NCBI RefSeq assembly: GCF_000020525.1
Contig: NC_011026.1
Location: 912,001 to 976,000 of the forward strand
Length of the DNA stretch: 64,000 nt
Origin: Chloroherpeton thalassium ATCC 35110
Lineage (GTDB): Bacteria > Bacteroidota > Chlorobiia > Chlorobiales > Chloroherpetonaceae
Direction: 5' to 3'
Shown here: positions 1 to 64,000 of the stretch, piece by piece
Layout of the letters: each line of letters starts with the position of its first letter
Position numbering within the stretch: the first letter of the stretch is position 1
Position numbers and translations under genes: made by a program
Notes under the pieces: generated by a model
The model's input: the letters and a program-made list of their open reading frames with translations, nothing else
Databases searched by the model: none
Told to the model about the DNA's origin: nothing

Positions 1-1
1 C

Positions 2-130
2 GCCCGCGTTTTTGGCGATTACGGCCTTGCGTTGAGCTATCGCTACAAGCATATTAGCACCAGTTTTAACAATAGTCGTTACGACTATCTGCTGAAAAGC
101 CACGCGCTAACGCTGGGCGTTTCATTTTAA
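2..130 (+). CDS. C-terminal end of an outer-membrane beta-barrel protein (partial)
   Basis: Only the last 42 codons are in the window; the gene begins to the left. The frame reads through alternating polar/hydrophobic stretches (ALSYRYKHIS, LLKSHALTLGVSF) and ends in a terminal Phe before TAA, which is the usual C-terminal beta-signal of proteins inserted in the outer membrane. The family cannot be named from this fragment. The next gene on the same strand starts 24 bases downstream. Confidence 0.6.
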   Translation, partial: ARVFGDYGLALSYRYKHISTSFNNSRYDYLLKSHALTLGVSF

Positions 131-154
131 CTTTAAAGAACCTTTCAGAAATTC

Positions 155-421
155 ATGCGGAAAGCAGACATTTTAAACGAATTGGAATCGCTCGCGAGGC
201 AAACAGGCTATCGAGTGCGATATGAAAAAGGCGATTTTGCGGGCGGCTCTTGCCGGGTAAAAGCCGAGCAGCTTCTTGTTGTTAATAAATTTTTACCGGT
301 TGAAGGAAAAATTGCCACGATCGCGCGCGCGCTTGCGCAAACCGGAATAGGGAACATTTATATCAACCCGCAGGTTAGAAAAATCATCGATGATGAAGCC
401 GGTGAAACTATAAATAGCTAA
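155..421 (+). CDS. Small conserved-looking hypothetical protein (88 aa)
   Basis: I do not recognise a named family. The protein is soluble, mixed alpha/beta, with no signal peptide or membrane segment: an N-terminal helix (ILNELESLARQTG), a strand-rich middle (VRYEKGDFAGGSC) and a second helical part. It sits between the outer-membrane protein end and the MBL-fold hydrolase, only 6 bases ahead of the latter, so the two are probably co-transcribed. A real gene is likely because it is tightly packed in this row and nothing better covers the stretch. Function unknown. Confidence 0.6.
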   Translation: MRKADILNELESLARQTGYRVRYEKGDFAGGSCRVKAEQLLVVNKFLPVEGKIATIARALAQTGIGNIYINPQVRKIIDDEAGETINS

Positions 422-427
422 GTTTAG

Positions 428-1207
428 ATGAAAGTGACTTTTTTAGGAACAGGAACTTCTCAGGGCATTCCGGTTCCGCTTTGCAACTGTGAGATTTGCG
501 CATCCAACGACCCACGCGATAAACGCCTTCGCGCTTCGCTTTTTGTCGAAACTGGCCAGAAAAACATTTTAATCGACACATCCGCTGATTTCCGACAACA
601 AATGCTTCGCAGTTCGATTCGTAAAATCGACCTGATTTTGCTCACGCATCATCATTTTGACCATCTTTACGGACTGGACGATATCCGCTCTTTTACCAAT
701 GCACACCAACAATTTATCGATGTTTATACCAAACCCGATTGCATTCCTGAAGTGATGACACGCTTTGGCTATGCGTTTCATCGCGACAATTTGCAAATCG
801 GGCTGCCCGCCTTGCGAATGCACGCTGTCGTCAAACCGTTTTTTGTTGGGGAAAACAACCATAAAATTACGATTACGCCTGTCGAAGTTGGACACGGACG
901 CTTGGGTATTTATGGCTATCGAATTGGAAATATGGCTTACCTAACAGATTGCAAAACAATTCCTGACAAGTCGTTTGACTTGTTAAAAAACTTGGATGTG
1001 CTCATCATCGAAAGTTTGCGCTACCGCCTGCATCCAACTCATGCTAGCCTGATAGAATCGCTGGCTTTTATAAAAAAAATTTCGCCTAAACGTGCGTATT
1101 TAACTCACTTTAGCCATGAACTCAAGCATAGTCGCCTGGATGCAGAATTGCCAGAAAATGTCTTCCCTGCACATGACATGTTGGAGCTTTTTATTGATGA
1201 GGAGTAA
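428..1207 (+). CDS. MBL-fold metallohydrolase, PhnP-like
   Basis: A 259-residue metallo-beta-lactamase-fold hydrolase. The metal-binding motif THHHFDH lies at residues 73-79, with the upstream strand ending in LIDTSADFR (residues 48-56) and later conserved His and Asp positions (VGHGRLG, YLTDCK, THFSHE) supplying the other ligands of a two-metal site. The N-terminal GTGTSQGIPVP plus CNCEIC segment matches the PhnP/YcbJ-like subgroup, known as phosphodiesterases acting on cyclic phosphates or related compounds. No phn genes are nearby, so the substrate is open. The start ATG follows the previous stop by 6 bases. Confidence 0.85.
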   Translation: MKVTFLGTGTSQGIPVPLCNCEICASNDPRDKRLRASLFVETGQKNILIDTSADFRQQMLRSSIRKIDLILLTHHHFDHLYGLDDIRSFTNAHQQFIDVYTKPDCIPEVMTRFGYAFHRDNLQIGLPALRMHAVVKPFFVGENNHKITITPVEVGHGRLGIYGYRIGNMAYLTDCKTIPDKSFDLLKNLDVLIIESLRYRLHPTHASLIESLAFIKKISPKRAYLTHFSHELKHSRLDAELPENVFPAHDMLELFIDEE

Positions 1208-1260
1208 CGCTCTGCGTTGCAGTTCAGACCGATAGGTTTTTGGTGGGGGAACAAATAAAC

Positions 1261-2547
1261 CTAACTTTTTTTCAACCCTTTCGCACCTATATCGCGGCGG
1301 AAATATGCGCCGTCAAATGAAATTTGCGCTACCGCATCATAAGCTCGCGAAATACTTTTTTCAAGTGTTTCGGCAACGGCGGTTACAGAAAGCACGCGTC
1401 CACCGGAAGTTTGTAGCGTTCCATTGACTTGGGCTGTGCCCGCATGAAAAACGGCCACATCCGACGACGGCTCGTAATGGCATTCTCCTGTGATCACTTT
1501 TCCCGTCTCGTATTTGTCTGGATAGCCATTGCTGGCCATCACCACGGTGGTGGCCGATTTGGGAAGCATTTCGAGATTAATTTCATCCAAGCGCTCGTCA
1601 ACGGCAGCAAGCAAAACATCAAGCAGTTGCGTTTTTAACAGCGGCAAAACCACCTGCGCTTCCGGGTCGCCGAGTCGGGCATTGTATTCAACCACGCGAG
1701 GCTGACCGTTGTGAATCATCAAACCAACATACAAAAATCCTTGATACGGCATTTCTCTTTCTTTCATGCCCGCCAAAGTTGGCTGAATGATCTCTTTTTC
1801 CACTTTTTCCAAAATCTCCGGTGTCACGATCGGGGCGGGCGCATAAGCCCCCATGCCACCCGTATTTTTGCCGGTGTCGCCCTCCCCAATGCGTTTGTGA
1901 TCTTGCGCGGCCAAAAGCAACTTGTAATTATTTCCATCGGTGACAGCAAAAACGCTGGCTTCTTCACCAGGCATAAATGATTCAATCACGATCGTTTCTG
2001 TTGCCGAACCGAAGATTTTTTTATTGAAAAACTCGTCTAAGGTTTGAAGGGCTTCCGTTTTATTTTGCGCAATCACAACGCCTTTTCCGGCTGCAAGTCC
2101 GCTGGCTTTAATCACTTGCGGATATTCATCCTGCGCCTCAATGTAGGCTGCCGCTTCTTCATGCGAACGAAAAACCAAAAACGCTGCGGAAGGAATGTGC
2201 ATCGCGCGCATAAAACTTTTCGCGAACGCTTTGCTGGTTTCGAGCTGCGCGGCTTCTTGCGACGGACCAAAAATTTTCAAGCCGTGATTTTTGAATCTAT
2301 TTACGATGCCTTTTTCCAATGGCTGTTCCGGCCCAACAATCGTTAACCCAATTTTATTTTCCTTTGCAAATTTCAGAAGGCCATCGATATCATCCGCTTT
2401 GAAAGGAATGTTTTCTGCAATTTCACCCAAATGATGAATGCCTCCATTGCCCGGCGCTACATAAATTTTTTGCACAGACGGATGGCGAGCAATCGCCCAC
2501 GCAAGCGCATGTTCCCGCGCTCCGCTGCCAAGAATAAGTACCTTCAT
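1261..2547 (-). CDS. purD: Phosphoribosylamine-glycine ligase
   Basis: A 428-residue GARS enzyme that joins glycine to 5-phosphoribosylamine with ATP, second step of purine synthesis, in the cytoplasm. The N-terminus carries the typical GSGAREHALAWAIA motif and VAPGNGG; the ATP-grasp region includes VIKASGLAAGKGVV, and the metal/substrate part has NTGGMGAYAPAP and EYNARLGDPEAQV. Length is normal for a monofunctional PurD. It stands convergent to the MBL hydrolase and 31 bases downstream of the GH57-like gene on the same strand. Start ATG is the first in frame and is directly followed by the conserved KVLILGSG. Confidence 0.97.
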   Translation of the reverse strand: MKVLILGSGAREHALAWAIARHPSVQKIYVAPGNGGIHHLGEIAENIPFKADDIDGLLKFAKENKIGLTIVGPEQPLEKGIVNRFKNHGLKIFGPSQEAAQLETSKAFAKSFMRAMHIPSAAFLVFRSHEEAAAYIEAQDEYPQVIKASGLAAGKGVVIAQNKTEALQTLDEFFNKKIFGSATETIVIESFMPGEEASVFAVTDGNNYKLLLAAQDHKRIGEGDTGKNTGGMGAYAPAPIVTPEILEKVEKEIIQPTLAGMKEREMPYQGFLYVGLMIHNGQPRVVEYNARLGDPEAQVVLPLLKTQLLDVLLAAVDERLDEINLEMLPKSATTVVMASNGYPDKYETGKVITGECHYEPSSDVAVFHAGTAQVNGTLQTSGGRVLSVTAVAETLEKSISRAYDAVAQISFDGAYFRRDIGAKGLKKS

Positions 2548-2578
2548 TTTACTTCTTGTTTGTTTGTTTGATGGAAAA

Positions 2579-5503
2579 TCACCTCATTTTCACGCCGTAG
2601 ATATCGCGAACAATCATCTGGTTTGGACTGCCCATATCAGGCTCAACCGTGATGCTACGAACTTCTTGCCCCAATTCTTGCGATTCCCAGACGCCCGGCG
2701 TGCCGCTATTGGTGTATTTATACTGAACCGTTTCTCCTCGTCGCAGCTTGAACTTGCGCGACCAAATTTTATCGTTTCCAATCCGATCGCCAGACGAGCC
2801 GTCGTCAAAAAGTCGCACGGTGTTTGGTTTCCATTTGCCAAGCGGCGTTTTATCGCCGCAGATGTAAATGGCTTTTGGAATTTGCTTCACGCTCGTTGCG
2901 TCGACTTCAAAAATCACATCGATAAAATCCGATGAGTTCTCATTTAAGATCGCGAAATTATTTTCCGGCCATTTCAACGTGCCTTCGTCCGAGGAAATTT
3001 CAATTTGAACGCCCAGTTCCATTTTTCGGCTAAAGCGTTTTTCTCTGCGAAATAGCGAACCAAAAATGCCGGAATTGCTCTCAAATTCGTTCAAACGGCT
3101 AAACGGAATTTGCATTTCCAGCACGCCATGATTTTGGGCAAACAAAAATTTTGCCTTTTCATTTTCCTTCGGGCGAAAGGTCAACACGGTTTTGCCGTCG
3201 TCGTCATAAAACAGCGTCACCAAAAATGAGGCATCTTTTTGCCGAAATAGCGCGGAGAAATCAACGCCTGCGGCGTCGAGCGCCAAAAAGAGATTTTCAT
3301 TGTTCAATCCATACAAGCAGCGACGAATAGGAAAATGCGCTTTTGCGCTATCGCAAATCAAAATGCCGGCGTCTTCATACCATTCGTTCTCGTCCAAAAA
3401 TCCGTCAATGTTGATTCTTGAAGCGGAAAAATCTTTGCGCGGCTTTCTGGACTTTTGAATCAACACCGAGGGCATTTTTCGGCGCTCAATTTTTTCACCC
3501 GATTTTTCGAAGGCGAGATACACATTTTGAAGATGCAGCAAAAATTCCCTGTCAAATTCCTCGAGCTTGCGACGCGAAACCGAATGCTCGCTGCCAAAGT
3601 GCTCAAACCAAAGCGCGTTTTCCGCCGCGAAAATTGATTCCCAAGCCAAAAATCGGAAATACGACTCGGGCGAAACTTCGGGAGATGGCGCTTCTGAATC
3701 AGCTGGCGGCGAAAATTCCCCAACTTTGGAAAAATCGCCACGAACGAGCGAAAGATACGACCAAGCCGTTTGCTCTTCTTCGTCGCCCAAAAAACGCGCG
3801 ATGCCGCCCGTAGCGAGCATCCCAAACACAGGCGCGGAAATCGGCGTCGGCTTGTGCGGAGCAATCTGGCGCGCACTGGCGCCGTCCAAATATTCCGAAG
3901 GCGTGCAAGTCACCACAGGCACCAAGTCATCGCCATTTCGGCTCTTTCGATAAGCGCTCCGATACGCTTTTTCCTGCGCATCGGCCAAATACGCGAGCAG
4001 CGATTCCAAAAATGCGTGCGCACGAAAATCAGGGTGGAAATACGAAAGCCGCTCGTCGATCGGAAAAATGAGCGTGAGCAAATTTTCGCCCGATTCCGCC
4101 TGATTTTTTTTCAGCCGAGAACCAAACGCGGTCAAATTTTCGGCGGGCGTTCGGCGCGAGTAATCCGTTTCAAATTCCGAGCTAAAATCAGTTTCCGACA
4201 AAATTAATGCGAGCGGATTTTTCGCAGAACCGTTATTTCCAAATATGACAACCGACGACGGTGTTTTTTGAGCAATCGCATTTTTTCCAGTTAAAAGCCA
4301 GCGAAATGAAAAATCGTCATAAACGCGCATCGACGCGCTGGAAATTGCGCCGCAAGTCGGAAAAAAACCTTCGGGCTGAACCTGAAATGTTTGTTTCTGA
4401 TTTTCAATCGCGCGAGAAATATGAACTTTGGCGTCTTCGGGATGCGAAAAACGAAGCGGAGCTTTGAGGCTATCAGCAGCTTTGAGGACGCTTTCCGTGT
4501 CATAAATAAGCGGAATGAGCGCGTTGTTTTGCGGGGAAGTGATGAGCGAAATCGCCGGTTTCGCCGAGCGATTATAACGATAAACATTCGTGAGGTTCTC
4601 GTTTTCTCGTTCATTTTCTGAAAGCTGCTCAATCCATAACAAAACGCTTTCCATGATTTTGTAAGTATCGAACGCCAATTCGCGGCAATCGTCTTCGCCA
4701 ATCGGTTTGGCTAACAGGTAATAATCGTCGGAAGGATCGTTTGGCGTTAGGTTATCATAAACCACAAAGTAATCGTTCAAGTGGATTGCAATCGGCTCGC
4801 CGGTTTCATCTTTGAGCGGCAATTCGACGGTTTCGCGCAAAAACTGCTCATCAAAATGGCTGATGGCAAAAAAAAACTTGATTTTCATTTTATCGTGTGC
4901 GCTGATGAAGCGGCGAATATTTTTTCCTTGCACATCACCAACTTGCATATCGCTTGGCATGAGTTCCACATATTCAGGAAACCGTTTGAGCAATTCTGGA
5001 CTCACAGCAAACGCGAACTGCTCTTGATGGCCAGAATTGTTCAGCAGCAAATCGTCCCAATCATAACCAAACGCCGATGAAGGCACGAGCAGCATGTCGA
5101 GCCAGGGATCGGCTTGTCCTGCATATTTTTTCAAATATCCGTCGTAATCGAACTGATCTTTTTTAAGATCAGCAAACTCACGCATCCGCAAAACATAGCG
5201 CTGCAAGGCGCGAAGCGTTTCGCCAGGCAAACTGAGCGTGGTGTGCAATTTTGGGTATTTTTGAAGCGCCGAGAGAAGGGAAAAATAAACGCTGGTTGCA
5301 TTGTGACGAACAGCTGGCGTGCTTAATTGAACGCGAAGGCCATCTAAAAACTCAGTTTGGCTGAAATGCCAGACCAAATTTACATATAATCGATCGTTTT
5401 GAGTTTTGCTTTCAGGTGGCGTCGTCGCCAAAGCGTGGTATGAAAAAAATAGCGATAAGAAAACTATCTGGGCGATGTAGAAAGGCAATCTTTGATGTAG
5501 CAT
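2579..5503 (-). CDS. Secreted GH57-like protein with carbohydrate-binding C-terminus, catalytic residues apparently lost
   Basis: The chosen ATG gives 974 residues with a signal peptide (LLHQ-type start, hydrophobic core, cleavage near ALA-TT); a TTG 21 bases earlier is possible. The body resembles the large GH57 amylase/amylopullulanase-like group: LYVNLVWHFSQTEF near the start, DPWLDMLL, and a late AENALWFEHFGSEHS segment. A CBM9/DOMON-like beta module follows (around residues 695-845: INIDGFLDENEW), then a CBM20-like starch-binding module (around 860-960: ICGDKTPLGKW). The segment that in active relatives reads W-P-S-E-G-S here reads FPTCGAIS (381-388), so the nucleophile Glu is Cys384; the D-G-E-N segment reads FPIDER. 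It may therefore bind rather than cleave glucans. Confidence 0.7.
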   Translation of the reverse strand: MLHQRLPFYIAQIVFLSLFFSYHALATTPPESKTQNDRLYVNLVWHFSQTEFLDGLRVQLSTPAVRHNATSVYFSLLSALQKYPKLHTTLSLPGETLRALQRYVLRMREFADLKKDQFDYDGYLKKYAGQADPWLDMLLVPSSAFGYDWDDLLLNNSGHQEQFAFAVSPELLKRFPEYVELMPSDMQVGDVQGKNIRRFISAHDKMKIKFFFAISHFDEQFLRETVELPLKDETGEPIAIHLNDYFVVYDNLTPNDPSDDYYLLAKPIGEDDCRELAFDTYKIMESVLLWIEQLSENERENENLTNVYRYNRSAKPAISLITSPQNNALIPLIYDTESVLKAADSLKAPLRFSHPEDAKVHISRAIENQKQTFQVQPEGFFPTCGAISSASMRVYDDFSFRWLLTGKNAIAQKTPSSVVIFGNNGSAKNPLALILSETDFSSEFETDYSRRTPAENLTAFGSRLKKNQAESGENLLTLIFPIDERLSYFHPDFRAHAFLESLLAYLADAQEKAYRSAYRKSRNGDDLVPVVTCTPSEYLDGASARQIAPHKPTPISAPVFGMLATGGIARFLGDEEEQTAWSYLSLVRGDFSKVGEFSPPADSEAPSPEVSPESYFRFLAWESIFAAENALWFEHFGSEHSVSRRKLEEFDREFLLHLQNVYLAFEKSGEKIERRKMPSVLIQKSRKPRKDFSASRINIDGFLDENEWYEDAGILICDSAKAHFPIRRCLYGLNNENLFLALDAAGVDFSALFRQKDASFLVTLFYDDDGKTVLTFRPKENEKAKFLFAQNHGVLEMQIPFSRLNEFESNSGIFGSLFRREKRFSRKMELGVQIEISSDEGTLKWPENNFAILNENSSDFIDVIFEVDATSVKQIPKAIYICGDKTPLGKWKPNTVRLFDDGSSGDRIGNDKIWSRKFKLRRGETVQYKYTNSGTPGVWESQELGQEVRSITVEPDMGSPNQMIVRDIYGVKMR

Positions 5504-5656
5504 TGGAATGCGTTTTCGTACCAACTATTTAAAGATATTTTAACTTTTTAGGGTATTGCAAGCAACCATAACGCACTTTGCTGCAAAAAAACTCGCTAAA
5601 TATAACGAATTCATTTTTAGAAGTTAGCGAAAAGCTTGCTGCCGAGAAGTGCGCCG

Positions 5657-6145
5657 TTACGAAACAAACCGTGCAATCAGAAATACGCCAAGCATCGTAA
5701 AAGCCAGCGCGATTTTGGCCGCCGCGCCAAGCACCAAGCCAAGCGTTGCGCCGAAACCAGCGCGCCCGGCTTCGTTCAAATTTCGCTTCAAACTCAGTTC
5801 GCCCAAAACCGCCCCGATGAATGGGCCCAAAAGCACGCCTGGCAATCCGAAAAATAGACCAACAATTCCGCCAATGGCTGAACCCAGCATCGCCCGATTC
5901 GACGCGCCGTAGCGTTTTGCACCGTAAGCGCTTGCCATAAAATCAGCGCCGTAAGTCAGCAACATCAGCACAAAAAGAATGAGCAGCGTCACCCAACCGA
6001 TATGCGCAAAATCTTCCGCCCACGCACCAATCAACATTCCAACAAAAAGCAACGGCGGCCCGGGCAACGCCGGCACAATCAATCCAACAAAGCCTGCCAC
6101 CATTAACACGACGCTTAAAATCCAAAGCAGAACCATGCTATCCAT
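5657..6145 (-). CDS. DUF456-family membrane protein
   Basis: A 162-residue, very hydrophobic and glycine-rich protein with about four to five membrane segments. It shows the DUF456 pattern: N-terminal VAGFVGLIVPALPGPPL, a middle YGADFMASAYGAKRYGAS motif, then the long glycine-rich GSAIGGIVGLFFGLPGVLLGPF. The family is widespread in bacteria and has no assigned function. It lies upstream of the GH57-like gene on the same strand with a 150-base gap, so co-transcription is uncertain. Confidence 0.88.
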   Translation of the reverse strand: MDSMVLLWILSVVLMVAGFVGLIVPALPGPPLLFVGMLIGAWAEDFAHIGWVTLLILFVLMLLTYGADFMASAYGAKRYGASNRAMLGSAIGGIVGLFFGLPGVLLGPFIGAVLGELSLKRNLNEAGRAGFGATLGLVLGAAAKIALAFTMLGVFLIARFVS

Positions 6146-6344
6146 AAGTGATTTTTCGTTTGAAAATTATCTTCAAATTTCAAACCAAAATAGCGCATCG
6201 CCGCCAAAACGTGAGAGGATTTTGAATATTTCTTGTGGAAATGACTTTTTGAAAAAGTGGGCAAAATAAAATCAAACGACGGCTGAGCATTTGGCTTAAA
6301 ATCAGATTTTATCATTTTACCCAGCCGCCATTTTCATTCATTAT

Positions 6345-7496
6345 TTATTTCTTTCGAATGGACTTCTTATAATTCTTCATCATCTTTCCAAACGATTTAT
6401 CTTTCTTACGTTTTTCCAAATAAGACATTTCATAATAATTTGATTCTTTTTGAATCTTGAGAAAATTCTGATATCGCGCTTCATCAATTGTTCCGTTCAG
6501 AACAGCGTCTTTTACGGCGCAACCGTCTTCGTGAGTATGCGAGCAATCCTGAAAGCGGCATTCACGGCTCAGCGAAACGATTTCATCAAATGTCTCGTCC
6601 AAGCCGCTGTCAATCGCAAAAGTCCCGATTTCACGCATTCCTGGCGTGTCAATAAATATGCTACCGGATTCCAATCGAAGAAGCTGTCGGCGCGTGGTCG
6701 TGTGCCGCCCTTTGCTGTCTTTTTCACGAACTTCATTTACGCCAAATCGCGCTTCGCCGAGCAATTTATTGAACAAGGTTGTTTTTCCGACGCCCGAAGA
6801 ACCCAAAAGACAATACGTTTTATCCGATTGAAGTTCTTTTTGCAATGACCTTATTCCATCTTCCGTAATATTACTAATCGACAGCAATAAATATTTTTTA
6901 TTAAAATGAAGAATGTTTTCCATCATGATAGCAAGTTCATTCTCGGAGATTAAATCCGTTTTGCTGAGGATAATAATCGGTTGAATATGACTTTCATGAA
7001 TCATGACAAGATAGCGCTCCAAGCGATTCAAATTGAAATTAGAATCAACGGCTTGCATGATAAGCGCATAATCGATGTTGGCGGCAATGAGTTGAAAATC
7101 AATTGCTTTGCCCGGGTCTTTGCGCTTCAATAAGGATTTACGCGGCAGAATATGATGAATGATAGCGTGGGAATTATTATCAAAACATTGCACGACCACC
7201 CAATCGCCGACTGTTGGATAATCGAGGATGGTTTCGATAGCAAACAAAAACTTGCCAGAGAGTTCGGCAAATATTTCATGCTGGCCATCGCTGATTTTAT
7301 AATTATTCTTATTGACTTCGATGATTCTGGCAACAGAAAAATCATCTGTAAGAAGATTTTCACTTTGTCGCTGAAACCATTCGTCGTAGCCTAATTGTTC
7401 AAGCGATGTTTTCGGCGAGCTATTTTGAAGGTCTAAAAAATTCTCGTCAGAAATAGCTTTTATATTTTTCGGATATTTTTCTTGAAATTTTGACAT
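6345..7496 (-). CDS. rsgA: Ribosome small-subunit-dependent GTPase A
   Basis: A 383-residue circularly permuted GTPase that assists late 30S subunit maturation. Motif order is that of RsgA/YjeQ: an OB-like N-terminal domain, G4 SKTD at 178-181, then the P-loop GSSGVGKTT at 232-240, DTPG at 283-286, and a C-terminal zinc site built from C313, C318, H320 and C326. The C-terminal tail is highly basic (EKRKKDKSFGKMMKNYKKS), fitting rRNA binding. The N-terminus is a little longer than in E. coli YjeQ. Divergent from hemW across a 279-base A+T-rich gap in which I see no further gene. Confidence 0.93.
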   Translation of the reverse strand: MSKFQEKYPKNIKAISDENFLDLQNSSPKTSLEQLGYDEWFQRQSENLLTDDFSVARIIEVNKNNYKISDGQHEIFAELSGKFLFAIETILDYPTVGDWVVVQCFDNNSHAIIHHILPRKSLLKRKDPGKAIDFQLIAANIDYALIMQAVDSNFNLNRLERYLVMIHESHIQPIIILSKTDLISENELAIMMENILHFNKKYLLLSISNITEDGIRSLQKELQSDKTYCLLGSSGVGKTTLFNKLLGEARFGVNEVREKDSKGRHTTTRRQLLRLESGSIFIDTPGMREIGTFAIDSGLDETFDEIVSLSRECRFQDCSHTHEDGCAVKDAVLNGTIDEARYQNFLKIQKESNYYEMSYLEKRKKDKSFGKMMKNYKKSIRKK

Positions 7497-7775
7497 TATT
7501 TTCCCTGTGTGATATGATTTTATTTTTAGATGAATGTACGTTTTGTCCCAAAAGACATATCACAAGATCCAATGCTGTGTTTTTCATTTTTTTCTCCTTC
7601 GGTTTCGTTATTAAAATTCTGATTTATAATTTAAAAAATTATGTTCGTTTAAAGTGAAAATTATTTTGAAAGATGTTCTTCATCGTCAAAAGTGAAAAAT
7701 TGATCAATAAATTAGACGTCTTGCAATTTCTCACATCTCCGTATTTTCTCATTTTTTCCAACCATCAATTTATCT

Positions 7776-8906
7776 ATGCCCGGACTGTATTTTCATATCC
7801 CGTTTTGTCGTCGTCGGTGTCATTACTGTGATTTTTATTTTACGACCAATGCGTCGCTTATCGGGCGGTTTTTGGTTGGGCTTGAGGCTGAGATTTTCCA
7901 TAAAGCGACGCTGTTTGAAAATGAAACGATCGAGACGATTTACTTCGGCGGGGGAACGCCTTCGCTCTTGAGCCTTGCGCAAATTGAGCGCGTTTTGGCG
8001 CTTTGTTTTGCGCATTTCCGAATTGCGCCCGCGCCGGAAATTACGCTGGAGGCCAATCCTGAGGATTTGAATGAGGAAAAACTTCAGGCGCTTGCAAGTT
8101 CGCCCGTGAATCGGTTGAGTCTTGGGATTCAATCGTTTGATGCGGGAAAGTTGAAACGGCTTTCGCGCGGGCATTCGGCGCAGGAGAGTTTCGAAATTGC
8201 CTCGCTGGCTCGCACTTTTTTCCGAAATATCAACATCGATTTGATGTTCGGCACGCCGGATGAATCCTTGAACGATTGGCAACGAGAACTTGAAACGGCC
8301 TTGCAATTTCAGCCCGAACATCTTTCCACGTATTCGCTGACCGTCGAGCCGAAAACCTTGCTTGCACATGACATCGGGCTTGGAAAAATTCCTGCACCGA
8401 ACGAATCGCTTCAAGTGGAGATGTTTCTTTCGGTGATGCGGCGGCTTCGTGAGGCGGGTTATCGGCACTACGAGGTGTCGAATTTTGCCAAGCCGGCGGC
8501 GCTTTCCGCACACAACTTCGATGCGTGGCAACGCAAGCCGTATCTCGGATTCGGGCCGGCGGCGCATTCGTTCGTTAGGCAAGGCCGAACTGAGCGGCGT
8601 TTTGCCAACGTGCGCAATTTGAAAACTTACCTCGAAAATCCCGCCAACGCCCTCTTGTTCGAAGAAACCTTGACGGAAAAGGACATTTTAAACGAAGAAA
8701 TTTTTCTTGCGCTTCGTCAGGATACTGGTTTAGGTATGGACGTTTTGGAGAAAAGGCGTAAATTCACACGCTCAAATTTGCTTGAAAAAGAGATCGAAGC
8801 CTTTTGCCTGCAAGGCCTTTTGCGCCGCGATTCGGGACGCTTGCGTCTCACAGATAAAGGCTTTACACTGGCCGATTCCATAGCTGAAACATTTATGGTT
8901 GAGTAA
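7776..8906 (+). CDS. hemW: Radical SAM haem chaperone HemW (coproporphyrinogen dehydrogenase-like)
   Basis: A 376-residue radical SAM protein. The 4Fe-4S ligands are C11, C15 and C18 (FCRRRCHYCDF); YFGGGTPSLL and LEANPEDL are the usual SAM-binding segments. The family inserts haem into respiratory proteins and was long mis-annotated as HemN; the short N-terminus with LYFHIPFC right at the start, rather than the long HemN leader, favours HemW. It stands ahead of the large membrane protein on the same strand with a 59-base gap. Confidence 0.92.
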   Translation: MPGLYFHIPFCRRRCHYCDFYFTTNASLIGRFLVGLEAEIFHKATLFENETIETIYFGGGTPSLLSLAQIERVLALCFAHFRIAPAPEITLEANPEDLNEEKLQALASSPVNRLSLGIQSFDAGKLKRLSRGHSAQESFEIASLARTFFRNINIDLMFGTPDESLNDWQRELETALQFQPEHLSTYSLTVEPKTLLAHDIGLGKIPAPNESLQVEMFLSVMRRLREAGYRHYEVSNFAKPAALSAHNFDAWQRKPYLGFGPAAHSFVRQGRTERRFANVRNLKTYLENPANALLFEETLTEKDILNEEIFLALRQDTGLGMDVLEKRRKFTRSNLLEKEIEAFCLQGLLRRDSGRLRLTDKGFTLADSIAETFMVE

Positions 8907-8965
8907 TGGCCTTGCAAATGCAAATCAACACTGATCAGCGATTTACAAACTGAAAGAAAGTTCTG

Positions 8966-11725
8966 ATGCACAAGAAAATAAATAGCAGCATTGCCGTTGT
9001 CGTTCTCATCATTGCGCAGATTTTGTATCTGCTAACCATGGCGCCGACATTCTCATTCTGGGATTGCGGCGAATTCATTGCGACCGCCTACACGCTCGGC
9101 GTCCCGCACCCGCCCGGCGCGCCATTCTTCTTGATTGTCGGCAGGCTCTTTTCCATGATTCCCTTTTTTGAAGACATCGGCGCACGGGTCAATCTCATCA
9201 GTACGATTTCCAGTTCCGTCACCGTGATGCTGACTTATTTAATTATCGTCCGCTTCATCATTCTTTACCGCGACAAAAACCCGAACGACTGGTCGCTTTC
9301 CGAGAAAATTTCCGCTTATGGCTCGGGCGTCGTCGGCTCGCTCGCGCTGGCATTTTCCGATAGTTTTTGGTTCAACGCGGTGGAAACGGAAGTCTATGCC
9401 GCCTCGATTTTTTTCACGGCCATTGTGATTTGGCTAATTCTAAAATGGAACGAAGAAGCTGATCAGGAAGGCAACGAACGCTGGCTCATGGTGCTGATGT
9501 ACATGATGGGACTTTCTATCGGCGTTCACCTGTTGAACTTGCTGGCGATTTTCGCCATCGCGCTGGTTTATTATTATCACCGCTATGAAGTGAACGTGAA
9601 ATCGTTCATTTGGCTTATCGTGATTTCGTCCGGCCTGTTTTTCCTGATTTATCCGGGCATCATTAAGTTTTTACCGGCATTGATGAACAGCGTCTCGCCG
9701 TGGATTGCCGTGGTTGCGGCAGCTGGACTCGGCTACGCGATTTATTACACGCAAAAAGAGCGGATGCGCATCATGAACACCATTGTGGTGTCGCTCTTTT
9801 TGATTGTGCTGGGCTACACGACTTACACCGTCATTTTCATTCGTGCGCAGGCCGACCCACCGATTAACGAAAACGCGCCAACCACGATGAAAACTTTCCA
9901 TTCGTACCTGAACCGCGAACAATATGGCGACTTGCCGCTCTGGCCGCGCCGCTGGTCGAGCGACCCAACCCATCAAAGAAATTATAGCAAATACGACAGC
10001 GAGTTCGATTACTTCTGGAATTACCAATTAGTTCACATGTACGCGCGTTATTTCGGCTGGCAATTCATCGGGCGCGCAGGCGATGTGCAAGATAGCGGCG
10101 TCGATTGGTCAAAGCTTTGGGGATTGCCCTTTGTGCTGGGAATGTTCGGCATGTATCACCACTTCCGGCGACAATGGACAATGGGACTCGTTGTCGGCGC
10201 GCTCTTCATGGTGACGGGCTTTGCGCTGATTCTTTACCTAAACCAAACCGAGCCGCAACCGCGCGAACGAGATTATAGCTATGTCGGCAGCTTTTTCGCC
10301 TTCGCCATTTGGATTGGCATCGGCATCGACGGGTTGTTTGAAGCTCTGCGCGAAAGCTTTCGGGACGAAAAAACGCTCGTGCCTGGCGCTGCGGCGCTTT
10401 GCCTCTGCGGATTGCTTTTTGTCGACGGGCGCATGCTTCAGGTCAATTATTACGACCACAGCCGTGCAAATAATTACAGCCCTTGGGATTATGCTTATAA
10501 TCTTTTGCAAAGCTGCGACAAAGACGCTGTGCTTTTCACAAATGGCGACAACGACACTTTCCCGCTTTGGTATTTGCAGGAAGTCGCCCGCATCAGAACC
10601 GATGTGCGCGTGGTGAATTTAAGCCTTGCCAACACCGATTGGTACATTTTGCAACTCAAAAATGAATCTCCGCGCGGGGCGAAAAAAGTTAAGTTCCGAC
10701 TTTCCGACGATCAAATTCGCCAGCTTTCCTACATGCGTTGGGATGCGAAGCGGATTTCGTTGCCCGTTCCGCAAAACAAAATAACGCCGCGCGGCGATCT
10801 GATTACAAGCGAAACCGACACAACCGATATTCACGCACCCAAGCCGCCGGCTCAGCTTGTGGATAAAATTGAATGGACATTCAGCCCCGCGATTAGCGTT
10901 CCAGGACGCTCCGGCGAACAGCCGCAAGGCTTCATTCGCGCACAAGATGTGGTCGTTTATGAAGTGGTGGCAAACAATATTTGGGAGCGCCCTGTTTATT
11001 TTGCCATCACGGTTAGCGAAAGCAACATGATTGGCCTGAACCAATATCTGCGCTTGGACGGCTTGGCCTATAAAATCGTGCCGGTTAAATCCAGCAAAGC
11101 GTTTGATTATGTCGAGCCGGACATTTTGTACGGCAAGCTGATGAACACCTTTCAATATCGCAATCTCGGAAACGAAGATGTGTATTATGAGGAAACCACA
11201 CGGCGCATGGTCAGCAACTACAAGAATATTTTCATGCGACTCGCCGCCGAATATGCCACTTCGCCAAACGCGTCTTCCGAAATTAAAACGGCGGACGGCA
11301 GCATGAAACGCGTTCAAAATAAAGATCTCGCGATCAAAGTATTGGATAAAGCAGAGGAAATTTTGCCGAATGAGCGCTACGAAATCGATTATCGGTTGCT
11401 GAGCGGCGTCATCAGTCTTTATGCAAACCTCGGCGAAAACAGCAAAGCGCGCGCGCTGTTGCCGGAACTTCAGGAAAAAGCGAATCAATACGATTCAGGT
11501 GGAGATCCCAGACCGAAGTTTGTGCTTGCACAGGCATATAAAGAAGTCGGTGCTTACGAACAAGCCGAAGCGCTCTACCAAGAACTTTACAGCAGATTTC
11601 AAGATCCGATGCTCAAACAAGAGCTTAATGAGATTCGACGCACTTTGGGAAGAAACACAACCGGAAATGACGCCAGTGCATCGGAGAGCTCACTTGATTC
11701 GATCGAAAAAACTTTACAGCCATGA
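8966..11725 (+). CDS. Large multi-pass membrane protein, DUF2723 (glycosyltransferase-like)
   Basis: A 919-residue protein whose N-terminal half has about ten to twelve membrane helices and the DUF2723 signature FWDCGEFIATAYTLGVPHPPG. Members resemble GT-C/protein O-mannosyltransferase folds (TMEM260-like) and are common in Bacteroidetes and Chlorobi; substrate is not known. A soluble part starts near residue 500 (LFTNGDNDTFPLWYLQE), and the last 150 residues look like TPR-type helices (KVLDKAEEILPNERYEID, KARALLPELQEKANQ). Its stop overlaps the lpxA start as ATGA, so the two are translationally coupled, which ties it to envelope assembly. Confidence 0.85.
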   Translation: MHKKINSSIAVVVLIIAQILYLLTMAPTFSFWDCGEFIATAYTLGVPHPPGAPFFLIVGRLFSMIPFFEDIGARVNLISTISSSVTVMLTYLIIVRFIILYRDKNPNDWSLSEKISAYGSGVVGSLALAFSDSFWFNAVETEVYAASIFFTAIVIWLILKWNEEADQEGNERWLMVLMYMMGLSIGVHLLNLLAIFAIALVYYYHRYEVNVKSFIWLIVISSGLFFLIYPGIIKFLPALMNSVSPWIAVVAAAGLGYAIYYTQKERMRIMNTIVVSLFLIVLGYTTYTVIFIRAQADPPINENAPTTMKTFHSYLNREQYGDLPLWPRRWSSDPTHQRNYSKYDSEFDYFWNYQLVHMYARYFGWQFIGRAGDVQDSGVDWSKLWGLPFVLGMFGMYHHFRRQWTMGLVVGALFMVTGFALILYLNQTEPQPRERDYSYVGSFFAFAIWIGIGIDGLFEALRESFRDEKTLVPGAAALCLCGLLFVDGRMLQVNYYDHSRANNYSPWDYAYNLLQSCDKDAVLFTNGDNDTFPLWYLQEVARIRTDVRVVNLSLANTDWYILQLKNESPRGAKKVKFRLSDDQIRQLSYMRWDAKRISLPVPQNKITPRGDLITSETDTTDIHAPKPPAQLVDKIEWTFSPAISVPGRSGEQPQGFIRAQDVVVYEVVANNIWERPVYFAITVSESNMIGLNQYLRLDGLAYKIVPVKSSKAFDYVEPDILYGKLMNTFQYRNLGNEDVYYEETTRRMVSNYKNIFMRLAAEYATSPNASSEIKTADGSMKRVQNKDLAIKVLDKAEEILPNERYEIDYRLLSGVISLYANLGENSKARALLPELQEKANQYDSGGDPRPKFVLAQAYKEVGAYEQAEALYQELYSRFQDPMLKQELNEIRRTLGRNTTGNDASASESSLDSIEKTLQP

Positions 11726-12528
11726 GTACCATTTCAGAAACAAAGATTCATCCATTAGCCAGCGTAAGTTCAACTGCTAAAATCGGAAACGGCGTAAAAA
11801 TACACCCGTTTGCGGTTATCGAAGACGATGTAGAAATTGATGACGGCGCGATTATCGACCCGCACGCGGTGCTGCTGAGCGGCGTGCGAATTGGCAAAGA
11901 TTGCCACATTCACTCCGGCGCGGTGCTTGGTGCAAAGCCGCAAGATTTGAAATTTCGCGGCGAAAAAACTTATGTATTTATCGGCGACCGCAGCGTTATT
12001 CGCGAGTGCGTCACCATTAATGTTGGCACAAAAGCCTCCGGCCAAACCATCATCGGTTCGGATTGTTTGCTCATGGCCTATGTTCATGTCGGACATGATT
12101 GCATCATCGGCAACCATGTGATTATCGCCAACACGGTTCAATTTGGCGGCCATTGCGAGGTGGGCGATTATGTCGTGATTGGTGGCATGACGGGCTTGCA
12201 CCAGTTCGTGCGCGTCGGTCGGCATGTGATGCTCGGCGCCATGACGAAAAATGTGCATGACATTCCGCCGTATGTGACGACATCGCACGACCGCTACGAA
12301 GGCGTCAATGTCATTGGGCTGAAACGGCGCGGCTATTCCTCCGAAACGATTTCGCACATCCGTGACGTGTATCGCGTGATTTTCCAATCGGGCTTGCTTA
12401 TTAAAAACGCTGTCGAAAAAGTTAAAGCCGAATTTCCGAAAACGCCTGAAGTGGAAGAAATTCTCGCCTTCTTTGAAGCCGAAAGCAAACGAAAATACAT
12501 CCGGCCATATATGGTGGGAAAAGCCTAA
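11722..12528 (+). CDS. lpxA: Acyl-ACP-UDP-N-acetylglucosamine O-acyltransferase
   Basis: A 268-residue left-handed beta-helix enzyme that starts lipid A synthesis by acylating UDP-GlcNAc at O-3. Hexapeptide repeats run from residue 10 to about 185, with the family landmarks HIHSGAVLGAKPQDLKF, the HVGHDC segment whose H122 and H125 coincide with the catalytic His positions of the E. coli enzyme, and GGMTGLHQFVRVG. The C-terminus carries the helical GLKRRGYSSETI. Start ATG overlaps the upstream stop by 4 bases. A good terminator follows. Confidence 0.96.
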   Translation: MSTISETKIHPLASVSSTAKIGNGVKIHPFAVIEDDVEIDDGAIIDPHAVLLSGVRIGKDCHIHSGAVLGAKPQDLKFRGEKTYVFIGDRSVIRECVTINVGTKASGQTIIGSDCLLMAYVHVGHDCIIGNHVIIANTVQFGGHCEVGDYVVIGGMTGLHQFVRVGRHVMLGAMTKNVHDIPPYVTTSHDRYEGVNVIGLKRRGYSSETISHIRDVYRVIFQSGLLIKNAVEKVKAEFPKTPEVEEILAFFEAESKRKYIRPYMVGKA

Positions 12529-12543
12529 TTTTTCATTTTAGTT

Positions 12544-12578
12544 AATAGAGACGCGAATTTTTGCGTCTCTATTTGTTT
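12544..12578 (+). terminator. Rho-independent terminator after lpxA
   Basis: Perfect 11-base stem (aatagagacgc / gcgtctctatt) with an 8-base loop, followed by a T-rich tail, 16 bases after the lpxA stop. It closes the DUF2723-lpxA unit. The region from here to the sugar kinase (about 180 bases) holds no gene that I can see. Confidence 0.8.
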
Positions 12579-12760
12579 ACGTTCGGCCTTTAATTGAGAT
12601 TTTGTCGAGCCGTTTTAGGCGAAGCATCCTTTCGCCCGGTTACACTCGATTCTTTGGCTAACCAGCCTCAGAATGACATGAATTACATGCTTTAGCTATA
12701 AATCATCTTTGTCAAATAGCCCTAAGTTCCTTTCACCGAATCGTTTATCCAAAATTTCCC

Positions 12761-13723
12761 ATGGAAAAAGTTGCACTCGGCATAGACCTTGGCGGGACAG
12801 CTATCAAGTTTGCCGCCGTCACCGAAACCGGAAACATCATCGCCACGCATCACGCGCCAACAGAAGCCGAACATGGCCTTGAGCATGTTATAGAAAACAT
12901 GATGCGCGGCATTGCCGAACTGATCGCTCAAACCAAATCGGTAGAACTTTCGGGAATTGGCATCGGCGTGCCAGGCGTCGTCAGCTTGGATGGCGGCACG
13001 GTGAGTCATCCGCCGAACTTGCCGGGTTGGGAAGTCGTTCGTCTCGGCGATGCTATTGCTGAAAAATTTCGTCAGGTTTATGGCGCAACAAAGCCCGTTT
13101 TTGTGGAAAACGACGCCAACCTTGCGGCGCTCGGCGAAGCGCGTTTCGGCGCGGGCACTGCGCTAAACGATTTTATCATGATCACGCTTGGCACGGGAAT
13201 TGGCGCGGGGATTATCATTAACCGAAAAATTTTTCGCGGCACAACGGGTGCTGCAGGCGAATTCGGTCACATCCCGATTGATTACAACAGTGAAACTGCG
13301 CACGCGGGCATTCACGGTTCGGTGGAGGGTTTCATCGGGCAACGGCACATTGCGGAGTATGCGCGCAAACTGGCGAAAAATCATCCCGACTCGCTTCTGC
13401 ATCAGCTTTGCCCCGATCTCTCACAACTTGAGCCGAAGCATATTACAGCGGCTGCAGAACAAGGCGACCCGCTCGCGTTGGCTATTTGGCAATGGGTTGC
13501 CGAAATTTTGGGCGCGGGACTTGGCGCGATTGTCTCTATCTTGGACATTCGCAAATTCGTGATTGGCGGCGGCGTGGCGGGCGCGGGCAAATATTTGTTT
13601 GAACCTTGCCTTGGCGCACTGAAGCGATTCACGCTGAGCTCCATGCACGAAGGAATTGAACTTTTACCGGCCAAGCTTGGCAATCAAGCTGGCGTAATGG
13701 GCGCGGCGGCGCAGGCTTTGTAA
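12761..13723 (+). CDS. ROK-family sugar kinase (glucokinase-like)
   Basis: A 320-residue ROK kinase, probably phosphorylating glucose or another hexose with ATP. Phosphate-binding LGIDLGGTAIK is at 6-16, the catalytic Asp lies in VENDANLAALGEARFGAG, a second ATP motif is LGTGIGAG (143-150) and the sugar-binding Glu-x-Gly-His motif EFGH is at 167-170. The zinc motif CxCGxxGCxE typical of ROK proteins is degenerate: residues 180-189 read AHAGIHGSVE, so all three Cys are replaced while the Gly and Glu positions remain. The kinase can be expected to fold without this zinc. Stand-alone gene; start ATG is preceded by a weak purine stretch. Confidence 0.85.
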   Translation: MEKVALGIDLGGTAIKFAAVTETGNIIATHHAPTEAEHGLEHVIENMMRGIAELIAQTKSVELSGIGIGVPGVVSLDGGTVSHPPNLPGWEVVRLGDAIAEKFRQVYGATKPVFVENDANLAALGEARFGAGTALNDFIMITLGTGIGAGIIINRKIFRGTTGAAGEFGHIPIDYNSETAHAGIHGSVEGFIGQRHIAEYARKLAKNHPDSLLHQLCPDLSQLEPKHITAAAEQGDPLALAIWQWVAEILGAGLGAIVSILDIRKFVIGGGVAGAGKYLFEPCLGALKRFTLSSMHEGIELLPAKLGNQAGVMGAAAQAL

Positions 13724-13748
13724 TTTTTATTGCTCAATTGTATTTGTC

Positions 13749-14381
13749 ATGATTCCGATAGAACTTCAGAGTATAGTTAGTAACCTGATTGACCAGCCAA
13801 TCACATTGACCGCATTTCATAGTAATGATGGCAGAATTAATTCATCTTTAAATGAATTACAAATCATTAATTGTATTCAAAATTTTTCTTTTGGTTTCGA
13901 GATAAAGATTGGTCGTGAAAGAGAATGGTTTGACTTTGCAATAAAAACCGAAGACAGATTTTACCCTGTTAATATCAAAGTTACCGATACAACACACGCT
14001 GATAATTTAAATTGCAAACTTGGTATTTATTACGCGCTGACAGGGAATATTCCTGATTTTGCGAACGAGATAAAATGGGAAAGTTATTTTGATAAGCTAA
14101 ACATCCATATGGGAAATCAAACAACAGCTGATTATTACTTCCTTGTTTTAAATAAACAAAATCCAAAAGATGTTTTTGCCAATACCCTTCGTTCGCTAAC
14201 AATACTTCAACCAAATGGAAATAATTTACCTTTTCAATGTAGATGGGATTTAAATAGGCAGCCTATGAATAGAACATTCAATGATGCAAAAGATTTTATA
14301 ATGCGTGTGTTTGGTGATTCAATCAAGCAACGAGCAAAAATTTATCTTTCCTTTGAAACACGATTTCCAGATTATGTCTAA
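13749..14381 (+). CDS. Probable type II restriction endonuclease
   Basis: A 210-residue protein placed directly before, and overlapping by 8 bases, a DNA methyltransferase, which is the main reason for the call. A PD-(D/E)XK-like core can be read: Glu36 in an N-terminal helix, Asp62 in WFDFAI, then VNIK at 74-77, arranged as in EcoRV-type enzymes but with Asn75 where the second acidic residue is expected. DNLNCKLGIYYALTG (85-99) looks like a conserved structural block. The gene is clearly richer in A+T than the methyltransferase and other neighbours, suggesting a separate recent origin. Recognition sequence cannot be told. An inactive enzyme is possible. Confidence 0.65.
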   Translation: MIPIELQSIVSNLIDQPITLTAFHSNDGRINSSLNELQIINCIQNFSFGFEIKIGREREWFDFAIKTEDRFYPVNIKVTDTTHADNLNCKLGIYYALTGNIPDFANEIKWESYFDKLNIHMGNQTTADYYFLVLNKQNPKDVFANTLRSLTILQPNGNNLPFQCRWDLNRQPMNRTFNDAKDFIMRVFGDSIKQRAKIYLSFETRFPDYV

Positions 14382-15552
14382 AGTTCGAAATTTTGGGCAG
14401 GTTTTTACGCCGCGCGAGGTGGTTCAAAAAATGCTTGCGCTTCGGAAAAATCTCGGCACCGTGCTTGAACCCTCATGCGGCGACGGCGCATTTTCAAGCC
14501 AAATGGAAAATTGCACGGCCATTGAAATCGATGCCGAGCATTGCCCCGACGGCGCACTTCATCTCGATTTTTTTGATTATCCCACGCATCATTTGTTCGA
14601 GACTGTCATCGGCAACCCGCCTTATGTCCGCTATCAGGACATTCCCAAAGACACAAAATCCAAGCTGGACACACGGCTTTTTGACGAGCGCAGCAATCTT
14701 TATTTATTCTTCATTGAAAAATGCCTGCGCCATCTGAAACCGCACGGCGAACTGATTTTCATCACGCCGCGCGATTTTCTCAAGGCGACCGCAAGCCTGA
14801 AGCTCAACCGGTTGCTTTATGAACAAGGCTCTTTCACCGATTTCATCGAGCTGGGCGACAGCCGCGTGTTTCCGGGCTACAGTCCGAACTGCATCATTTG
14901 GCGGTTTGAAAAAGGAAATTTTTCTCGCCAAACGCGCGTCCGCAAATCGCCCGACGCCGAGCCGGAAACGCTCAATTTTGAATGCGCAAACGGACAGATT
15001 TTATTTACCAAAACGCATTATCCGGTGCATTTTCGAGATATATTTTTTGTGAAAGTCGGCGCGGTGAGCGGTCTTGACCGCGTTTTTACAAGCGAGGAAC
15101 ACGGCAATTTGGATTTCGTTTGCTCAACGACTTATCGCACAGGGCAAACGCGGCGCATGATTTTCAACGAGCGATTGGCGTATCTGGAGCAATTCAAATC
15201 CGAACTTTGCGCCCGCCGCATTAAATCGTTTGACGAAACCAACTGGTGGACTTGGGGGCGCTCGCACTACATTTCAACCCGTCCGCGCATTTATGTCAAT
15301 TGCAAAACGCGCAACCCGCGCCCGTTTTTTCTCCATGAATCGATTCATTACGACGGTTCGGTGCTGGCCATTTTTCCCGAAAACGACGCTTGGCCGCTCG
15401 CCGAACTTTGCGACCGCTTAAACGCCGTCGATTGGGCGGAACTTGGCTTCATTTGCGACGGCAGATTTCTTTTTTCCCAAAAAAGCTTGGAAAACAGCCT
15501 TTTGCCCGAGTCGTTTTTGCCGTTCTCGCGCGAAGGCCGCTTGGCGGTTTGA
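14374..15552 (+). CDS. Adenine-specific DNA methyltransferase of a type II R-M system
   Basis: Taking the ATG at 14374 gives 392 residues. SAM-binding motif I is LEPSCGDGAFS (31-41), the acidic EID at 51-53 binds the ribose, and the catalytic NPPY lies at 81-84, which is the order of gamma-type N6-adenine enzymes such as TaqI/Eco57I relatives; the remaining 250 residues would hold the target-recognition domain (GYSPNCIIWRFEKG and onward). It protects host DNA from the partner endonuclease. FGQVFTPREVV at the very start supports this start rather than the in-frame upstream ATG inside the endonuclease gene. Confidence 0.9.
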   Translation: MSKVRNFGQVFTPREVVQKMLALRKNLGTVLEPSCGDGAFSSQMENCTAIEIDAEHCPDGALHLDFFDYPTHHLFETVIGNPPYVRYQDIPKDTKSKLDTRLFDERSNLYLFFIEKCLRHLKPHGELIFITPRDFLKATASLKLNRLLYEQGSFTDFIELGDSRVFPGYSPNCIIWRFEKGNFSRQTRVRKSPDAEPETLNFECANGQILFTKTHYPVHFRDIFFVKVGAVSGLDRVFTSEEHGNLDFVCSTTYRTGQTRRMIFNERLAYLEQFKSELCARRIKSFDETNWWTWGRSHYISTRPRIYVNCKTRNPRPFFLHESIHYDGSVLAIFPENDAWPLAELCDRLNAVDWAELGFICDGRFLFSQKSLENSLLPESFLPFSREGRLAV

Positions 15553-15592
15553 GCACATTGGCTTACCCAGAATAGCCGCGAAGCCTTTGTGC

Positions 15593-16483
15593 TTAATTCA
15601 TAATTTGAGTTTTAAATTCTTTCGGACTCATGCCCGTTTCCTTTTTGAACAAGCGGGAAAAGTAGGGCGGATTATCAAAACCCAGCTTGTACGCAATCTC
15701 CGCGATGCTTTGCTCGCCGGACACCAACAGATTTTTTGCTTCGGAAATGACATGCAAATGAATCAATTCTAACGCCGTTTTGCCAGTTTCCTGCTTTAAT
15801 AAATCGCTCATGTATTTTGACGACAGATTAAGCTGAGTGGCCATATAATTCACCGTCGGCAGGCCTTTTTGTGCGCCCTTCCCCGTTTCAAAATAGCTGT
15901 TTAGCTGCTCGGTGAATTTCGTCACGGTCACGCCCGATAAGGGCTTGCGGTCGATAAACTGGCGTTTATAAAACCGCAGGGCATATTTCAACATCGAATC
16001 AAGATGTGAAAGAATAATCGATTTGCTGAACTCATCGGGGTTGTTTGTATATTCGGCGTCCATTTTATGGAAGAGCGACCACATGATTTCTTTTTCTCTC
16101 GGCGATAAATGAAGGGCTTCATTTATTTCATAATCAAAGTAATTATATTTTTTAAGTTCCGAATATAACGGATACCCCATTAAATAATCTTCATGTAAGA
16201 AAAGTGTAAAGCCATTTTCTTTTATAACAACATCATGAATGGTTAATTTTTGATTCGGTTTTAAAAAATACATAAATCCTTTATCGCTATCATACTTTGT
16301 TTTTCCATACCAAAATTCGCCGCTTTCGATCTTTTGTAAGCAAATCGTATAAAATCCGTAAGAGACTTCCTTATTTTTTAAGGTCTCGCTACAACGGTTA
16401 AATTGTATCATGCCCAACAGTGGATTTTCCGGCACCGGAAGCCCTTCATATTCAAACAAATCGCTAATATTTTTAAAATGCAT
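15593..16483 (-). CDS. AraC-family transcriptional regulator
   Basis: A 296-residue regulator with an N-terminal effector/cupin-like part and a C-terminal AraC/XylS double helix-turn-helix (about residues 195-294: LNLSSKYMSDLLKQETG, then SIAEIAYKLGFDNPPYFSRLFKKETG). A strong GGAGGTG ribosome site precedes the ATG. It follows the SDR gene on the same strand, about 217 bases downstream of it, and probably controls that gene or is induced with it. Effector unknown. Confidence 0.9.
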   Translation of the reverse strand: MHFKNISDLFEYEGLPVPENPLLGMIQFNRCSETLKNKEVSYGFYTICLQKIESGEFWYGKTKYDSDKGFMYFLKPNQKLTIHDVVIKENGFTLFLHEDYLMGYPLYSELKKYNYFDYEINEALHLSPREKEIMWSLFHKMDAEYTNNPDEFSKSIILSHLDSMLKYALRFYKRQFIDRKPLSGVTVTKFTEQLNSYFETGKGAQKGLPTVNYMATQLNLSSKYMSDLLKQETGKTALELIHLHVISEAKNLLVSGEQSIAEIAYKLGFDNPPYFSRLFKKETGMSPKEFKTQIMN

Positions 16484-16700
16484 GAAACACCTCCTTAATA
16501 TTGTTTTATATGATTTATAACTTTTAAACTTTCACACAATCACAATCAATACTTGTTTTTTAAATTTCCATAAAACAACAATCATTCATTTTATTAACAT
16601 GTCGGTTATCGCAACTAAGAACAAAAAAAATTGCAATACTTATTATTATTCCAATTATTTTCATCTTTTCATTTTATCCGATTTTATATAACGCAGTGTT

Positions 16701-17447
16701 TTAGACCTCTTGGGCTGTCGGGCGATAAAGAATTTCATTGACATCCATATCTTCCGGCTGACTGATGGCGAAAGCCACAGCACGCGCAAACGAGTCGGCA
16801 GAAATCGCGAATTGTTTATAAAATCCCTGAATGCCCTGAGCGGAGGCTTCATGCGTGATATGATTCGGCAGCTCGGTATCGACCGCGCCGGGAGAAATGG
16901 TGGTGGTGCGCAAATTGTACTGTTTTATTTCCATGCGCAGGCCTTCCGAAATCGCTCTTACGGCGTGTTTTGTCGCGCAATACACCGTGCCGCCGGGAAT
17001 GACTTTATGCCCAGCAACGGAGGAGACATTAATAATATGCCCAGATTTCTGCTTTTTCATTTGAGGCAAAACGGCGGCGATCCCATATAGCACGCCTTTG
17101 ATGTTGACGTCTATCATGTTATCCCACTCATCCATTTTATTGATTTCCAGCGGCGACTGCTGCATGAGTCCAGCATTGTTAATCATGACATCAATCCGTC
17201 CAAACGCTTCGACGGCGGCATCAACAAGTTTCTGAACTTGGCTTGCATCCGTTACATCGGTCGTGACCGCCAAGGCTTGGCCGCCTTTTTCTTGAATTTC
17301 TTCGGCAAGTTTTTCAATTCTTTCGGCGCGTCTTGCCACTAAGACGACTTTTGCCCCTCTCTCCGAAAGATATTCTGCTGCAACTTTTCCAAATCCGCTA
17401 CTTGCGCCAGTAATGACAATTACTTTTCCTTCGATATTATTATTCAT
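16701..17447 (-). CDS. Short-chain dehydrogenase/reductase (SDR)
   Basis: A 248-residue classical SDR using NAD(P)[10 protein letters not shown] at 14-22 binds the cofactor; the basic residues in [13 protein letters not shown] favour NADP(H). NNAG, the catalytic Ser in [10 protein letters not shown] and the Tyr-x-x-x-Lys motif YCATK are all present. The sequence resembles the YdfG/oxidoreductase-of-unknown-substrate group often found next to AraC or TetR regulators. The AraC gene downstream fits this. Substrate cannot be told. Confidence 0.9.
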
Positions 17448-17812
17448 GGTAGTGGCAATATTATTTTTATTAATAAACTTCTATTATTTACATCATAAAT
17501 ATATGCAGCGAAATAAACGCATTCTTATACAAAAGGCGGAATTCATGATACATTTTTCATAAACCGAAGCAGCGAAAGAGATATTTTTCTAATAAAAATA
17601 GATTAAGAGGATTTAAACGAGTGGATTTTTATTAAAAAGATAAAAATTAATTTTTCCATATAAGAATGGAATATGCAAAATAGCCTTGGTTTATTTTTAT
17701 CAAATTAGGGTTATGAATCAAATTCATCAATTAGCTATCAGCTGCTGACTGTTCTGAAGATTTTTTCGTGTGAAGTTCGCGAGGAAAAGAGCCGCTTGGC
17801 GCAGCTGTCTCG
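17448..17812. other. A+T-rich gene-free stretch upstream of the SDR gene
   Basis: No coding frame of substance on either strand. It should contain the SDR promoter (reading leftward). One short dyad is visible, ttccat-ataaga-atggaa at 17654-17671, of unknown meaning. The right part borders the broken gene at 17813-18093. Confidence 0.5.
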
Positions 17813-18093
17813 TTAAGGGTACAAGTTACCTAAAATATCTTTTTGGCTGATGAGATGATTCAAAGGCGCATACTTGCCGGGTCCTTTTGTGTAAAACACC
17901 TTTGCCCAAACGCACGACAAATAAACAGGAATCGCCAAACCAAACCCGTGAAGAAAATTGCTTTTTCGTCCATTTTTTTATCGTTGATGGGCCGTGCGTA
18001 AATCATTGTGTCCATTGCAATTTCACCCGCATCATTCACTTTGGCAAGTGATTCGGCATTCAGCGAGTGAATTTGGGCTGGCCAATTTATAAG
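17813..18093 (-). pseudogene. Frame-broken gene for a small single-pass membrane protein
   Basis: Two long minus-strand reading frames meet here. From 18093 one frame reads LINWPAQIHSLNAESLAKVN and on through IAMDTMIYARPINDKKMDEK to about position 17950; there the sense passes to another frame reading GFGLAIPVYLSCVWAKVFYT, then GPGKYAPLNHLISQKDILG, ending at TAA 17813-17815. Joined, they give roughly 93 residues with a soluble helix, one membrane segment and a short tail. A single-base change in a short T run (ATTTTC on the coding strand) would explain the break. The first frame has a stop just above 18093, while an ATG overlaps the stop of the upstream PorV-like gene (TGATG at 18116-18120), so a second shift may exist near the start. 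Family not recognised. Confidence 0.4.
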
Positions 18094-18117
18094 CTAATCG
18101 CCGTTTTGTTTTTCCCA

Positions 18118-19023
18118 TCAATACAAAAATTGCAGCGTGAGCACATTTGCCGAACCAAGTTCGTTCGTAAATGGCACATATGCGTAGTCAAAAAGGAAAT
18201 TTTCATATTTGACGCCGAAGCCAAACGACACGCTGCGCGAGTCATTTCCGAGCAAATAGCCGAGCCTCATCCAAAGAAACTCACGAAACGCATACTCCAC
18301 CCCGAGCGCTTGATAGGAATCATCCGAAAAAACGGACACGTGATTTAATTCAAGCAAAAGCGTGTTTTCCTTTCCTTTTCCATCGAGCAAAAACGCATAG
18401 GCGGCGCCAAGCCGGAACGAGGTTGGCAGCTCCGAGGATTCAGAAAGCAGTTTTCCCATCGATCCCATGTTTTGAAGCGCGGCGCCAAAAGAAAGCGGAC
18501 TTTCGGGCAAACGCCATGCTGCCGAAATATCACCAGCGAATCCGGTTGCATCGTTGATGTAAATTTTTTCATAGAGCATTTTTCCGGTCAGCGAAAGCGT
18601 TAAACGCTCGCTCATTTTGCGCGAGTAGGAAAGGCTGATGGCCGCATTTTGGGAGTTGAAATAGCCATCCGGCTCGGCGGTAGGACTGCTGCGAACCGGA
18701 ATATCGCGAACAGAAAGCCAGTAAAGCGAAATGCCAACGGCACTTTTTTCACCGTTGAAATTTGTTGCCGCATAGGAGGCGTAAGTGTCCATGAACCAAA
18801 AATTTTGGGAAAAGAGCGCGCCGGAAATGCCCCGATTTTGCATAAGCGCTGGATTGAAATATGTGGCCGCTGCGCCAGAACTGGACGCCACACCGACGCC
18901 CGCCAAAGCTTGCTCACGCGCCGATGGCACGATTTTCAAAAAATCCAAGCCTGCGCTTGCCTGAGTGGAAAACGGCATGAGAGAAAAGACACTAAAAAAA
19001 AAGACTCGTATGAATTTTTGCAT
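18118..19023 (-). CDS. PorV/PorQ-like outer-membrane protein (UPF0164)
   Basis: Choosing the ATG at 19023 gives 301 residues with a clear signal peptide (MQKFIRVFFFSVFSLMPFST, cleavage near ASA). The mature N-terminus GLDFLKIVPSAREQALAGVG and AATYFNPALM are hallmarks of the PorV/PorQ/UPF0164 beta-barrel group; the rest is amphipathic strands ending in LQFLY. PorV acts with the type IX secretion system in Bacteroidetes/Chlorobi, but many paralogues exist and no other secretion gene is nearby, so that role is only possible. A start 51 bases upstream is unlikely since it would bury the signal peptide. Confidence 0.8.
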   Translation of the reverse strand: MQKFIRVFFFSVFSLMPFSTQASAGLDFLKIVPSAREQALAGVGVASSSGAAATYFNPALMQNRGISGALFSQNFWFMDTYASYAATNFNGEKSAVGISLYWLSVRDIPVRSSPTAEPDGYFNSQNAAISLSYSRKMSERLTLSLTGKMLYEKIYINDATGFAGDISAAWRLPESPLSFGAALQNMGSMGKLLSESSELPTSFRLGAAYAFLLDGKGKENTLLLELNHVSVFSDDSYQALGVEYAFREFLWMRLGYLLGNDSRSVSFGFGVKYENFLFDYAYVPFTNELGSANVLTLQFLY

Positions 19024-19139
19024 GAATGACCGGCTAATTGCCGAAAAGCACACGCTGCGCCTGCTTTTCCGCACGAATTATTAAAATATTTCTCGCGATT
19101 CCATTTTTTGGGGAAAAATTTATGAACGGGGCTGGCAAT

Positions 19140-19161
19140 AAAAAGGGGGCTGTTTGCCCCC
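19140..19161 (-). terminator. Rho-independent terminator after the rhomboid gene
   Basis: On the minus strand a 6-base G/C stem (gggggc / gccccc, loop of 5) is followed by five T. It starts 4 bases past the rhomboid stop codon and ends that transcript before the PorV-like gene. Confidence 0.8.
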
Positions 19162-19164
19162 AGT

Positions 19165-19959
19165 TTATTTCTTTTTGTTGTCTTTGCTGGCTTCTAAGAG
19201 AATGCGCTTTTCCTCACTGCTCAGCGATTCATAGCCACTGCGCGAAATTTTGTCCAAAATAACGTCGATTTTTTCCTCGCGCTCGCGGCTCGAGGGCTGA
19301 TTCGGCGAGCTGTCCTTCATCGGAAAAATTTTGTCTAACCAGTCTTGAAGCGGCCACTCGCCTTGCATAATTTTTATATACACATAGCCAACCAACATGC
19401 CCCCAAGATGTGCAAAATGCGCAACTGGGCTATTGATGTTGAACGTGCTGAAAAACTCAATAATGGCGTAGCCCGCTACAAAATACTTCGCTTTAATTGG
19501 GAAAAGGAAATACAGGAAAATGTAGCGATTCGGAAACATCATGCCGAACGCCAACAACACACCAAACACAGCACCCGATGCGCCAACCGTAGGACCGCCC
19601 GCGCCTATGGACGCAATCAGGTTAATCAATGCCGCACCGACGCCACAAACAAAGTAGTAAGTTGTGAAATGACGCGTACCCCAATAGTTTTCAATTTCAG
19701 CACCGAAAATCCATAAGGCAAACATATTAAACAAGATGTGCGTAAAGCCGCCGTGCAAAAACATATACGTCAGCGGCTGCCAAACCTCAAAATTACCGGA
19801 ATCAATTGGCCAAAGCGCTCCAAGTCCTGTCAAGAATCCACCAAACGGCGTCATGAATTGCAACAAGAAAACCCCGACATTGACCAAAATAATGGTCTTT
19901 ATCGCCGGTGGAATGATGGCAAAACCGCCGGGGCGATACTCATCGTCATAATAACCCAT
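19165..19959 (-). CDS. Rhomboid-family intramembrane serine protease
   Basis: A 264-residue protein with six membrane helices in the first 200 residues and a cytoplasmic tail. The catalytic Ser is S128 in GASGAVFG and the partner His is H184 in HFAHLGG; the first helix is followed by WQPLTYMFLHGGFTHILFNM, the usual L1/H-rich block. Rhomboids cut single-pass proteins inside the membrane; the substrate here is unknown. The tail (EREEKIDVILDKISRSGYES and LSSEEKRILLEAS) is a short helical motif common in Bacteroidetes/Chlorobi rhomboids. It lies downstream of pgk on the same strand; a hairpin (ggaggga/tccctcc, 19989-20008) lies between them. Confidence 0.92.
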   Translation of the reverse strand: MGYYDDEYRPGGFAIIPPAIKTIILVNVGVFLLQFMTPFGGFLTGLGALWPIDSGNFEVWQPLTYMFLHGGFTHILFNMFALWIFGAEIENYWGTRHFTTYYFVCGVGAALINLIASIGAGGPTVGASGAVFGVLLAFGMMFPNRYIFLYFLFPIKAKYFVAGYAIIEFFSTFNINSPVAHFAHLGGMLVGYVYIKIMQGEWPLQDWLDKIFPMKDSSPNQPSSREREEKIDVILDKISRSGYESLSSEEKRILLEASKDNKKK

Positions 19960-20080
19960 AAAGTATAACTCCTCCGTAGAAATTAGCTGGAGGGATGAAC
20001 ATCCCTCCGGTAGTAAAGTTCTGAAGTTGCGAAAACCGATTAATTATTCAAAACGGGGATTGGTCTTTGGCCGTAAGAGT

Positions 20081-21274
20081 TTAAGCGTTGCTAAGCGCTG
20101 CAATGCCTGGAAGTTCTTTTCCTTCAAGGAATTCCAGACTGGCGCCGCCGCCGGTTGAAACATGCGTAACGCTATCCTCAAGGCCGGCTACTGCAATGGC
20201 AGCCGCGGAGTCCCCACCCCCTATAACCGTAATCGCACCTTGTTTTGTTGCATCGGCGAGAGCTTGCGCCACAGCCATTGTGCCTTTTGCAAATTTTTCC
20301 ATTTCAAATACGCCCATCGGACCATTCCAAATAACGGTCTTGGCATTGACGACTTCCTCACGGAAGCAGTTGGCCGTTTCTGGCCCAATATCAAGTCCCA
20401 TCCAATCGTCTTCAATGCTATCGATGGTTGCAATTTTGGTATTGGCATCCTGATCGAATTTGTCGGCCAAAACCACATCGGTTGGCAACAAGAACTTCAC
20501 ACCTGAAGTTTTCGCTTTTTCCAAAATCGATTTTGCCAGCTCCAACTTATCGTCTTCAACCAACGATTTTCCAATATTGTAGCCTTGTGCTTTAAAGAAG
20601 GTGAAAACCATTGCGCCGCCAACCAGCACCGTGTCTACTTTTCCGAGCAGGTTTTCGAGCACATCAATTTTGCCAGAAATCTTTGCGCCACCCAAAATCG
20701 CGACAAACGGACGAACCGGATTGGCGGTGGCTTCTCCCAAATACGTCAATTCTTTTCCAATCAAATATCCAGCAACCGATTCGGCCACATAGTTTGTAAC
20801 GCCTTCCGTAGACGCATGAGCGCGGTGTGCTGTTCCAAACGCATCGTTGACAAACACCTCACCAAGCGATGCCAAGCTTTTGGCAAACTCAGGATCGTTT
20901 GCTTCTTCTTCTTTGTGGAAACGAAGATTTTCCAGCATGAGCACGTCACCGGCTTTCATGGCTGCAGCCATGTTCTTGACTTCATCACCAATGCAATCCG
21001 GCGCCATTTGAACCGGTTTTCCAAGCAATTCAGCCAGCCGATCAGCAGCAGGCTTCAACGACATTTCAGCAACCGGTTTGCCCTTTGGACGGCCAAGGTG
21101 CGACATGAGAATTACACATCCACCATCGCTCAGCACTTTCTGAATAGATGGAAGTGCACCACGAATGCGAATATCGTCGGTGACTGCGCCGTCTTTAAGC
21201 GGCACATTAAAATCAACGCGCATCAGCACGCGTTTTCCAGCAAAGGAGACGTCATCAACGGTTTTTTTCTTCAT
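20081..21274 (-). CDS. pgk: Phosphoglycerate kinase
   Basis: A 397-residue enzyme converting 1,3-bisphosphoglycerate and ADP to 3-phosphoglycerate and ATP, used in glycolysis, gluconeogenesis and, in reverse sense, from fixed carbon. The start [37 protein letters not shown], the hinge [12 protein letters not shown], and the C-terminal nucleotide site with GGGDSAAAI and [14 protein letters not shown] are all present. Length is standard. The gene follows the large lipoprotein gene by 31 bases. Confidence 0.98.
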
Positions 21275-21305
21275 AATAAATGGATCGACTTTAATTTTTT
21301 AGAAA

Positions 21306-23381
21306 TTATTCTTGATTCACGCGATATGTCGCGTTACCGACCACCTTAATTTGTAGTTTATCCGTCGTTTTCAAAATCACTTTTCTCGTATCCTCACCAT
21401 CCTTCGTGTCGGCGGTTACAAATGTAGCTGCATATTTTGCTTGTTCCAAAAGCCGAATCTCTTCCGCATCAAGTTCTACCACATTGGTTGACGTTTTTGA
21501 GCCGTTGCTTTCCCAAAAGTCAGCGTTGATCGACGAGATCACAAGCGGCGCGGTATTGATGACGATGGAATCGTTGCGCGGCAAACGGAAAACGCTGCCA
21601 TCCTCACGCTGCATCGTCGTGCGGGATTCATCCTGAAAAATCATATAAAAAGAAGCGGACAGTGGAAATTCACTTTCACAGATGATTGAAACCGAAAGCG
21701 CATCGATATCTTCCGTATTATTGGCGCTCACGCTGGTTGTATCTTTAAAGACAATCCGCGTGGCGTCAAAAGCCATCGGCACCACCACTTTTAATTTCAT
21801 GCGCACTTTGCTGGTATCTTCGGCTTTACCTTCTTCTTGGTTTGGGTTAAATGTCATTGCGCCCGAAGCGATTATCTCTGTTGGGAAAATTTCCAAAAAC
21901 GCCGAGACATTGCTATTTGAAGAATCGAACACCACCGTGCCACTGCCTGTGGAAGAAGCTTTTTCAATCTCAACGGGAAGCGCCGTTAGTGCTACGGCTT
22001 GCGAATTGGCTTTCCCAATAAACGTGGGCGAGCCTGAAATATCGAAATCAACAGAATTTTGGAATTCCGCCACGACTCTTGGATTGTAGAATTTTGCTTG
22101 CGGATTTTCACCAAGATTTTCAAACGCATCGATTCGCAGCGGCTCGGTCTCGATTTCATACGAAATGGATTTGGTTGTTCCTTCAAAGGATTTTGCGACC
22201 AAATCGCTCACCGTTACATTCGCCGAAACCTCATCCGATGAGTTAATCGTGACAAAATCATCAATCGCATCGACTTCCAATCTGAAAATATATTTGGCAT
22301 GCGTCAGCACATCACGGCTTTGCAGCGCCGACGCCTTAATTGTTGTTCCGCTTAAATCGGCGGTTTCCGACAAAATCGCGCTCTGGGGATTTTCAACAGG
22401 AATTTCAAATGGCTGGTTTTGTTCGGTCAACACATCGGGGAATAAAATACTGGCTGATTGAATATGCGCGCGGATTTCTTCTGGCAGGTTGTTTTTGACG
22501 GTGATATCGATTTGGCCTTTTTTCAAGAGCGACGCTCTGACGCTAATGACATCGTTTCCTGCAACAGAAATGGCGTTGGTATCTGCGGGCGTTTGTGCGG
22601 GAATTTTAGCATCTGCCGTTATAAAAGAAAATGGATCGCCTCGCGCAATCACCATATTGAGAGAATCGCTAAGATGAAAAGACGCTGCGGCCTGCGCCGG
22701 AATAGAGCCATCCACAATCTTAGCCAGAAAAACCGGATAAATGGTTTTTCCATTGAGCGTTAGCGATTCGGAAACCGTATTTCCCGAAGCGATATTTTCA
22801 AACACAACCTGCCCTAAACTCGTCATCGCCTGCTCGCTCTCTCCGTTCCATATTTCCACCGTGAGATCTTCAAAAGCAATGCCGGTATTATTAATAATGG
22901 TGGCGATCACATCGCCCGTATCAATTTGCACAGACTTGATCGCATCCGCGACAGAAAGGGTGTAGTCTCGAGATTGAAGATTTTCAACCCGTTCGATATC
23001 CGTTTGCGATTCGTCCAATGTAAAACCGGTTGCGTCAGCCAAATCACTCAGCTGCTGATAGCTCGTGTCTCGAAACGACGGCAGCGAAATGCGCTTGCCG
23101 ACTTCAAAACTTAAGGTTGAAGCGGTATCGCCGAAGGCAAGGCTATCACCGATTTCGATGGTTTCGAACACATCTTCATAAACATAAGCGATGATGCCGT
23201 TTGCATCGGCAATAGCAACCGAATCATTTTGATTGACTAAAGAGAGCGCACTATAAGTTGACTGAACCAGCGGGAGCTTTCCTTCGATGTTCCATGTGGG
23301 TTCTGCAGGGTCTTCGATGTTGCAGCTGGTAAGAATGAGGAACGAAAAGAAAAGCAGCGAGAAATAATTGAAGGGTTTCAT
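21306..23381 (-). CDS. Large hypothetical lipoprotein
   Basis: A 691-residue protein with a lipoprotein signal peptide: hydrophobic core, lipobox LTSC with Cys20, then an acidic stretch. The mature part is rich in beta-strand sequence and Ser/Thr/Asp, with recurring IDTGDVIATIINNTGIAFED-like blocks reminiscent of stacked Ig-like domains. No catalytic motif is apparent. Likely anchored in the outer membrane. Similar long lipoproteins occur in Chlorobi and Bacteroidetes, without assigned role. It heads the row lipoprotein-pgk-rhomboid. Confidence 0.75.
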   Translation of the reverse strand: MKPFNYFSLLFFSFLILTSCNIEDPAEPTWNIEGKLPLVQSTYSALSLVNQNDSVAIADANGIIAYVYEDVFETIEIGDSLAFGDTASTLSFEVGKRISLPSFRDTSYQQLSDLADATGFTLDESQTDIERVENLQSRDYTLSVADAIKSVQIDTGDVIATIINNTGIAFEDLTVEIWNGESEQAMTSLGQVVFENIASGNTVSESLTLNGKTIYPVFLAKIVDGSIPAQAAASFHLSDSLNMVIARGDPFSFITADAKIPAQTPADTNAISVAGNDVISVRASLLKKGQIDITVKNNLPEEIRAHIQSASILFPDVLTEQNQPFEIPVENPQSAILSETADLSGTTIKASALQSRDVLTHAKYIFRLEVDAIDDFVTINSSDEVSANVTVSDLVAKSFEGTTKSISYEIETEPLRIDAFENLGENPQAKFYNPRVVAEFQNSVDFDISGSPTFIGKANSQAVALTALPVEIEKASSTGSGTVVFDSSNSNVSAFLEIFPTEIIASGAMTFNPNQEEGKAEDTSKVRMKLKVVVPMAFDATRIVFKDTTSVSANNTEDIDALSVSIICESEFPLSASFYMIFQDESRTTMQREDGSVFRLPRNDSIVINTAPLVISSINADFWESNGSKTSTNVVELDAEEIRLLEQAKYAATFVTADTKDGEDTRKVILKTTDKLQIKVVGNATYRVNQE

Positions 23382-23452
23382 TAGGGATTTCGCTCTAAAA
23401 GTTTTTGTTTTGCAGTTCGCTAAAATATTAAAAAAAACTGAATGAAGTTGTA

Positions 23453-23929
23453 ATGAGTTCGTACAAAGGGCATCTTTTCGGCGGCGCGCTGTTTTTCATT
23501 CCGCTTTCCGTGGTGTTGGTTTTATTTTTTGATTATAACACGCTTTCCAAGTTTGAGTTTTTGCTTCAAGTTGGAATTTTATTTTCCATCACGCTTTTAT
23601 TTTCGCTTTGGCCAGATGTGGATATAAAAAGTAAAGGCCAGCTGATTTTTTACCGCTTTTTTGTCGGAGTTGATGTGGTGCTAATCCTAACACAAAAACT
23701 TCAAGAATCTGCATTTCTCGGGCTTTTTGCCATGCTGCCATTGATTGGCCGACATCGCGGCTGGACACATTCTCTTTGGGCAGCGTTCCTTATTCCAACG
23801 CCATTTTTATTTCTTCCGCTCTTCTATGCCGGAAAACCCTTGTATTTTGGAATGCCTTACTACCTCGCTGCGCTTTTTGGCTATATTAGCCATCGTTTTA
23901 TGGATGGACTTGTCGGAAAGAAAAAGTAG
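23453..23929 (+). CDS. DUF457/YdjM-like membrane-bound metal-dependent hydrolase
   Basis: A 158-residue protein with four membrane segments. The N-terminal His in YKGHLFGG, the DVD in LWPDVDIKS and the motif HRGWTHSLW (residues about 99-107) are the features of the YdjM/DUF457 family, predicted membrane hydrolases; in E. coli YdjM is an SOS-regulated protein. I do not see an SOS box in the short divergent gap upstream. Function unproven. Confidence 0.85.
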   Translation: MSSYKGHLFGGALFFIPLSVVLVLFFDYNTLSKFEFLLQVGILFSITLLFSLWPDVDIKSKGQLIFYRFFVGVDVVLILTQKLQESAFLGLFAMLPLIGRHRGWTHSLWAAFLIPTPFLFLPLFYAGKPLYFGMPYYLAALFGYISHRFMDGLVGKKK

Positions 23930-24080
23930 TTTATGCCTGCGGCTGTTTTGCAATGTTAACCAAACGATAGCGTGTTCTTTCGGTCAAACTTTAGCAGGAA
24001 AAAAAAAAGATAAAGGAAACACTTTTTTTTATCCTTGCGGCGCGTTGAAATAAGTTACTTTGATTAAATCAATCGGGGGC

Positions 24081-24116
24081 GTATATTTTCATATACCCTT
24101 TTTACCACACGGTAAA
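24081..24116. promoter_or_regulatory. Two tandem 6-4-6 palindromes upstream of the sensor kinase
   Basis: Perfect dyads gtatat-tttc-atatac (24081-24096) and tttacc-acac-ggtaaa (24101-24116). Both have six-base arms and a four-base spacer, and their centres are exactly 20 bases apart, so they lie on the same helix face. They sit in the 441-base gene-free gap between the DUF457 gene and the hybrid kinase, about 255 bases before the latter. The rest of this gap holds homopolymer A/T runs and nothing else I can call. A regulator-binding role is inference. Confidence 0.35.
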
Positions 24117-24370
24117 GCACGAAAAGCTGGAGAGGTATGCCTTTTGTTTTTTCTTTAAATGCTTTGGTTTAACTCTGCAATGCATTATTACCACGAACCC
24201 ATGTTTTTGCTTTTCAATTTACCACTACCACATTATACATTCAGGTTCTAAAATTTTTAATCGTTTAGCCGAATACGAACATCCCCATTGAAATGTTAAA
24301 CGGAACACTTTTTTAACGTGCTCTTTGAGGAATAGAAATGACCAATGAAACAACCTAACGGCAACTGTTT

Positions 24371-27300
24371 ATGGCAATTTGTAAAATCACTGAAGATGGC
24401 CTCATACAAGAAGTAAGTAGCGAATTTCTGAAAACCCTATCTTACGATGCTCATGATGTGCTTGGTGAACCTTTCACAAAGCTGCTTGCAGAGCCATTCC
24501 CCAAAAAAGCCGTTCAATATATCCAGCAAGTTTTTTCCGGTGGGCACATTTGGAACATAAAATGGCCGCTCCAAACCAAAACAGGCCAAACCATAGAATT
24601 ACTTTTCCGTGCTGAAATTATGGAAAACGGCTCAGGCCAAAAATCAGCCTTGCTTATTTTCTCGAATTTGCACGCACCCGGCCATCATGCAGCTCGTAGC
24701 CAGTCATCATCGCCCAATTCGGTTAGTGAAGCCCAATTGGCTTTGTTGCTCAATCATTTTCCAGGAATGGCATACCGCTGCGCCAATGAACCCGAATGGC
24801 CAATGCTTTTTGCCAGCAAAGGCTGCCAAAAGCTGACGGGTTACCTCCCTGAGGATTTTGTAAGAACCAAGCAAGTTTTTTACAACGATCTGATCCATCC
24901 TGACGATCGCCACTATGTTTGGGAGGAAATTCAACAAGCCATCGAGTCGGGAAAAGTTTTTAAGCTTTTTTATCGTATTCGCACCCAAACCGGACAGGAA
25001 AAATGGGTTTTTGAGCAAGGCCATGCCATTCCAGGCACTAATTATAAAGGCACAGAAACCTTAATGCTTGAAGGATTTATCAGCGATATTTCCGAGCTCA
25101 AACAGGCCGAGTCGGCGCTGATGCAGCATCAAGCGATCATGAATAGCATTTTTCGCGCGTCGTCTGTTGGCGTTGGCGTTAGCATGGACGATTTGTTTTA
25201 TAAGCTGAATCATACTTTTTGCGAAATGCTGGGCTATAAGTCGGAAGAATTGCTCGGAAAAAAAATGCGCATCATTTTCTTTTCCGACGACGACTATCAA
25301 GGCGACTCGGGCATTTATCAAGCGCTTGAGGCAAACTTGTCGGTCAAGCGAGAAGTTCGCCTAAAGTGCAAAGACGGCTCCGCCTTAGATGTTTATATGA
25401 GCATTTCTCCGCTCAATTCAACAGACTTTTCCAAAGGGCTCGCGTTTTCGGTACTCGATATTTCGAAACAAAAATCCGCAGCCGCGCAACTTCAAGAGCA
25501 AAAAGCAACCCTAAGCGCCATTTTCAGAAGCACGCCCACAGGCATCGGCTTGATTCTCAATAACCAATTCATGGAAGTCAATGGCCGATTTTGTGAAATG
25601 CTGGGCTACCATCAAGACGAGCTGATCGCCACCCATCCCGATTCGCCTAACCGGCTTTGCCAAGAAGCTTACGATGCGCTCGTTTCCGAAATACTGGATC
25701 AAATTAACGAGCAGGGCATCGGCACGTGCGAAACACAATTCCAACGCAAAGATGGCTCAACCATTCATGTGCTGCTCAGCGCCGCGCAACTTGATCCTGA
25801 CGACGCCTCAAAAGGAATTACCTTTTCTGCACTTGACATCACCGAACGCACTCAAGCCGAATCCAAGCTTCAGGTGGTGGCGGATGAATTCAAGGCCGTG
25901 CTGAATAATTTTCCGCAAATCCTTTATATCATCGACCCAGAGACCTACGAAATCATTTTTGCAAATAAAAAATTAATCGACACCGTGGGCTTCAATCCGG
26001 TTGGGCATATTTGTTACACCGTCATTCAAGACTACTTTAAGCCGTGCGATCTTTGCGCCACGTCCATCAGAAGCCTAAATGAAAAAGGGCAGGTCTATAC
26101 TTGGGAATATCATAGCAAGCATTACGATAAAGACTACCTCATTAACGAGCAGATTATTGGCTGGCCGGATGGCCGCGATGTACGCATGAAAATCGTGATC
26201 GATATTTCTCAACAGAAAAAAGCTGAACGCAAAATTCAAGAGCAAGCTGAACTGCTCGATAAAGCGCATGATGCCATTAGTTTGCGCAGTTTGGATGGCA
26301 AGATTTTGTATTGGAACAAAGCGGCTGAATTCATTTTTGGGTGGACACAAGAAGAAATTCTTGGCAAAAGTGATGACATGATTTTCAGCAAAGAGAATCT
26401 TTACGTGCTTCAAGAAGCTGTGCACACCGTGATTGATACGGGCGAATGGATCGGCGAAATTGAAACGCAAACCAAACATGGAGATAACATTGTCATCGAT
26501 AGCCACTGGTCGCTTGTCAAAGATGATTCTGGCAATCCTGACACCATCTTAACCATCAGCACCGATATTACCATCAAAAAGCAAATCGAAAAACAGCTGC
26601 TTCGCACGCAGCGCTTGGAAAATATTGGTATGTTGGCTGGCGGCATCGCACACGACTTGAACAATATTTTGAGCCCGATTTTGCTTTCGATTCAATATCT
26701 GAAAATGAAAGTGCAAGACCCGCACCTATCCGACGTGTTGGATTCAGTCCGGCAAAGCGCCCAACGCGGCGCCGATATGGTCAAGCAGATTTTATCGTTC
26801 TCCAAAGGGCGCGAAGGCAAGCGAATTCCTATCAAAATGCACCATTTGGTCAATGAACTTGAAAGCTTGATTTATGATACCTTCCCAAAAGGCGTTACCG
26901 TGGATCTGAACGTTCCTAAAAGTTTATCCTGCATCAGCGGCGACCCAACCGAACTGCAACAAGTTTTGCTGAACCTTTGCGTAAATGCGCGAGACGCCAT
27001 GCAAGAGGCCGGCGTTCTTTCCATCAAAGCTGAAGAGGCTTTTTTTGACGCCAGCACGCCAAACATGCCACCCGAGCTGAAAACGGGCGTCTATATTCAC
27101 TTGAGCGTTTCCGATACGGGAACGGGCATTCCCGAACATTTGATCGACAAAATTTTTGACCCGTTTTTCACCACAAAAGAAGCGGGCAAAGGCACTGGCT
27201 TGGGGCTTTTTACCGTTCATGGCATTGTGAAAAAGCACAACGGATTTTTGTCCGTGCATAGCAAATTAGACCACGGCACTACCTTCCATCTTTATTTTCC

Positions 27301-27742
27301 GGCAGAAAAATCTTCTTTGTCGCTCGCGGAGCAGGTCTCACAACTCGACATGGATTCGGGCAATGGCGAAACGATTCTCATCATTGAAGATGAAGCGCCA
27401 CTTAGAAACATCATGACTCAAATTCTTGATGCTCATGGCTATAAGGTTTTTGTCGCGGAAAATGGCGCGCGCGGCATCGACATTTTTGTTCAGCACAAAA
27501 GCCAAATCGATGTCATTATTGTAGATTTGGTCATGCCCGTGATGGATGGCGTTTCGACCGTTTATGCGCTTCGACACATCACCCAAAACTTGCCGATTAT
27601 TGTTTGCAGCGGCGAAAGCACAAAAATTGAACTGGCCAGTTCATTGAAAATTTCTGGGTTTTTGATGAAACCCTTTACCACAGAAATGCTGCTGAAAACC
27701 ATTTCGCAAACGCTGGGCGAACACGAGATTACGGAAGACTAA
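24371..27742 (+). CDS. Multi-PAS hybrid sensor histidine kinase/response regulator
   Basis: A 1123-residue cytoplasmic hybrid kinase with no membrane segment. About six PAS domains precede the kinase: roughly 1-97, 122-247 (with LIHPDDR), 250-370, 376-493, 503-619 and 623-738. The HisKA box has H761 in GGIAHDLNNIL; the ATPase lobe shows NARDA, DTGTGIP and GTGLGL; a C-terminal receiver has E1006/D1007, phospho-acceptor D1052 and K1100. The fifth PAS carries three Cys (C548, C559, C562), a pattern that could bind a metal or respond to redox. No output regulator is adjacent. An ATG is used with modest ribosome site; no better start exists upstream. Confidence 0.92.
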   Translation: MAICKITEDGLIQEVSSEFLKTLSYDAHDVLGEPFTKLLAEPFPKKAVQYIQQVFSGGHIWNIKWPLQTKTGQTIELLFRAEIMENGSGQKSALLIFSNLHAPGHHAARSQSSSPNSVSEAQLALLLNHFPGMAYRCANEPEWPMLFASKGCQKLTGYLPEDFVRTKQVFYNDLIHPDDRHYVWEEIQQAIESGKVFKLFYRIRTQTGQEKWVFEQGHAIPGTNYKGTETLMLEGFISDISELKQAESALMQHQAIMNSIFRASSVGVGVSMDDLFYKLNHTFCEMLGYKSEELLGKKMRIIFFSDDDYQGDSGIYQALEANLSVKREVRLKCKDGSALDVYMSISPLNSTDFSKGLAFSVLDISKQKSAAAQLQEQKATLSAIFRSTPTGIGLILNNQFMEVNGRFCEMLGYHQDELIATHPDSPNRLCQEAYDALVSEILDQINEQGIGTCETQFQRKDGSTIHVLLSAAQLDPDDASKGITFSALDITERTQAESKLQVVADEFKAVLNNFPQILYIIDPETYEIIFANKKLIDTVGFNPVGHICYTVIQDYFKPCDLCATSIRSLNEKGQVYTWEYHSKHYDKDYLINEQIIGWPDGRDVRMKIVIDISQQKKAERKIQEQAELLDKAHDAISLRSLDGKILYWNKAAEFIFGWTQEEILGKSDDMIFSKENLYVLQEAVHTVIDTGEWIGEIETQTKHGDNIVIDSHWSLVKDDSGNPDTILTISTDITIKKQIEKQLLRTQRLENIGMLAGGIAHDLNNILSPILLSIQYLKMKVQDPHLSDVLDSVRQSAQRGADMVKQILSFSKGREGKRIPIKMHHLVNELESLIYDTFPKGVTVDLNVPKSLSCISGDPTELQQVLLNLCVNARDAMQEAGVLSIKAEEAFFDASTPNMPPELKTGVYIHLSVSDTGTGIPEHLIDKIFDPFFTTKEAGKGTGLGLFTVHGIVKKHNGFLSVHSKLDHGTTFHLYFPAEKSSLSLAEQVSQLDMDSGNGETILIIEDEAPLRNIMTQILDAHGYKVFVAENGARGIDIFVQHKSQIDVIIVDLVMPVMDGVSTVYALRHITQNLPIIVCSGESTKIELASSLKISGFLMKPFTTEMLLKTISQTLGEHEITED

Positions 27743-27826
27743 TTAGCCAACGATATTAACAATGGCGTAACTTTCCGACTTGTATTTTTGCGTGTTTGTA
27801 AAAACTCTTAACCCTTAAGCTTCACC

Positions 27827-28634
27827 ATGCAGCTTTATCTTGACGGCGGCGGCTCGTCGCTGAAAATTTTTCAAAAAAAGCATGGCGATGATGCGCCTGT
27901 TTTGATTTCTCGACGCGAAGGCAATTTTAACTTTCAATCGGGTTGCCGCGAGTCTATTTTAATCGCGCTGGCAGACGCCTGCCGCCGATTTCCAGCCGAA
28001 AAAATCACAATTGGTCTGGCGGGCATCATTCAATCTGAAGAAAAACTAACGGTTTATAACGCCCTACGCCACGACGCCAAAAAAGAGTTGATCGTGATGA
28101 GCGATTTGGAGCTCGCCTTTGAACTTTACTTTGAACAACAAGACGGCATGATGGCCATTTTGGGCACAGGTTCAATTTTCGCGGCAAAACTGGACGACCA
28201 CATTATCAAAGTTGGCGGCTATGGCAAATTGCTCGGCGACTCAGGCAGCGGCATCGCAATTGGACGAAAAGCAGCTCGCGAATACTTAAAGCTTCTGGAT
28301 GGCTTTTTTGAAGACGATCTTTTCCAACGCTTTATGCAAATGACGTTCGAAAATCGCGAATCCGTTATCGATCAAATTTATTCAAAATCGTTTCCGCTGC
28401 AATCGCTGGCACCATTGGTGCTGCAACTGGCTGAGAGAAAATCCCAAACCGCTTGCCGAATTTTGAAAAAGGAAAGTCGCAAAGTCGCTAACGCGGTTCA
28501 GCTGCTGATTTCAAAATTACCGAACAAAAAAAAAGCTGCCACTGAAACTCTATGGCGGGCTTGTGGAACATTCAAATCCATATCGCACATTTATCCTCAG
28601 CGAACTGGCCGAGCTCAAAATTGAGGTGGTTTAG
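27827..28634 (+). pseudogene. BadF/N-acetylglucosamine-kinase-type sugar kinase, 3' end frameshifted at an A9 run
   Basis: The open frame codes 265 residues to TGA/TAG near 28624 and starts with LYLDGGGSSLKIFQK, the phosphate-binding strand of the BadF/BcrA/NAGK ATPase group; MMAILGTGSIFAA and GYGKLLGDSGSGIAIGRKA are the further ATP and sugar motifs. After nine A at 28526-28534 the frame loses similarity (AATETLWRACG), whereas the +1 frame continues naturally as LPLKLYGGLVEHSNPY and ends at TAG 28632-28634. One A too many accounts for this. It may be a genuine mutation, an assembly error, or polymerase slippage restoring the product. All catalytic motifs lie before the shift. Confidence 0.7.
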
Positions 28635-28663
28635 CGCTGTTTTTTCTATCATTGCGCCAAATG

Positions 28664-28691
28664 AAAAAGGCGACTACCGGGTCGCCTTTTT
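28664..28691. terminator. Bidirectional terminator between convergent genes
   Basis: Stem aaaaaggcgac / gtcgccttttt (11 pairs) with a six-base loop. The A run on one side and T run on the other make it usable from both strands, serving the sugar kinase (plus) and the alcohol dehydrogenase (minus). Confidence 0.8.
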
Positions 28692-28729
28692 CGGTTTGTT
28701 GCTTAAATCTCAGCGTTTGCAGGTCGAAA

Positions 28730-29896
28730 TCACATGGCTTTTTCTAAAATTTTCTGGCTAATTTCTGGCGTTATATCCTGTGTTTCAGAAAGCGCCACCA
28801 TGCCATGCGCTTTGAGCTGATCGATTAGAGCAGGAATGTCATCGGCTGTGATGCCATATTCCGAAAGCCGCGTTTTGATGCCAAGGCTTTCAAAAAAGGC
28901 TCTCGTTTTTTGAATGGCCAAGTCTATCTTTTCGTCTTCACTGCCATTTTCAATGTGCCAAACGCGCTCCGCATATTGCAACAATTTCGCCCGCTTTTGC
29001 TCCTTGCGGACATCCAACAATGCCGGATAAACAATCGCCAATGTTTGGCCGTGATCAATGCCGAACCGGGCGGTGAGTTCATGGCCGATCATGTGCGTCG
29101 CCCAATCCTGAGGCACGCCAACAGCAATGATGCCATTCAATGCCATGGTGGCACTCCAAACATGATTGGCACGCGCATCGTAATTTTCGGGTTCGTTCAC
29201 AGTTGTGACGCCAATTTCAACCAAAGTTTGCAGAATGCCTTCCGCCATTCTATCCTGCAATTTCGCCGCAACCGGAAAAGTTAGATACTGCTCGCCGACA
29301 TGAACAAACGCATCGACAATGCCATTAGCGACTTGAATTTTTGGAAGGGTAAACGTGTAAGTTGGATCGAGAATAGAAAATTTTGGGAAAGTCATGTCGC
29401 TCAATACGGGGAACTTGCCGTGCTCATAGCTAACAACAGCGCCGCTATTCATTTCCGAACCCGCCGCCGGCAACGTTAGCACCGCACCGAACGAAACGAC
29501 TTTTTTAACCACTTCGGAAGTAATATGCCTGAACCCAAATTTCAATAAATCGCGTGCATCGCCATCATAATAAGTGGCCAGGCAGATGAATTTCGTGCCA
29601 TCAATTACAGAACCGCCGCCTACGGCAAGTATAAAATCGATGTTTTGACTGCGGACAATCGCAGCCGCTTTCATCAGGGTTTCGTAGCGCGGGTTTGGCT
29701 CTATGCCGCAAAATTCTTCAACTTGCCGGCGTCCAAGCGCCGCTTTCACTTTATCAATCAGCCCGCTTTTTTTTGCACTGCCGCCGCCAAATGTTATCAA
29801 GACTTTGGCATCAGCTGGCACAAGCGTGTCGATCGCACCAAGTCGATCTTTGCCAAACAAAATTCGTGTTGGATTATAAAAATCGAAGTTAAACAT
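28730..29896 (-). CDS. Iron-type alcohol dehydrogenase, YqhD/BdhA-like
   Basis: A 388-residue NAD(P)-dependent alcohol/aldehyde oxidoreductase. ATG at 29896 is preferred over one 21 bases upstream because GAGGAAAAG lies just before it and FNFDFYNPTRILFGK is the family N-terminus. Cofactor site: GGGSAKKSG and AVGGGSVIDGTKF; metal ligands are supplied by the DAFVHVGEQ and HMIGHELTARFGIDHGQ segments. The GIEPNPRYETL stretch matches the YqhD group, NADPH-dependent aldehyde reductases that detoxify short aldehydes. Adjacent aldo/keto reductase and AraC genes suggest a stress or carbonyl-response set. Confidence 0.92.
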   Translation of the reverse strand: MFNFDFYNPTRILFGKDRLGAIDTLVPADAKVLITFGGGSAKKSGLIDKVKAALGRRQVEEFCGIEPNPRYETLMKAAAIVRSQNIDFILAVGGGSVIDGTKFICLATYYDGDARDLLKFGFRHITSEVVKKVVSFGAVLTLPAAGSEMNSGAVVSYEHGKFPVLSDMTFPKFSILDPTYTFTLPKIQVANGIVDAFVHVGEQYLTFPVAAKLQDRMAEGILQTLVEIGVTTVNEPENYDARANHVWSATMALNGIIAVGVPQDWATHMIGHELTARFGIDHGQTLAIVYPALLDVRKEQKRAKLLQYAERVWHIENGSEDEKIDLAIQKTRAFFESLGIKTRLSEYGITADDIPALIDQLKAHGMVALSETQDITPEISQKILEKAM

Positions 29897-29958
29897 ATCT
29901 TTTCCTCTTTTTTTCAATTGTTAGGAAATGCAAACCGATCTTTTGCTGCTTAACGCAT

Positions 29959-30981
<1,023 letters not shown>

Positions 30982-31052
30982 TTAAAGACGAGGCAAAATT
31001 AGGCCGGCGCCGACACATCGCATAACGAAAATGAAACAATAAATTACAAAAA

Positions 31053-31952
31053 TCAACCATTTCTAAATTTCAGAGGACTTAGCTGGACATGCTTTTTGAA
31101 GAAGTTGTTGAAGTGAGTCACCTCGTTAAACCCTAAAGCATACGCAATTTCCGTGATCGACCAACTGGTTTGCCGAAGCAAAATTTTGGCTTCTTGCAAT
31201 ATGCGCTCCGCAATGACTTGTGAGGTTGTTTTGTCCGTCGTTTCTTTCACCGCTCTGTTTAAGTGATTGACATGCACATTCAATTTTCCGGCATAATCGG
31301 AAGCCGAGCGCAAGCTGAGCATTTGCAGCGAGTCATCGATCGGAAATTGGCGTTCGAGCAGTTCCAAAAAAAGCGTGGTAATTCGTTGGGCGGCATTGAG
31401 CGGCTGCTTGTGAAATTTTGTTGTCGGCTGCATTTTCATTGCAAAATGGACAATTTCATATACAATTGTCCGCAGCACATCATATTTATAAATGTATTCG
31501 GAATTGATTTCCTGAAACATTCGCTCAAACTGATTGCTTAACAAACTGACCTGCGCATCTGTCAGATCAAAGACATGATTTCCTTCAGGCTGAAAAATCG
31601 AATATTGGTTCAAGTTGCCATAGTGCCGAAAAAAATCCTGATTAAACACGCAGAAAAAGCCTTGACGAATGCCTTCCGTGTGGCGCCAACTATACGGAAT
31701 TTGGGGATTTGAAAACACCAACGCCTGCTTTTCGAGCTGAATCACTTTATCGGCATACTCAATGGTACTTTCGCCAACCAGCAGCGTGATTTTGAAATAA
31801 TCTCGGCGCTTGTAGGGCACAGGCTTCGCCTTCTCGCCCAAGTACGGCTCTAACCGAAACACATTGAAATGCCCAATTTCGTTGCGAATGTTATCGGGCA
31901 GCCAATCGTATTTCCTTTTATAAAAATCTTCTAACGTTTCGATGTTGCTCAT
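31053..31952 (-). CDS. AraC-family transcriptional regulator
   Basis: A 299-residue regulator. The first 170 residues form an effector-type domain (VFRLEPYLGEKAKPVPYKRR, ALVFSNPQIPYSW), the last 100 the AraC double HTH (SDYAGKLNVHVNHLNRAVKE, then SWSITEIAYALGFNEVTHFNN). It stands upstream of the aldo/keto reductase with a 92-base gap, on the same strand, and is a likely controller of the reductase pair. Inducer unknown. Confidence 0.9.
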   Translation of the reverse strand: MSNIETLEDFYKRKYDWLPDNIRNEIGHFNVFRLEPYLGEKAKPVPYKRRDYFKITLLVGESTIEYADKVIQLEKQALVFSNPQIPYSWRHTEGIRQGFFCVFNQDFFRHYGNLNQYSIFQPEGNHVFDLTDAQVSLLSNQFERMFQEINSEYIYKYDVLRTIVYEIVHFAMKMQPTTKFHKQPLNAAQRITTLFLELLERQFPIDDSLQMLSLRSASDYAGKLNVHVNHLNRAVKETTDKTTSQVIAERILQEAKILLRQTSWSITEIAYALGFNEVTHFNNFFKKHVQLSPLKFRNG

Positions 31953-31997
31953 GTCATAAAATTACAAATTTCAAACAGAACCCGCTTGGATAAAAAA

Positions 31998-33365
31998 TCA
32001 AAACGCTGTGATTTTTGGTCGAACCGGTTTTTCCGACGCGCGCCATTTGAAGTTCGGCAAATTGAGGTCTTTGGTGATGACCGTCTGTTCCGGGTATTGA
32101 ACGCCTTCCACGCCGCCGGTAATTTTGATGCGCGCCACTTGATTTTGTTCAAAAAAAATGTTGATCTCGTCGCCGGAAGAGTAGTTCGCGCCATTTGGGG
32201 TTTCTTTGTCATAGAGATAATACAGGCTTCGCGCTTGTTGATAAACATCGGTTCGCGTGAGCCGCAGGCTGTCGTCGAAGGTCATGACCATGTTTATGCC
32301 CGAAAGTTGATTGAATTTTTTGAGCGCGCCGCCCAGCGAATCTTTTGAAGCCAGAAATGAATCCGTATAAAAGAAGATTTTTTCCACCAACACGCGCCCC
32401 GCATTTGTTTTTTTCAGCTTCACTTCGATGGAGTCGCCCGTGGCTTCGGTATTTTCAAACCAAATGATCGGCTTTCCGGTCAGGATGATTTTTTTCTCAT
32501 CGATCATGTATTTTGCCCTTTTCGATTTGGCAACCAAATGGCCGCGCCAAATTCGCACGCTATCGATCAGGTTAATTCGGCGCGCGCTATCGCGAGGATT
32601 TCGATACGCTTCCATGCGCCGCGCAAGGATGAGCAGCGTGTCAACTTGGCCGTTTTTGGCCGTGTCCAATTTGGTCAGAACCGGCGACTCTTCGATAAAG
32701 CTAAACATCTTTTGGTTGAAATGCTCTGCATAGCCACCGGTAATGACGGAGTTGTCGTCGTGGCTGAGCAGCCGAACATTTCCAACGGCGGTTGAGTGCG
32801 CTTGCCGGCGAAGATAGACGAGGCTATCACAAAATAGCGTACTTTTTTTATCCTCGAGCGAAACCTTTTCCGTGAAAATGCCTCGCTGCTCGTCAGAAAA
32901 ATATTCGCCATGGCGACTGTTAAGCAGCACTTTTTTGTCGTAAAGGCTCACATTTCGCTCCAATTCGGAATGGCGTTCATCGGGATAATAATATCCCTCG
33001 TCGCCTTTGACGATGACCGTGTCGCGCACAATCACCACATGCCCGGCGAGTCGAATTTTTCGGCTGGTTAAAAACTCCGTTGCGGTATCGCACTCCACCG
33101 TGGTGGTGGTTTCCACAAATTTCACATGACCAAATGCCGAGCGAACTGGCTCTAAAAACCCTTTTTCGCCGCGCGCCACAGGTGCGATCATTTCACCGCC
33201 GGCCACTTCGTCGGCGTATTCCAAATACACTTTTTTTTGAGAAGAAGAGTCTTTCGGTGCGCTGGCAGGATTTTTATCGCTCGCCAGCAACCCAACCGGC
33301 GAAAATTGCCCAAATAGCAGCAAACAGAAAAACAAGATTAGCGGGACTTTTTTACTGATTCTCAT
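31998..33365 (-). CDS. LptA/OstA-domain envelope protein
   Basis: From the ATG at 33365 the protein has 455 residues and a signal peptide (KKVPLILFFCLLLFGQ, cleavage near LLA-SD). Its body is made of repeated beta-strand units of OstA/LptA type, such as VECDTATEFLTSRKIRLAGH, GYYYPDERHSELERNVSLYD and GEYFSDEQRGIFTEKVSL. Such proteins form the periplasmic bridge or outer-membrane part of lipopolysaccharide export; Bacteroidetes/Chlorobi have long OstA-like forms like this one. A much longer frame upstream lacks a signal sequence and overlaps the divergent promoter of wecB, so it was not used. Confidence 0.8.
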   Translation of the reverse strand: MRISKKVPLILFFCLLLFGQFSPVGLLASDKNPASAPKDSSSQKKVYLEYADEVAGGEMIAPVARGEKGFLEPVRSAFGHVKFVETTTTVECDTATEFLTSRKIRLAGHVVIVRDTVIVKGDEGYYYPDERHSELERNVSLYDKKVLLNSRHGEYFSDEQRGIFTEKVSLEDKKSTLFCDSLVYLRRQAHSTAVGNVRLLSHDDNSVITGGYAEHFNQKMFSFIEESPVLTKLDTAKNGQVDTLLILARRMEAYRNPRDSARRINLIDSVRIWRGHLVAKSKRAKYMIDEKKIILTGKPIIWFENTEATGDSIEVKLKKTNAGRVLVEKIFFYTDSFLASKDSLGGALKKFNQLSGINMVMTFDDSLRLTRTDVYQQARSLYYLYDKETPNGANYSSGDEINIFFEQNQVARIKITGGVEGVQYPEQTVITKDLNLPNFKWRASEKPVRPKITAF

Positions 33366-33518
33366 AATGAATTTCTCGTGATATGAACTTAATTTTCGAC
33401 GCATGAAAATGCCTAACGGGATTTTCAAAGTGGAAACAATTGCGAAAAAACGCGATATTTGGCCAACCGGTGTTCCATCAATGCTCATCAAACTGTTTAA
33501 AAGAAAGGAATATAAGCC

Positions 33519-34622
33519 TTGAAGAAGATAATTTCGGTTGTTGGCGCAAGACCCAACTTTATGAAAATTGCCCCGCTCCACCACGCACTTAAAAAATCGG
33601 GAAAATATCAATCCATTATCCTACACACCGGGCAGCATTACGACGAAAAAATGTCGAAGGTGTTTTTTGACGATTTAGGATTGCCCGAACCCGATATTTA
33701 CTTGGGAATTGGCTCCGGCTCTCACGCCGAACAAACCGCGAAAGTGATGATTGAGTTTGAAAAAGTGCTCATGAAAGAGCTGCCGGAAATAGTGATTGTG
33801 GTTGGCGATGTGAATTCCACGCTGGCCTGCTCGATTGTGGCCGCCAAGTTGCTTGTGCCGGTGGCGCATGTGGAAGCCGGCCTCAGAAGCGGCGACCGCA
33901 CCATGCCAGAGGAAATCAACCGAATTGTAACCGATTCGATTTCCGATCTGCTTTTTGTGAGCGAGCCCAGCGGCATGCACAACCTGATAAACGAAGGTGT
34001 TTCGGAAGAAAAAATGTTTTTCGTCGGAAATATCATGATCGATAGCCTTGTTGCCCATGTGCAAAAAGCCAATCAATCGAATGTGCTGAAAAATCTCGGC
34101 CTCGAGGAAAAATCTTACACGCTCGTTACGCTGCATCGCCCGAGCAATGTCGATAGCAAAGAAAGCCTTGAAAAAATGCTGCGGATTTTTGCAGAAATTG
34201 CGCATCGCTCGCAAATCGTTTTCCCAATTCATCCGCGCACACGCAAGCGCTTGGAAGATTTTGGCTTAATGGAAAAAGCCAATGCCATTTCCAAACTTCG
34301 GCTGATCGAACCGCAAGGCTACATTGAATTCCTGAAATTGATGAAAGAAGCCGCGCTCGTGCTCACCGATTCCGGCGGCATTCAGGAAGAAACAACTGTG
34401 CTTGGCGTGCAATGCCTCACCATGCGCGAAAATACCGAGCGCCCGGCCACCATCGAAGTTGGGACCAACCAGCTTGTCGGCACCGATGAAAGCGAAATCA
34501 AAGCCAAAGCGATGGAAGTTTTAAACGGCAATATCAAAGAAGGAAAAATCCCAGAAAAATGGGACGGAAGAACCGCCGATCGCATTGTTGCCACATTGGA
34601 CCACATTTTTGCAACCTGGTAA
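33519..34622 (+). CDS. wecB: UDP-N-acetylglucosamine 2-epimerase (non-hydrolysing)
   Basis: A 367-residue enzyme converting UDP-GlcNAc to UDP-ManNAc for surface polysaccharides. Motifs: VVGARPNFMKIAPL at the start, HTGQHYDEKMS, HVEAGLRSGDR, EINRIVTD, VTLHRPSNVD, and SGGIQEETTVLGV in the UDP site. Translation starts at TTG (33519), preceded by AAAGAAAGGA; no ATG or GTG nearby would retain the N-terminal beta-strand. It is divergent from the LptA/OstA-like gene, and a terminator follows. Confidence 0.95.
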   Translation: MKKIISVVGARPNFMKIAPLHHALKKSGKYQSIILHTGQHYDEKMSKVFFDDLGLPEPDIYLGIGSGSHAEQTAKVMIEFEKVLMKELPEIVIVVGDVNSTLACSIVAAKLLVPVAHVEAGLRSGDRTMPEEINRIVTDSISDLLFVSEPSGMHNLINEGVSEEKMFFVGNIMIDSLVAHVQKANQSNVLKNLGLEEKSYTLVTLHRPSNVDSKESLEKMLRIFAEIAHRSQIVFPIHPRTRKRLEDFGLMEKANAISKLRLIEPQGYIEFLKLMKEAALVLTDSGGIQEETTVLGVQCLTMRENTERPATIEVGTNQLVGTDESEIKAKAMEVLNGNIKEGKIPEKWDGRTADRIVATLDHIFATW

Positions 34623-34646
34623 AAAAAGCTTTGCATCCAAAAAAGA

Positions 34647-34679
34647 GGAGCGAGTCTGAAAGCTCGCTCCTGCATTTTT
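34647..34679 (+). terminator. Rho-independent terminator after wecB
   Basis: Stem aggagcgag / ctcgctcct with an eight-base loop, followed by gcattttta. It lies 25 bases after the wecB stop. The following 190 bases up to the PEGA lipoprotein hold no gene. Confidence 0.8.
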
Positions 34680-34875
34680 ATATTTCCTCTGAACGATTTA
34701 TGTATTTCCCTAACGGCTCTTTTGATTTTGAAAAGGCCTGATTTTTCCTAACTTTATCACCATTGAAAACATGGTTGTGCCCTCATCAATACACCGTTTA
34801 AAGTAACCCTAAGTGGCGCAAGTCTCCCATGTCTTCTAAGCTTGTAGTCAAAGAAAAACCTCAAATAAAAACATC

Positions 34876-35676
34876 ATGAAAAAAATCATACGCCAAATGC
34901 TTTTGGTCGTGTTAGCTACGCAATTTTTTGGTTGCGCAACCATTCTGAATGGGACGCATGAAGACATTTCTATTTCGAGCACGCCGTCAAGAGCGAAGGT
35001 TACCATTGACCATCAACCTTATGGCCAAACGCCGGTCATTGCGAATTTAAGCCGCAAAAAGAAACACATTGTAAAAATTTCGCAGCCCGGATTTTACGAT
35101 TATGAGATGATCATTACACAGCACGTCAGCGGGGCGTTGTTAGGCAATATTTTGCTTGGCGGCCTCATCGGTTTAGTTGTGGACGCTTCATCCGGCGGCA
35201 TGTGGGAGCTTAAGCCAACAGACATTCGGGCATATCTCAGGAAAACAGATTCCCCCGTTGAAAATTTTTCGGAGGAAGTTTCGCTCTTCCCCACAGATAG
35301 GAATCTCATCGATGCGGAGTTTTCGGTTGTTTGGGAAACCCTCCTTGATGAAATAACAAAAATGGGCTACAAAATGACTACCGCCGATATGAAAACTGGC
35401 ACGATAGAAACGGATGCGCGGCTTGAATACGGCGCGGGCTTATCTGAAATATCAGATGCAAGTTTTAGCGATGAACAGGACTGCAATCAAAAGAAAACGC
35501 GGCTTTCCCTAACCGTTGAGCCAAACGGTGAAAAAACAATGGTTATCGTAACGGTTGAAATCGAAGGCTATATCGATTACGGCGGAATTGAATCGGGCGA
35601 GTGGGCACGCTTTGAATCCAATAAAATGTTTGAGGCAAAACTTTTACACAACATTCAGCAACGCTTAAAAAAATAG
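34876..35676 (+). CDS. PEGA-domain lipoprotein
   Basis: A 266-residue lipoprotein: signal peptide with lipobox FFGC (Cys20). A PEGA-like beta domain follows (about 31-72: ISSTPSRAKVTIDHQPYGQT and VKISQPGFYDYE), then a glycine-rich hydrophobic hairpin GALLGNILLGGLIGLVVDAS (about 85-104) that probably touches the membrane, and a C-terminal alpha/beta domain of the kind seen in outer-membrane assembly lipoproteins (AEFSVVWETLLDEITKMGYK). Exact role unknown; the PEGA part is generally thought to bind envelope glycans or proteins. Confidence 0.75.
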   Translation: MKKIIRQMLLVVLATQFFGCATILNGTHEDISISSTPSRAKVTIDHQPYGQTPVIANLSRKKKHIVKISQPGFYDYEMIITQHVSGALLGNILLGGLIGLVVDASSGGMWELKPTDIRAYLRKTDSPVENFSEEVSLFPTDRNLIDAEFSVVWETLLDEITKMGYKMTTADMKTGTIETDARLEYGAGLSEISDASFSDEQDCNQKKTRLSLTVEPNGEKTMVIVTVEIEGYIDYGGIESGEWARFESNKMFEAKLLHNIQQRLKK

Positions 35677-35705
35677 CCTGTTGCTTCAAATGGCATTCTA
35701 ATAAA

Positions 35706-35738
35706 AAATGGAGGGACGCGCCCTCCATTTAATTTTTC
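35706..35738. terminator. Bidirectional terminator between the PEGA lipoprotein and ppc
   Basis: Perfect ten-base stem aaatggaggg / ccctccattt with a five-base loop, an A run on the left and a T-rich run on the right, between two convergent genes (stops at 35676 and 35761). Confidence 0.8.
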
Positions 35739-35760
35739 TTGCCGCGAAACGGCTCGAGTC

Positions 35761-38529
35761 TCAGCCTGTTGAACCCATGCCATTTGCGATGGCGTTGATG
35801 GTCAAAAGCAAATGCGGAATCAGCTTCTCCGCATCCTGTTCCCTGCCGGTGTTGCGCCGTTTTCGCCATTCCGTTAAAAGCGCAAGCTGCTGGCTGTGCA
35901 AAACATCCAGCCCTTCTTTTCGCAGCGCAATCATTCGATAAATATTCGGACGCTTTTCTTCCAATGCGCCGCCGTAAATTTTTTCCAGCATCGTTTTGGT
36001 GCGAATAAACTCACCTTTGATCATGCCAAAAATCTTTTCGCGTACGCACTCGTTTTCTACAAGCGCGGCGTAGCGCGACATCATGTCAAGGTCGGCCAGG
36101 GCAATGCTCGTTGCGGCGTTGCTCAGAACATAGTGCAGAGGCGCCCAAGTGTAAAGATGCGAAGCCACCGTTGCAAAATCCGCTGGCGACTCGGAATAAA
36201 GCGATTCCAGCGCACTTCCAACGCCAAACCAACCTGAAAGATAATAGCGCGCCTGTCCCCAACTAAACACCCAAGGAATTGCTCTCAGATCACTTAGCGA
36301 TTTTTTGCCACTCCGCCGCGACGGCCTTGAACCGATTTTGCTTTGCTCAATGGCGTCAATCGGTGTGGCTTCGCGGAAAAAATCAATAAAGCCGTCGGTG
36401 TTCAAGAGTTCCGTGTACACCGAAAGGCTTTTTTCTGCCAGCTTGTTCATCGTTCCGTGAAGCGGATGAATGGGCTCGGGGAAGTATTTATCGAGCAATG
36501 TGGAGCGGGTCACATTTGCAAGGAACAGCTCCAAATTATAGGCCGCCGTGATGCGGTTCGCATATTTTTGCGCAATCGATTCGCCTTGCTCCGTCATGCG
36601 CAAACGGCCTTGCAAACTCAGATGCGGCAGCGCTTTGATGAAACGGTGTGTTGGCCCCGCGCCTCTACTAATTGTGCCACCACGCCCGTGAAAGAAGCAA
36701 ATGCCAATGCCATTATCCTCGCCAATTTTTGCCAGCTCCGCCTGCGCGTTATAAAGCGACCACAAGCTGGCAAATATGCCGCCATCTTTATTGCTATCGC
36801 TATAACCGACCATCACTTGCTGAACGGGTTTTTCGCGATTCATTCGCATTTTTTGATAGGCCAGGCTGCGCGCGGTCATTGGAAAATCGAGGAACGCTCG
36901 CAAAATGTTCGGGCTTTTGTTCAAATCGTCGATCGTTTCAAAAAGCGGGACAATCGGCAGTGGACAATACATGCCCGCCTCATCTTGACGCAGCAAGCCC
37001 ACTTCACGCGCAAGCAAGTAGACCGATAGCAAATCAGAAGCGCTGCGCGTCATGCTCACAATGAGCGCGCCGATGCCATCTTCACCATTTTTCTGCATTT
37101 CCTCCACGAGCACGCGATAGCACGATATCACGGCGCTCGCCTCATCGCCAAGCGCGGCGTGGCAGTGCGTGAAGGGACGCGGAGAACGCAATTCATCCCT
37201 GAGAAACTGAAGGCGCTTTTCCTCACGCCAATTTCCAAAATCGTTATCCTCGATGCCCGCCGCCGCCAACAGCTGCGAAATGGCACGATCGTGAAAGCCA
37301 CTATTTTGGCGAATGTCCAAAACCGCCAGATGAAATCCAAAATGCGACAGGCTACGAAACACCGGCTGAACCGATTGCGCCGCGATTCGCCCTGCGCCGA
37401 TTTCATAGAGCGAGTCGTGCAGCAACTGCAAATCGGCAAGCAGCTCGGCGGCTTTTTTGTAATGAAATTTATCGTGGAGCAAAACGCCTTTGCCATAATA
37501 ATTCACTTCGAGCGGAAGGCTATCCTGCATCAAGTTTAAGAACTGGCGCCAAGGCTCACCGGGATTTCTCAGAAGCGCGTCTTCGCCGGACTTGCCCAGT
37601 TGCGCAACCAGCTCGTGAATTCGGTTGGATAATTTTTCCGGCGGCGGCTGCAAGCGATCAGAAATGCTAAGATTTTTTGCCATTTCGGAAAGCTGCTCGT
37701 GCAAAAGCAACAGCGCGCTAAGACGCAATTCGGCAAAGGTTTCGCGCGTAACCTCATCGGTGACAAGCGGATGGCCGTCGCGATCGCCGCCAACCCACGT
37801 GCCAAATTTCAAGTGAGGCAAATTTTTATAGCTCGAAATCGCTTTCGGGTCAAAGCCGACGCTTTTCCAAGCTTGTTTGAGACGCGCATCTAAAACCGGC
37901 AACACTTCAGGAAAAACCGTTTTCAAATAGTGCAAAATGTTGCGCCGCTCGAGCGCGATACCTGGCTTTTCAAGAAAAATTTCGCCCGTGCGCCAAAGCA
38001 GCGCAAGCGTTTCTTTGATTTCATCGCGAATGGCTTCTCGCTCGGAGGGCGTCCACATTTGGTTTTCGCGCTTAACCAGCAAAAGATAAAGCCGGCGATG
38101 ATGCCCCAAAACCGTCGAGCGCTTGGCTTCGGTTGGATGCGCCGTCAAAACCAGTTCCACATAAATTTGCGGCAAAGTTTCAGCAATTTGTTCACTGGTG
38201 AGGCCTCGCGCTTTCAAATGCGCAAGCGATTCGCCCCAAAGCGCGGTTAGTTTTGTCAGGCCGAGCTCGGTTTCCAACTGCCGCCGATACTGAATCGCGG
38301 CATTTTGTTCGGCCATTCCTAACAACTGAAACGCAATGGAATACGCCTGCGCGAGCCGTTCGGTCATGTTGATGTCTGTTCCAAGCAACGCCTCGCGATG
38401 CCAAGGCAATAGTCGCGCAAGCTCTGCCTCGCCGGCTTCTTCAAGCACATCGTGGAAGCAGTGCATTAAAAACTCAAAATCTTGCTGGACTTTTTCCGGA
38501 TCAAAGATCAATGAGCTGGATATTTGCAT
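35761..38529 (-). CDS. ppc: Phosphoenolpyruvate carboxylase
   Basis: A 922-residue enzyme adding bicarbonate to PEP to give oxaloacetate, an anaplerotic step important where the reductive TCA cycle or biosynthesis drains C4 acids. Catalytic His lies in VLTAHPTEAKRSTVLG; further family blocks are GGDRDGHPLVT, MVGYSDSNKDGG, the glycine-rich FFHGRGGTISRGAGP and the C-terminal end NAIANGMGSTG (most relatives end in a similar xNTG). No phosphorylation-type N-terminal extension is present, as expected in bacteria. Monocistronic, divergent from the cobyrinate synthase. Confidence 0.97.
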   Translation of the reverse strand: MQISSSLIFDPEKVQQDFEFLMHCFHDVLEEAGEAELARLLPWHREALLGTDINMTERLAQAYSIAFQLLGMAEQNAAIQYRRQLETELGLTKLTALWGESLAHLKARGLTSEQIAETLPQIYVELVLTAHPTEAKRSTVLGHHRRLYLLLVKRENQMWTPSEREAIRDEIKETLALLWRTGEIFLEKPGIALERRNILHYLKTVFPEVLPVLDARLKQAWKSVGFDPKAISSYKNLPHLKFGTWVGGDRDGHPLVTDEVTRETFAELRLSALLLLHEQLSEMAKNLSISDRLQPPPEKLSNRIHELVAQLGKSGEDALLRNPGEPWRQFLNLMQDSLPLEVNYYGKGVLLHDKFHYKKAAELLADLQLLHDSLYEIGAGRIAAQSVQPVFRSLSHFGFHLAVLDIRQNSGFHDRAISQLLAAAGIEDNDFGNWREEKRLQFLRDELRSPRPFTHCHAALGDEASAVISCYRVLVEEMQKNGEDGIGALIVSMTRSASDLLSVYLLAREVGLLRQDEAGMYCPLPIVPLFETIDDLNKSPNILRAFLDFPMTARSLAYQKMRMNREKPVQQVMVGYSDSNKDGGIFASLWSLYNAQAELAKIGEDNGIGICFFHGRGGTISRGAGPTHRFIKALPHLSLQGRLRMTEQGESIAQKYANRITAAYNLELFLANVTRSTLLDKYFPEPIHPLHGTMNKLAEKSLSVYTELLNTDGFIDFFREATPIDAIEQSKIGSRPSRRSGKKSLSDLRAIPWVFSWGQARYYLSGWFGVGSALESLYSESPADFATVASHLYTWAPLHYVLSNAATSIALADLDMMSRYAALVENECVREKIFGMIKGEFIRTKTMLEKIYGGALEEKRPNIYRMIALRKEGLDVLHSQQLALLTEWRKRRNTGREQDAEKLIPHLLLTINAIANGMGSTG

Positions 38530-38966
38530 AAACTAACTCCTTAAAAATATGAATTTCATAACTTATAACCGTTAAACCTTACCGATTTGGCATTTTTGAT
38601 TTTTCCCTTTGTCATCTGTAAAAATTACGCAATTCGGGGATAGTTTTAGAGAACAGAACAAGCACATTTCCAATGAAACCCTTCCGAATTGCGGCCCAAA
38701 AAAAGAAGCGCCTCTTTTTAAGTTTTCGAAACATGGCCATTGATTTTGTTCCATTTCGTGGAAATCGAGCAGAGCAAAACATCCCGCAAATCAGGAATTA
38801 GCGCGCCTGCGATTCAGGAAAGCGAGAGGAAATACCACGATCTGCCAAGAAGCATTTGCGCCGTTAGTTCTTGAAGATAAGCGGCGGAATTCGTTTATTT
38901 AGAAAGGAACAAAATCCTAAATCTTTAGCCTTGCATAGCTTTTTCCACTTAGAATTAAAAACCAAT
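38530..38966. other. Intergenic region between ppc and the cobyrinate synthase
   Basis: About 437 bases with divergent promoters expected at both ends. I looked for a cobalamin riboswitch ahead of the cobyrinate synthase and could not align the conserved core, so none is called. No convincing small gene. Confidence 0.5.
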
Positions 38967-40322
38967 ATGCAGCTACCACGTTTTCTCATCGCTTCCCCGA
39001 CCAGCAATTCTGGAAAAACAACCCTTGCCTTAGCGCTGATTCGCGCCATGTCGAAGCGCGGGCTCGCCGTGCAACCCTTCAAATGCGGCCCGGATTACTT
39101 GGATACGTATTTGCAAAGCATCGCTGCGGCAAGTAGCCATAAAGATTTGCCCGGCATTAATCTCGACACGTTTATGTCAAGCAAATCTCATGTTATGAGC
39201 CTGTTTCATCATTACGCAGCCAAAGCCGATGCGGTTGTGGTTGAAGGCGTTATGGGTCTTTTTGATGGCGCGAAAAAGTCGGAGGGAAGCAGCGCCGAAA
39301 TTGCCAACCTACTTGGCTTGCCGATTGTGCTGGTGGTCAATGCCAAAGGCGTTGCCTATTCAGTTGCGCCATTGCTTTACGGCTTTAAAAATTTTGACCC
39401 TGACTTGAACTTTGCGGGCGTCATTTTTAATCATGTCAACACAGAATCGCACTATCAATTTTTGAAAGATGCCTGCGCAGACGTGGGCATTGAAGCGCTT
39501 GGCTACGTGCCTCACCATGAAGCCATTGAAATTAAAGAGCGCCACCTCGGGCTGAACATTTCTACCGATTACGATCAAGACGGCATTATTGAGCACATGG
39601 CCGAACACGTCCAGCGCACCGTCAACTTAGACCGCATCATGCAGCTTTGCACAGGCGAAATCGAAAGTGAAGTTCAGATCAACTATCCTTCGGCGAAACA
39701 GCCCGCCATGAAAATTGCGATTGCCAAAGACGAAGCGTTCAATTTCATTTATCACCAAAACCTTGAAGTGCTCAAAAAATATGGCGAGCTGGTTTATTTT
39801 AGCCCGCTTTTTGACACCGAATTGCCCGAAGCCGACATGCTCTACATTGCTGGCGGCTATCCTGAGCTTTACCTTTCACGACTTAGCCAAAACAAATCCA
39901 TGCAGCAGCAAATTGCCGCGTTTTGCGAACATGGCGGGTTGGTTTATGCGGAGTGCGGCGGGCTGATGTATTTGGGCAAAACCATCATCGATCCGGAAGG
40001 CGCGCGCCACCCAATGTGCGGCTTTTTGGATTTGGAAACGTCTATGGAACATGCCAAGCTTACTCTTGGCTATCGCAAAGTGAAATTGCACAGCGAGCTA
40101 TTTCCAGCCGAACTTCGCGGACATGAGTTTCACTACTCGCACTTGAGCGGAACCGAGCAATTGGAGAACATTGCCGATGTGCGCGGCGCGCGCGATCAAG
40201 AAGTCCCAACGAAAGTCTATCGCAAAAACAACACGATTGCTTCTTATGTCCATCTGTATTGGGGCGAAGAACATAGCTTTTTGGATTTTTTATTTCACCA
40301 ATTGCTGCAAGCTGAAAAGTAG
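38967..40322 (+). CDS. cbiA: Cobyrinate a,c-diamide synthase
   Basis: A 451-residue glutamine-dependent amidase acting on the corrin ring in cobalamin synthesis. ATP site SPTSNSGKTTLALAL (9-23), Mg-binding FKCGPDYLD, and VVEGVMGLFDG are in the DethiobiotinS-like half; the class I-like glutaminase half has ECGGLMYLGK with the nucleophile Cys and a late HEFHYSHL. Start ATG at 38967 puts the P-loop at the usual distance; an upstream TTG would add 32 unconserved residues. Cobalamin is the cofactor of BchE encoded elsewhere in this window, which gives one likely use of the product. Confidence 0.93.
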   Translation: MQLPRFLIASPTSNSGKTTLALALIRAMSKRGLAVQPFKCGPDYLDTYLQSIAAASSHKDLPGINLDTFMSSKSHVMSLFHHYAAKADAVVVEGVMGLFDGAKKSEGSSAEIANLLGLPIVLVVNAKGVAYSVAPLLYGFKNFDPDLNFAGVIFNHVNTESHYQFLKDACADVGIEALGYVPHHEAIEIKERHLGLNISTDYDQDGIIEHMAEHVQRTVNLDRIMQLCTGEIESEVQINYPSAKQPAMKIAIAKDEAFNFIYHQNLEVLKKYGELVYFSPLFDTELPEADMLYIAGGYPELYLSRLSQNKSMQQQIAAFCEHGGLVYAECGGLMYLGKTIIDPEGARHPMCGFLDLETSMEHAKLTLGYRKVKLHSELFPAELRGHEFHYSHLSGTEQLENIADVRGARDQEVPTKVYRKNNTIASYVHLYWGEEHSFLDFLFHQLLQAEK

Positions 40323-40399
40323 CATGCTTATGAATTTATGCTATTAAAGCGTGGGCCCATTCGCCGGTCTGCCGCTACACCAAACGCCGATTGATTTGT

Positions 40400-40430
40400 A
40401 AGGGCGAACCGATGCGTTCGCCCTTGCTTT
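40400..40430 (+). terminator. Terminator-like hairpin between cbiA and dusB
   Basis: Ten-base stem aagggcgaac / gttcgccctt with a six-base loop and a short T-containing tail, about 78 bases after the cbiA stop. Confidence 0.55.
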
Positions 40431-40543
40431 GTTATCTTCTCCTACTTTCCCTTTTTCAAAATTCCCATGGATGGCGGGATTTTCGTCCGTTTCGGTTTAT
40501 CTTTTTCCGATTTGAAAAATTGTATGCAAAATTAGAGCGAACG

Positions 40544-41620
40544 ATGAAAATAGGACAGATTGAAATTGAAAAGCCGGTGATTTTAGCGCCGATGGAAGAC
40601 GTAACCGACCCGTCGTTTCGCCGCTTGTGCAAACACTACGGCGCAGACATTGTGTTTACCGAATTTATCAGCTCCGACGGCCTGATTCGCCATGCGGTAA
40701 AATCGAAGCGAAAACTGGACGTGTTTGATGACGAACGCCCCGTTGCGATTCAAATTTTCGGCAATCAAATCGAGCCGATGGTAGAAGCCGCCCAAATGGC
40801 AGAAGCGGCTGGCCCTGATTTTATCGACATTAATTATGGCTGTCCGGCCAAAAAAGTCGCTGGAAAAGGCGCCGGCTCAGGGCTTTTGTGCCAACCCGAT
40901 TTGATGGAAAAAATCACGGACGCGGTGGTAAAAGCGGTGCGCTTGCCCGTGACGGCCAAAACGCGCATCGGCTGGGACGAGCGATCTATCAGTATTTTAG
41001 ACACGGTTAGGCGCTTGGAAGGCTGTGGCATTCAAGCGCTTTCCATTCACGGACGCACGCGGGCGCAAATGTATAAAGGCCGCGCTGATTGGTCGTGGAT
41101 TGCGCGCGCGAAAGAAGTCGCTACGATTCCGATTATCGGCAATGGCGATATTTGGACGGCAGAAGATGCCAAACGCATGTTCGATGAAACGGGCGTAGAT
41201 GGCGTCATGATTGGGCGCGGCGCCATTGGCAATCCGTTTCTTTTTCGCGAAGCCAAACATCTGATCCAAACGGGCGAACACTTGCCGCAAGCCACACACC
41301 GCGAGCGAGTGGCTGTTGCGATTCGCCATCTTGAAATGTCGCTCGAGCGAAAAGGGGAAAAATACGGCGTCTTGGAAATGCGACGCCATTATTCCACATA
41401 TTTGAAAGGCTTGCCAAACGTTTCCAAAGTGCGCGATTATTTAGTTAGGGAAAACGATCCCAACTTGATTGTGGAAGCCCTGCGGCGCTTTGAAGTGGAA
41501 TGCGACGCGCATCTGCAAAACGGCACTTTTCAGCAGTTTGCCCAGCATTTGAACGACCATTCCAAACGGCTCGTGCTTTCGCCACCGCAAGCGGAATCGG
41601 ATAGCACCAGCTCGCATTAA
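40544..41620 (+). CDS. dusB: tRNA-dihydrouridine synthase
   Basis: A 358-residue FMN enzyme reducing uridines in the tRNA D-loop. LAPMEDVTDPSFRRL binds FMN, the catalytic Cys is in DINYGCPAKKV, the flavin phosphate site is in NGDIWTAEDAKRM and GVMIGRGAIGNPFLF. The C-terminal helical domain (RHYSTYLKGLPNVSKVRDYL) binds tRNA. ATG at 40544 starts at MKIGQIEIEKPVILAP, typical for DusB-type proteins; the longer upstream frame is not conserved-looking. The lipoprotein gene follows after 16 bases. Confidence 0.95.
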   Translation: MKIGQIEIEKPVILAPMEDVTDPSFRRLCKHYGADIVFTEFISSDGLIRHAVKSKRKLDVFDDERPVAIQIFGNQIEPMVEAAQMAEAAGPDFIDINYGCPAKKVAGKGAGSGLLCQPDLMEKITDAVVKAVRLPVTAKTRIGWDERSISILDTVRRLEGCGIQALSIHGRTRAQMYKGRADWSWIARAKEVATIPIIGNGDIWTAEDAKRMFDETGVDGVMIGRGAIGNPFLFREAKHLIQTGEHLPQATHRERVAVAIRHLEMSLERKGEKYGVLEMRRHYSTYLKGLPNVSKVRDYLVRENDPNLIVEALRRFEVECDAHLQNGTFQQFAQHLNDHSKRLVLSPPQAESDSTSSH

Positions 41621-41636
41621 TCCAACAGGTTTTCTC

Positions 41637-43382
41637 ATGCAGCAAAATCTCTATCTGCTCATTTTCGCGCTTTGCGCTGGACTTTTGATCACGGCTTGCA
41701 GCAAATCCGGCGAGCCGAAAAATACACTCCGCGACATTCAGGGAGGCATGAAGCGCGGCGGCATATTTAGGACAAACGCCGCTTCGGATATTGCAAGCTT
41801 AGATCCGGCCAGAATGGCCAAACAATCTGAAGGCTTGGTTGGCCACCAGATTTATGATCAGCTCGTTACGCTCAACGATTCCACGCTCGCGCTTGAGCCG
41901 ATGCTCGCGAAAAGTTGGGAGATTTCCGGCGATGGACTCACGTATACATTTCATTTGCGAAATGATGTCTTCTTTCACGACGATCCTTGCTTTCCCAACG
42001 GAAAAGGCCGAAAGCTCACGGCAACCGATATCAAATATTCCCTCACGCGCTCCATCGATGCGCGCGCGCAGGCACTCGGCGCGGAATTTTTCACCACATG
42101 CGTGCTTGGCGCAGAGGCCTATTACGACGCCACCATTGAGGCCGTAAAATTCGGCGGCGAACCAAAAGTGCCCGAAATCAAGGGATTTTTAGTCAAAAAC
42201 GATACCACTTTTGTGATTCAGCTTCGTGATGTTTACGCGCCGTTTATTTATCACCTAACCACTGGCGTTTCCTACATCACTTGCCGTGAGGCAGCCGAAA
42301 CGTACGGTAAAGAACTTGCCCGACATCCAGTCGGCACAGGCGCATTTGCCTTTTCAAGTTGGGCTGAGGATAGGGAAATCATTCTGAAACGCCATTCAAA
42401 CTATTGGGAACATGACGCGTTTGGCAACCAACTGCCTTATCTCGATGAAATATCTTTTCGATTTATCAATGAATCGGCCACGCAGCTTTTGGAATTCAGG
42501 AAAGGCCGACTCGAAGAATCGATTGGCATTCCACAAGAATTTGCCGCGCAAGTGCTCACGGAAAATGGCGAGGCAAAAGGGGAGTATCAGCAGTTCGTTT
42601 TAAAAAGCACGCCCGAGCTGCGCATAGACTACATCGCCATGAACACGGCGCTTGAGCCTTTTCAAAACGAAAAAATTCGGAAAGCCCTGAGCGCGGCCAT
42701 CGATCGCGACAAAATTGTTCGCTATGTGCTTAAAAACCAAGTTGCTGCGGCCACAGGCTTGGTTACTCGAGGTTTTGAAGGCTACGATAATAGCGATTTG
42801 AAAACCATTCAATATGATCTGAGCGCAGCCAAAAAGCTGCTGGCTGAAGCCGGCTTTCCTGATGGAAAAGGGCTTGCGCCCATCACGCTGAATACGTTTG
42901 TGGGCGCAAAATACGCTTACAATAAAGAAGTCGCCGAAGCCGTCCAGTCGATGCTGGCGGAAATCGGCGTGCAAGTAAACCTTGAGCAAACAGAATATTC
43001 CACGCATTTGCAACAAGCGTATCTTGGCAAACTCAAGCTTTTTCTGTCTTCTTGGGGCGCAGATTATCCCGATCCAGAATCGTTTTTGAATTTGGTTTAT
43101 GGAGAAGTGATTCCGAAAAATGCAGGCGGGGAAAGCTATCAAAACCTAAGTCGCTACCGAAATCCAAAGTTTGACCAAATTTTTTCAAAGGCGCTCCAAA
43201 CCACCGACCGAGCCCAGCGCTACGCGCTATATCAACAAGCCGAACAAATCGCGCTTTTGGATGCACCGATTATTCTTACTTACCAGCGCATCGCGCGCCG
43301 ATTTCAACAGCCGTATGTTCGCAATTACCCAATCAATGCAATGGACAGAAGAAACTTTCGCCGCGTTTGGTTAGATCAATGA
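41637..43382 (+). CDS. Peptide/solute-binding lipoprotein of an ABC transporter (SBP family 5)
   Basis: A 581-residue extracytoplasmic binding protein with lipobox ITAC (Cys21). The SBP_bac_5 fold is recognisable in LDPARMAKQSEGLVGHQIYD, the WEISGDGLTYTFHLRNDVFF segment, LTATDIKYSLTRSIDA and the C-terminal LFLSSWGADYPDPESFL. These capture oligopeptides or similar compounds. No permease or ATPase genes of the transporter are alongside, so its partners are elsewhere. It closely follows dusB and may be read with it. Confidence 0.9.
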   Translation: MQQNLYLLIFALCAGLLITACSKSGEPKNTLRDIQGGMKRGGIFRTNAASDIASLDPARMAKQSEGLVGHQIYDQLVTLNDSTLALEPMLAKSWEISGDGLTYTFHLRNDVFFHDDPCFPNGKGRKLTATDIKYSLTRSIDARAQALGAEFFTTCVLGAEAYYDATIEAVKFGGEPKVPEIKGFLVKNDTTFVIQLRDVYAPFIYHLTTGVSYITCREAAETYGKELARHPVGTGAFAFSSWAEDREIILKRHSNYWEHDAFGNQLPYLDEISFRFINESATQLLEFRKGRLEESIGIPQEFAAQVLTENGEAKGEYQQFVLKSTPELRIDYIAMNTALEPFQNEKIRKALSAAIDRDKIVRYVLKNQVAAATGLVTRGFEGYDNSDLKTIQYDLSAAKKLLAEAGFPDGKGLAPITLNTFVGAKYAYNKEVAEAVQSMLAEIGVQVNLEQTEYSTHLQQAYLGKLKLFLSSWGADYPDPESFLNLVYGEVIPKNAGGESYQNLSRYRNPKFDQIFSKALQTTDRAQRYALYQQAEQIALLDAPIILTYQRIARRFQQPYVRNYPINAMDRRNFRRVWLDQ

Positions 43383-43469
43383 CGCATGAAACTATTGGCC
43401 AAAACGAGCTCGATTTTTCTTCTCAACTATCCGCTTGACATTTTTTCGAAAAAGCCCATTTGATTCAGA

Positions 43470-43497
43470 AAAAAAAAGCGGGGAAAATCCCCGCTTT
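43470..43497. terminator. Bidirectional terminator between convergent genes
   Basis: Stem aaagcgggga / tccccgcttt with a three-base loop; eight or more T follow it on the minus strand, so it clearly ends the 884-residue protein gene, and it also lies downstream of the binding-protein gene on the plus strand. Confidence 0.8.
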
Positions 43498-43534
43498 GCA
43501 TTTGATGAAAGTTGATGAACCGATCGCGTTGCGC

Positions 43535-46189
43535 TCAGTTGCCAAAAGTAATTTGGTAACGAACCGACGCGACGACGTCCGTCGCGCTATCAATGCCAGC
43601 AGATTCAGAAGCGCCGATAAATAGGAAGCTTAAATCGCCGGTTAAATACATGGACGGGGTAATATCATATGTTGATGAAAGCCCGAGCACGGTTCGCTCG
43701 TAGTCGCCAAAAGTCCAAGAAAGCCTGGCCGATGGACGGAGTTTTTGGTTGAAAAACGCATAGCTCACACCCGAGCTCAAAGAGCTGAATGTTTGCGAAG
43801 CCATTTCGTTGATGTTTTGAACTGCCGCGAGTCCGTAGGCTTGTGTTGGATATTTACTAAACACGTTCGTGAAACCAAACGTCACTCGCAATGAGCTTGG
43901 AAACGTTAAAGATGATGTTAGCGAAATGGTTCGGCTTGAATATTTTTGCCGCACCACATACAAATCATCCGCATACGTTGTGTCTACTGATTGATCCGTT
44001 TCATACGCATCAATCGCCGCGCGAGTATCTGTGATGAGAGAATCCACACCGCTCAAGTTGCGCTTGTCGTCTTGCTGTGTAAAGGAAGTTGTTAAACCCA
44101 CGGTAAGCATGTGGCCGTTTAAAATGTTGAACGTCTGATTAATGTCAAATGTGAGCGTTTTGGTTTGATTGTCAATCTGCGACAACAAGCCGGATTGCAA
44201 TTCCAGCTGGTCTTGTGCATCAAGGGTGTAATAAGCCAGCGGCAGATCGTTTGTGTTGTTCTGGACAGAATAATCAAATCGCAGGTTCGGCAAATTTAAA
44301 CCCGGGAAAAAGGAAATGCTTCCTTTATAAAGTTTGCGCGTGGTGGTGCCGGAAACGGTGGAACTATCGCCTAATTCACTGTAAACCAAAATGTCTTTTT
44401 TGTTGAGCAAGTTGTCCGTCATGCGTTCAACATTCACAGCAAGAAAGAGTTTATTATCGAACAGCCGCAAGCGGTCGAAGAACTGGAAGCCTTGAATGTC
44501 GGGCTGATAATACGAAAGGCCAAAGGAGTTATAGTTTTCGCCCTGGCGAACATAAACAAAGCGCAAGTAGTTGTTTAGAAAGTTCATCACCGTGCCCGCA
44601 CGAAACGCAACGGACGACAGATCTAATGGATTAAGCGGCAGCAAGTTTTCGTTGATTGTAATAATATCGGTTAAGCCGCTGTAGCCACCGGGGAAATTAT
44701 CTTCAATCGTTTGGCTGATGTCGTCTTGGACAAGCGAATCTAAATCCTCAGGCGAAATGCTTCCGCTGGAAATATCGGTGTTTGTGATAGAAAACGCCCC
44801 GTCAGCAAAAAGCTCAAAACGATTTGGAACGGGACTCAACCGAAACGACATACCAAGCACCGCATTTTCTTGCGGCTCAGTGCCATAATAGTTCAACCCA
44901 TCTATCTGATCTTTCGATTTCAAGTACTGCAAATCCCACTGAAAAACATCGCTATTCAAGCCGGCGCGAACCGTGGTCAGTTTTCGTTCGTATGTTCCTG
45001 CCGTTTCTAAATAACGCAAGGTGTATAGCCCTCCGGTTGAATCGATCACCACATAGCCATTTCCTTTCCACACCGTCAGCGAATCTTCAAAATCAGGATT
45101 GGAACTGCTGATTGTGAGCACATCGTTGCCCAATTTAGGATCAACGTTTCTGGCCGTGTTTCCATTGATGACATCTAAGGCGAATGGCCCAAGATGAGCA
45201 TTTACTTCAAAACCTCTAACACGAAGCCCGTTTGCAACATAGTAGTTGTAATCTGGGAAAATGTCGCCCAGGCTACCATCCAAAATGGGCGTGGTTGCAC
45301 GCAGGAAAAAGCGGTTGCTGGGCTGAAGATCCTCGTCTTCTTCAGTGGTTAGGTACATATATCCACGAAGCCCAACGGATTTATAGTTGATATCTAAATT
45401 GGTGTTGAAACGCCCGTAAAAGACCGAGCTATCGGCAATGGTTTCATTTCTAAGTTCAACCCAGCTATCGGAATTAACTCGAAGCGGATTTGTTTCAAAA
45501 ACGCTGCCTTCTCTATCGGTTGTGGTGGAGAAAGAAGTGCCAACCGAACCTAACAGTTTTCCATCTTTGTCACTGATTTCAAAAACGGTGCGGTGCGGAC
45601 CTGGATCAAGCGATTCAGGCAAATATGTAATTAAATTCTCCGTGATGATCGCCTCGTCCGTGACATCATAACCATCCACCATGAGCTTGGCGCTGCTTAA
45701 ATCAACCGTTTCGCTGATGGAGTAGTATGAAAACGAAATCAGCACTTCCTCTTCATTGACGCTTTCCCCAGGCACTGGAGAAATCACCAAAATGTCCATG
45801 TTTTGTTGAGCCGGCTTTACCGTTAAGTTTACAGGACTTTGCACAGGGGAAACCTCCGGGTAAGTGACCTCGGAATTGTCGGAAAGCGTGCTGCGGACAT
45901 AGTATTCAATAGACGGCATCATCACATCTTTGCCAGGAATGGTGGCAATGTATGAATTTCCTTTGGGGATGGCTTCGACTTGTTTGAACTCTGAGGAAAC
46001 GGCGGTTTTATAAAACAGCAGTGTTTTGGTAATAATGAAATTCCCTGGGGTTTCCACCTCAATGGTTAAGGGCGCCCCTTCAATTGCGTCGCTATTTTTG
46101 ACAAAAATCTGCCTGTTTTGAGCGGAAGCGACAACGGAAAAACCGGCACTTAGCAGCCAAAGTACTGCAATCAGTAATTTAGTTTTCAT
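43535..46189 (-). CDS. Large outer-membrane beta-barrel protein with N-terminal Ig-like domains
   Basis: An 884-residue secreted protein: signal peptide MKTKLLIAVLWLLSAGF, cleavage near ASA-Q. Residues about 25-125 and 130-220 look like Ig/fibronectin-type beta domains (APLTIEVETPGNFIITKTLL; VLISFSYYSISETVDLSSAK). From about 230 the pattern of alternating strands and Asp/Asn-rich turns suggests a large beta-barrel (RGYMYLTTEED, FGLSYYQPDIQGFQFF), ending in VASVRYQITFGN. Family not named by me; a Bacteroidetes/Chlorobi-type surface or transport protein is likely. Unpaired with other export genes. It follows the small TPR gene by 36 bases. Confidence 0.75.
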   Translation of the reverse strand: MKTKLLIAVLWLLSAGFSVVASAQNRQIFVKNSDAIEGAPLTIEVETPGNFIITKTLLFYKTAVSSEFKQVEAIPKGNSYIATIPGKDVMMPSIEYYVRSTLSDNSEVTYPEVSPVQSPVNLTVKPAQQNMDILVISPVPGESVNEEEVLISFSYYSISETVDLSSAKLMVDGYDVTDEAIITENLITYLPESLDPGPHRTVFEISDKDGKLLGSVGTSFSTTTDREGSVFETNPLRVNSDSWVELRNETIADSSVFYGRFNTNLDINYKSVGLRGYMYLTTEEDEDLQPSNRFFLRATTPILDGSLGDIFPDYNYYVANGLRVRGFEVNAHLGPFALDVINGNTARNVDPKLGNDVLTISSSNPDFEDSLTVWKGNGYVVIDSTGGLYTLRYLETAGTYERKLTTVRAGLNSDVFQWDLQYLKSKDQIDGLNYYGTEPQENAVLGMSFRLSPVPNRFELFADGAFSITNTDISSGSISPEDLDSLVQDDISQTIEDNFPGGYSGLTDIITINENLLPLNPLDLSSVAFRAGTVMNFLNNYLRFVYVRQGENYNSFGLSYYQPDIQGFQFFDRLRLFDNKLFLAVNVERMTDNLLNKKDILVYSELGDSSTVSGTTTRKLYKGSISFFPGLNLPNLRFDYSVQNNTNDLPLAYYTLDAQDQLELQSGLLSQIDNQTKTLTFDINQTFNILNGHMLTVGLTTSFTQQDDKRNLSGVDSLITDTRAAIDAYETDQSVDTTYADDLYVVRQKYSSRTISLTSSLTFPSSLRVTFGFTNVFSKYPTQAYGLAAVQNINEMASQTFSSLSSGVSYAFFNQKLRPSARLSWTFGDYERTVLGLSSTYDITPSMYLTGDLSFLFIGASESAGIDSATDVVASVRYQITFGN

Positions 46190-46225
46190 AACTATACAAG
46201 TTATAGGTGACAGAAAAAACGGGTT

Positions 46226-46561
46226 TCAGTGTCCACTTGAAAGCATTAGCAGCGCCTCTCGCAATTCTTGATTTGCATGTGTATCGCCCAAACGAGCTGT
46301 CAGGTCAATCCCTTTTTGATAGGTTTTTTTTGCCTCTTCAATTTTTCCTAACGCAACATAAGCCTTTGCCAATTGGTAGTAGGTCGCTGAATATTCCGGG
46401 TCATGTTCAAGAAGCGTCTCGAATTCTTTTACCGCCAGCGCCACTTCCTCGGCATTTATGTATTCCAAAGCAAGTGCGTAGCGCGAAAAAGAATCTTTAG
46501 GGTCGAGCTCTAAAAACGTCGTCAGCGTTTTAATCCGGTTATTACGTGCTATATCTGACAT
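46226..46561 (-). CDS. Small TPR protein
   Basis: A 111-residue all-helical protein holding about two and a half tetratricopeptide repeats: FSRYALALEYINAEEVALAV, then YSATYYQLAKAYVALGKIEE with the canonical Ala/Gly/Tyr positions, and a third partial unit. No signal peptide, so cytoplasmic. TPR units bind partner proteins. It lies between the HIT gene and the large barrel protein on one strand. Confidence 0.85.
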   Translation of the reverse strand: MSDIARNNRIKTLTTFLELDPKDSFSRYALALEYINAEEVALAVKEFETLLEHDPEYSATYYQLAKAYVALGKIEEAKKTYQKGIDLTARLGDTHANQELREALLMLSSGH

Positions 46562-46647
46562 TTTAAATACTTAAAACTAAAGTTATAGGTTGACTGATAG
46601 TATTGCAAGATGATTTTATCGATTTTATAAACTTAAATATCAAGGCG

Positions 46648-47031
46648 TTAGTGCGCTTGCGCGTCGCCAGGAAACGGTGGCCAGCCCATTTTTTGACCGC
46701 CAACTAAGTGCATATGAATGTGAAACACACTTTGCAGCGCATCGGGCCCGCAGTTCAAGATCAATCGATAGCCGCTCTCGGCAAGCCCCAATTGGCTTGC
46801 AACTTTTCTAGCGGCAAGCATTAGTTTCCCCATTATTTCGGCGTCTGACGCTTGCAAGTCGTTGATGGTTGGAATGTGCTCTTTTGGAATAATCAGAACA
46901 TGCACAGGCGCGGCGGGATTTACATCGTGAAAAGCTAAAACATCGTCGTCGCTATACACCTGTTTGGATGGGATTTGCCCTGCTACAATTTTGCAGAAAA
47001 TGCAGGACTCTTCGAAACGCTTGCTCGCCAT
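46648..47031 (-). CDS. HIT-family nucleotide hydrolase (Hint-like)
   Basis: A 127-residue histidine-triad protein. The catalytic triad is H104, H106 and H108 in FHIHMHLVGG; C10 and C13 (CIFCKI) with other residues may form the family's zinc site. Such enzymes hydrolyse AMP-lysine, AMP-NH2 and similar phosphoramidates. The length and the tail with WPPFPG are those of bacterial Hint proteins. Confidence 0.95.
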   Translation of the reverse strand: MASKRFEESCIFCKIVAGQIPSKQVYSDDDVLAFHDVNPAAPVHVLIIPKEHIPTINDLQASDAEIMGKLMLAARKVASQLGLAESGYRLILNCGPDALQSVFHIHMHLVGGQKMGWPPFPGDAQAH

Positions 47032-47189
47032 AACTTGAAAGAAATTTAAAGGTTGGTGAAAAGAGTGAGCAGTTTTCTCCGCTTAAAGATGTGATGCTGA
47101 TCACTTTCTTGAAGATAGGATAGGCAAAATGAAAAAAAAACAATTGGGGGGAAATCAGCCAAGAAACCTATTTGCCATCAATAGAAAGC

Positions 47190-48134
47190 CTAAGACGGCG
47201 AAACCACTGAGTCGGTTTTGAATGTATAAACTTTGTTTTTCCCGGATTGCTTGGCAAAGCGCATCGCTTTTTCGGCTCTGGCCAAAAGGGCTGCCGCTTT
47301 TTCATCGGAAAGGAAAGAAGCCACCCCAATGCTCACCGTTTTATAAATAGTTAAACCAAAACTTTTTTCTGGCTGAAGCGCCTGAACCGATAAGCTTTTG
47401 CGCACGCGTTCGGCCAAGTGCATGGCCGCCATTTTTTCTGTTTCTGGCAAAATCACGGCAAAATCGCCTGTGCCATAGCGGCAGGCAATATCCGTTCTCC
47501 GAATATTTTGCTTGATGTTTTCTGCAAATGACGCAATCAGCCTCTCCGATTCAAGCTGGCCATAAGTTTCCACATATTCATTAAACGCGTCGATATCGAT
47601 CAGCATTATCGAAAATCGGCGGTGATAACGCTTGGCACGATCGACTTCTTTTTCCAACTGCGTTTGCAAATAAGCGGAATTGTACAAACCGCTTAGCTTA
47701 TCGATATTGTTCAATTTATTTAAGAGTTCTTTGTCTTTGCGAAGCATTTCGTTTGCTTCGCTCATCTCTTTTTGCCAATAAAAAAGGCCGATGCTTATAA
47801 AAAACATGCCAAGTGGCATCCCATAATCCTCAATAAGATCGAGCACATCAGAGACTTCAAGCACTTCTTCAAAAATGTCCTCCAACGCGCCAATGAAATA
47901 CAAAGAAAAACCGATAAATAAATTGACATAAACGCGCTGCGAGGCCGTCGAGCGCTGAATGATGTATATCCAGAATCCAACAAAAAAAAGAGTTAGCGAC
48001 TTTCCCACCAAGTCCACCGTTGAAAATTCCGGATCTACTGGTGAAGTCAGCGCAAAAATGCTAACCACCATGCTGAACACAACAAAGACGAAAAACGAGG
48101 TTTTTTTTAGCAAAATATCAGCTTGCTCATTCAT
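47190..48134 (-). CDS. Membrane-anchored GGDEF-domain protein with degenerate active site
   Basis: A 314-residue protein with about four N-terminal membrane helices (12-125), a short coiled linker (EANEMLRKDKELLNKLNN) and a GGDEF domain (about 140-305). The metal-binding strand LIDIDAFNEY is kept, but the signature at 221-225 is GTGDF instead of GGDEF/GGEEF, and the following G-x-x-GD of the nucleotide loop is also changed. The inhibitory RxxD site is intact (R212-D215). This points to a c-di-GMP receptor rather than a cyclase. The N-terminal part is of unknown sensory type. Confidence 0.85.
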   Translation of the reverse strand: MNEQADILLKKTSFFVFVVFSMVVSIFALTSPVDPEFSTVDLVGKSLTLFFVGFWIYIIQRSTASQRVYVNLFIGFSLYFIGALEDIFEEVLEVSDVLDLIEDYGMPLGMFFISIGLFYWQKEMSEANEMLRKDKELLNKLNNIDKLSGLYNSAYLQTQLEKEVDRAKRYHRRFSIMLIDIDAFNEYVETYGQLESERLIASFAENIKQNIRRTDIACRYGTGDFAVILPETEKMAAMHLAERVRKSLSVQALQPEKSFGLTIYKTVSIGVASFLSDEKAAALLARAEKAMRFAKQSGKNKVYTFKTDSVVSPS

Positions 48135-48310
48135 AGGAGTCGCCTGTTAGTGTTTGATGAAGTGCTTCTATATTACAAAGAACCAAGCGGTATGCCATTG
48201 CCTGTGTATTAAGATTTCATAAATAGATTTCCCCAACACCATTTCGCTCGGATTTTTTTATTTTAGGAACATCAAGTTCTGTTATTTATAAAATTTAAGT
48301 TTGAACAATA

Positions 48311-48976
48311 ATGCCTGATTCAAGTAACGTCATTATTGCCCCTTCGATTCTTTCTGCTGATTTTACGAACCTTCGCGGTGCAATTGAACTGGCCGAAAAA
48401 GCTGGCGCCGACTGGATTCATTGCGATGTGATGGATGGCATGTTTGTGCCAAATATTACGTTTGGCCCGTTCATTGTGGAAGCCGTTAGCCGCTGCACGG
48501 AGCTGATCATCGACACGCATTTGATGATTGCCGATCCTGATCGCTACATCAAAGAGTTTGTGGCTGCCGGTTCGCATCAAGTCACGGTGCATCAGGAAGA
48601 GTGCAAGCATTTGCATCGCACGGTTGATTTTATCAAATCTTGCGGCGCAAAGGCTGGCGTTTCGCTCAATCCGTCGACGAATGTTTCCACGCTGGAGGAC
48701 ATTTTGCCCGACCTCGATTTGGTTTTGATTATGTCGGTGAATCCAGGATTTGGCGGACAAAAATTCATCAAGTCGGCCATTGATAAAATCAAAAAGCTCG
48801 CTCAACTTCGTCAGGAAAAAAATCCAGATTTGGTGATTGCCATCGATGGCGGGATTAGTCCGAAAAACGCGGGCGAAGTGGTTGCTGCGGGTGGAAACGC
48901 GCTGATTGCCGGTTCAGCATTTTTCAAAGCCGAAGACCCATTTGAGGTGGTCAAAAAAATGAAAGGCGTTTCTTAG
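48311..48976 (+). CDS. rpe: Ribulose-phosphate 3-epimerase
   Basis: A 221-residue TIM-barrel enzyme interconverting ribulose-5-phosphate and xylulose-5-phosphate. Start APSILSADFTNL, the metal-binding HCDVMDGMFVPNITFG, DTHLMI, MSVNPGFGGQKFI and the phosphate site IDGGI / AGSAFF are all present. Its TAG shares bases with the TAA of the convergent gene on the other strand (four-base overlap at 48973-48976). Confidence 0.97.
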   Translation: MPDSSNVIIAPSILSADFTNLRGAIELAEKAGADWIHCDVMDGMFVPNITFGPFIVEAVSRCTELIIDTHLMIADPDRYIKEFVAAGSHQVTVHQEECKHLHRTVDFIKSCGAKAGVSLNPSTNVSTLEDILPDLDLVLIMSVNPGFGGQKFIKSAIDKIKKLAQLRQEKNPDLVIAIDGGISPKNAGEVVAAGGNALIAGSAFFKAEDPFEVVKKMKGVS

Positions 48977-51165
48977 TAAAGCCGCAATCTTTCCGAAACG
49001 AATCGCTGTTTTGCCGCCGTGCCGCTTAACTTTTCACTTATCTGCTGAGCGCGAGCGGCGGCATTTTCTGCTAAATCTTTCCTTCCCGTTTGCTGCGCCG
49101 CGTTCAAAATCAGCCATTGTCGGTGAAATTCGATCTCCGGTTTGGAAAACGGCGCAAGCGGCAAAAGCAAATGAAGCACCTCTTCATAACGACTTATTTC
49201 ATAAAGTTCTACGCCGAGCAAATACGCCACGAGTGATTTTTGCGTGCTTGTTTGGGCGGAATCGAGCGCCGTTTGCAGCAAAAAAATCTTTTCTTCTGCA
49301 CAGAGAAGCGACGAGATCGACTTGAAATCAAACTCGGTTTCTGCCAGCGAAATTCGAATCGCCGCGGCGAGGCTGTAACTAAAAAAAAGCTTTTCGCTGT
49401 AAATTTTTTCCAGTTCTCGGACGGCGATTTCTTTCTGGCCAAAGCCCGTCCAGAGCCGCGCGCTGGCGATGGTAAATCGCGCCGGAAGCGTTTTTTCTAA
49501 TTTTTCGGCCAACGAATCCGCCTCAGCAAACGCATTTTGCGGCGAGCCAAACCCATTTGCCGCGCCATAAATTTTTGCCGCAAGCAAGCCATGAATTGCC
49601 GTTGGATTTTTTCCTTCCGTCATGTCCAACGCCGTTTGATACAGCGATTTGGCAAGCGGATAATTTTTTTCTTCAAATGCCGCCCAAGCTTCACGCAAAC
49701 TTCGCGCCACCGTGTGCGGGCATTCGGTTTCAAAAATTGATTTGCGCGAGAATCGATAGCGCACATCATTTTCAAGCGCTTGCGAAATAGGAACTTCCTG
49801 AAGCCAGGCTTTCCATTCCGAAATCAATTTCTCCGGCGATTTTTGATAAACTTCCTCAAACGCCGCCCACGCATAGGCTTGTTTGAATTTTTCCATGCCA
49901 TATTTCTCAAGCAAAAATTGGACGAGCGAGCCCATCAGCGTGTAGCTCATCGAGCCCAGTCCCGTCCAAAAACCAAACGCGCCAAGCAATTTTTCAGGAT
50001 GTTTTGGAGCCATATCGAGTTTAAAAAGAGCGGCGGCGTAGTCGTGCTGTCGCCAGCTTATATCGGGCGTTTCGAGCGCGACGGCAACGCCTTCCAAAAT
50101 TCCGATGCTCGTGGAAAGTCCCAAATGCGGAATGCCATACGCGCCAAAAAGAATATGCACGAGTTCGTGGCGAATGGAACGCTCAAAAGCCTCTTCGGTA
50201 ATGTGAATTTCGTTCAGCCAAATTTTTGTAAACTCGGTTTGGTCAGCGCCTGTGAAGCGCTTTTTGGTGGCAGAATTCGGGTAAATAAAAATATGAACTT
50301 TGGGCAAAGTCGCCATCCCGATGATGCGCTGCAAATCTTGAAGTTCGTGGCGAAGGCGCTTTTCGTAATATTTTCGCTTTTGCAATGGAAGCGTTGGGCT
50401 GGCAAACCAAAGTCCAGCACTATCGATTGGCGCGAGCGTTTTTTTTATCGCTTGATGCGACGATATGATGCCAAACGACTCGTTTCGTCCGGCGAGCAAA
50501 AGTCCCAAAATCAGAAGCGGCAAAGCCAAAAACGCCCAAGCAGGAAACCGTTGCAAAATTTTTGAAAAAAGTTCGTTTTTGGGGAAAGACGAAATTCGAT
50601 CCCGAAAGGCAATCAGGAAAAATGCGCTGGAAAACAGTAGGGTTTCGAACCGAAAAATAAAATAGCGCGCGTCCAGGACAATGGTTTTGTCGTAAATCGT
50701 GCCAGCGAAAAAACCGAAAAAGTGGTTGAAAAAATAAATTTGTGGCGAGGCGTAAAGACGATGCAAAATCGGAACCAGCAAAAGCAAGAGCCAAATGAGC
50801 AAAAATGCAGTCTTTTGCCACTTTTCCAAAACCGAGCGAATGGCAACCGCAAGCGAGAACGCAAACAGACTGCCCATCGCCGGGCCCAAAATGTAAAAAA
50901 CGAGCCCCTCGAAATAATCGCAATTGCGAACGAAAAGCATGTTTAGCAGCATGGCGAACGGTGGCAAAACGATCAGCAACAGAGACGCGCGCCATTTTTG
51001 CAGAGCATTCGATTGTTTAGCAAGCCACAAAAGCCCGATTGTAGGCGGCAACGCGATTCCCAACACGAAAGAGCATTCGTATCCTAAAAGATTCAATAGC
51101 GGCGTTCGCGAAAGCACAAGCGTAAGAAGAGCAACGAACGCAATAGCAATTCGAGATGGCGTCAT
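48973..51165 (-). CDS. Multi-pass membrane protein with gluzincin-type metallopeptidase domain and TPR-like tail
   Basis: A 730-residue three-part protein. Residues 1-230 have about seven membrane helices. Residues 240-460 look like a peptidase-MA/gluzincin domain: HELVH at 333-337 (the zinc-binding HExxH) and an E358 in the EGVAVALE helix as third ligand. The remainder is helical with repeat-like spacing (NYPLAKSLYQTALDMTEG; VRELEKIYSEKLF), resembling TPR. If correct, the protease site lies outside the membrane, presumably in the periplasm. No family name can be given with confidence. The tail end overlaps rpe on the opposite strand. Confidence 0.7.
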   Translation of the reverse strand: MTPSRIAIAFVALLTLVLSRTPLLNLLGYECSFVLGIALPPTIGLLWLAKQSNALQKWRASLLLIVLPPFAMLLNMLFVRNCDYFEGLVFYILGPAMGSLFAFSLAVAIRSVLEKWQKTAFLLIWLLLLLVPILHRLYASPQIYFFNHFFGFFAGTIYDKTIVLDARYFIFRFETLLFSSAFFLIAFRDRISSFPKNELFSKILQRFPAWAFLALPLLILGLLLAGRNESFGIISSHQAIKKTLAPIDSAGLWFASPTLPLQKRKYYEKRLRHELQDLQRIIGMATLPKVHIFIYPNSATKKRFTGADQTEFTKIWLNEIHITEEAFERSIRHELVHILFGAYGIPHLGLSTSIGILEGVAVALETPDISWRQHDYAAALFKLDMAPKHPEKLLGAFGFWTGLGSMSYTLMGSLVQFLLEKYGMEKFKQAYAWAAFEEVYQKSPEKLISEWKAWLQEVPISQALENDVRYRFSRKSIFETECPHTVARSLREAWAAFEEKNYPLAKSLYQTALDMTEGKNPTAIHGLLAAKIYGAANGFGSPQNAFAEADSLAEKLEKTLPARFTIASARLWTGFGQKEIAVRELEKIYSEKLFFSYSLAAAIRISLAETEFDFKSISSLLCAEEKIFLLQTALDSAQTSTQKSLVAYLLGVELYEISRYEEVLHLLLPLAPFSKPEIEFHRQWLILNAAQQTGRKDLAENAAARAQQISEKLSGTAAKQRFVSERLRLY

Positions 51166-51296
51166 TTGATAAATTGTAGAATTTCGCTGTTCTTTTAAGA
51201 ATTACTTCCCGATCTAAATTGTCATCTCCGTAACTAATCGCATCCAATTGAGGGAGATGCGTCTGAGGAAAAAATAGCCCTCAATATGTTTGAAGT

Positions 51297-52442
51297 CTAT
51301 CGCTCATTATCAAAAATATTGAGATAGGGTTCGAAAATGAAGATGCGATTTCGGCTTTGGCCGGTCATTTCCTTTAGATAACCATGTTCTTGCATCTTCC
51401 TAACTAAGTCATTTGCCGCTTTGTAGCTCAGATTACATTTTTCCCTTGCTTGCTCGATCGTTGTAAACGGATTTTGGAACAGCACGTTTAATAGCGCCAG
51501 CGCCGAATGGCTACGACGCCCAAACAATGAACTGATTTCGCCCTCGATAGACGCTTTTAATTCTAAAATTGAAGTGAGCGTTTCTACCGCTTTGGTTGCG
51601 GTCTGTTCAATTCCGACTAAAAAATACTTTATCCATTGCAGCATATCATTTTGAGTCCGAACCTTTGTGAGGTTATCGTAGTATAGCCCCTTGTTTTTTT
51701 CAAAAAAGAGCGAAAGGTAAAGCAACGGTTTGTCCAGTATGCTTTCTGAAACCAAATACAATGTTATCATTAACCGCCCGATGCGACCGTTTCCATCGAG
51801 AAACGGATGAATGGTTTCAAATTGATAATGGGCAATCGCAATCCGAATTAGCGAAGGGACGTTGATTTCTTCGTTATTGAGGAATTTTTCAAGGTCGCTC
51901 ATTAACTCATTTACCAATTGGTGATGGGGCGGAACAAATACCGCATCTGCCAACGAATTGCCGCCAATCCAGTTTTGGCTTGTCCTGTATTCGCCCGGCA
52001 GTTTATGTTGCCCTCTAACGCTTTGTAGAAGAATTTGGTGGGTATTCTTTAATAATCGGGAAGAGACCGGCAACTTTTTTAAGGCTTCAACGGCTTCATT
52101 TAAAGCGCGAATGTAGTTATTGACTTCCAGCCAGTCATTTCTTCTCTCAGGCCGAATTTCTTCCAACGGAAGCAATGCTTCGTCCATATTCGTTTGAGTG
52201 CCTTCGATTCGACTCGACACAACGGCTTCTTTGGTCACATGAAGTTGGATAAACAAATCGATGTTGGGGACTAAGCGGGCAAACGAATTTAATTCCCCCA
52301 ATTTGACGGCGGCTTTTTCCAATAACCGATTAACGGACGGCGTTTTCCAAACCCACTCATCGTTAATGGCCGATGGGACAAAATATTTATAGCCATAGGA
52401 TTTTTCGAACCGTCCTGACCGGTATTTTTCTAATTCTATCAT
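51297..52442 (-). CDS. Fic-family AMP-transferase with built-in inhibitory helix and winged HTH
   Basis: A 381-residue Fic protein. The active site is HPFLDGNGRIGR (212-223), with catalytic H212, the full consensus. The inhibitory motif (S/T)xxxE(G/N) is S76-S77-R78-I79-E80-G81, N-terminal, so a class II, self-inhibited enzyme that moves AMP (or another nucleotide) to target hydroxyls. The C-terminal 70 residues form a winged helix-turn-helix (ALALLNVLFQNPFTTIEQAR). DNA binding plus the repeated sites just upstream suggest it represses its own gene. No separate toxin/antitoxin partner is present. Confidence 0.93.
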   Translation of the reverse strand: MIELEKYRSGRFEKSYGYKYFVPSAINDEWVWKTPSVNRLLEKAAVKLGELNSFARLVPNIDLFIQLHVTKEAVVSSRIEGTQTNMDEALLPLEEIRPERRNDWLEVNNYIRALNEAVEALKKLPVSSRLLKNTHQILLQSVRGQHKLPGEYRTSQNWIGGNSLADAVFVPPHHQLVNELMSDLEKFLNNEEINVPSLIRIAIAHYQFETIHPFLDGNGRIGRLMITLYLVSESILDKPLLYLSLFFEKNKGLYYDNLTKVRTQNDMLQWIKYFLVGIEQTATKAVETLTSILELKASIEGEISSLFGRRSHSALALLNVLFQNPFTTIEQAREKCNLSYKAANDLVRKMQEHGYLKEMTGQSRNRIFIFEPYLNIFDNER

Positions 52443-52464
52443 TGTTTAAGGTCAAACATCGGAT

Positions 52465-52519
52465 TCTTATTTTACTTTTCGGCGCGAAAGTAAAATAACG
52501 AAAATCTTATTTTACTTTC
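52465..52519. promoter_or_regulatory. Three-copy operator-like repeat upstream of the Fic gene
   Basis: TCTTATTTTACTTT occurs at 52465-52478 and again at 52505-52518, 40 bases apart. Between them, AAAGTAAAATAA at 52487-52498 is the inverted copy. The first and second form a 12-base-arm palindrome around tcggcgcg. The block starts 23 bases before the Fic start codon on the minus strand, in promoter position. Binding by the Fic C-terminal wHTH is inference. Confidence 0.6.
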
Positions 52520-52807
52520 CTCAAACAATCGGCCATTCTTTTTCATTAATGCCTTGCACGGAGATAATCCTGATTTTCCCTTTGAAATATTTGTATTGAT
52601 GGATTAGCTTTTGCTTTTACGAAGAACAAGTTCCCTTGCAATTTTAAGCTAATTTTTACATTATCCTATCAAACACATGCCTTTTTCTCGAGAGGTAAAA
52701 GAAGTCGCTCTCGGATTTTAGGCATTTTGCTACAACCAACCTTAGGCTGTTCTCTTCTTAACAGAATGCTTTTGCGAAAATCTGCGAATGCAAAGTTTTA
52801 TTGTTTT
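52520..52807. other. Gene-free stretch between the Fic promoter and the mnmE 3' end
   Basis: About 290 bases with short A/T runs and no open frame of note. It lies downstream of mnmE (minus strand); I see no strong terminator in it. Confidence 0.4.
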
Positions 52808-54259
52808 TTACTTCCCGATACAAAACCGATCAAAAATATTATTCAAAATATCGTCGGTCGTTACTTTTCCGATGATACTGCCGATTTGGTGCAGGACTTC
52901 TCGTAGGTCGGAGGCGATGAGTTCGGTTTCCGCGCCCTCAATAAGCAGCTCTCGGGCGACTTGCAATCGCTCCAGCGCATTTTTGATGGCTTCAAAATGC
53001 CGCTGATTTGTGATCACCAAACTGCCTTCGTTTAGCTTTTCAAGCCCCGTCGCCAGCGTTTTCATCTTTTGTCGCAGTTCCGACAAGCCCTCGCGGCGAA
53101 GGGCGGAAATCGGGACGACTTCGATATGTTCTTGCTCATCCGGGGCGTTTGCGAAATTCGGTGCGCCCGTTACGCAGTCAATTTTGTTGGCGACGATGAA
53201 AAATTTGGCGTGGGCGCTTTTTTTTCGCAACGCTAAAATCTCGGTGCGTTCGGCTTCCGTGATTTTCTCTGTGGCGTCATGGACGAAAATTACGAGGTCG
53301 GCTTCCGTAATTTTTTCGTAGCTGCGCCTGATGCCTTCGCTTTCGAGCGCGTCGTCGGAAAGTCGCAGGCCTGCCGTGTCAATCAAGCGAAACGGCACGC
53401 CGTCAAGGACGAAGCTTTCCTCGATATAGTCGCGCGTGGTACCGGGAACATGGCTCACGATGGCGCGTTCCTTGCCGAGCAGCGCGTTCAGCAAGGTCGA
53501 TTTGCCCGCGTTCGGCCTGCCTACAATCGCCGTCGCAACGCCTTCCTTCACAAATTTCCCAAAACGAAATGTATTTGCCAGAGCCTCAAGCTCCGTTGCC
53601 ATCGCCGAAAGCCGCGCCGAAAGCGCCTCGCGGCTTTGAAATTCGACATCTTCCTCCGAAAAATCCAGCTCCAATTCGAGCATTGAACAAGCGTTTAAAA
53701 GCTCGGTTCGTAGCGAGCCGAGCTTCAGGGATAGGTCGCCCTTCAATTGCGAAATCGCCGAACGATAGGCGGTTTGGGTTTTCGCGTGAATCATTTCGCC
53801 GACGGCTTCGGCTTGCACCAAATCGATGCGCCCGTTCAGGAACGCGCGGCGCGTGAATTCGCCCGGTTCGGCCAAGCGGCAGCCGGCTTCGAGCAGGGTT
53901 TGCAAAACCGTCTCCGTCACAATCACGCCGCCGTGGCAGTTAAACTCCACCATGTCTTCCGTCGTGAACGAACGCGGCGCGCGATACACGATCGCCATCA
54001 CCTCGTCGATGAGTTCTCCGGCAAGATTGTTGAACCGTCCGTAATGCGCGGTGTGCGAGCGGCACGATGCGAAAGAAAAGTTGTCGCCGTCGATTTTGCG
54101 GAAAACCTTATCGGCAACGGCCAAAACGCCTTCGCCCGTCATGCGCACGATGGAAAGCGCCCCTTCGCCGACGGGCGTCGCTACGGCGGCAATCGCTTCA
54201 AGCTGCCCTTGCGGACGCGCCGGATGATGCCGGTCTTCAACAAAATGTAAATCGTCCAT
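52808..54259 (-). CDS. mnmE: tRNA modification GTPase MnmE
   Basis: From the ATG at 54259 the protein has 483 residues; a TTG 27 bases upstream is another possible start. MnmE works with MnmG to make 5-carboxymethylaminomethyl-uridine in tRNA wobble positions, using a folate-derived group. N-terminal tetrahydrofolate-binding domain with IAAVATPVGEGALSIVRMTG; G domain with GRPNAGKSTLLN, DTAG and NKID; the protein ends in FCIGK, the invariant C-(I/V)-G-K with catalytic Cys. Confidence 0.95.
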   Translation of the reverse strand: MDDLHFVEDRHHPARPQGQLEAIAAVATPVGEGALSIVRMTGEGVLAVADKVFRKIDGDNFSFASCRSHTAHYGRFNNLAGELIDEVMAIVYRAPRSFTTEDMVEFNCHGGVIVTETVLQTLLEAGCRLAEPGEFTRRAFLNGRIDLVQAEAVGEMIHAKTQTAYRSAISQLKGDLSLKLGSLRTELLNACSMLELELDFSEEDVEFQSREALSARLSAMATELEALANTFRFGKFVKEGVATAIVGRPNAGKSTLLNALLGKERAIVSHVPGTTRDYIEESFVLDGVPFRLIDTAGLRLSDDALESEGIRRSYEKITEADLVIFVHDATEKITEAERTEILALRKKSAHAKFFIVANKIDCVTGAPNFANAPDEQEHIEVVPISALRREGLSELRQKMKTLATGLEKLNEGSLVITNQRHFEAIKNALERLQVARELLIEGAETELIASDLREVLHQIGSIIGKVTTDDILNNIFDRFCIGK

Positions 54260-54320
54260 AATCGGATAGGTTTTGTTCTGATTCAACTGTTTAACAGCTT
54301 AAAAAGCTATGCGAATTGAC

Positions 54321-54380
54321 AAAAACGAAAGCGAAGACCTCTCGCCGATTTTTGCGATGCGAATCTTCGCTTTTGTTTTT
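54321..54380 (-). terminator. Terminator after ribH
   Basis: On the minus strand the arms aaaaacaaaagcgaaga and tcttcgctttcgttttt pair over 17 positions with one G-T pair, flank a larger loop, and end in a T-rich tail, 41 bases after the ribH stop and ahead of mnmE. Confidence 0.6.
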
Positions 54381-54423
54381 CAGAAACCGTGATTTTGTGA
54401 TGCGCAAAGTCGTTCGCGCGCGC

Positions 54424-54891
54424 TTACATCTGCTTGTAAAGATTCACCATTTCGATGGCAGCTGATGCCGCGTCCCAACCTTTGTTGCCGGCTTTTGTGC
54501 CCGCGCGCTCAATGGCTTGCTCGATGGTGTCGGTCGTTAAAACGCCGAAGGAAATCGGCACGCCGCATTCGAGCGAAGCTTGCGCGATGCCTTTTGTGGC
54601 TTCGGCGGCGATGTAATCAAAATGCGCTGTTGCGCCGCGAATCAAAACGCCGATGGCAATCACCGCGTCCCATTTTCCCGATTGCGCGAGTTTTTTGGCG
54701 ACCATCGGCACTTCAAATGCGCCCGGACATTTATAAATCGCAATATTTTCCTCGCTGCCGTCGTGGCGCACGATGCAGTCGAGCGCGCCTTCAACCAACC
54801 GCCCACCGATGAAATCGTTGAATCGCGATGTGACAATTGCAAATTTTGAATCTTTAGCGGAAAGATTTCCCTCAATGGTTTTTATGTTCAT
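54424..54891 (-). CDS. ribH: 6,7-dimethyl-8-ribityllumazine synthase
   Basis: A 155-residue subunit of the enzyme joining the pyrimidine and 3,4-dihydroxybutanone 4-phosphate parts of riboflavin. Key blocks: [49 protein letters not shown] (containing the catalytic His), and [21 protein letters not shown]. Length normal. It follows gmhA on the same strand by 29 bases. Confidence 0.97.
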
Positions 54892-54920
54892 AAAAAAATA
54901 AATTTGAAATGTGAATAAAA

Positions 54921-55559
54921 TTATGCTTTAGGTTTCGGGGCGGGAGCGTAGCCCAAAAGATCTTCGATAAGTTCTATAATAATATGCCCGATGGCAATGT
55001 GGCATTCCTGCGTGCGGTCGGCAGCGCCGGTGTGCGGCACGATGATGCTCACATCCGCCAAGTCTTTCATTTTCCCGCCGTTGCCGCCCAAAAAGGCAAG
55101 CGTCTGCATTTCATGCGATTTGGCATAATTGATGGCGCGAATCACGCTTTCGCTGTTGCCGCTGGTTGAAATGCCGAGCAGCACGTCGCCAGGGTTGCCG
55201 TAAGCTTCGGTCAGGCGAGCAAACACGTTGTCGTAACCCAAATCGTTTGCGCCGGCGGTGAGCGCTGAAGTATCTGCTGTCAGCGCAATGGCGGGCATGG
55301 CGGGGCGATTTACCGAGCTGCGGTAACGAATGGTTAGTTCGGTTGCCAAATGCTGCGAATCAGAAGCGCTGCCGCCGTTGCCGCAAATCAGCAATTTCTT
55401 GCCTGTGCGAAACGCACCGGCGATGCGCTCGGCCATTTCCAAAATTTCCGCAGCAGAATCTTGCGCAACTCGCCGTTTCAAATCGGCGGCGTAGTTCAGC
55501 GTGTTTACAATGTGCTCAAGTTGCGACATTCGCTCAGCCGCGCCTAAGTTCATGGACAT
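54921..55559 (-). CDS. gmhA: SIS-domain sedoheptulose-7-phosphate isomerase
   Basis: A 212-residue SIS-domain protein that converts sedoheptulose 7-phosphate to D-glycero-D-manno-heptose 7-phosphate for the LPS core. [18 protein letters not shown] is the active-site loop, [17 protein letters not shown] and [15 protein letters not shown] the sugar-phosphate sites; a late [14 protein letters not shown] helix follows. Two neighbouring ATGs (55559, 55553) make the exact start uncertain by two residues. DiaA-like paralogues share the fold, so the role is probable rather than certain. Confidence 0.9.
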
Positions 55560-55671
55560 TGCTACTCTCTATTTTTGATTGATGAAAACCTGAAGTTCAG
55601 CATTAAAAATAACTTTTTTGTCCCTTAATGCTCGCTTTTTCCAAAACTGGCGTTTCATTCTTTTTTCTCAG

Positions 55672-57069
55672 TCAGCTCGTGGCGTTTTCTTGCATGAACC
55701 GCACAACTTTCGGGTCGGAAATCAGATCGTTTGGGCGAATTTTCTTTTTTAGGACAATGCCGCCCAGCGTGGTGCAACGACTGAGCGCCACATACACTTG
55801 CCCGTGCGCAAACGCACCTCGCCCCAAATCGATGACGGCCTTTTCAAACGTCTTTCCTTGACTTTTGTGAATCGTAATTGCCCAAGCCAGCTTCAATGGA
55901 AATTGCTTAAACGTGCCAATCGGCTCAGCAGTAATTTTCCCCGCATCTGCGTTGTATTCATACGCGAGCATTTCCCAACTGACGCGCTCGACCTCGTGCA
56001 GCCGGCGCTTTCCCTCATATTCTACCTCCACACCAACCGAATCGTCGCGAATCTCGCGCACTTTGCCGATTGTGCCATTCACCCAACGCCGCGCCGGATC
56101 GTTTTTGACAAACATCACCTGCGCGCCGACTTTCAGTTGCAGATTTTCTTCCGCTGGCAAAACTTTTCGACTGAAATCGCCCGAAAGCTCGGCGCTAAAA
56201 CTGCGAATTTTCGGACGAAGCTTTTTCAAATGCGCCTCGTTGATAACGGCGGCAAGTTGGTTTGTGGTCGTAAGCGTAATGAAAAAATCCTCGTCGCTTG
56301 GCTCAAAGTTTGGAAAATAGCGCTCGTTGAGTTCATCGATTTCTTCGCTCGTAATATTTTTGTTGCGAATCCCGTTTAAAAGCGCCAAAAATCGCGCTTC
56401 CTCCTGACGATAGACTTGCTCGAGCTGAACCGTGTTGAAACCGGTTCGCCCAAAAACATGGGCGCTGAAAAAATACGGGCTGTCGTAAGCCGCCTCAAAA
56501 AGCATCGCTTCGTCTTCGACAGAAATGACGGGCGGAAGCTGGAACAGATCGCCAATGAAAATCACCTGCGCACCGCCAAACGGCGCTTCACTTATTTTTC
56601 CATTTAATCGCATAAATTGGTCAATCGCATCCAGCAGATCGGCGCGAACCATAGAAATTTCATCGATGATGATGGTTTCAAGCAATTCGAAAAGCTCTCG
56701 CCTGCGTCGGCGGCGAATGTCTTCTGGGCGAATCGGGCCGGGCGCAAAACGAAAAAATGAGTGAATCGTTTGCCCGCCAACATTGAGCGCAGCCACGCCT
56801 GTCGGCGCCAGCACCACATATTCTTTTTTCGTGTGCGCTTTGAAGTAGCTGAGCAGCGTGGATTTGCCAGTTCCAGCTTTTCCGGTAATGAACAAATTTT
56901 CGGTGGAATTTTCCATTAGCTCAAACGCCTTGAGAAACTCGGGGTTTAAGTCCAACGATTCCGGATCGGAGGATTTCGTTAAGGCCGTTTTCAGCACCTG
57001 TTCAAGTGCGCTGTCTTTTGGGTTTTGGCGCGCCTTAACAAGGCTGATTTTCGATTTCTCTCGACTCAT
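55672..57069 (-). CDS. PIF1-type superfamily 1B DNA helicase
   Basis: A 465-residue helicase. Walker A is ITGKAGTGKSTLLSYF, followed by APTGVAALNVGGQTIHSFF, Walker B IIDEISMVRADLLD and the GDLFQLPPV motif; the C-terminal part has KSQGKTFEKAVIDLG and YVALSRCT of the UvrD_C_2/motif V-VI type. PIF1 enzymes remove G-quadruplexes or bound proteins. ATG at 57069 is used; a TTG directly before is less likely. An N-terminal ~45-residue basic extension is of unknown role. Confidence 0.9.
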   Translation of the reverse strand: MSREKSKISLVKARQNPKDSALEQVLKTALTKSSDPESLDLNPEFLKAFELMENSTENLFITGKAGTGKSTLLSYFKAHTKKEYVVLAPTGVAALNVGGQTIHSFFRFAPGPIRPEDIRRRRRRELFELLETIIIDEISMVRADLLDAIDQFMRLNGKISEAPFGGAQVIFIGDLFQLPPVISVEDEAMLFEAAYDSPYFFSAHVFGRTGFNTVQLEQVYRQEEARFLALLNGIRNKNITSEEIDELNERYFPNFEPSDEDFFITLTTTNQLAAVINEAHLKKLRPKIRSFSAELSGDFSRKVLPAEENLQLKVGAQVMFVKNDPARRWVNGTIGKVREIRDDSVGVEVEYEGKRRLHEVERVSWEMLAYEYNADAGKITAEPIGTFKQFPLKLAWAITIHKSQGKTFEKAVIDLGRGAFAHGQVYVALSRCTTLGGIVLKKKIRPNDLISDPKVVRFMQENATS

Positions 57070-57336
57070 CAAACATCCTGTTTCTTTGCCAAACTTTTTT
57101 TTCCAACAAAAATTGGCATTAGATTTTTGGTTATTTTTCCAGCATTTGTTCTGAATGTCTCCTGCAGAAAAATATGCAGAATTTGTCTTGCGTTATGAAA
57201 GAAATCCTTTAAAAATCGCTCTGGAAACTTTTGTAAAAAGGCTCAAACGGAATCCTCTCTCACGAAGAGCTCATTTCTTAGAGAAAAAGCATTTCATCAG
57301 CACGCAAAAATATTTGTAACACTGTTTATCCTGAAG

Positions 57337-58485
57337 ATGCAAACTGAAGTTTTGGTGGTTGGCGCAGGCCCGGCGGGTTCAACTGCGGCGGCAATTTTAG
57401 CTCAAAAAGGCTATGATGTGCTGATTTTAGATAAAACCGAGTTTCCTCGCCAAAAAGCTTGTGGCGACGGCATTCCGCACTCGGCGATCGCATTGCTTGA
57501 TCAACTTGGCTTACACGATCAGTTCCGAAATACAAAACGCAACGAAATTACCGGCGCCACGATTCATTCGCCGCGTGGCCAGCAATCCAGCATCAATTTT
57601 CGAATGAGAGATAATTTTTTCATTCAATCCAGATCTGTTTTTGACCACACGCTTTTCTCACACGCGTTGACATCGGGCGCAAAATTTTTGAAAGCCAAAG
57701 CGCTTGAGCCAATTCTAAACCAGGGAAAAGTTGTGGGCGTAAAAGCGCGCGTTCAAGATGAAGAAAAGCGCATTTTCGCGCCCATCACAATTGCCGCAGA
57801 CGGCGTGGACTCGGCGATTGCTGCGCCGCTTCGCCGCGAAAAACAGCTTGCGAAACATCGCGCCATTAGTTTGCGCGGTTACATTTCAGGCCTGAACTTA
57901 AACCCGCGCACGGTCGAAGGATTTTTCCCAAAGGAAATTGTGCCTGGCTACTTATGGATTTTTCCGCTCGGCGAAAAAGAAGCGAACATCGGGTTGGGCA
58001 TGAGAATGGACAAATACGCGAAGGTTGGCATGAGCATGAAACAAGTTTTGCAAAACTTTCTGGCGAGTCCCGAGATAAAAGCACGACTCGAACCCAATTG
58101 GCAGCTTAGCGACGTGCGCGCCTCACCGATGAATTTTGCCTCACAGAAAGGGATTCAGCTCGCTTACGATGGCGCGGTTTTAGTCGGCGATGCGGCTTCG
58201 CTCGTTTCCCCGCTCACGGGCGGCGGCATTTACAACGCGATGTTCTCGGCCAAAACAGCCGCAGAAACGATTCATGACGCATTTCAAAAAAATGATTTTT
58301 CGGAAAAAAAACTTTCTGAATACGAACGCCGCTGCTGGGCTGCAATTCGTTACGAAATGAAAATCACGTATGTGGTGCAAAACGCCATTTCCACGTTTCC
58401 GTTTCTGATTGAAGGCCTCATGAAATTTGTGGATAACCGCACGCTCAAAGCGCTGAAGCTTTTTGATGATGTGGAATTTTCTTGA
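57337..58485 (+). CDS. Geranylgeranyl-reductase-family FAD oxidoreductase
   Basis: A 382-residue flavoprotein. FAD-binding VVGAGPAGSTAAAILA at 7-22, then the family motif FPRQKACGDGIPHSA, and the second FAD segment VGDAASLVSPLTGGGIYNA near 280-300. The family reduces geranylgeranyl chains of bacteriochlorophyll (BchP), menaquinone side chains or lipids; the KACGDG form here is nearer to the broader group than to classical BchP, so the substrate is not settled. Convergent to bchE, with a shared terminator between. Confidence 0.85.
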   Translation: MQTEVLVVGAGPAGSTAAAILAQKGYDVLILDKTEFPRQKACGDGIPHSAIALLDQLGLHDQFRNTKRNEITGATIHSPRGQQSSINFRMRDNFFIQSRSVFDHTLFSHALTSGAKFLKAKALEPILNQGKVVGVKARVQDEEKRIFAPITIAADGVDSAIAAPLRREKQLAKHRAISLRGYISGLNLNPRTVEGFFPKEIVPGYLWIFPLGEKEANIGLGMRMDKYAKVGMSMKQVLQNFLASPEIKARLEPNWQLSDVRASPMNFASQKGIQLAYDGAVLVGDAASLVSPLTGGGIYNAMFSAKTAAETIHDAFQKNDFSEKKLSEYERRCWAAIRYEMKITYVVQNAISTFPFLIEGLMKFVDNRTLKALKLFDDVEFS

Positions 58486-58540
58486 CGCAACTTCGCAGAA
58501 AAACAAGCTGAGAGATGAATCCAAACTGGGAAAAACAAAC

Positions 58541-58580
58541 AAAGCCGCTCCGCCAAAAAAACGGAACGGCTTTGACTTTT
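58541..58580. terminator. Terminator between the flavoprotein gene and bchE
   Basis: Stem aaagccgctccg / cggaacggcttt (12 pairs, one G-T type) with a nine-base A-rich loop. On the minus strand it is followed by a T-rich tail (gtttgttttt), fitting bchE termination; it can also stop the plus-strand gene. Confidence 0.75.
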
Positions 58581-58627
58581 CCTGACCAAAAGAACAAATA
58601 TCAAAAAACGAAAACGCTTGCTTACGT

Positions 58628-60280
58628 TTAGCAGTTTCTGACTTCGTCTTGACCTTTCATGCGATCTTTAACTGTATCCTCATCAAGGCCGAGTTCAGTG
58701 AAGTCGTGCTCGTTGTGCTCACGGCTGTAGCCTTCTTCTTCAGAACCAAAGCCGGTATCAGCCATAAGCTCCGGTCTGGTTTCCTTCAGGTTGGCCAATT
58801 CTTCTTTGGTAAGAATGCGGCTTTCATCAAAGCCAAGGTCAAACTCGGCGCGAAGCCCTTTAACCTGAGCACGCTCAAGGTCATAGAATCGCTTGTTGAG
58901 CGTGGTTTTAGCGAAGGCTTTCAAACAGCCAAGCATATATTTACGCTTGTATTTGTCTTTAATCAGCGGATAGGTAAAGGCTTTTTTGGAATAAAAACGC
59001 GCGTAAGATTTCAACACGCCTTTGAGAACGTCTTCGCGTTCCATGTTCTGCGGCTTCATAATCGGCGTGACGAAGTTGTACTTGGAGTAGTCGCGAACTT
59101 CCACTTTGTCGCCGAGTTCTTCAAAAAGTTCGGCAAACGGCCACGGTGTGTAAATCGTCCAGTTGGCCATATCTGGATCCCAGTCGCTGCAAAGGCGATA
59201 GGTTTCCTCGATGGATTCCGGCGTTTCGTGGTCGAGACCCATCACGAACTGCGCTTCGGCAACGATGCCGTTGTCTTTCAGCAATTTGATGGCGAGTTTA
59301 TTTTCCTCAATCGTGGTTTCCTTACGGAAAATGCTGAGGTTGAGCTGGCTGGCAGCTTCAGTGCCAAGCGAAACGTGTACCAAACCGGCTTTGCGATAGA
59401 ATGGCAACAAATCCACGTCGCGCAAAATGTCGGTCACGCGGGTGTTGATGCCCCAACCAACATTCAAGTTGCGGTCGATTAGCTCTTGGCAAAGCGCAAT
59501 AAATTTGCTCTTGTTGATGGTCGGTTCTTCGTCGGCCAAAATGAAGAAGCCAACTTTATATTCTTTTACCAGTATTTCGATTTCATCTACGAAGTGCTTC
59601 GGAGAACGCGCACGATAGCGACGCCAGAATTTCCACTGCGAGCAGAAAGTACAGGTGAATGGACAGCCACGCGCAAAGTTCGGCACGGCCAAACGGGTGT
59701 TCAACGGAATGTAGATGTATTTTGGCCAATCCAAAATGCTCCAATCAGGAGAGAGATCGTCGAGGTTTTCAATAACCGGCTGAGCGGGTGTCGCCACAAT
59801 TTTACCGGTCTCGTTATCGATAAACGCAATTCCTTTAATGCTGTGACGGTCTTTTTTGTCTGTTCCGGCCTCGATGGCTTTCATCAAATTGACGGCAATC
59901 TCTTCACCTTCACCGCGCACAATGTAATCAATCCAAGGCGCTTCGGTGAGAACCTGCGAATACATAAAGGTTGAGTGAACACCGCCTAACATCGTCACGA
60001 TGCTTGGACTCACTTTCTTGGCGATCTCAAGTGTTTCCTGAGCCTTGTAAATCATCGGGGTAATGGCACCAACCATGACCACATCCGGCTGATTTTTTCT
60101 TAGAATTGCCTCGATTTCTTCGTGAGACAAATCATCAACCATCGCATCCAGAAAGCGGACATTGTTGAAGCCAGCCTTTTTAAGCGAACCGCCGACATAC
60201 GGCGCCCAGCTTGCAGGCCAGTTTCCGGCGATTTCTGCACCGCCTGAATGGTAGTTTGGTTGGATCATCAAAATTTTCAT
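58628..60280 (-). CDS. bchE: Anaerobic Mg-protoporphyrin IX monomethyl ester cyclase
   Basis: A 550-residue radical SAM, cobalamin-binding enzyme forming the isocyclic ring E of (bacterio)chlorophyll without oxygen. The N-terminus [20 protein letters not shown] and the Rossmann-like B12 domain (up to about 140, with [12 protein letters not shown] and VRGEGEE) match BchE closely. The 4Fe-4S ligands are C206, C210 and C213 ([16 protein letters not shown]). The C-terminal ~70 residues are acidic and variable ([18 protein letters not shown]). AGGAGG precedes the ATG. It is the strongest marker of phototrophy in the window. Confidence 0.95.
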
Positions 60281-60330
60281 AACGAAATCCTCCTGAAATT
60301 AATAGGGTGTTCTGATGCTGGTTTGCTATT

Positions 60331-60346
60331 TTAATTCTCTAATTAA
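60331..60346. promoter_or_regulatory. Palindrome upstream of bchE
   Basis: TTAATT-ctct-AATTAA, six-base arms with a four-base spacer, 51-66 bases before the bchE start codon, in promoter position on the minus strand. It is not a textbook Fnr box, though its arm pattern is similar in kind. A regulator site is inference. Confidence 0.35.
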
Positions 60347-61248
60347 CACTTATTACTGTTTTTGCTAAAATTGATGGTTCATATAATTTTGCACTTTCAA
60401 TTTGAGCAAAAATTCAATCTGATGACCTAACGAGTAAGATTTTTTTTCGGGCTTGCTGGCTGTCCAGATAGACGTTATCCGTAGCTTGCTTCAGCTAAGC
60501 CAAAGGACAGGGTTGCTTGCTAAATCAGCAGAGGCGCTTTGGACTGGGGAAAACATTTGTGCAAAAAATCAGACGTGTGAAGATAAGCAGCAAACTGATT
60601 CTTAGGAATACTACTTTTGAAGAGAAAAAGACCGAGTGACTCAAAGAATGATAATACTTGGCATCGATGTTCCTGCAACGCGCTGGCAAGAGAAGGCTCA
60701 TCTTCATCTGCAGTTGCATGAACGGTCTTCTTGATGGAAAGACCTTTACATTTGAGTATCGTCAAAAAGCCATGATTGGGAAGGCATGGCGGCAAAATCA
60801 AAGAACCAACAACTTCTTCGGACAAATAGCGCTCGACTTGCCGACCGTTTGGTTTGTCTTTTTTACTATTTAATGAGAACGGCGCTTTTCCAAGACCTGT
60901 AAACCCGAGAACGGATACGATAAAGAAAAGATAAACTTCCAATATCCTCCAGAACCCTTTCGCAAGCTGCTGTAATGTAGAACCTGTCATGTGGTTGGCA
61001 ATTAATCGTCTCTAAGTCTTGTAAATTCAGCAATTCATAAGTACCATCCTGTGGCACAGCCTTCTCGTACTTTAAAATAGGATGATTGCGGGGCTCTTGA
61101 AAATAATTTTTAAATCATCCAAAAACACGCCCCGCATCAATATCTTATTTTAAGACAATCAGTTATAAATAAAACCGTCCCAAATAACCTAAAGTTAAAA
61201 CAAAAAAACCAAAAAGTGCATAACAAAAGTGAAATCAGGTTAGTAAAC
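60347..61248. other. Gene-poor 900-base region between bchE and the WD40 gene
   Basis: The one long frame here is on the minus strand, 60520-60990 (156 codons), with a hydrophobic stretch FWRILEVYLFFIVSVLGFTG near its start. It has no recognisable domain and no clear ribosome site. No insertion-sequence ends or transposase motifs were found, though a decayed element cannot be excluded. Confidence 0.4.
60520..60990 (-). CDS. Doubtful hypothetical protein (156 aa)
   Basis: Listed because it is the only long frame in this region. One possible membrane helix near residues 12-32, then a mixed soluble part with several Cys and His. No family is recognised, and it may be chance. Its 3' end is about 240 bases upstream of the bchE start, on the same strand. 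Confidence 0.2.
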   Translation of the reverse strand: MTGSTLQQLAKGFWRILEVYLFFIVSVLGFTGLGKAPFSLNSKKDKPNGRQVERYLSEEVVGSLILPPCLPNHGFLTILKCKGLSIKKTVHATADEDEPSLASALQEHRCQVLSFFESLGLFLFKSSIPKNQFAAYLHTSDFLHKCFPQSKAPLLI

Positions 61249-62223
61249 TTAGAATTTTACTTTCCAAAGCTTTACTTTCCCATCCAAGCTGCCGCTCACA
61301 ATGAATTTTCCATCTTGTGAAATATCCACAGCATGAACCGGTTTGGAATGGCCTTTGTAGGTGTGGATGTGCTCGCCGGTTTCCCCGTTCCAAAGTTTCA
61401 CTTTTTCATCATCGCCGCCGCTTACGATGAATTTTCCATCGGCGGTGAATGCAACGCCGCGCACAGCACCTTCATGCGCACGCATCACATGGGTGCGTTC
61501 GGCTGTCTCAAAATTCCAGATTTCAATAATTTCGCGGTTGCCACCAGTGACGATTTTTGTGCCCGCTTTGTTGAACCGTGCGGAATAGCAAAAGTCGCCT
61601 TCCGGCTTGAGCGGCTTGACCAATTCCCAAGAAGACGTGTTCCAAATTTTGACAAGTGGATCTTCTCCGCCAGTTACCATGTATTTTCCATCGGCGCTAA
61701 AGCTAACCGCTTCAATGTAAAGCGGATGTCCTTTTTTGATTTGCTTGACAACGCTGCCCGTTGCGACATCCCAAATAAAAATATTGGAATCAATCCCAAC
61801 GCTGGCAAGGAATTTTCCGTCGGGGCTAAACGCAACTGCACGAGCGGCATCGTTGTGGCCTTTCATGGTTTGCAAGACTTTTCCAGTAGCTGCGTCCCAG
61901 ATTTTAACCGTTACATCTCTGCCCGCACTGGCAAGAAGCTTTCCATCGGCGCTAAACGCCACACACTCAACCCAGTGGTTATGCCCTTCAAATGAGCGGA
62001 TCATTTGACCTGTGACTACATCCCAAAGCTTAACGGTTTCATCGTAGCTTGCACAGGCAACTTTCGTTCCGTCGGGGCTAAACGCTGCACTTCGCACCGA
62101 GTCAAGATGTTTCAGCGTGTGCATAATTGCCTCATCTTCCTGTACTGGTGGAATGGCTGGTTTTTCCGGTTCTTTTTTTAGCCCAAGTCCATTTAATACC
62201 TTCGAAAATAGCCCTTCTTTCAT
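61249..62223 (-). CDS. Seven-bladed WD40 beta-propeller protein
   Basis: A 324-residue protein made of seven WD repeats after a 30-residue N-terminal stretch. Repeats are very regular: SFEGHNHWVECVAFSADGKL, MKGHNDAARAVAFSPDGKFL and so on, each ending in a WD/WN-type pair (LWDV, IWDA, IWDV, IWNT, IWNF, LWNG, LWKV). This makes a complete closed propeller, a protein-binding scaffold. No signal peptide, so cytoplasmic. Partner unknown; it is in the same orientation as bchE but about 970 bases upstream. Confidence 0.95.
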   Translation of the reverse strand: MKEGLFSKVLNGLGLKKEPEKPAIPPVQEDEAIMHTLKHLDSVRSAAFSPDGTKVACASYDETVKLWDVVTGQMIRSFEGHNHWVECVAFSADGKLLASAGRDVTVKIWDAATGKVLQTMKGHNDAARAVAFSPDGKFLASVGIDSNIFIWDVATGSVVKQIKKGHPLYIEAVSFSADGKYMVTGGEDPLVKIWNTSSWELVKPLKPEGDFCYSARFNKAGTKIVTGGNREIIEIWNFETAERTHVMRAHEGAVRGVAFTADGKFIVSGGDDEKVKLWNGETGEHIHTYKGHSKPVHAVDISQDGKFIVSGSLDGKVKLWKVKF

Positions 62224-62781
62224 GGTCGTTTTTGAATTAAAAATTATCTAAGCAATCTATCTATTTCGTAGCAAACCGATATAAAACAAGGATATGTGTT
62301 CGCTACCACCGAAGTCCACAGAACATTTTTTCCTCCAGCATTTTTCAACCAAAGGATTCGTACACTGCTGGCGCTGAAAAACAAAATAAGCCTTCAGCAA
62401 GGCTAAACTAACAATGCAAATCGTTTGAATCAAGGAGGGAGAAAAGACTAAGCCGGCTGCCCGCTTTACTTTTTTTGCAAGAAAAGGGCATCGACATTTC
62501 TAACGCAAAAATTTCCCTCTGTTTAGCAGGCGTAAATAAAAGAAAAATCACGTTTGAAGCAAAATCGAAAACGAGCGTAGCCGCCGAATATTTATTCTCG
62601 ACAAACCCCATGAGCCTTCCATAAAAACTTCGCAACGCCGGTTTGCTTTCAAGAAAAAGCTGGTTAGGGAATCCCTCACCAAAAATCATAAAAAACCCTA
62701 CACGGAAACTTGGCTTCGGGTTTTCTATATCGTAACTTCTATGCTTATATAATTTTTCCCACTCACGAAAATTTAGGAACG
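62224..62781. other. Gene-free region between the WD40 and YmdB-type genes
   Basis: About 560 bases between divergent genes. One minus-strand frame (62408-62689) exists but looks like chance. Promoters for both sides should be here; I cannot place them with confidence. Confidence 0.4.
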
Positions 62782-63597
62782 ATGTCGAAAACGGTGAATG
62801 TATTTTTTATGGCTGATATCGTTGGTCAGCCAGGTGTGGATATCGTCACAAAAATGCTTAAAGGCTATATTCAAAAATACCAAATTCATTTTGTGATTTG
62901 CAATGGCGAAAACGCCTATCGCGGCAAAGGCATGAGCAACGAGATCCTTAAGCAGCTTCGTGGCGTGGGCGTTGATGTGATTACCGGCGGAAATCATATC
63001 TGGGATAACTACAAATTTCATGACACACTGAAAAAAGATCCCGCCATTCTTCGACCGATGAATTACCCCAAAGGCACTTATGGCACAGGCTACGGCATTT
63101 TTGATTTGCCCAACGGACTTGGAAAAATTGGCGTGCTAAATCTGCAAGGCCGCACGTTTATGTATGCGATTGATTGCCCATTCCGAACGGCTGATTGGGT
63201 GATTGAAAAAATGAGCCAAGAGACAAAATATATTATCGTTGATATTCACGCTGAAGCAACTGCCGAAAAAATCGCGTTGGCCATGCACTTAGATGGACGC
63301 GCTTCGGCGGTGATGGGCTCGCACTCGCATGTGCAAACTTCAGATGAGCGCATCCTTAAAAACGGCACCGGCTACTGCACCGACGTGGGCATGACAGGCC
63401 CTTACGACTCCGTAATTGGGATGGTCGCCAAACCGGCCATCGAGCGCTTTGTTTATCAAACACCTCGAAAATATGAATGCGCAACTGACGATGTGCACCT
63501 CTGCGCAATGGTGATTAAACTTGACGCGGAGACAGGCAAAACGGTTTTTCTGGAGCGGATTTTTTTCCCTGAGTTTGAGAAATCTACAATGGGCTGA
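62782..63597 (+). CDS. YmdB-type metallophosphoesterase (TIGR00282)
   Basis: A 271-residue phosphodiesterase of the YmdB family, which hydrolyses 2',3'-cyclic nucleotides and affects RNA turnover and biofilm decisions in Bacillus. Metal ligands: D12 (ADIVGQPG), N41 to N44 (CNGEN), H72 (GGNHIWDN), H156 (VDIHAEATAEK), H181 and H183 (GSHSHVQT). ATG at 62782 gives the normal start MSKTVNVFFMADIVG; the longer frame upstream is not conserved-looking. Confidence 0.93.
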   Translation: MSKTVNVFFMADIVGQPGVDIVTKMLKGYIQKYQIHFVICNGENAYRGKGMSNEILKQLRGVGVDVITGGNHIWDNYKFHDTLKKDPAILRPMNYPKGTYGTGYGIFDLPNGLGKIGVLNLQGRTFMYAIDCPFRTADWVIEKMSQETKYIIVDIHAEATAEKIALAMHLDGRASAVMGSHSHVQTSDERILKNGTGYCTDVGMTGPYDSVIGMVAKPAIERFVYQTPRKYECATDDVHLCAMVIKLDAETGKTVFLERIFFPEFEKSTMG

Positions 63598-63628
63598 GCG
63601 TTGGGGGATTTGAACAAACGCGGCTTCT

Positions 63629-63967
63629 CTATGAATGTTTAAACTCGGGATAAAGTTCTTTGGCACATTCAGGGCAAATTGTATGACTAAACATCGCTTT
63701 TGATTTTTGGGACACGTAAGCTTCAACTTGCGTCCATGAGTTTTCTTCCGTGTGGATTTTCTTGCAGTTCGCACAAATTCGCACATAACCGCTGATAACT
63801 TTCGTTAACGCGTCTTCCAATTTGATGTGCAGCTGTTGATTGGCTTCTTCGGCTTCGGCACATTTTGCAAATTCTTCAAGCAGTTGCTTATGCAATATCT
63901 GATATTTTTTCAGCGCCATGTACGATGCGAAAACGGCAATCGTCGTGGTGAAAAAAATCGTCATCAT
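63629..63967 (-). CDS. Membrane protein with coiled coil and zinc-binding tail
   Basis: A 112-residue protein: N-terminal membrane helix (about 3-20), a helical/coiled stretch (KQLLEEFAKCAEAEEANQQL), then a Cys motif CANCKKIHTEENSWTQ and a second pair CPECAKEL, forming a likely zinc site. The ICANCKKI to ICPECAKELYP block is the same tail seen at the C-terminus of many PAS/receiver-type signalling proteins in Bacteria, here standing alone behind a membrane helix. It is convergent to the YmdB-type gene, 31 bases away. Confidence 0.75.
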   Translation of the reverse strand: MMTIFFTTTIAVFASYMALKKYQILHKQLLEEFAKCAEAEEANQQLHIKLEDALTKVISGYVRICANCKKIHTEENSWTQVEAYVSQKSKAMFSHTICPECAKELYPEFKHS

Positions 63968-64000
63968 GTGAGACTCCCAAATGCCAATATCGGGAAAGAT

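Follow-up and report, generated by a model that had tools for sequence, protein, structure and literature searches.

Phased alternating repeats beside SoFic-like fic genes as a probable operator read by the Fic protein's own winged helix

CccR (YPK_0951) of Yersinia pseudotuberculosis, a T6SS-secreted effector, represses its own expression via a C-terminal HTH that acts on inverted repeats in its own promoter, and the dimer is required for this (PMC9755527). The CccR operator, AGATAATCAT-N26-ATGATAATCT, has two 10-bp arms, the recognition helices of the dimer are 70.2 Å apart, and the regulatory and toxic activities of the protein are independent as reported (PMC9755527). In other words, the principle of a Fic-HTH protein repressing itself is already known from CccR (PMC9755527). 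Another Fic-wHTH dimer, CbFic2 (CBU_0822) of Coxiella burnetii, targets histone H3 and binds DNA via its wHTH; DNA binding induces its activity, an effect tested with random DNA only, and no specific site is known (PMC10628234). For SoFic, DNA binding has been stated as not demonstrated (PMC10628234). EcSofic of E. coli H397 is a toxic dimer for which the C-terminal domain is needed, and the accessible part of that report describes no operator for either SoFic or EcSofic (PMC12249575). BrxR-type WYL-wHTH proteins, according to the accessible parts of two reports, are transcriptional regulators tied to phage-defence loci (PMC9122601, PMC9122589). On the same partial basis, BrxR is a dedicated regulator without an AMP-transferase domain, whereas at the locus described here the effector enzyme itself carries the predicted DNA reader.

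We analysed a window of 64,000 nucleotides of the Chloroherpeton thalassium ATCC 35110 genome (a single contig of 3,293,456 bp); unless stated otherwise, coordinates refer to this window. On its minus strand, mnmE (52808-54286) is followed by fic (51297-52442) and by an unrelated-looking gene (48973-51165). Profile searches and structure comparison identify the fic product (381 aa) as a SoFic-like Fic protein consisting of Fic_N, Fic and a C-terminal winged helix. Both signatures of the SoFic anti-phage family are present in addition to Fic_N. The class II inhibitory motif (S/T)xxxE(G/N) reads SSRIEG (residues 76-81; 52200-52217, minus strand), with S76, E80 and G81 invariant in the alignment. 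The catalytic motif HPFx[D/E]GN[G/K]R was located by alignment as HPFLDGNGR (residues 212-220; 51783-51809, minus strand), and its histidine, H212, is invariant among the 13 homologues aligned. The preliminary description of the locus had assigned the protein its own C-terminal wHTH, and the AlphaFold2 model bears this out: a winged-helix domain is formed by residues 308-372 (51327-51521, minus strand), a region in which the Pfam family HTH_24 scores just under its cut-off. The mean pLDDT of the model is 82, rising to about 90 over most of residues 308-360. The model places the recognition helix, which holds K341 and D345 of the covariation scan described below, at residues 340-352 (51387-51425, minus strand).

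The same domain order is found in SoFic (3eqx, 3zcn) and EcSofic, and the fold is shared with S. oneidensis SoFic (3zcn) over 346 residues (Z 34.5, 3.0 Å), although the protein is only 26% identical to SoFic. The PADLOC SoFic profile matches it strongly (E 1.8e-122, 407 bits), whereas the NCBIfam SoFic equivalog NF046030 gives 180.7 bits, below the curated cut-off of 550. Judged by these profiles, the protein is SoFic-like and not a SoFic equivalog, and phage protection would be a property extrapolated from the family. A class I Fic toxin-antitoxin module (phd-doc, FicT-FicA) was rejected: the inhibitory motif and the wHTH both reside in one protein, and among minus-strand ORFs of at least 60 aa there is none between mnmE and fic that could be a separate antitoxin gene giving an inhibitory helix or a DNA binder. 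Like CbFic2, the protein combines Fic with a wHTH and, like CccR, it is a class II Fic enzyme with a C-terminal HTH and inverted repeats in its own promoter region.

These repeats differ from the CccR operator. The 14-mer TCTTATTTTACTTT occurs at 52465-52478 and again at 52505-52518, so the two direct repeats are exactly 40 bases apart (start to start), as originally noted. The inverted copy reported between them also exists, but it was called perfect, and the identity is perfect over only 12 of the 14 letters, namely TTATTTTACTTT (13 letters against the distal copy). The array therefore consists of three copies of TTATTTTACTTT, at 52467 (+), 52487 (-) and 52507 (+), with alternating orientation, 8-bp spacers and steps of exactly 20 bp. 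The gene-proximal copy (52467-52478, plus strand) and the gene-distal copy (52507-52518, plus strand) enclose the inverted one (52487-52498, minus strand), which reads AAAGTAAAATAA on the plus strand. Taken pairwise, the copies make up a gene-proximal 'TTA-out' dyad, TTATTTTACTTT-N8-AAAGTAAAATAA (52467-52498), and a gene-distal 'TTA-in' dyad, AAAGTAAAATAA-N8-TTATTTTACTTT (52487-52518); in homologues, the former has the more constant spacing of the two. The fic start codon (52442-52440, minus strand) is separated from the 14-mer by 22 bases and from the 12-mer by 24; the distance given initially was 23 bases. CccR-type 10-bp arms 26 bp apart are absent; the arms here are 12 bp long and present in three copies.

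Single copies of TTATTTTACTTT are unremarkable, since the DNA is AT-rich: the genome has 79 sites with at most one mismatch versus 114 for the reversed control. Exact single copies are also present at genome positions 1980375 and 2232205. The dyad TTATTTTACTTT-N8-AAAGTAAAATAA, on the other hand, is unique: with up to 3 mismatches allowed, it is found at this locus only in 3.29 Mb, and the reversed control gives 0. The triple array scores above all 60 dinucleotide shuffles of its own region. A wide regulon was rejected in two genomes, as the dyad is found only at this locus here and only beside fic in a Pedobacter homologue (L078). Given this single dyad locus in both genomes, the array looks like a local, dedicated operator. 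The minus strand of the window yielded no recognisable sigma-70-like promoter, a result that is uninformative for this phylum.

Relatives of the Fic protein were drawn from the phylum, viral contigs, named genomes of many phyla and further regions, and were reduced to 124 non-redundant homologues (<75% identity). Three-copy alternating arrays were scored against dinucleotide shuffles, with periods of 30-50 allowed. The architecture recurs before homologous genes, which was the check proposed in the preliminary description and one that its proposal passes: the upstream region scores above all 60 shuffles in 61 of the 124 homologues, and the period is 40 or 41 bp in 56 of these 61. When the period was confined to 39-42, z>=3 was reached in 77 homologues. 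Control stretches with a period of 40/41 and z>=3 numbered 1 of 120 further upstream and 0 of 124 inside the gene. Overall, about 50-60% of the 124 homologues have a clear alternating array upstream, and roughly a third are without a clear array. A scan of 416 kb of loci returned 129 arrays, as opposed to 3 in shuffled DNA; they are concentrated within 200 bp before the fic start codon and within 100 bp past the stop. Usually an array has 3 or 4 copies, and the number reaches 8. These eight alternating copies are found in the upstream 170 bp of one homologue (L112), following each other in 20/21-bp steps without a break.

The distance from the array end to the fic start codon has a median of 22 bp, and for most arrays it is 16-36 bp. 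Boxes of the Bacteroidota -7 type, TANNTTTG, number 35 versus 14.1 expected, 18 of them being within 35 bp of the array centre. By record title, the carriers belong to Bacteroidota, Pseudomonadota, Planctomycetota, Acidobacteriota, Verrucomicrobiota, Patescibacteria, KSB1, WOR-3, Delongbacteria and Gastranaerophilales. In the closest homologue (L064) the three words are all kept and the spacers and flanks are changed. SoFic equivalogs above the curated cut-off share the same kind of array with the fic gene studied here, with arrays that have a period of 40 and are built from another word, TCGACATAT, and in a neighbouring gammaproteobacterial clade TCTATACATG arrays have a period of 41.

To compare repeat letters, words were registered at the TTA end, and 12 whose geometry was non-canonical were dropped, which introduces some freedom into the analysis. 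Once registered, the majority of words resemble TTATTTTA(C/G)TTT. From 5' end to 5' end, TAA..TTA measures 9 or 10 bp and the other dyad 31 (63 cases) or 32. The letters vary by lineage (for example, TTATTTTACTTT, TAAGTTTACTTT, TTAGTTAAAGAAA, TTATTTAAG, TTATTTGCA, TTATTTTAGGAT and TTATTTCATTTT), TTATTTGCA being the word of a 'STA-R' homologue. Across the homologues compared, the array geometry is fixed and the repeat letters are lineage-specific.

Word similarity follows the similarity of the recognition helix. The partial correlation, which controls for similarity in the Fic core and elsewhere in the C-terminus, is 0.296, and none of 1000 permutations gave a value as large; for the Fic core, the partial correlation in the same registered test is -0.026. 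Among 265 variable protein positions, corrected mutual information with the words is highest for K341 (1.78) and D345 (1.54), with the next position at 0.87. In the AlphaFold2 model, these residues come second and sixth in the predicted recognition helix, at positions through which such helices make base contacts. When residue 341 is K or R, word positions 8-9 tend to be AC (20:5 against 2:45). A first covariation test with unregistered 20-mers was weak (partial 0.103), with a higher value for the Fic core (0.261), and covariation is marginal among 36 disjoint nearest pairs (p=0.058). Nonetheless, because the repeat letters covary most with 341 and 345 in an unbiased scan of 265 positions, the wHTH of Fic itself is very probably the reader of the array, and its binding is predicted on these grounds.

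The same covariation bears on two other explanations. An unrelated regulator might bind the array and control fic, as repeats alone do not name their binder. Nothing specific favours such a regulator, however, and across phyla the letters follow the recognition helix of the adjacent Fic protein, a gene-by-gene match not expected of a host regulator; we consider this explanation very unlikely. The repeats might also act as RNA hairpins, either an attenuator or an RNA antitoxin. Indeed, a 13-bp hairpin is possible on the transcribed strand (z -2.4), but such a hairpin is formed by any inverted repeat. Moreover, direct copies resemble each other no less than complementary copies do, the period is held at 40/41 bp, and the words vary in step with a helix that recognises DNA, so that a function at the RNA level hardly seems credible.

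We therefore favour a self-operator: the C-terminal winged helix of Fic itself would read the three repeats as an operator array, and the bound protein likely shuts the fic promoter. We rate this explanation well ahead of even chances. Each 12-bp word would represent one half-site. Since the words alternate every 20 to 20.5 bp, or about two helical turns, the half-sites would all face the same side of the DNA, and two neighbouring ones could be spanned by a dimer whose recognition helices are about 70 Å apart. At 3.4 Å per bp, a step of 20-20.5 bp corresponds to 68-70 Å of B-DNA; this is close to the 70.2 Å between the CccR recognition helices, and by analogy the two may match. We infer binding with one dimer per dyad, and at least three half-sites might allow it to be cooperative. 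Since the array separates the fic start codon from the upstream gene, Fic bound there would likely shut the promoter, keeping a potentially toxic AMP-transferase scarce; the low amount of Fic would add to the effect of the built-in inhibitory helix. It is tempting to speculate that infection would then release Fic from the array.

Self-repression is the most likely effect, given the placement of arrays in the promoter region and the demonstrated autorepression by CccR. As an explanation, autorepression appears to be the best one, likely by analogy with a single experimental precedent, CccR, whose operator is different: here there are at least three arms, 20-20.5-bp steps and a letter code covarying across the family. 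The preliminary description had proposed that the enzyme senses or represses its own promoter, joining catalysis and transcription control. Its self-operator part gains support as far as DNA reading is concerned, from recurrence and from covariation with the recognition helix, and autorepression is made likely by placement, by the TANNTTTG boxes and by CccR. The other part, in which the enzyme 'senses' and catalysis through H212 is coupled to transcription, finds no support here, and the two activities of CccR are reported to be independent.

Control of its own promoter, also part of the original proposal, is not a full account of the array, because some arrays sit 3' of fic, a few of these facing convergent genes. 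The downstream stretch, chosen as a natural control, held real arrays: the best array lies just past the stop codon in 11 of 95 array-bearing homologues (about 10%). Their words follow the same residue-word code (L077, L034, L094, L153 and L023). In L078 and L079 the downstream array faces convergent genes, and in L034, L078 and L153 an array of the same word is present on both sides of fic. Downstream 'arrays' of L070, L053 and L144 were set aside, as they resemble terminators or AT-rich chance. Where fic overlaps the preceding gene, an upstream array is found in 0 of 5 cases, compared with 73 of 115 otherwise (p=0.008), and a downstream array in 3 of 5 compared with 11 of 108 otherwise, although these numbers are small. 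Thus, Fic is predicted to bind beside its own gene even where control of its own promoter would be impossible. The role of the 3' arrays may be the control of neighbours or the control of Fic activity by DNA.

As for neighbours, Fic might be a local controller of adjacent restriction-modification genes, similar to a C protein, with the array governing the adjacent operon segment. This would fit the order hsdS-fic-array-hsdR (L023/L202), an array before a restriction-type gene (L104) or a Mod-like gene (L197), the order array-fic-hsdM (L020 and L088) and the lack of upstream arrays where fic overlaps the preceding gene. However, the gene after fic in the window has no evident defence role and fic stands alone in many homologues. 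We consider such a role possible but doubtful. In both L020 and L088, fic comes first in an apparent type I restriction-modification operon, like a controller gene. In the hsdS-fic-hsdR locus of L202, three arrays lie between fic and hsdR (11130-11341, reverse-complement coordinates), in which two or more distinct words occur, TTATTAAAGATT and a TTAGTCAAGTTT-like one among them.

As for activity, the array might serve as a cis-acting DNA leash or activity switch that governs AMPylation instead of, or besides, transcription, in which case placement before or after fic would be equally good. Consistent with this, the 3' arrays obey the same residue-word code and some of them face convergent genes; CbFic2, also a Fic-wHTH protein, shows (de)AMPylation activity induced by DNA binding, and EcSofic toxicity needs the C-terminal domain. 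Against it, the promoter region is where most arrays are located (16-36 bp ahead of the start codon), and the regulatory and toxic activities of CccR were reported to be independent. On balance, this role seems unlikely. A combination could also be envisaged, in which the array is both an operator and a DNA partner in cis: Fic dimers parked upstream or downstream would be freed when infection disturbs the DNA or the promoter, and one binding event would set both the amount and the state of the enzyme. We regard this as rather improbable.

The surroundings of fic raise one more possibility, namely that a mobile cassette has the repeats as its ends or attachment sites. Here, as in L013, L069 and L127, fic adjoins the 3' end of mnmE, and the mnmE end (ATCGGGAAGTAA) recurs 78 bp past the fic stop codon as an exact 12-nt direct repeat (repeat pair 52808-52825 and 51202-51219, minus strand). 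In L034 and L078, in addition, arrays flank fic on both sides. The array is nevertheless inside the boundaries set by the mnmE repeats rather than at them, a single array without mnmE is what most loci show, and there is covariation between repeat letters and protein, which makes this origin of the repeats highly improbable. The mnmE-end repeats are laid out as one might expect from the integration of a 1.6-kb unit, and the mnmE-fic locus shows no recognisable integrase.

Within open-licence PMC papers, nothing was found on the phased alternating array, its conservation across the family, the 341/345 code or the 3' arrays, and these features appear undescribed in that literature. An operator may already have been described for the SoFic PDB entries 9tb0-9tcl, for which titles and papers were not found. 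How SoFic-type defence enzymes are silenced and released has been reported as an open question, and a conserved DNA target makes it testable. The array, its conservation, its fixed geometry and its covariation with recognition-helix residues are direct results of computation. The array offers a cognate site for DNA-binding and AMPylation assays, where the CbFic2 work used random DNA, and the residue-to-base code can be checked by specificity exchange. The 3' arrays, in which the DNA partner is kept without own-promoter control, point to a second role. An array of the same kind precedes the SoFic gene of E. coli S10, which is frameshifted in that genome, so that relatives should be workable in laboratory strains. 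The gene that comes next is also annotated as a Fic family protein and lacks such an array; the SoFic gene itself (L236, 3557-4632) adjoins mobH, ArdC and an integrase fragment.
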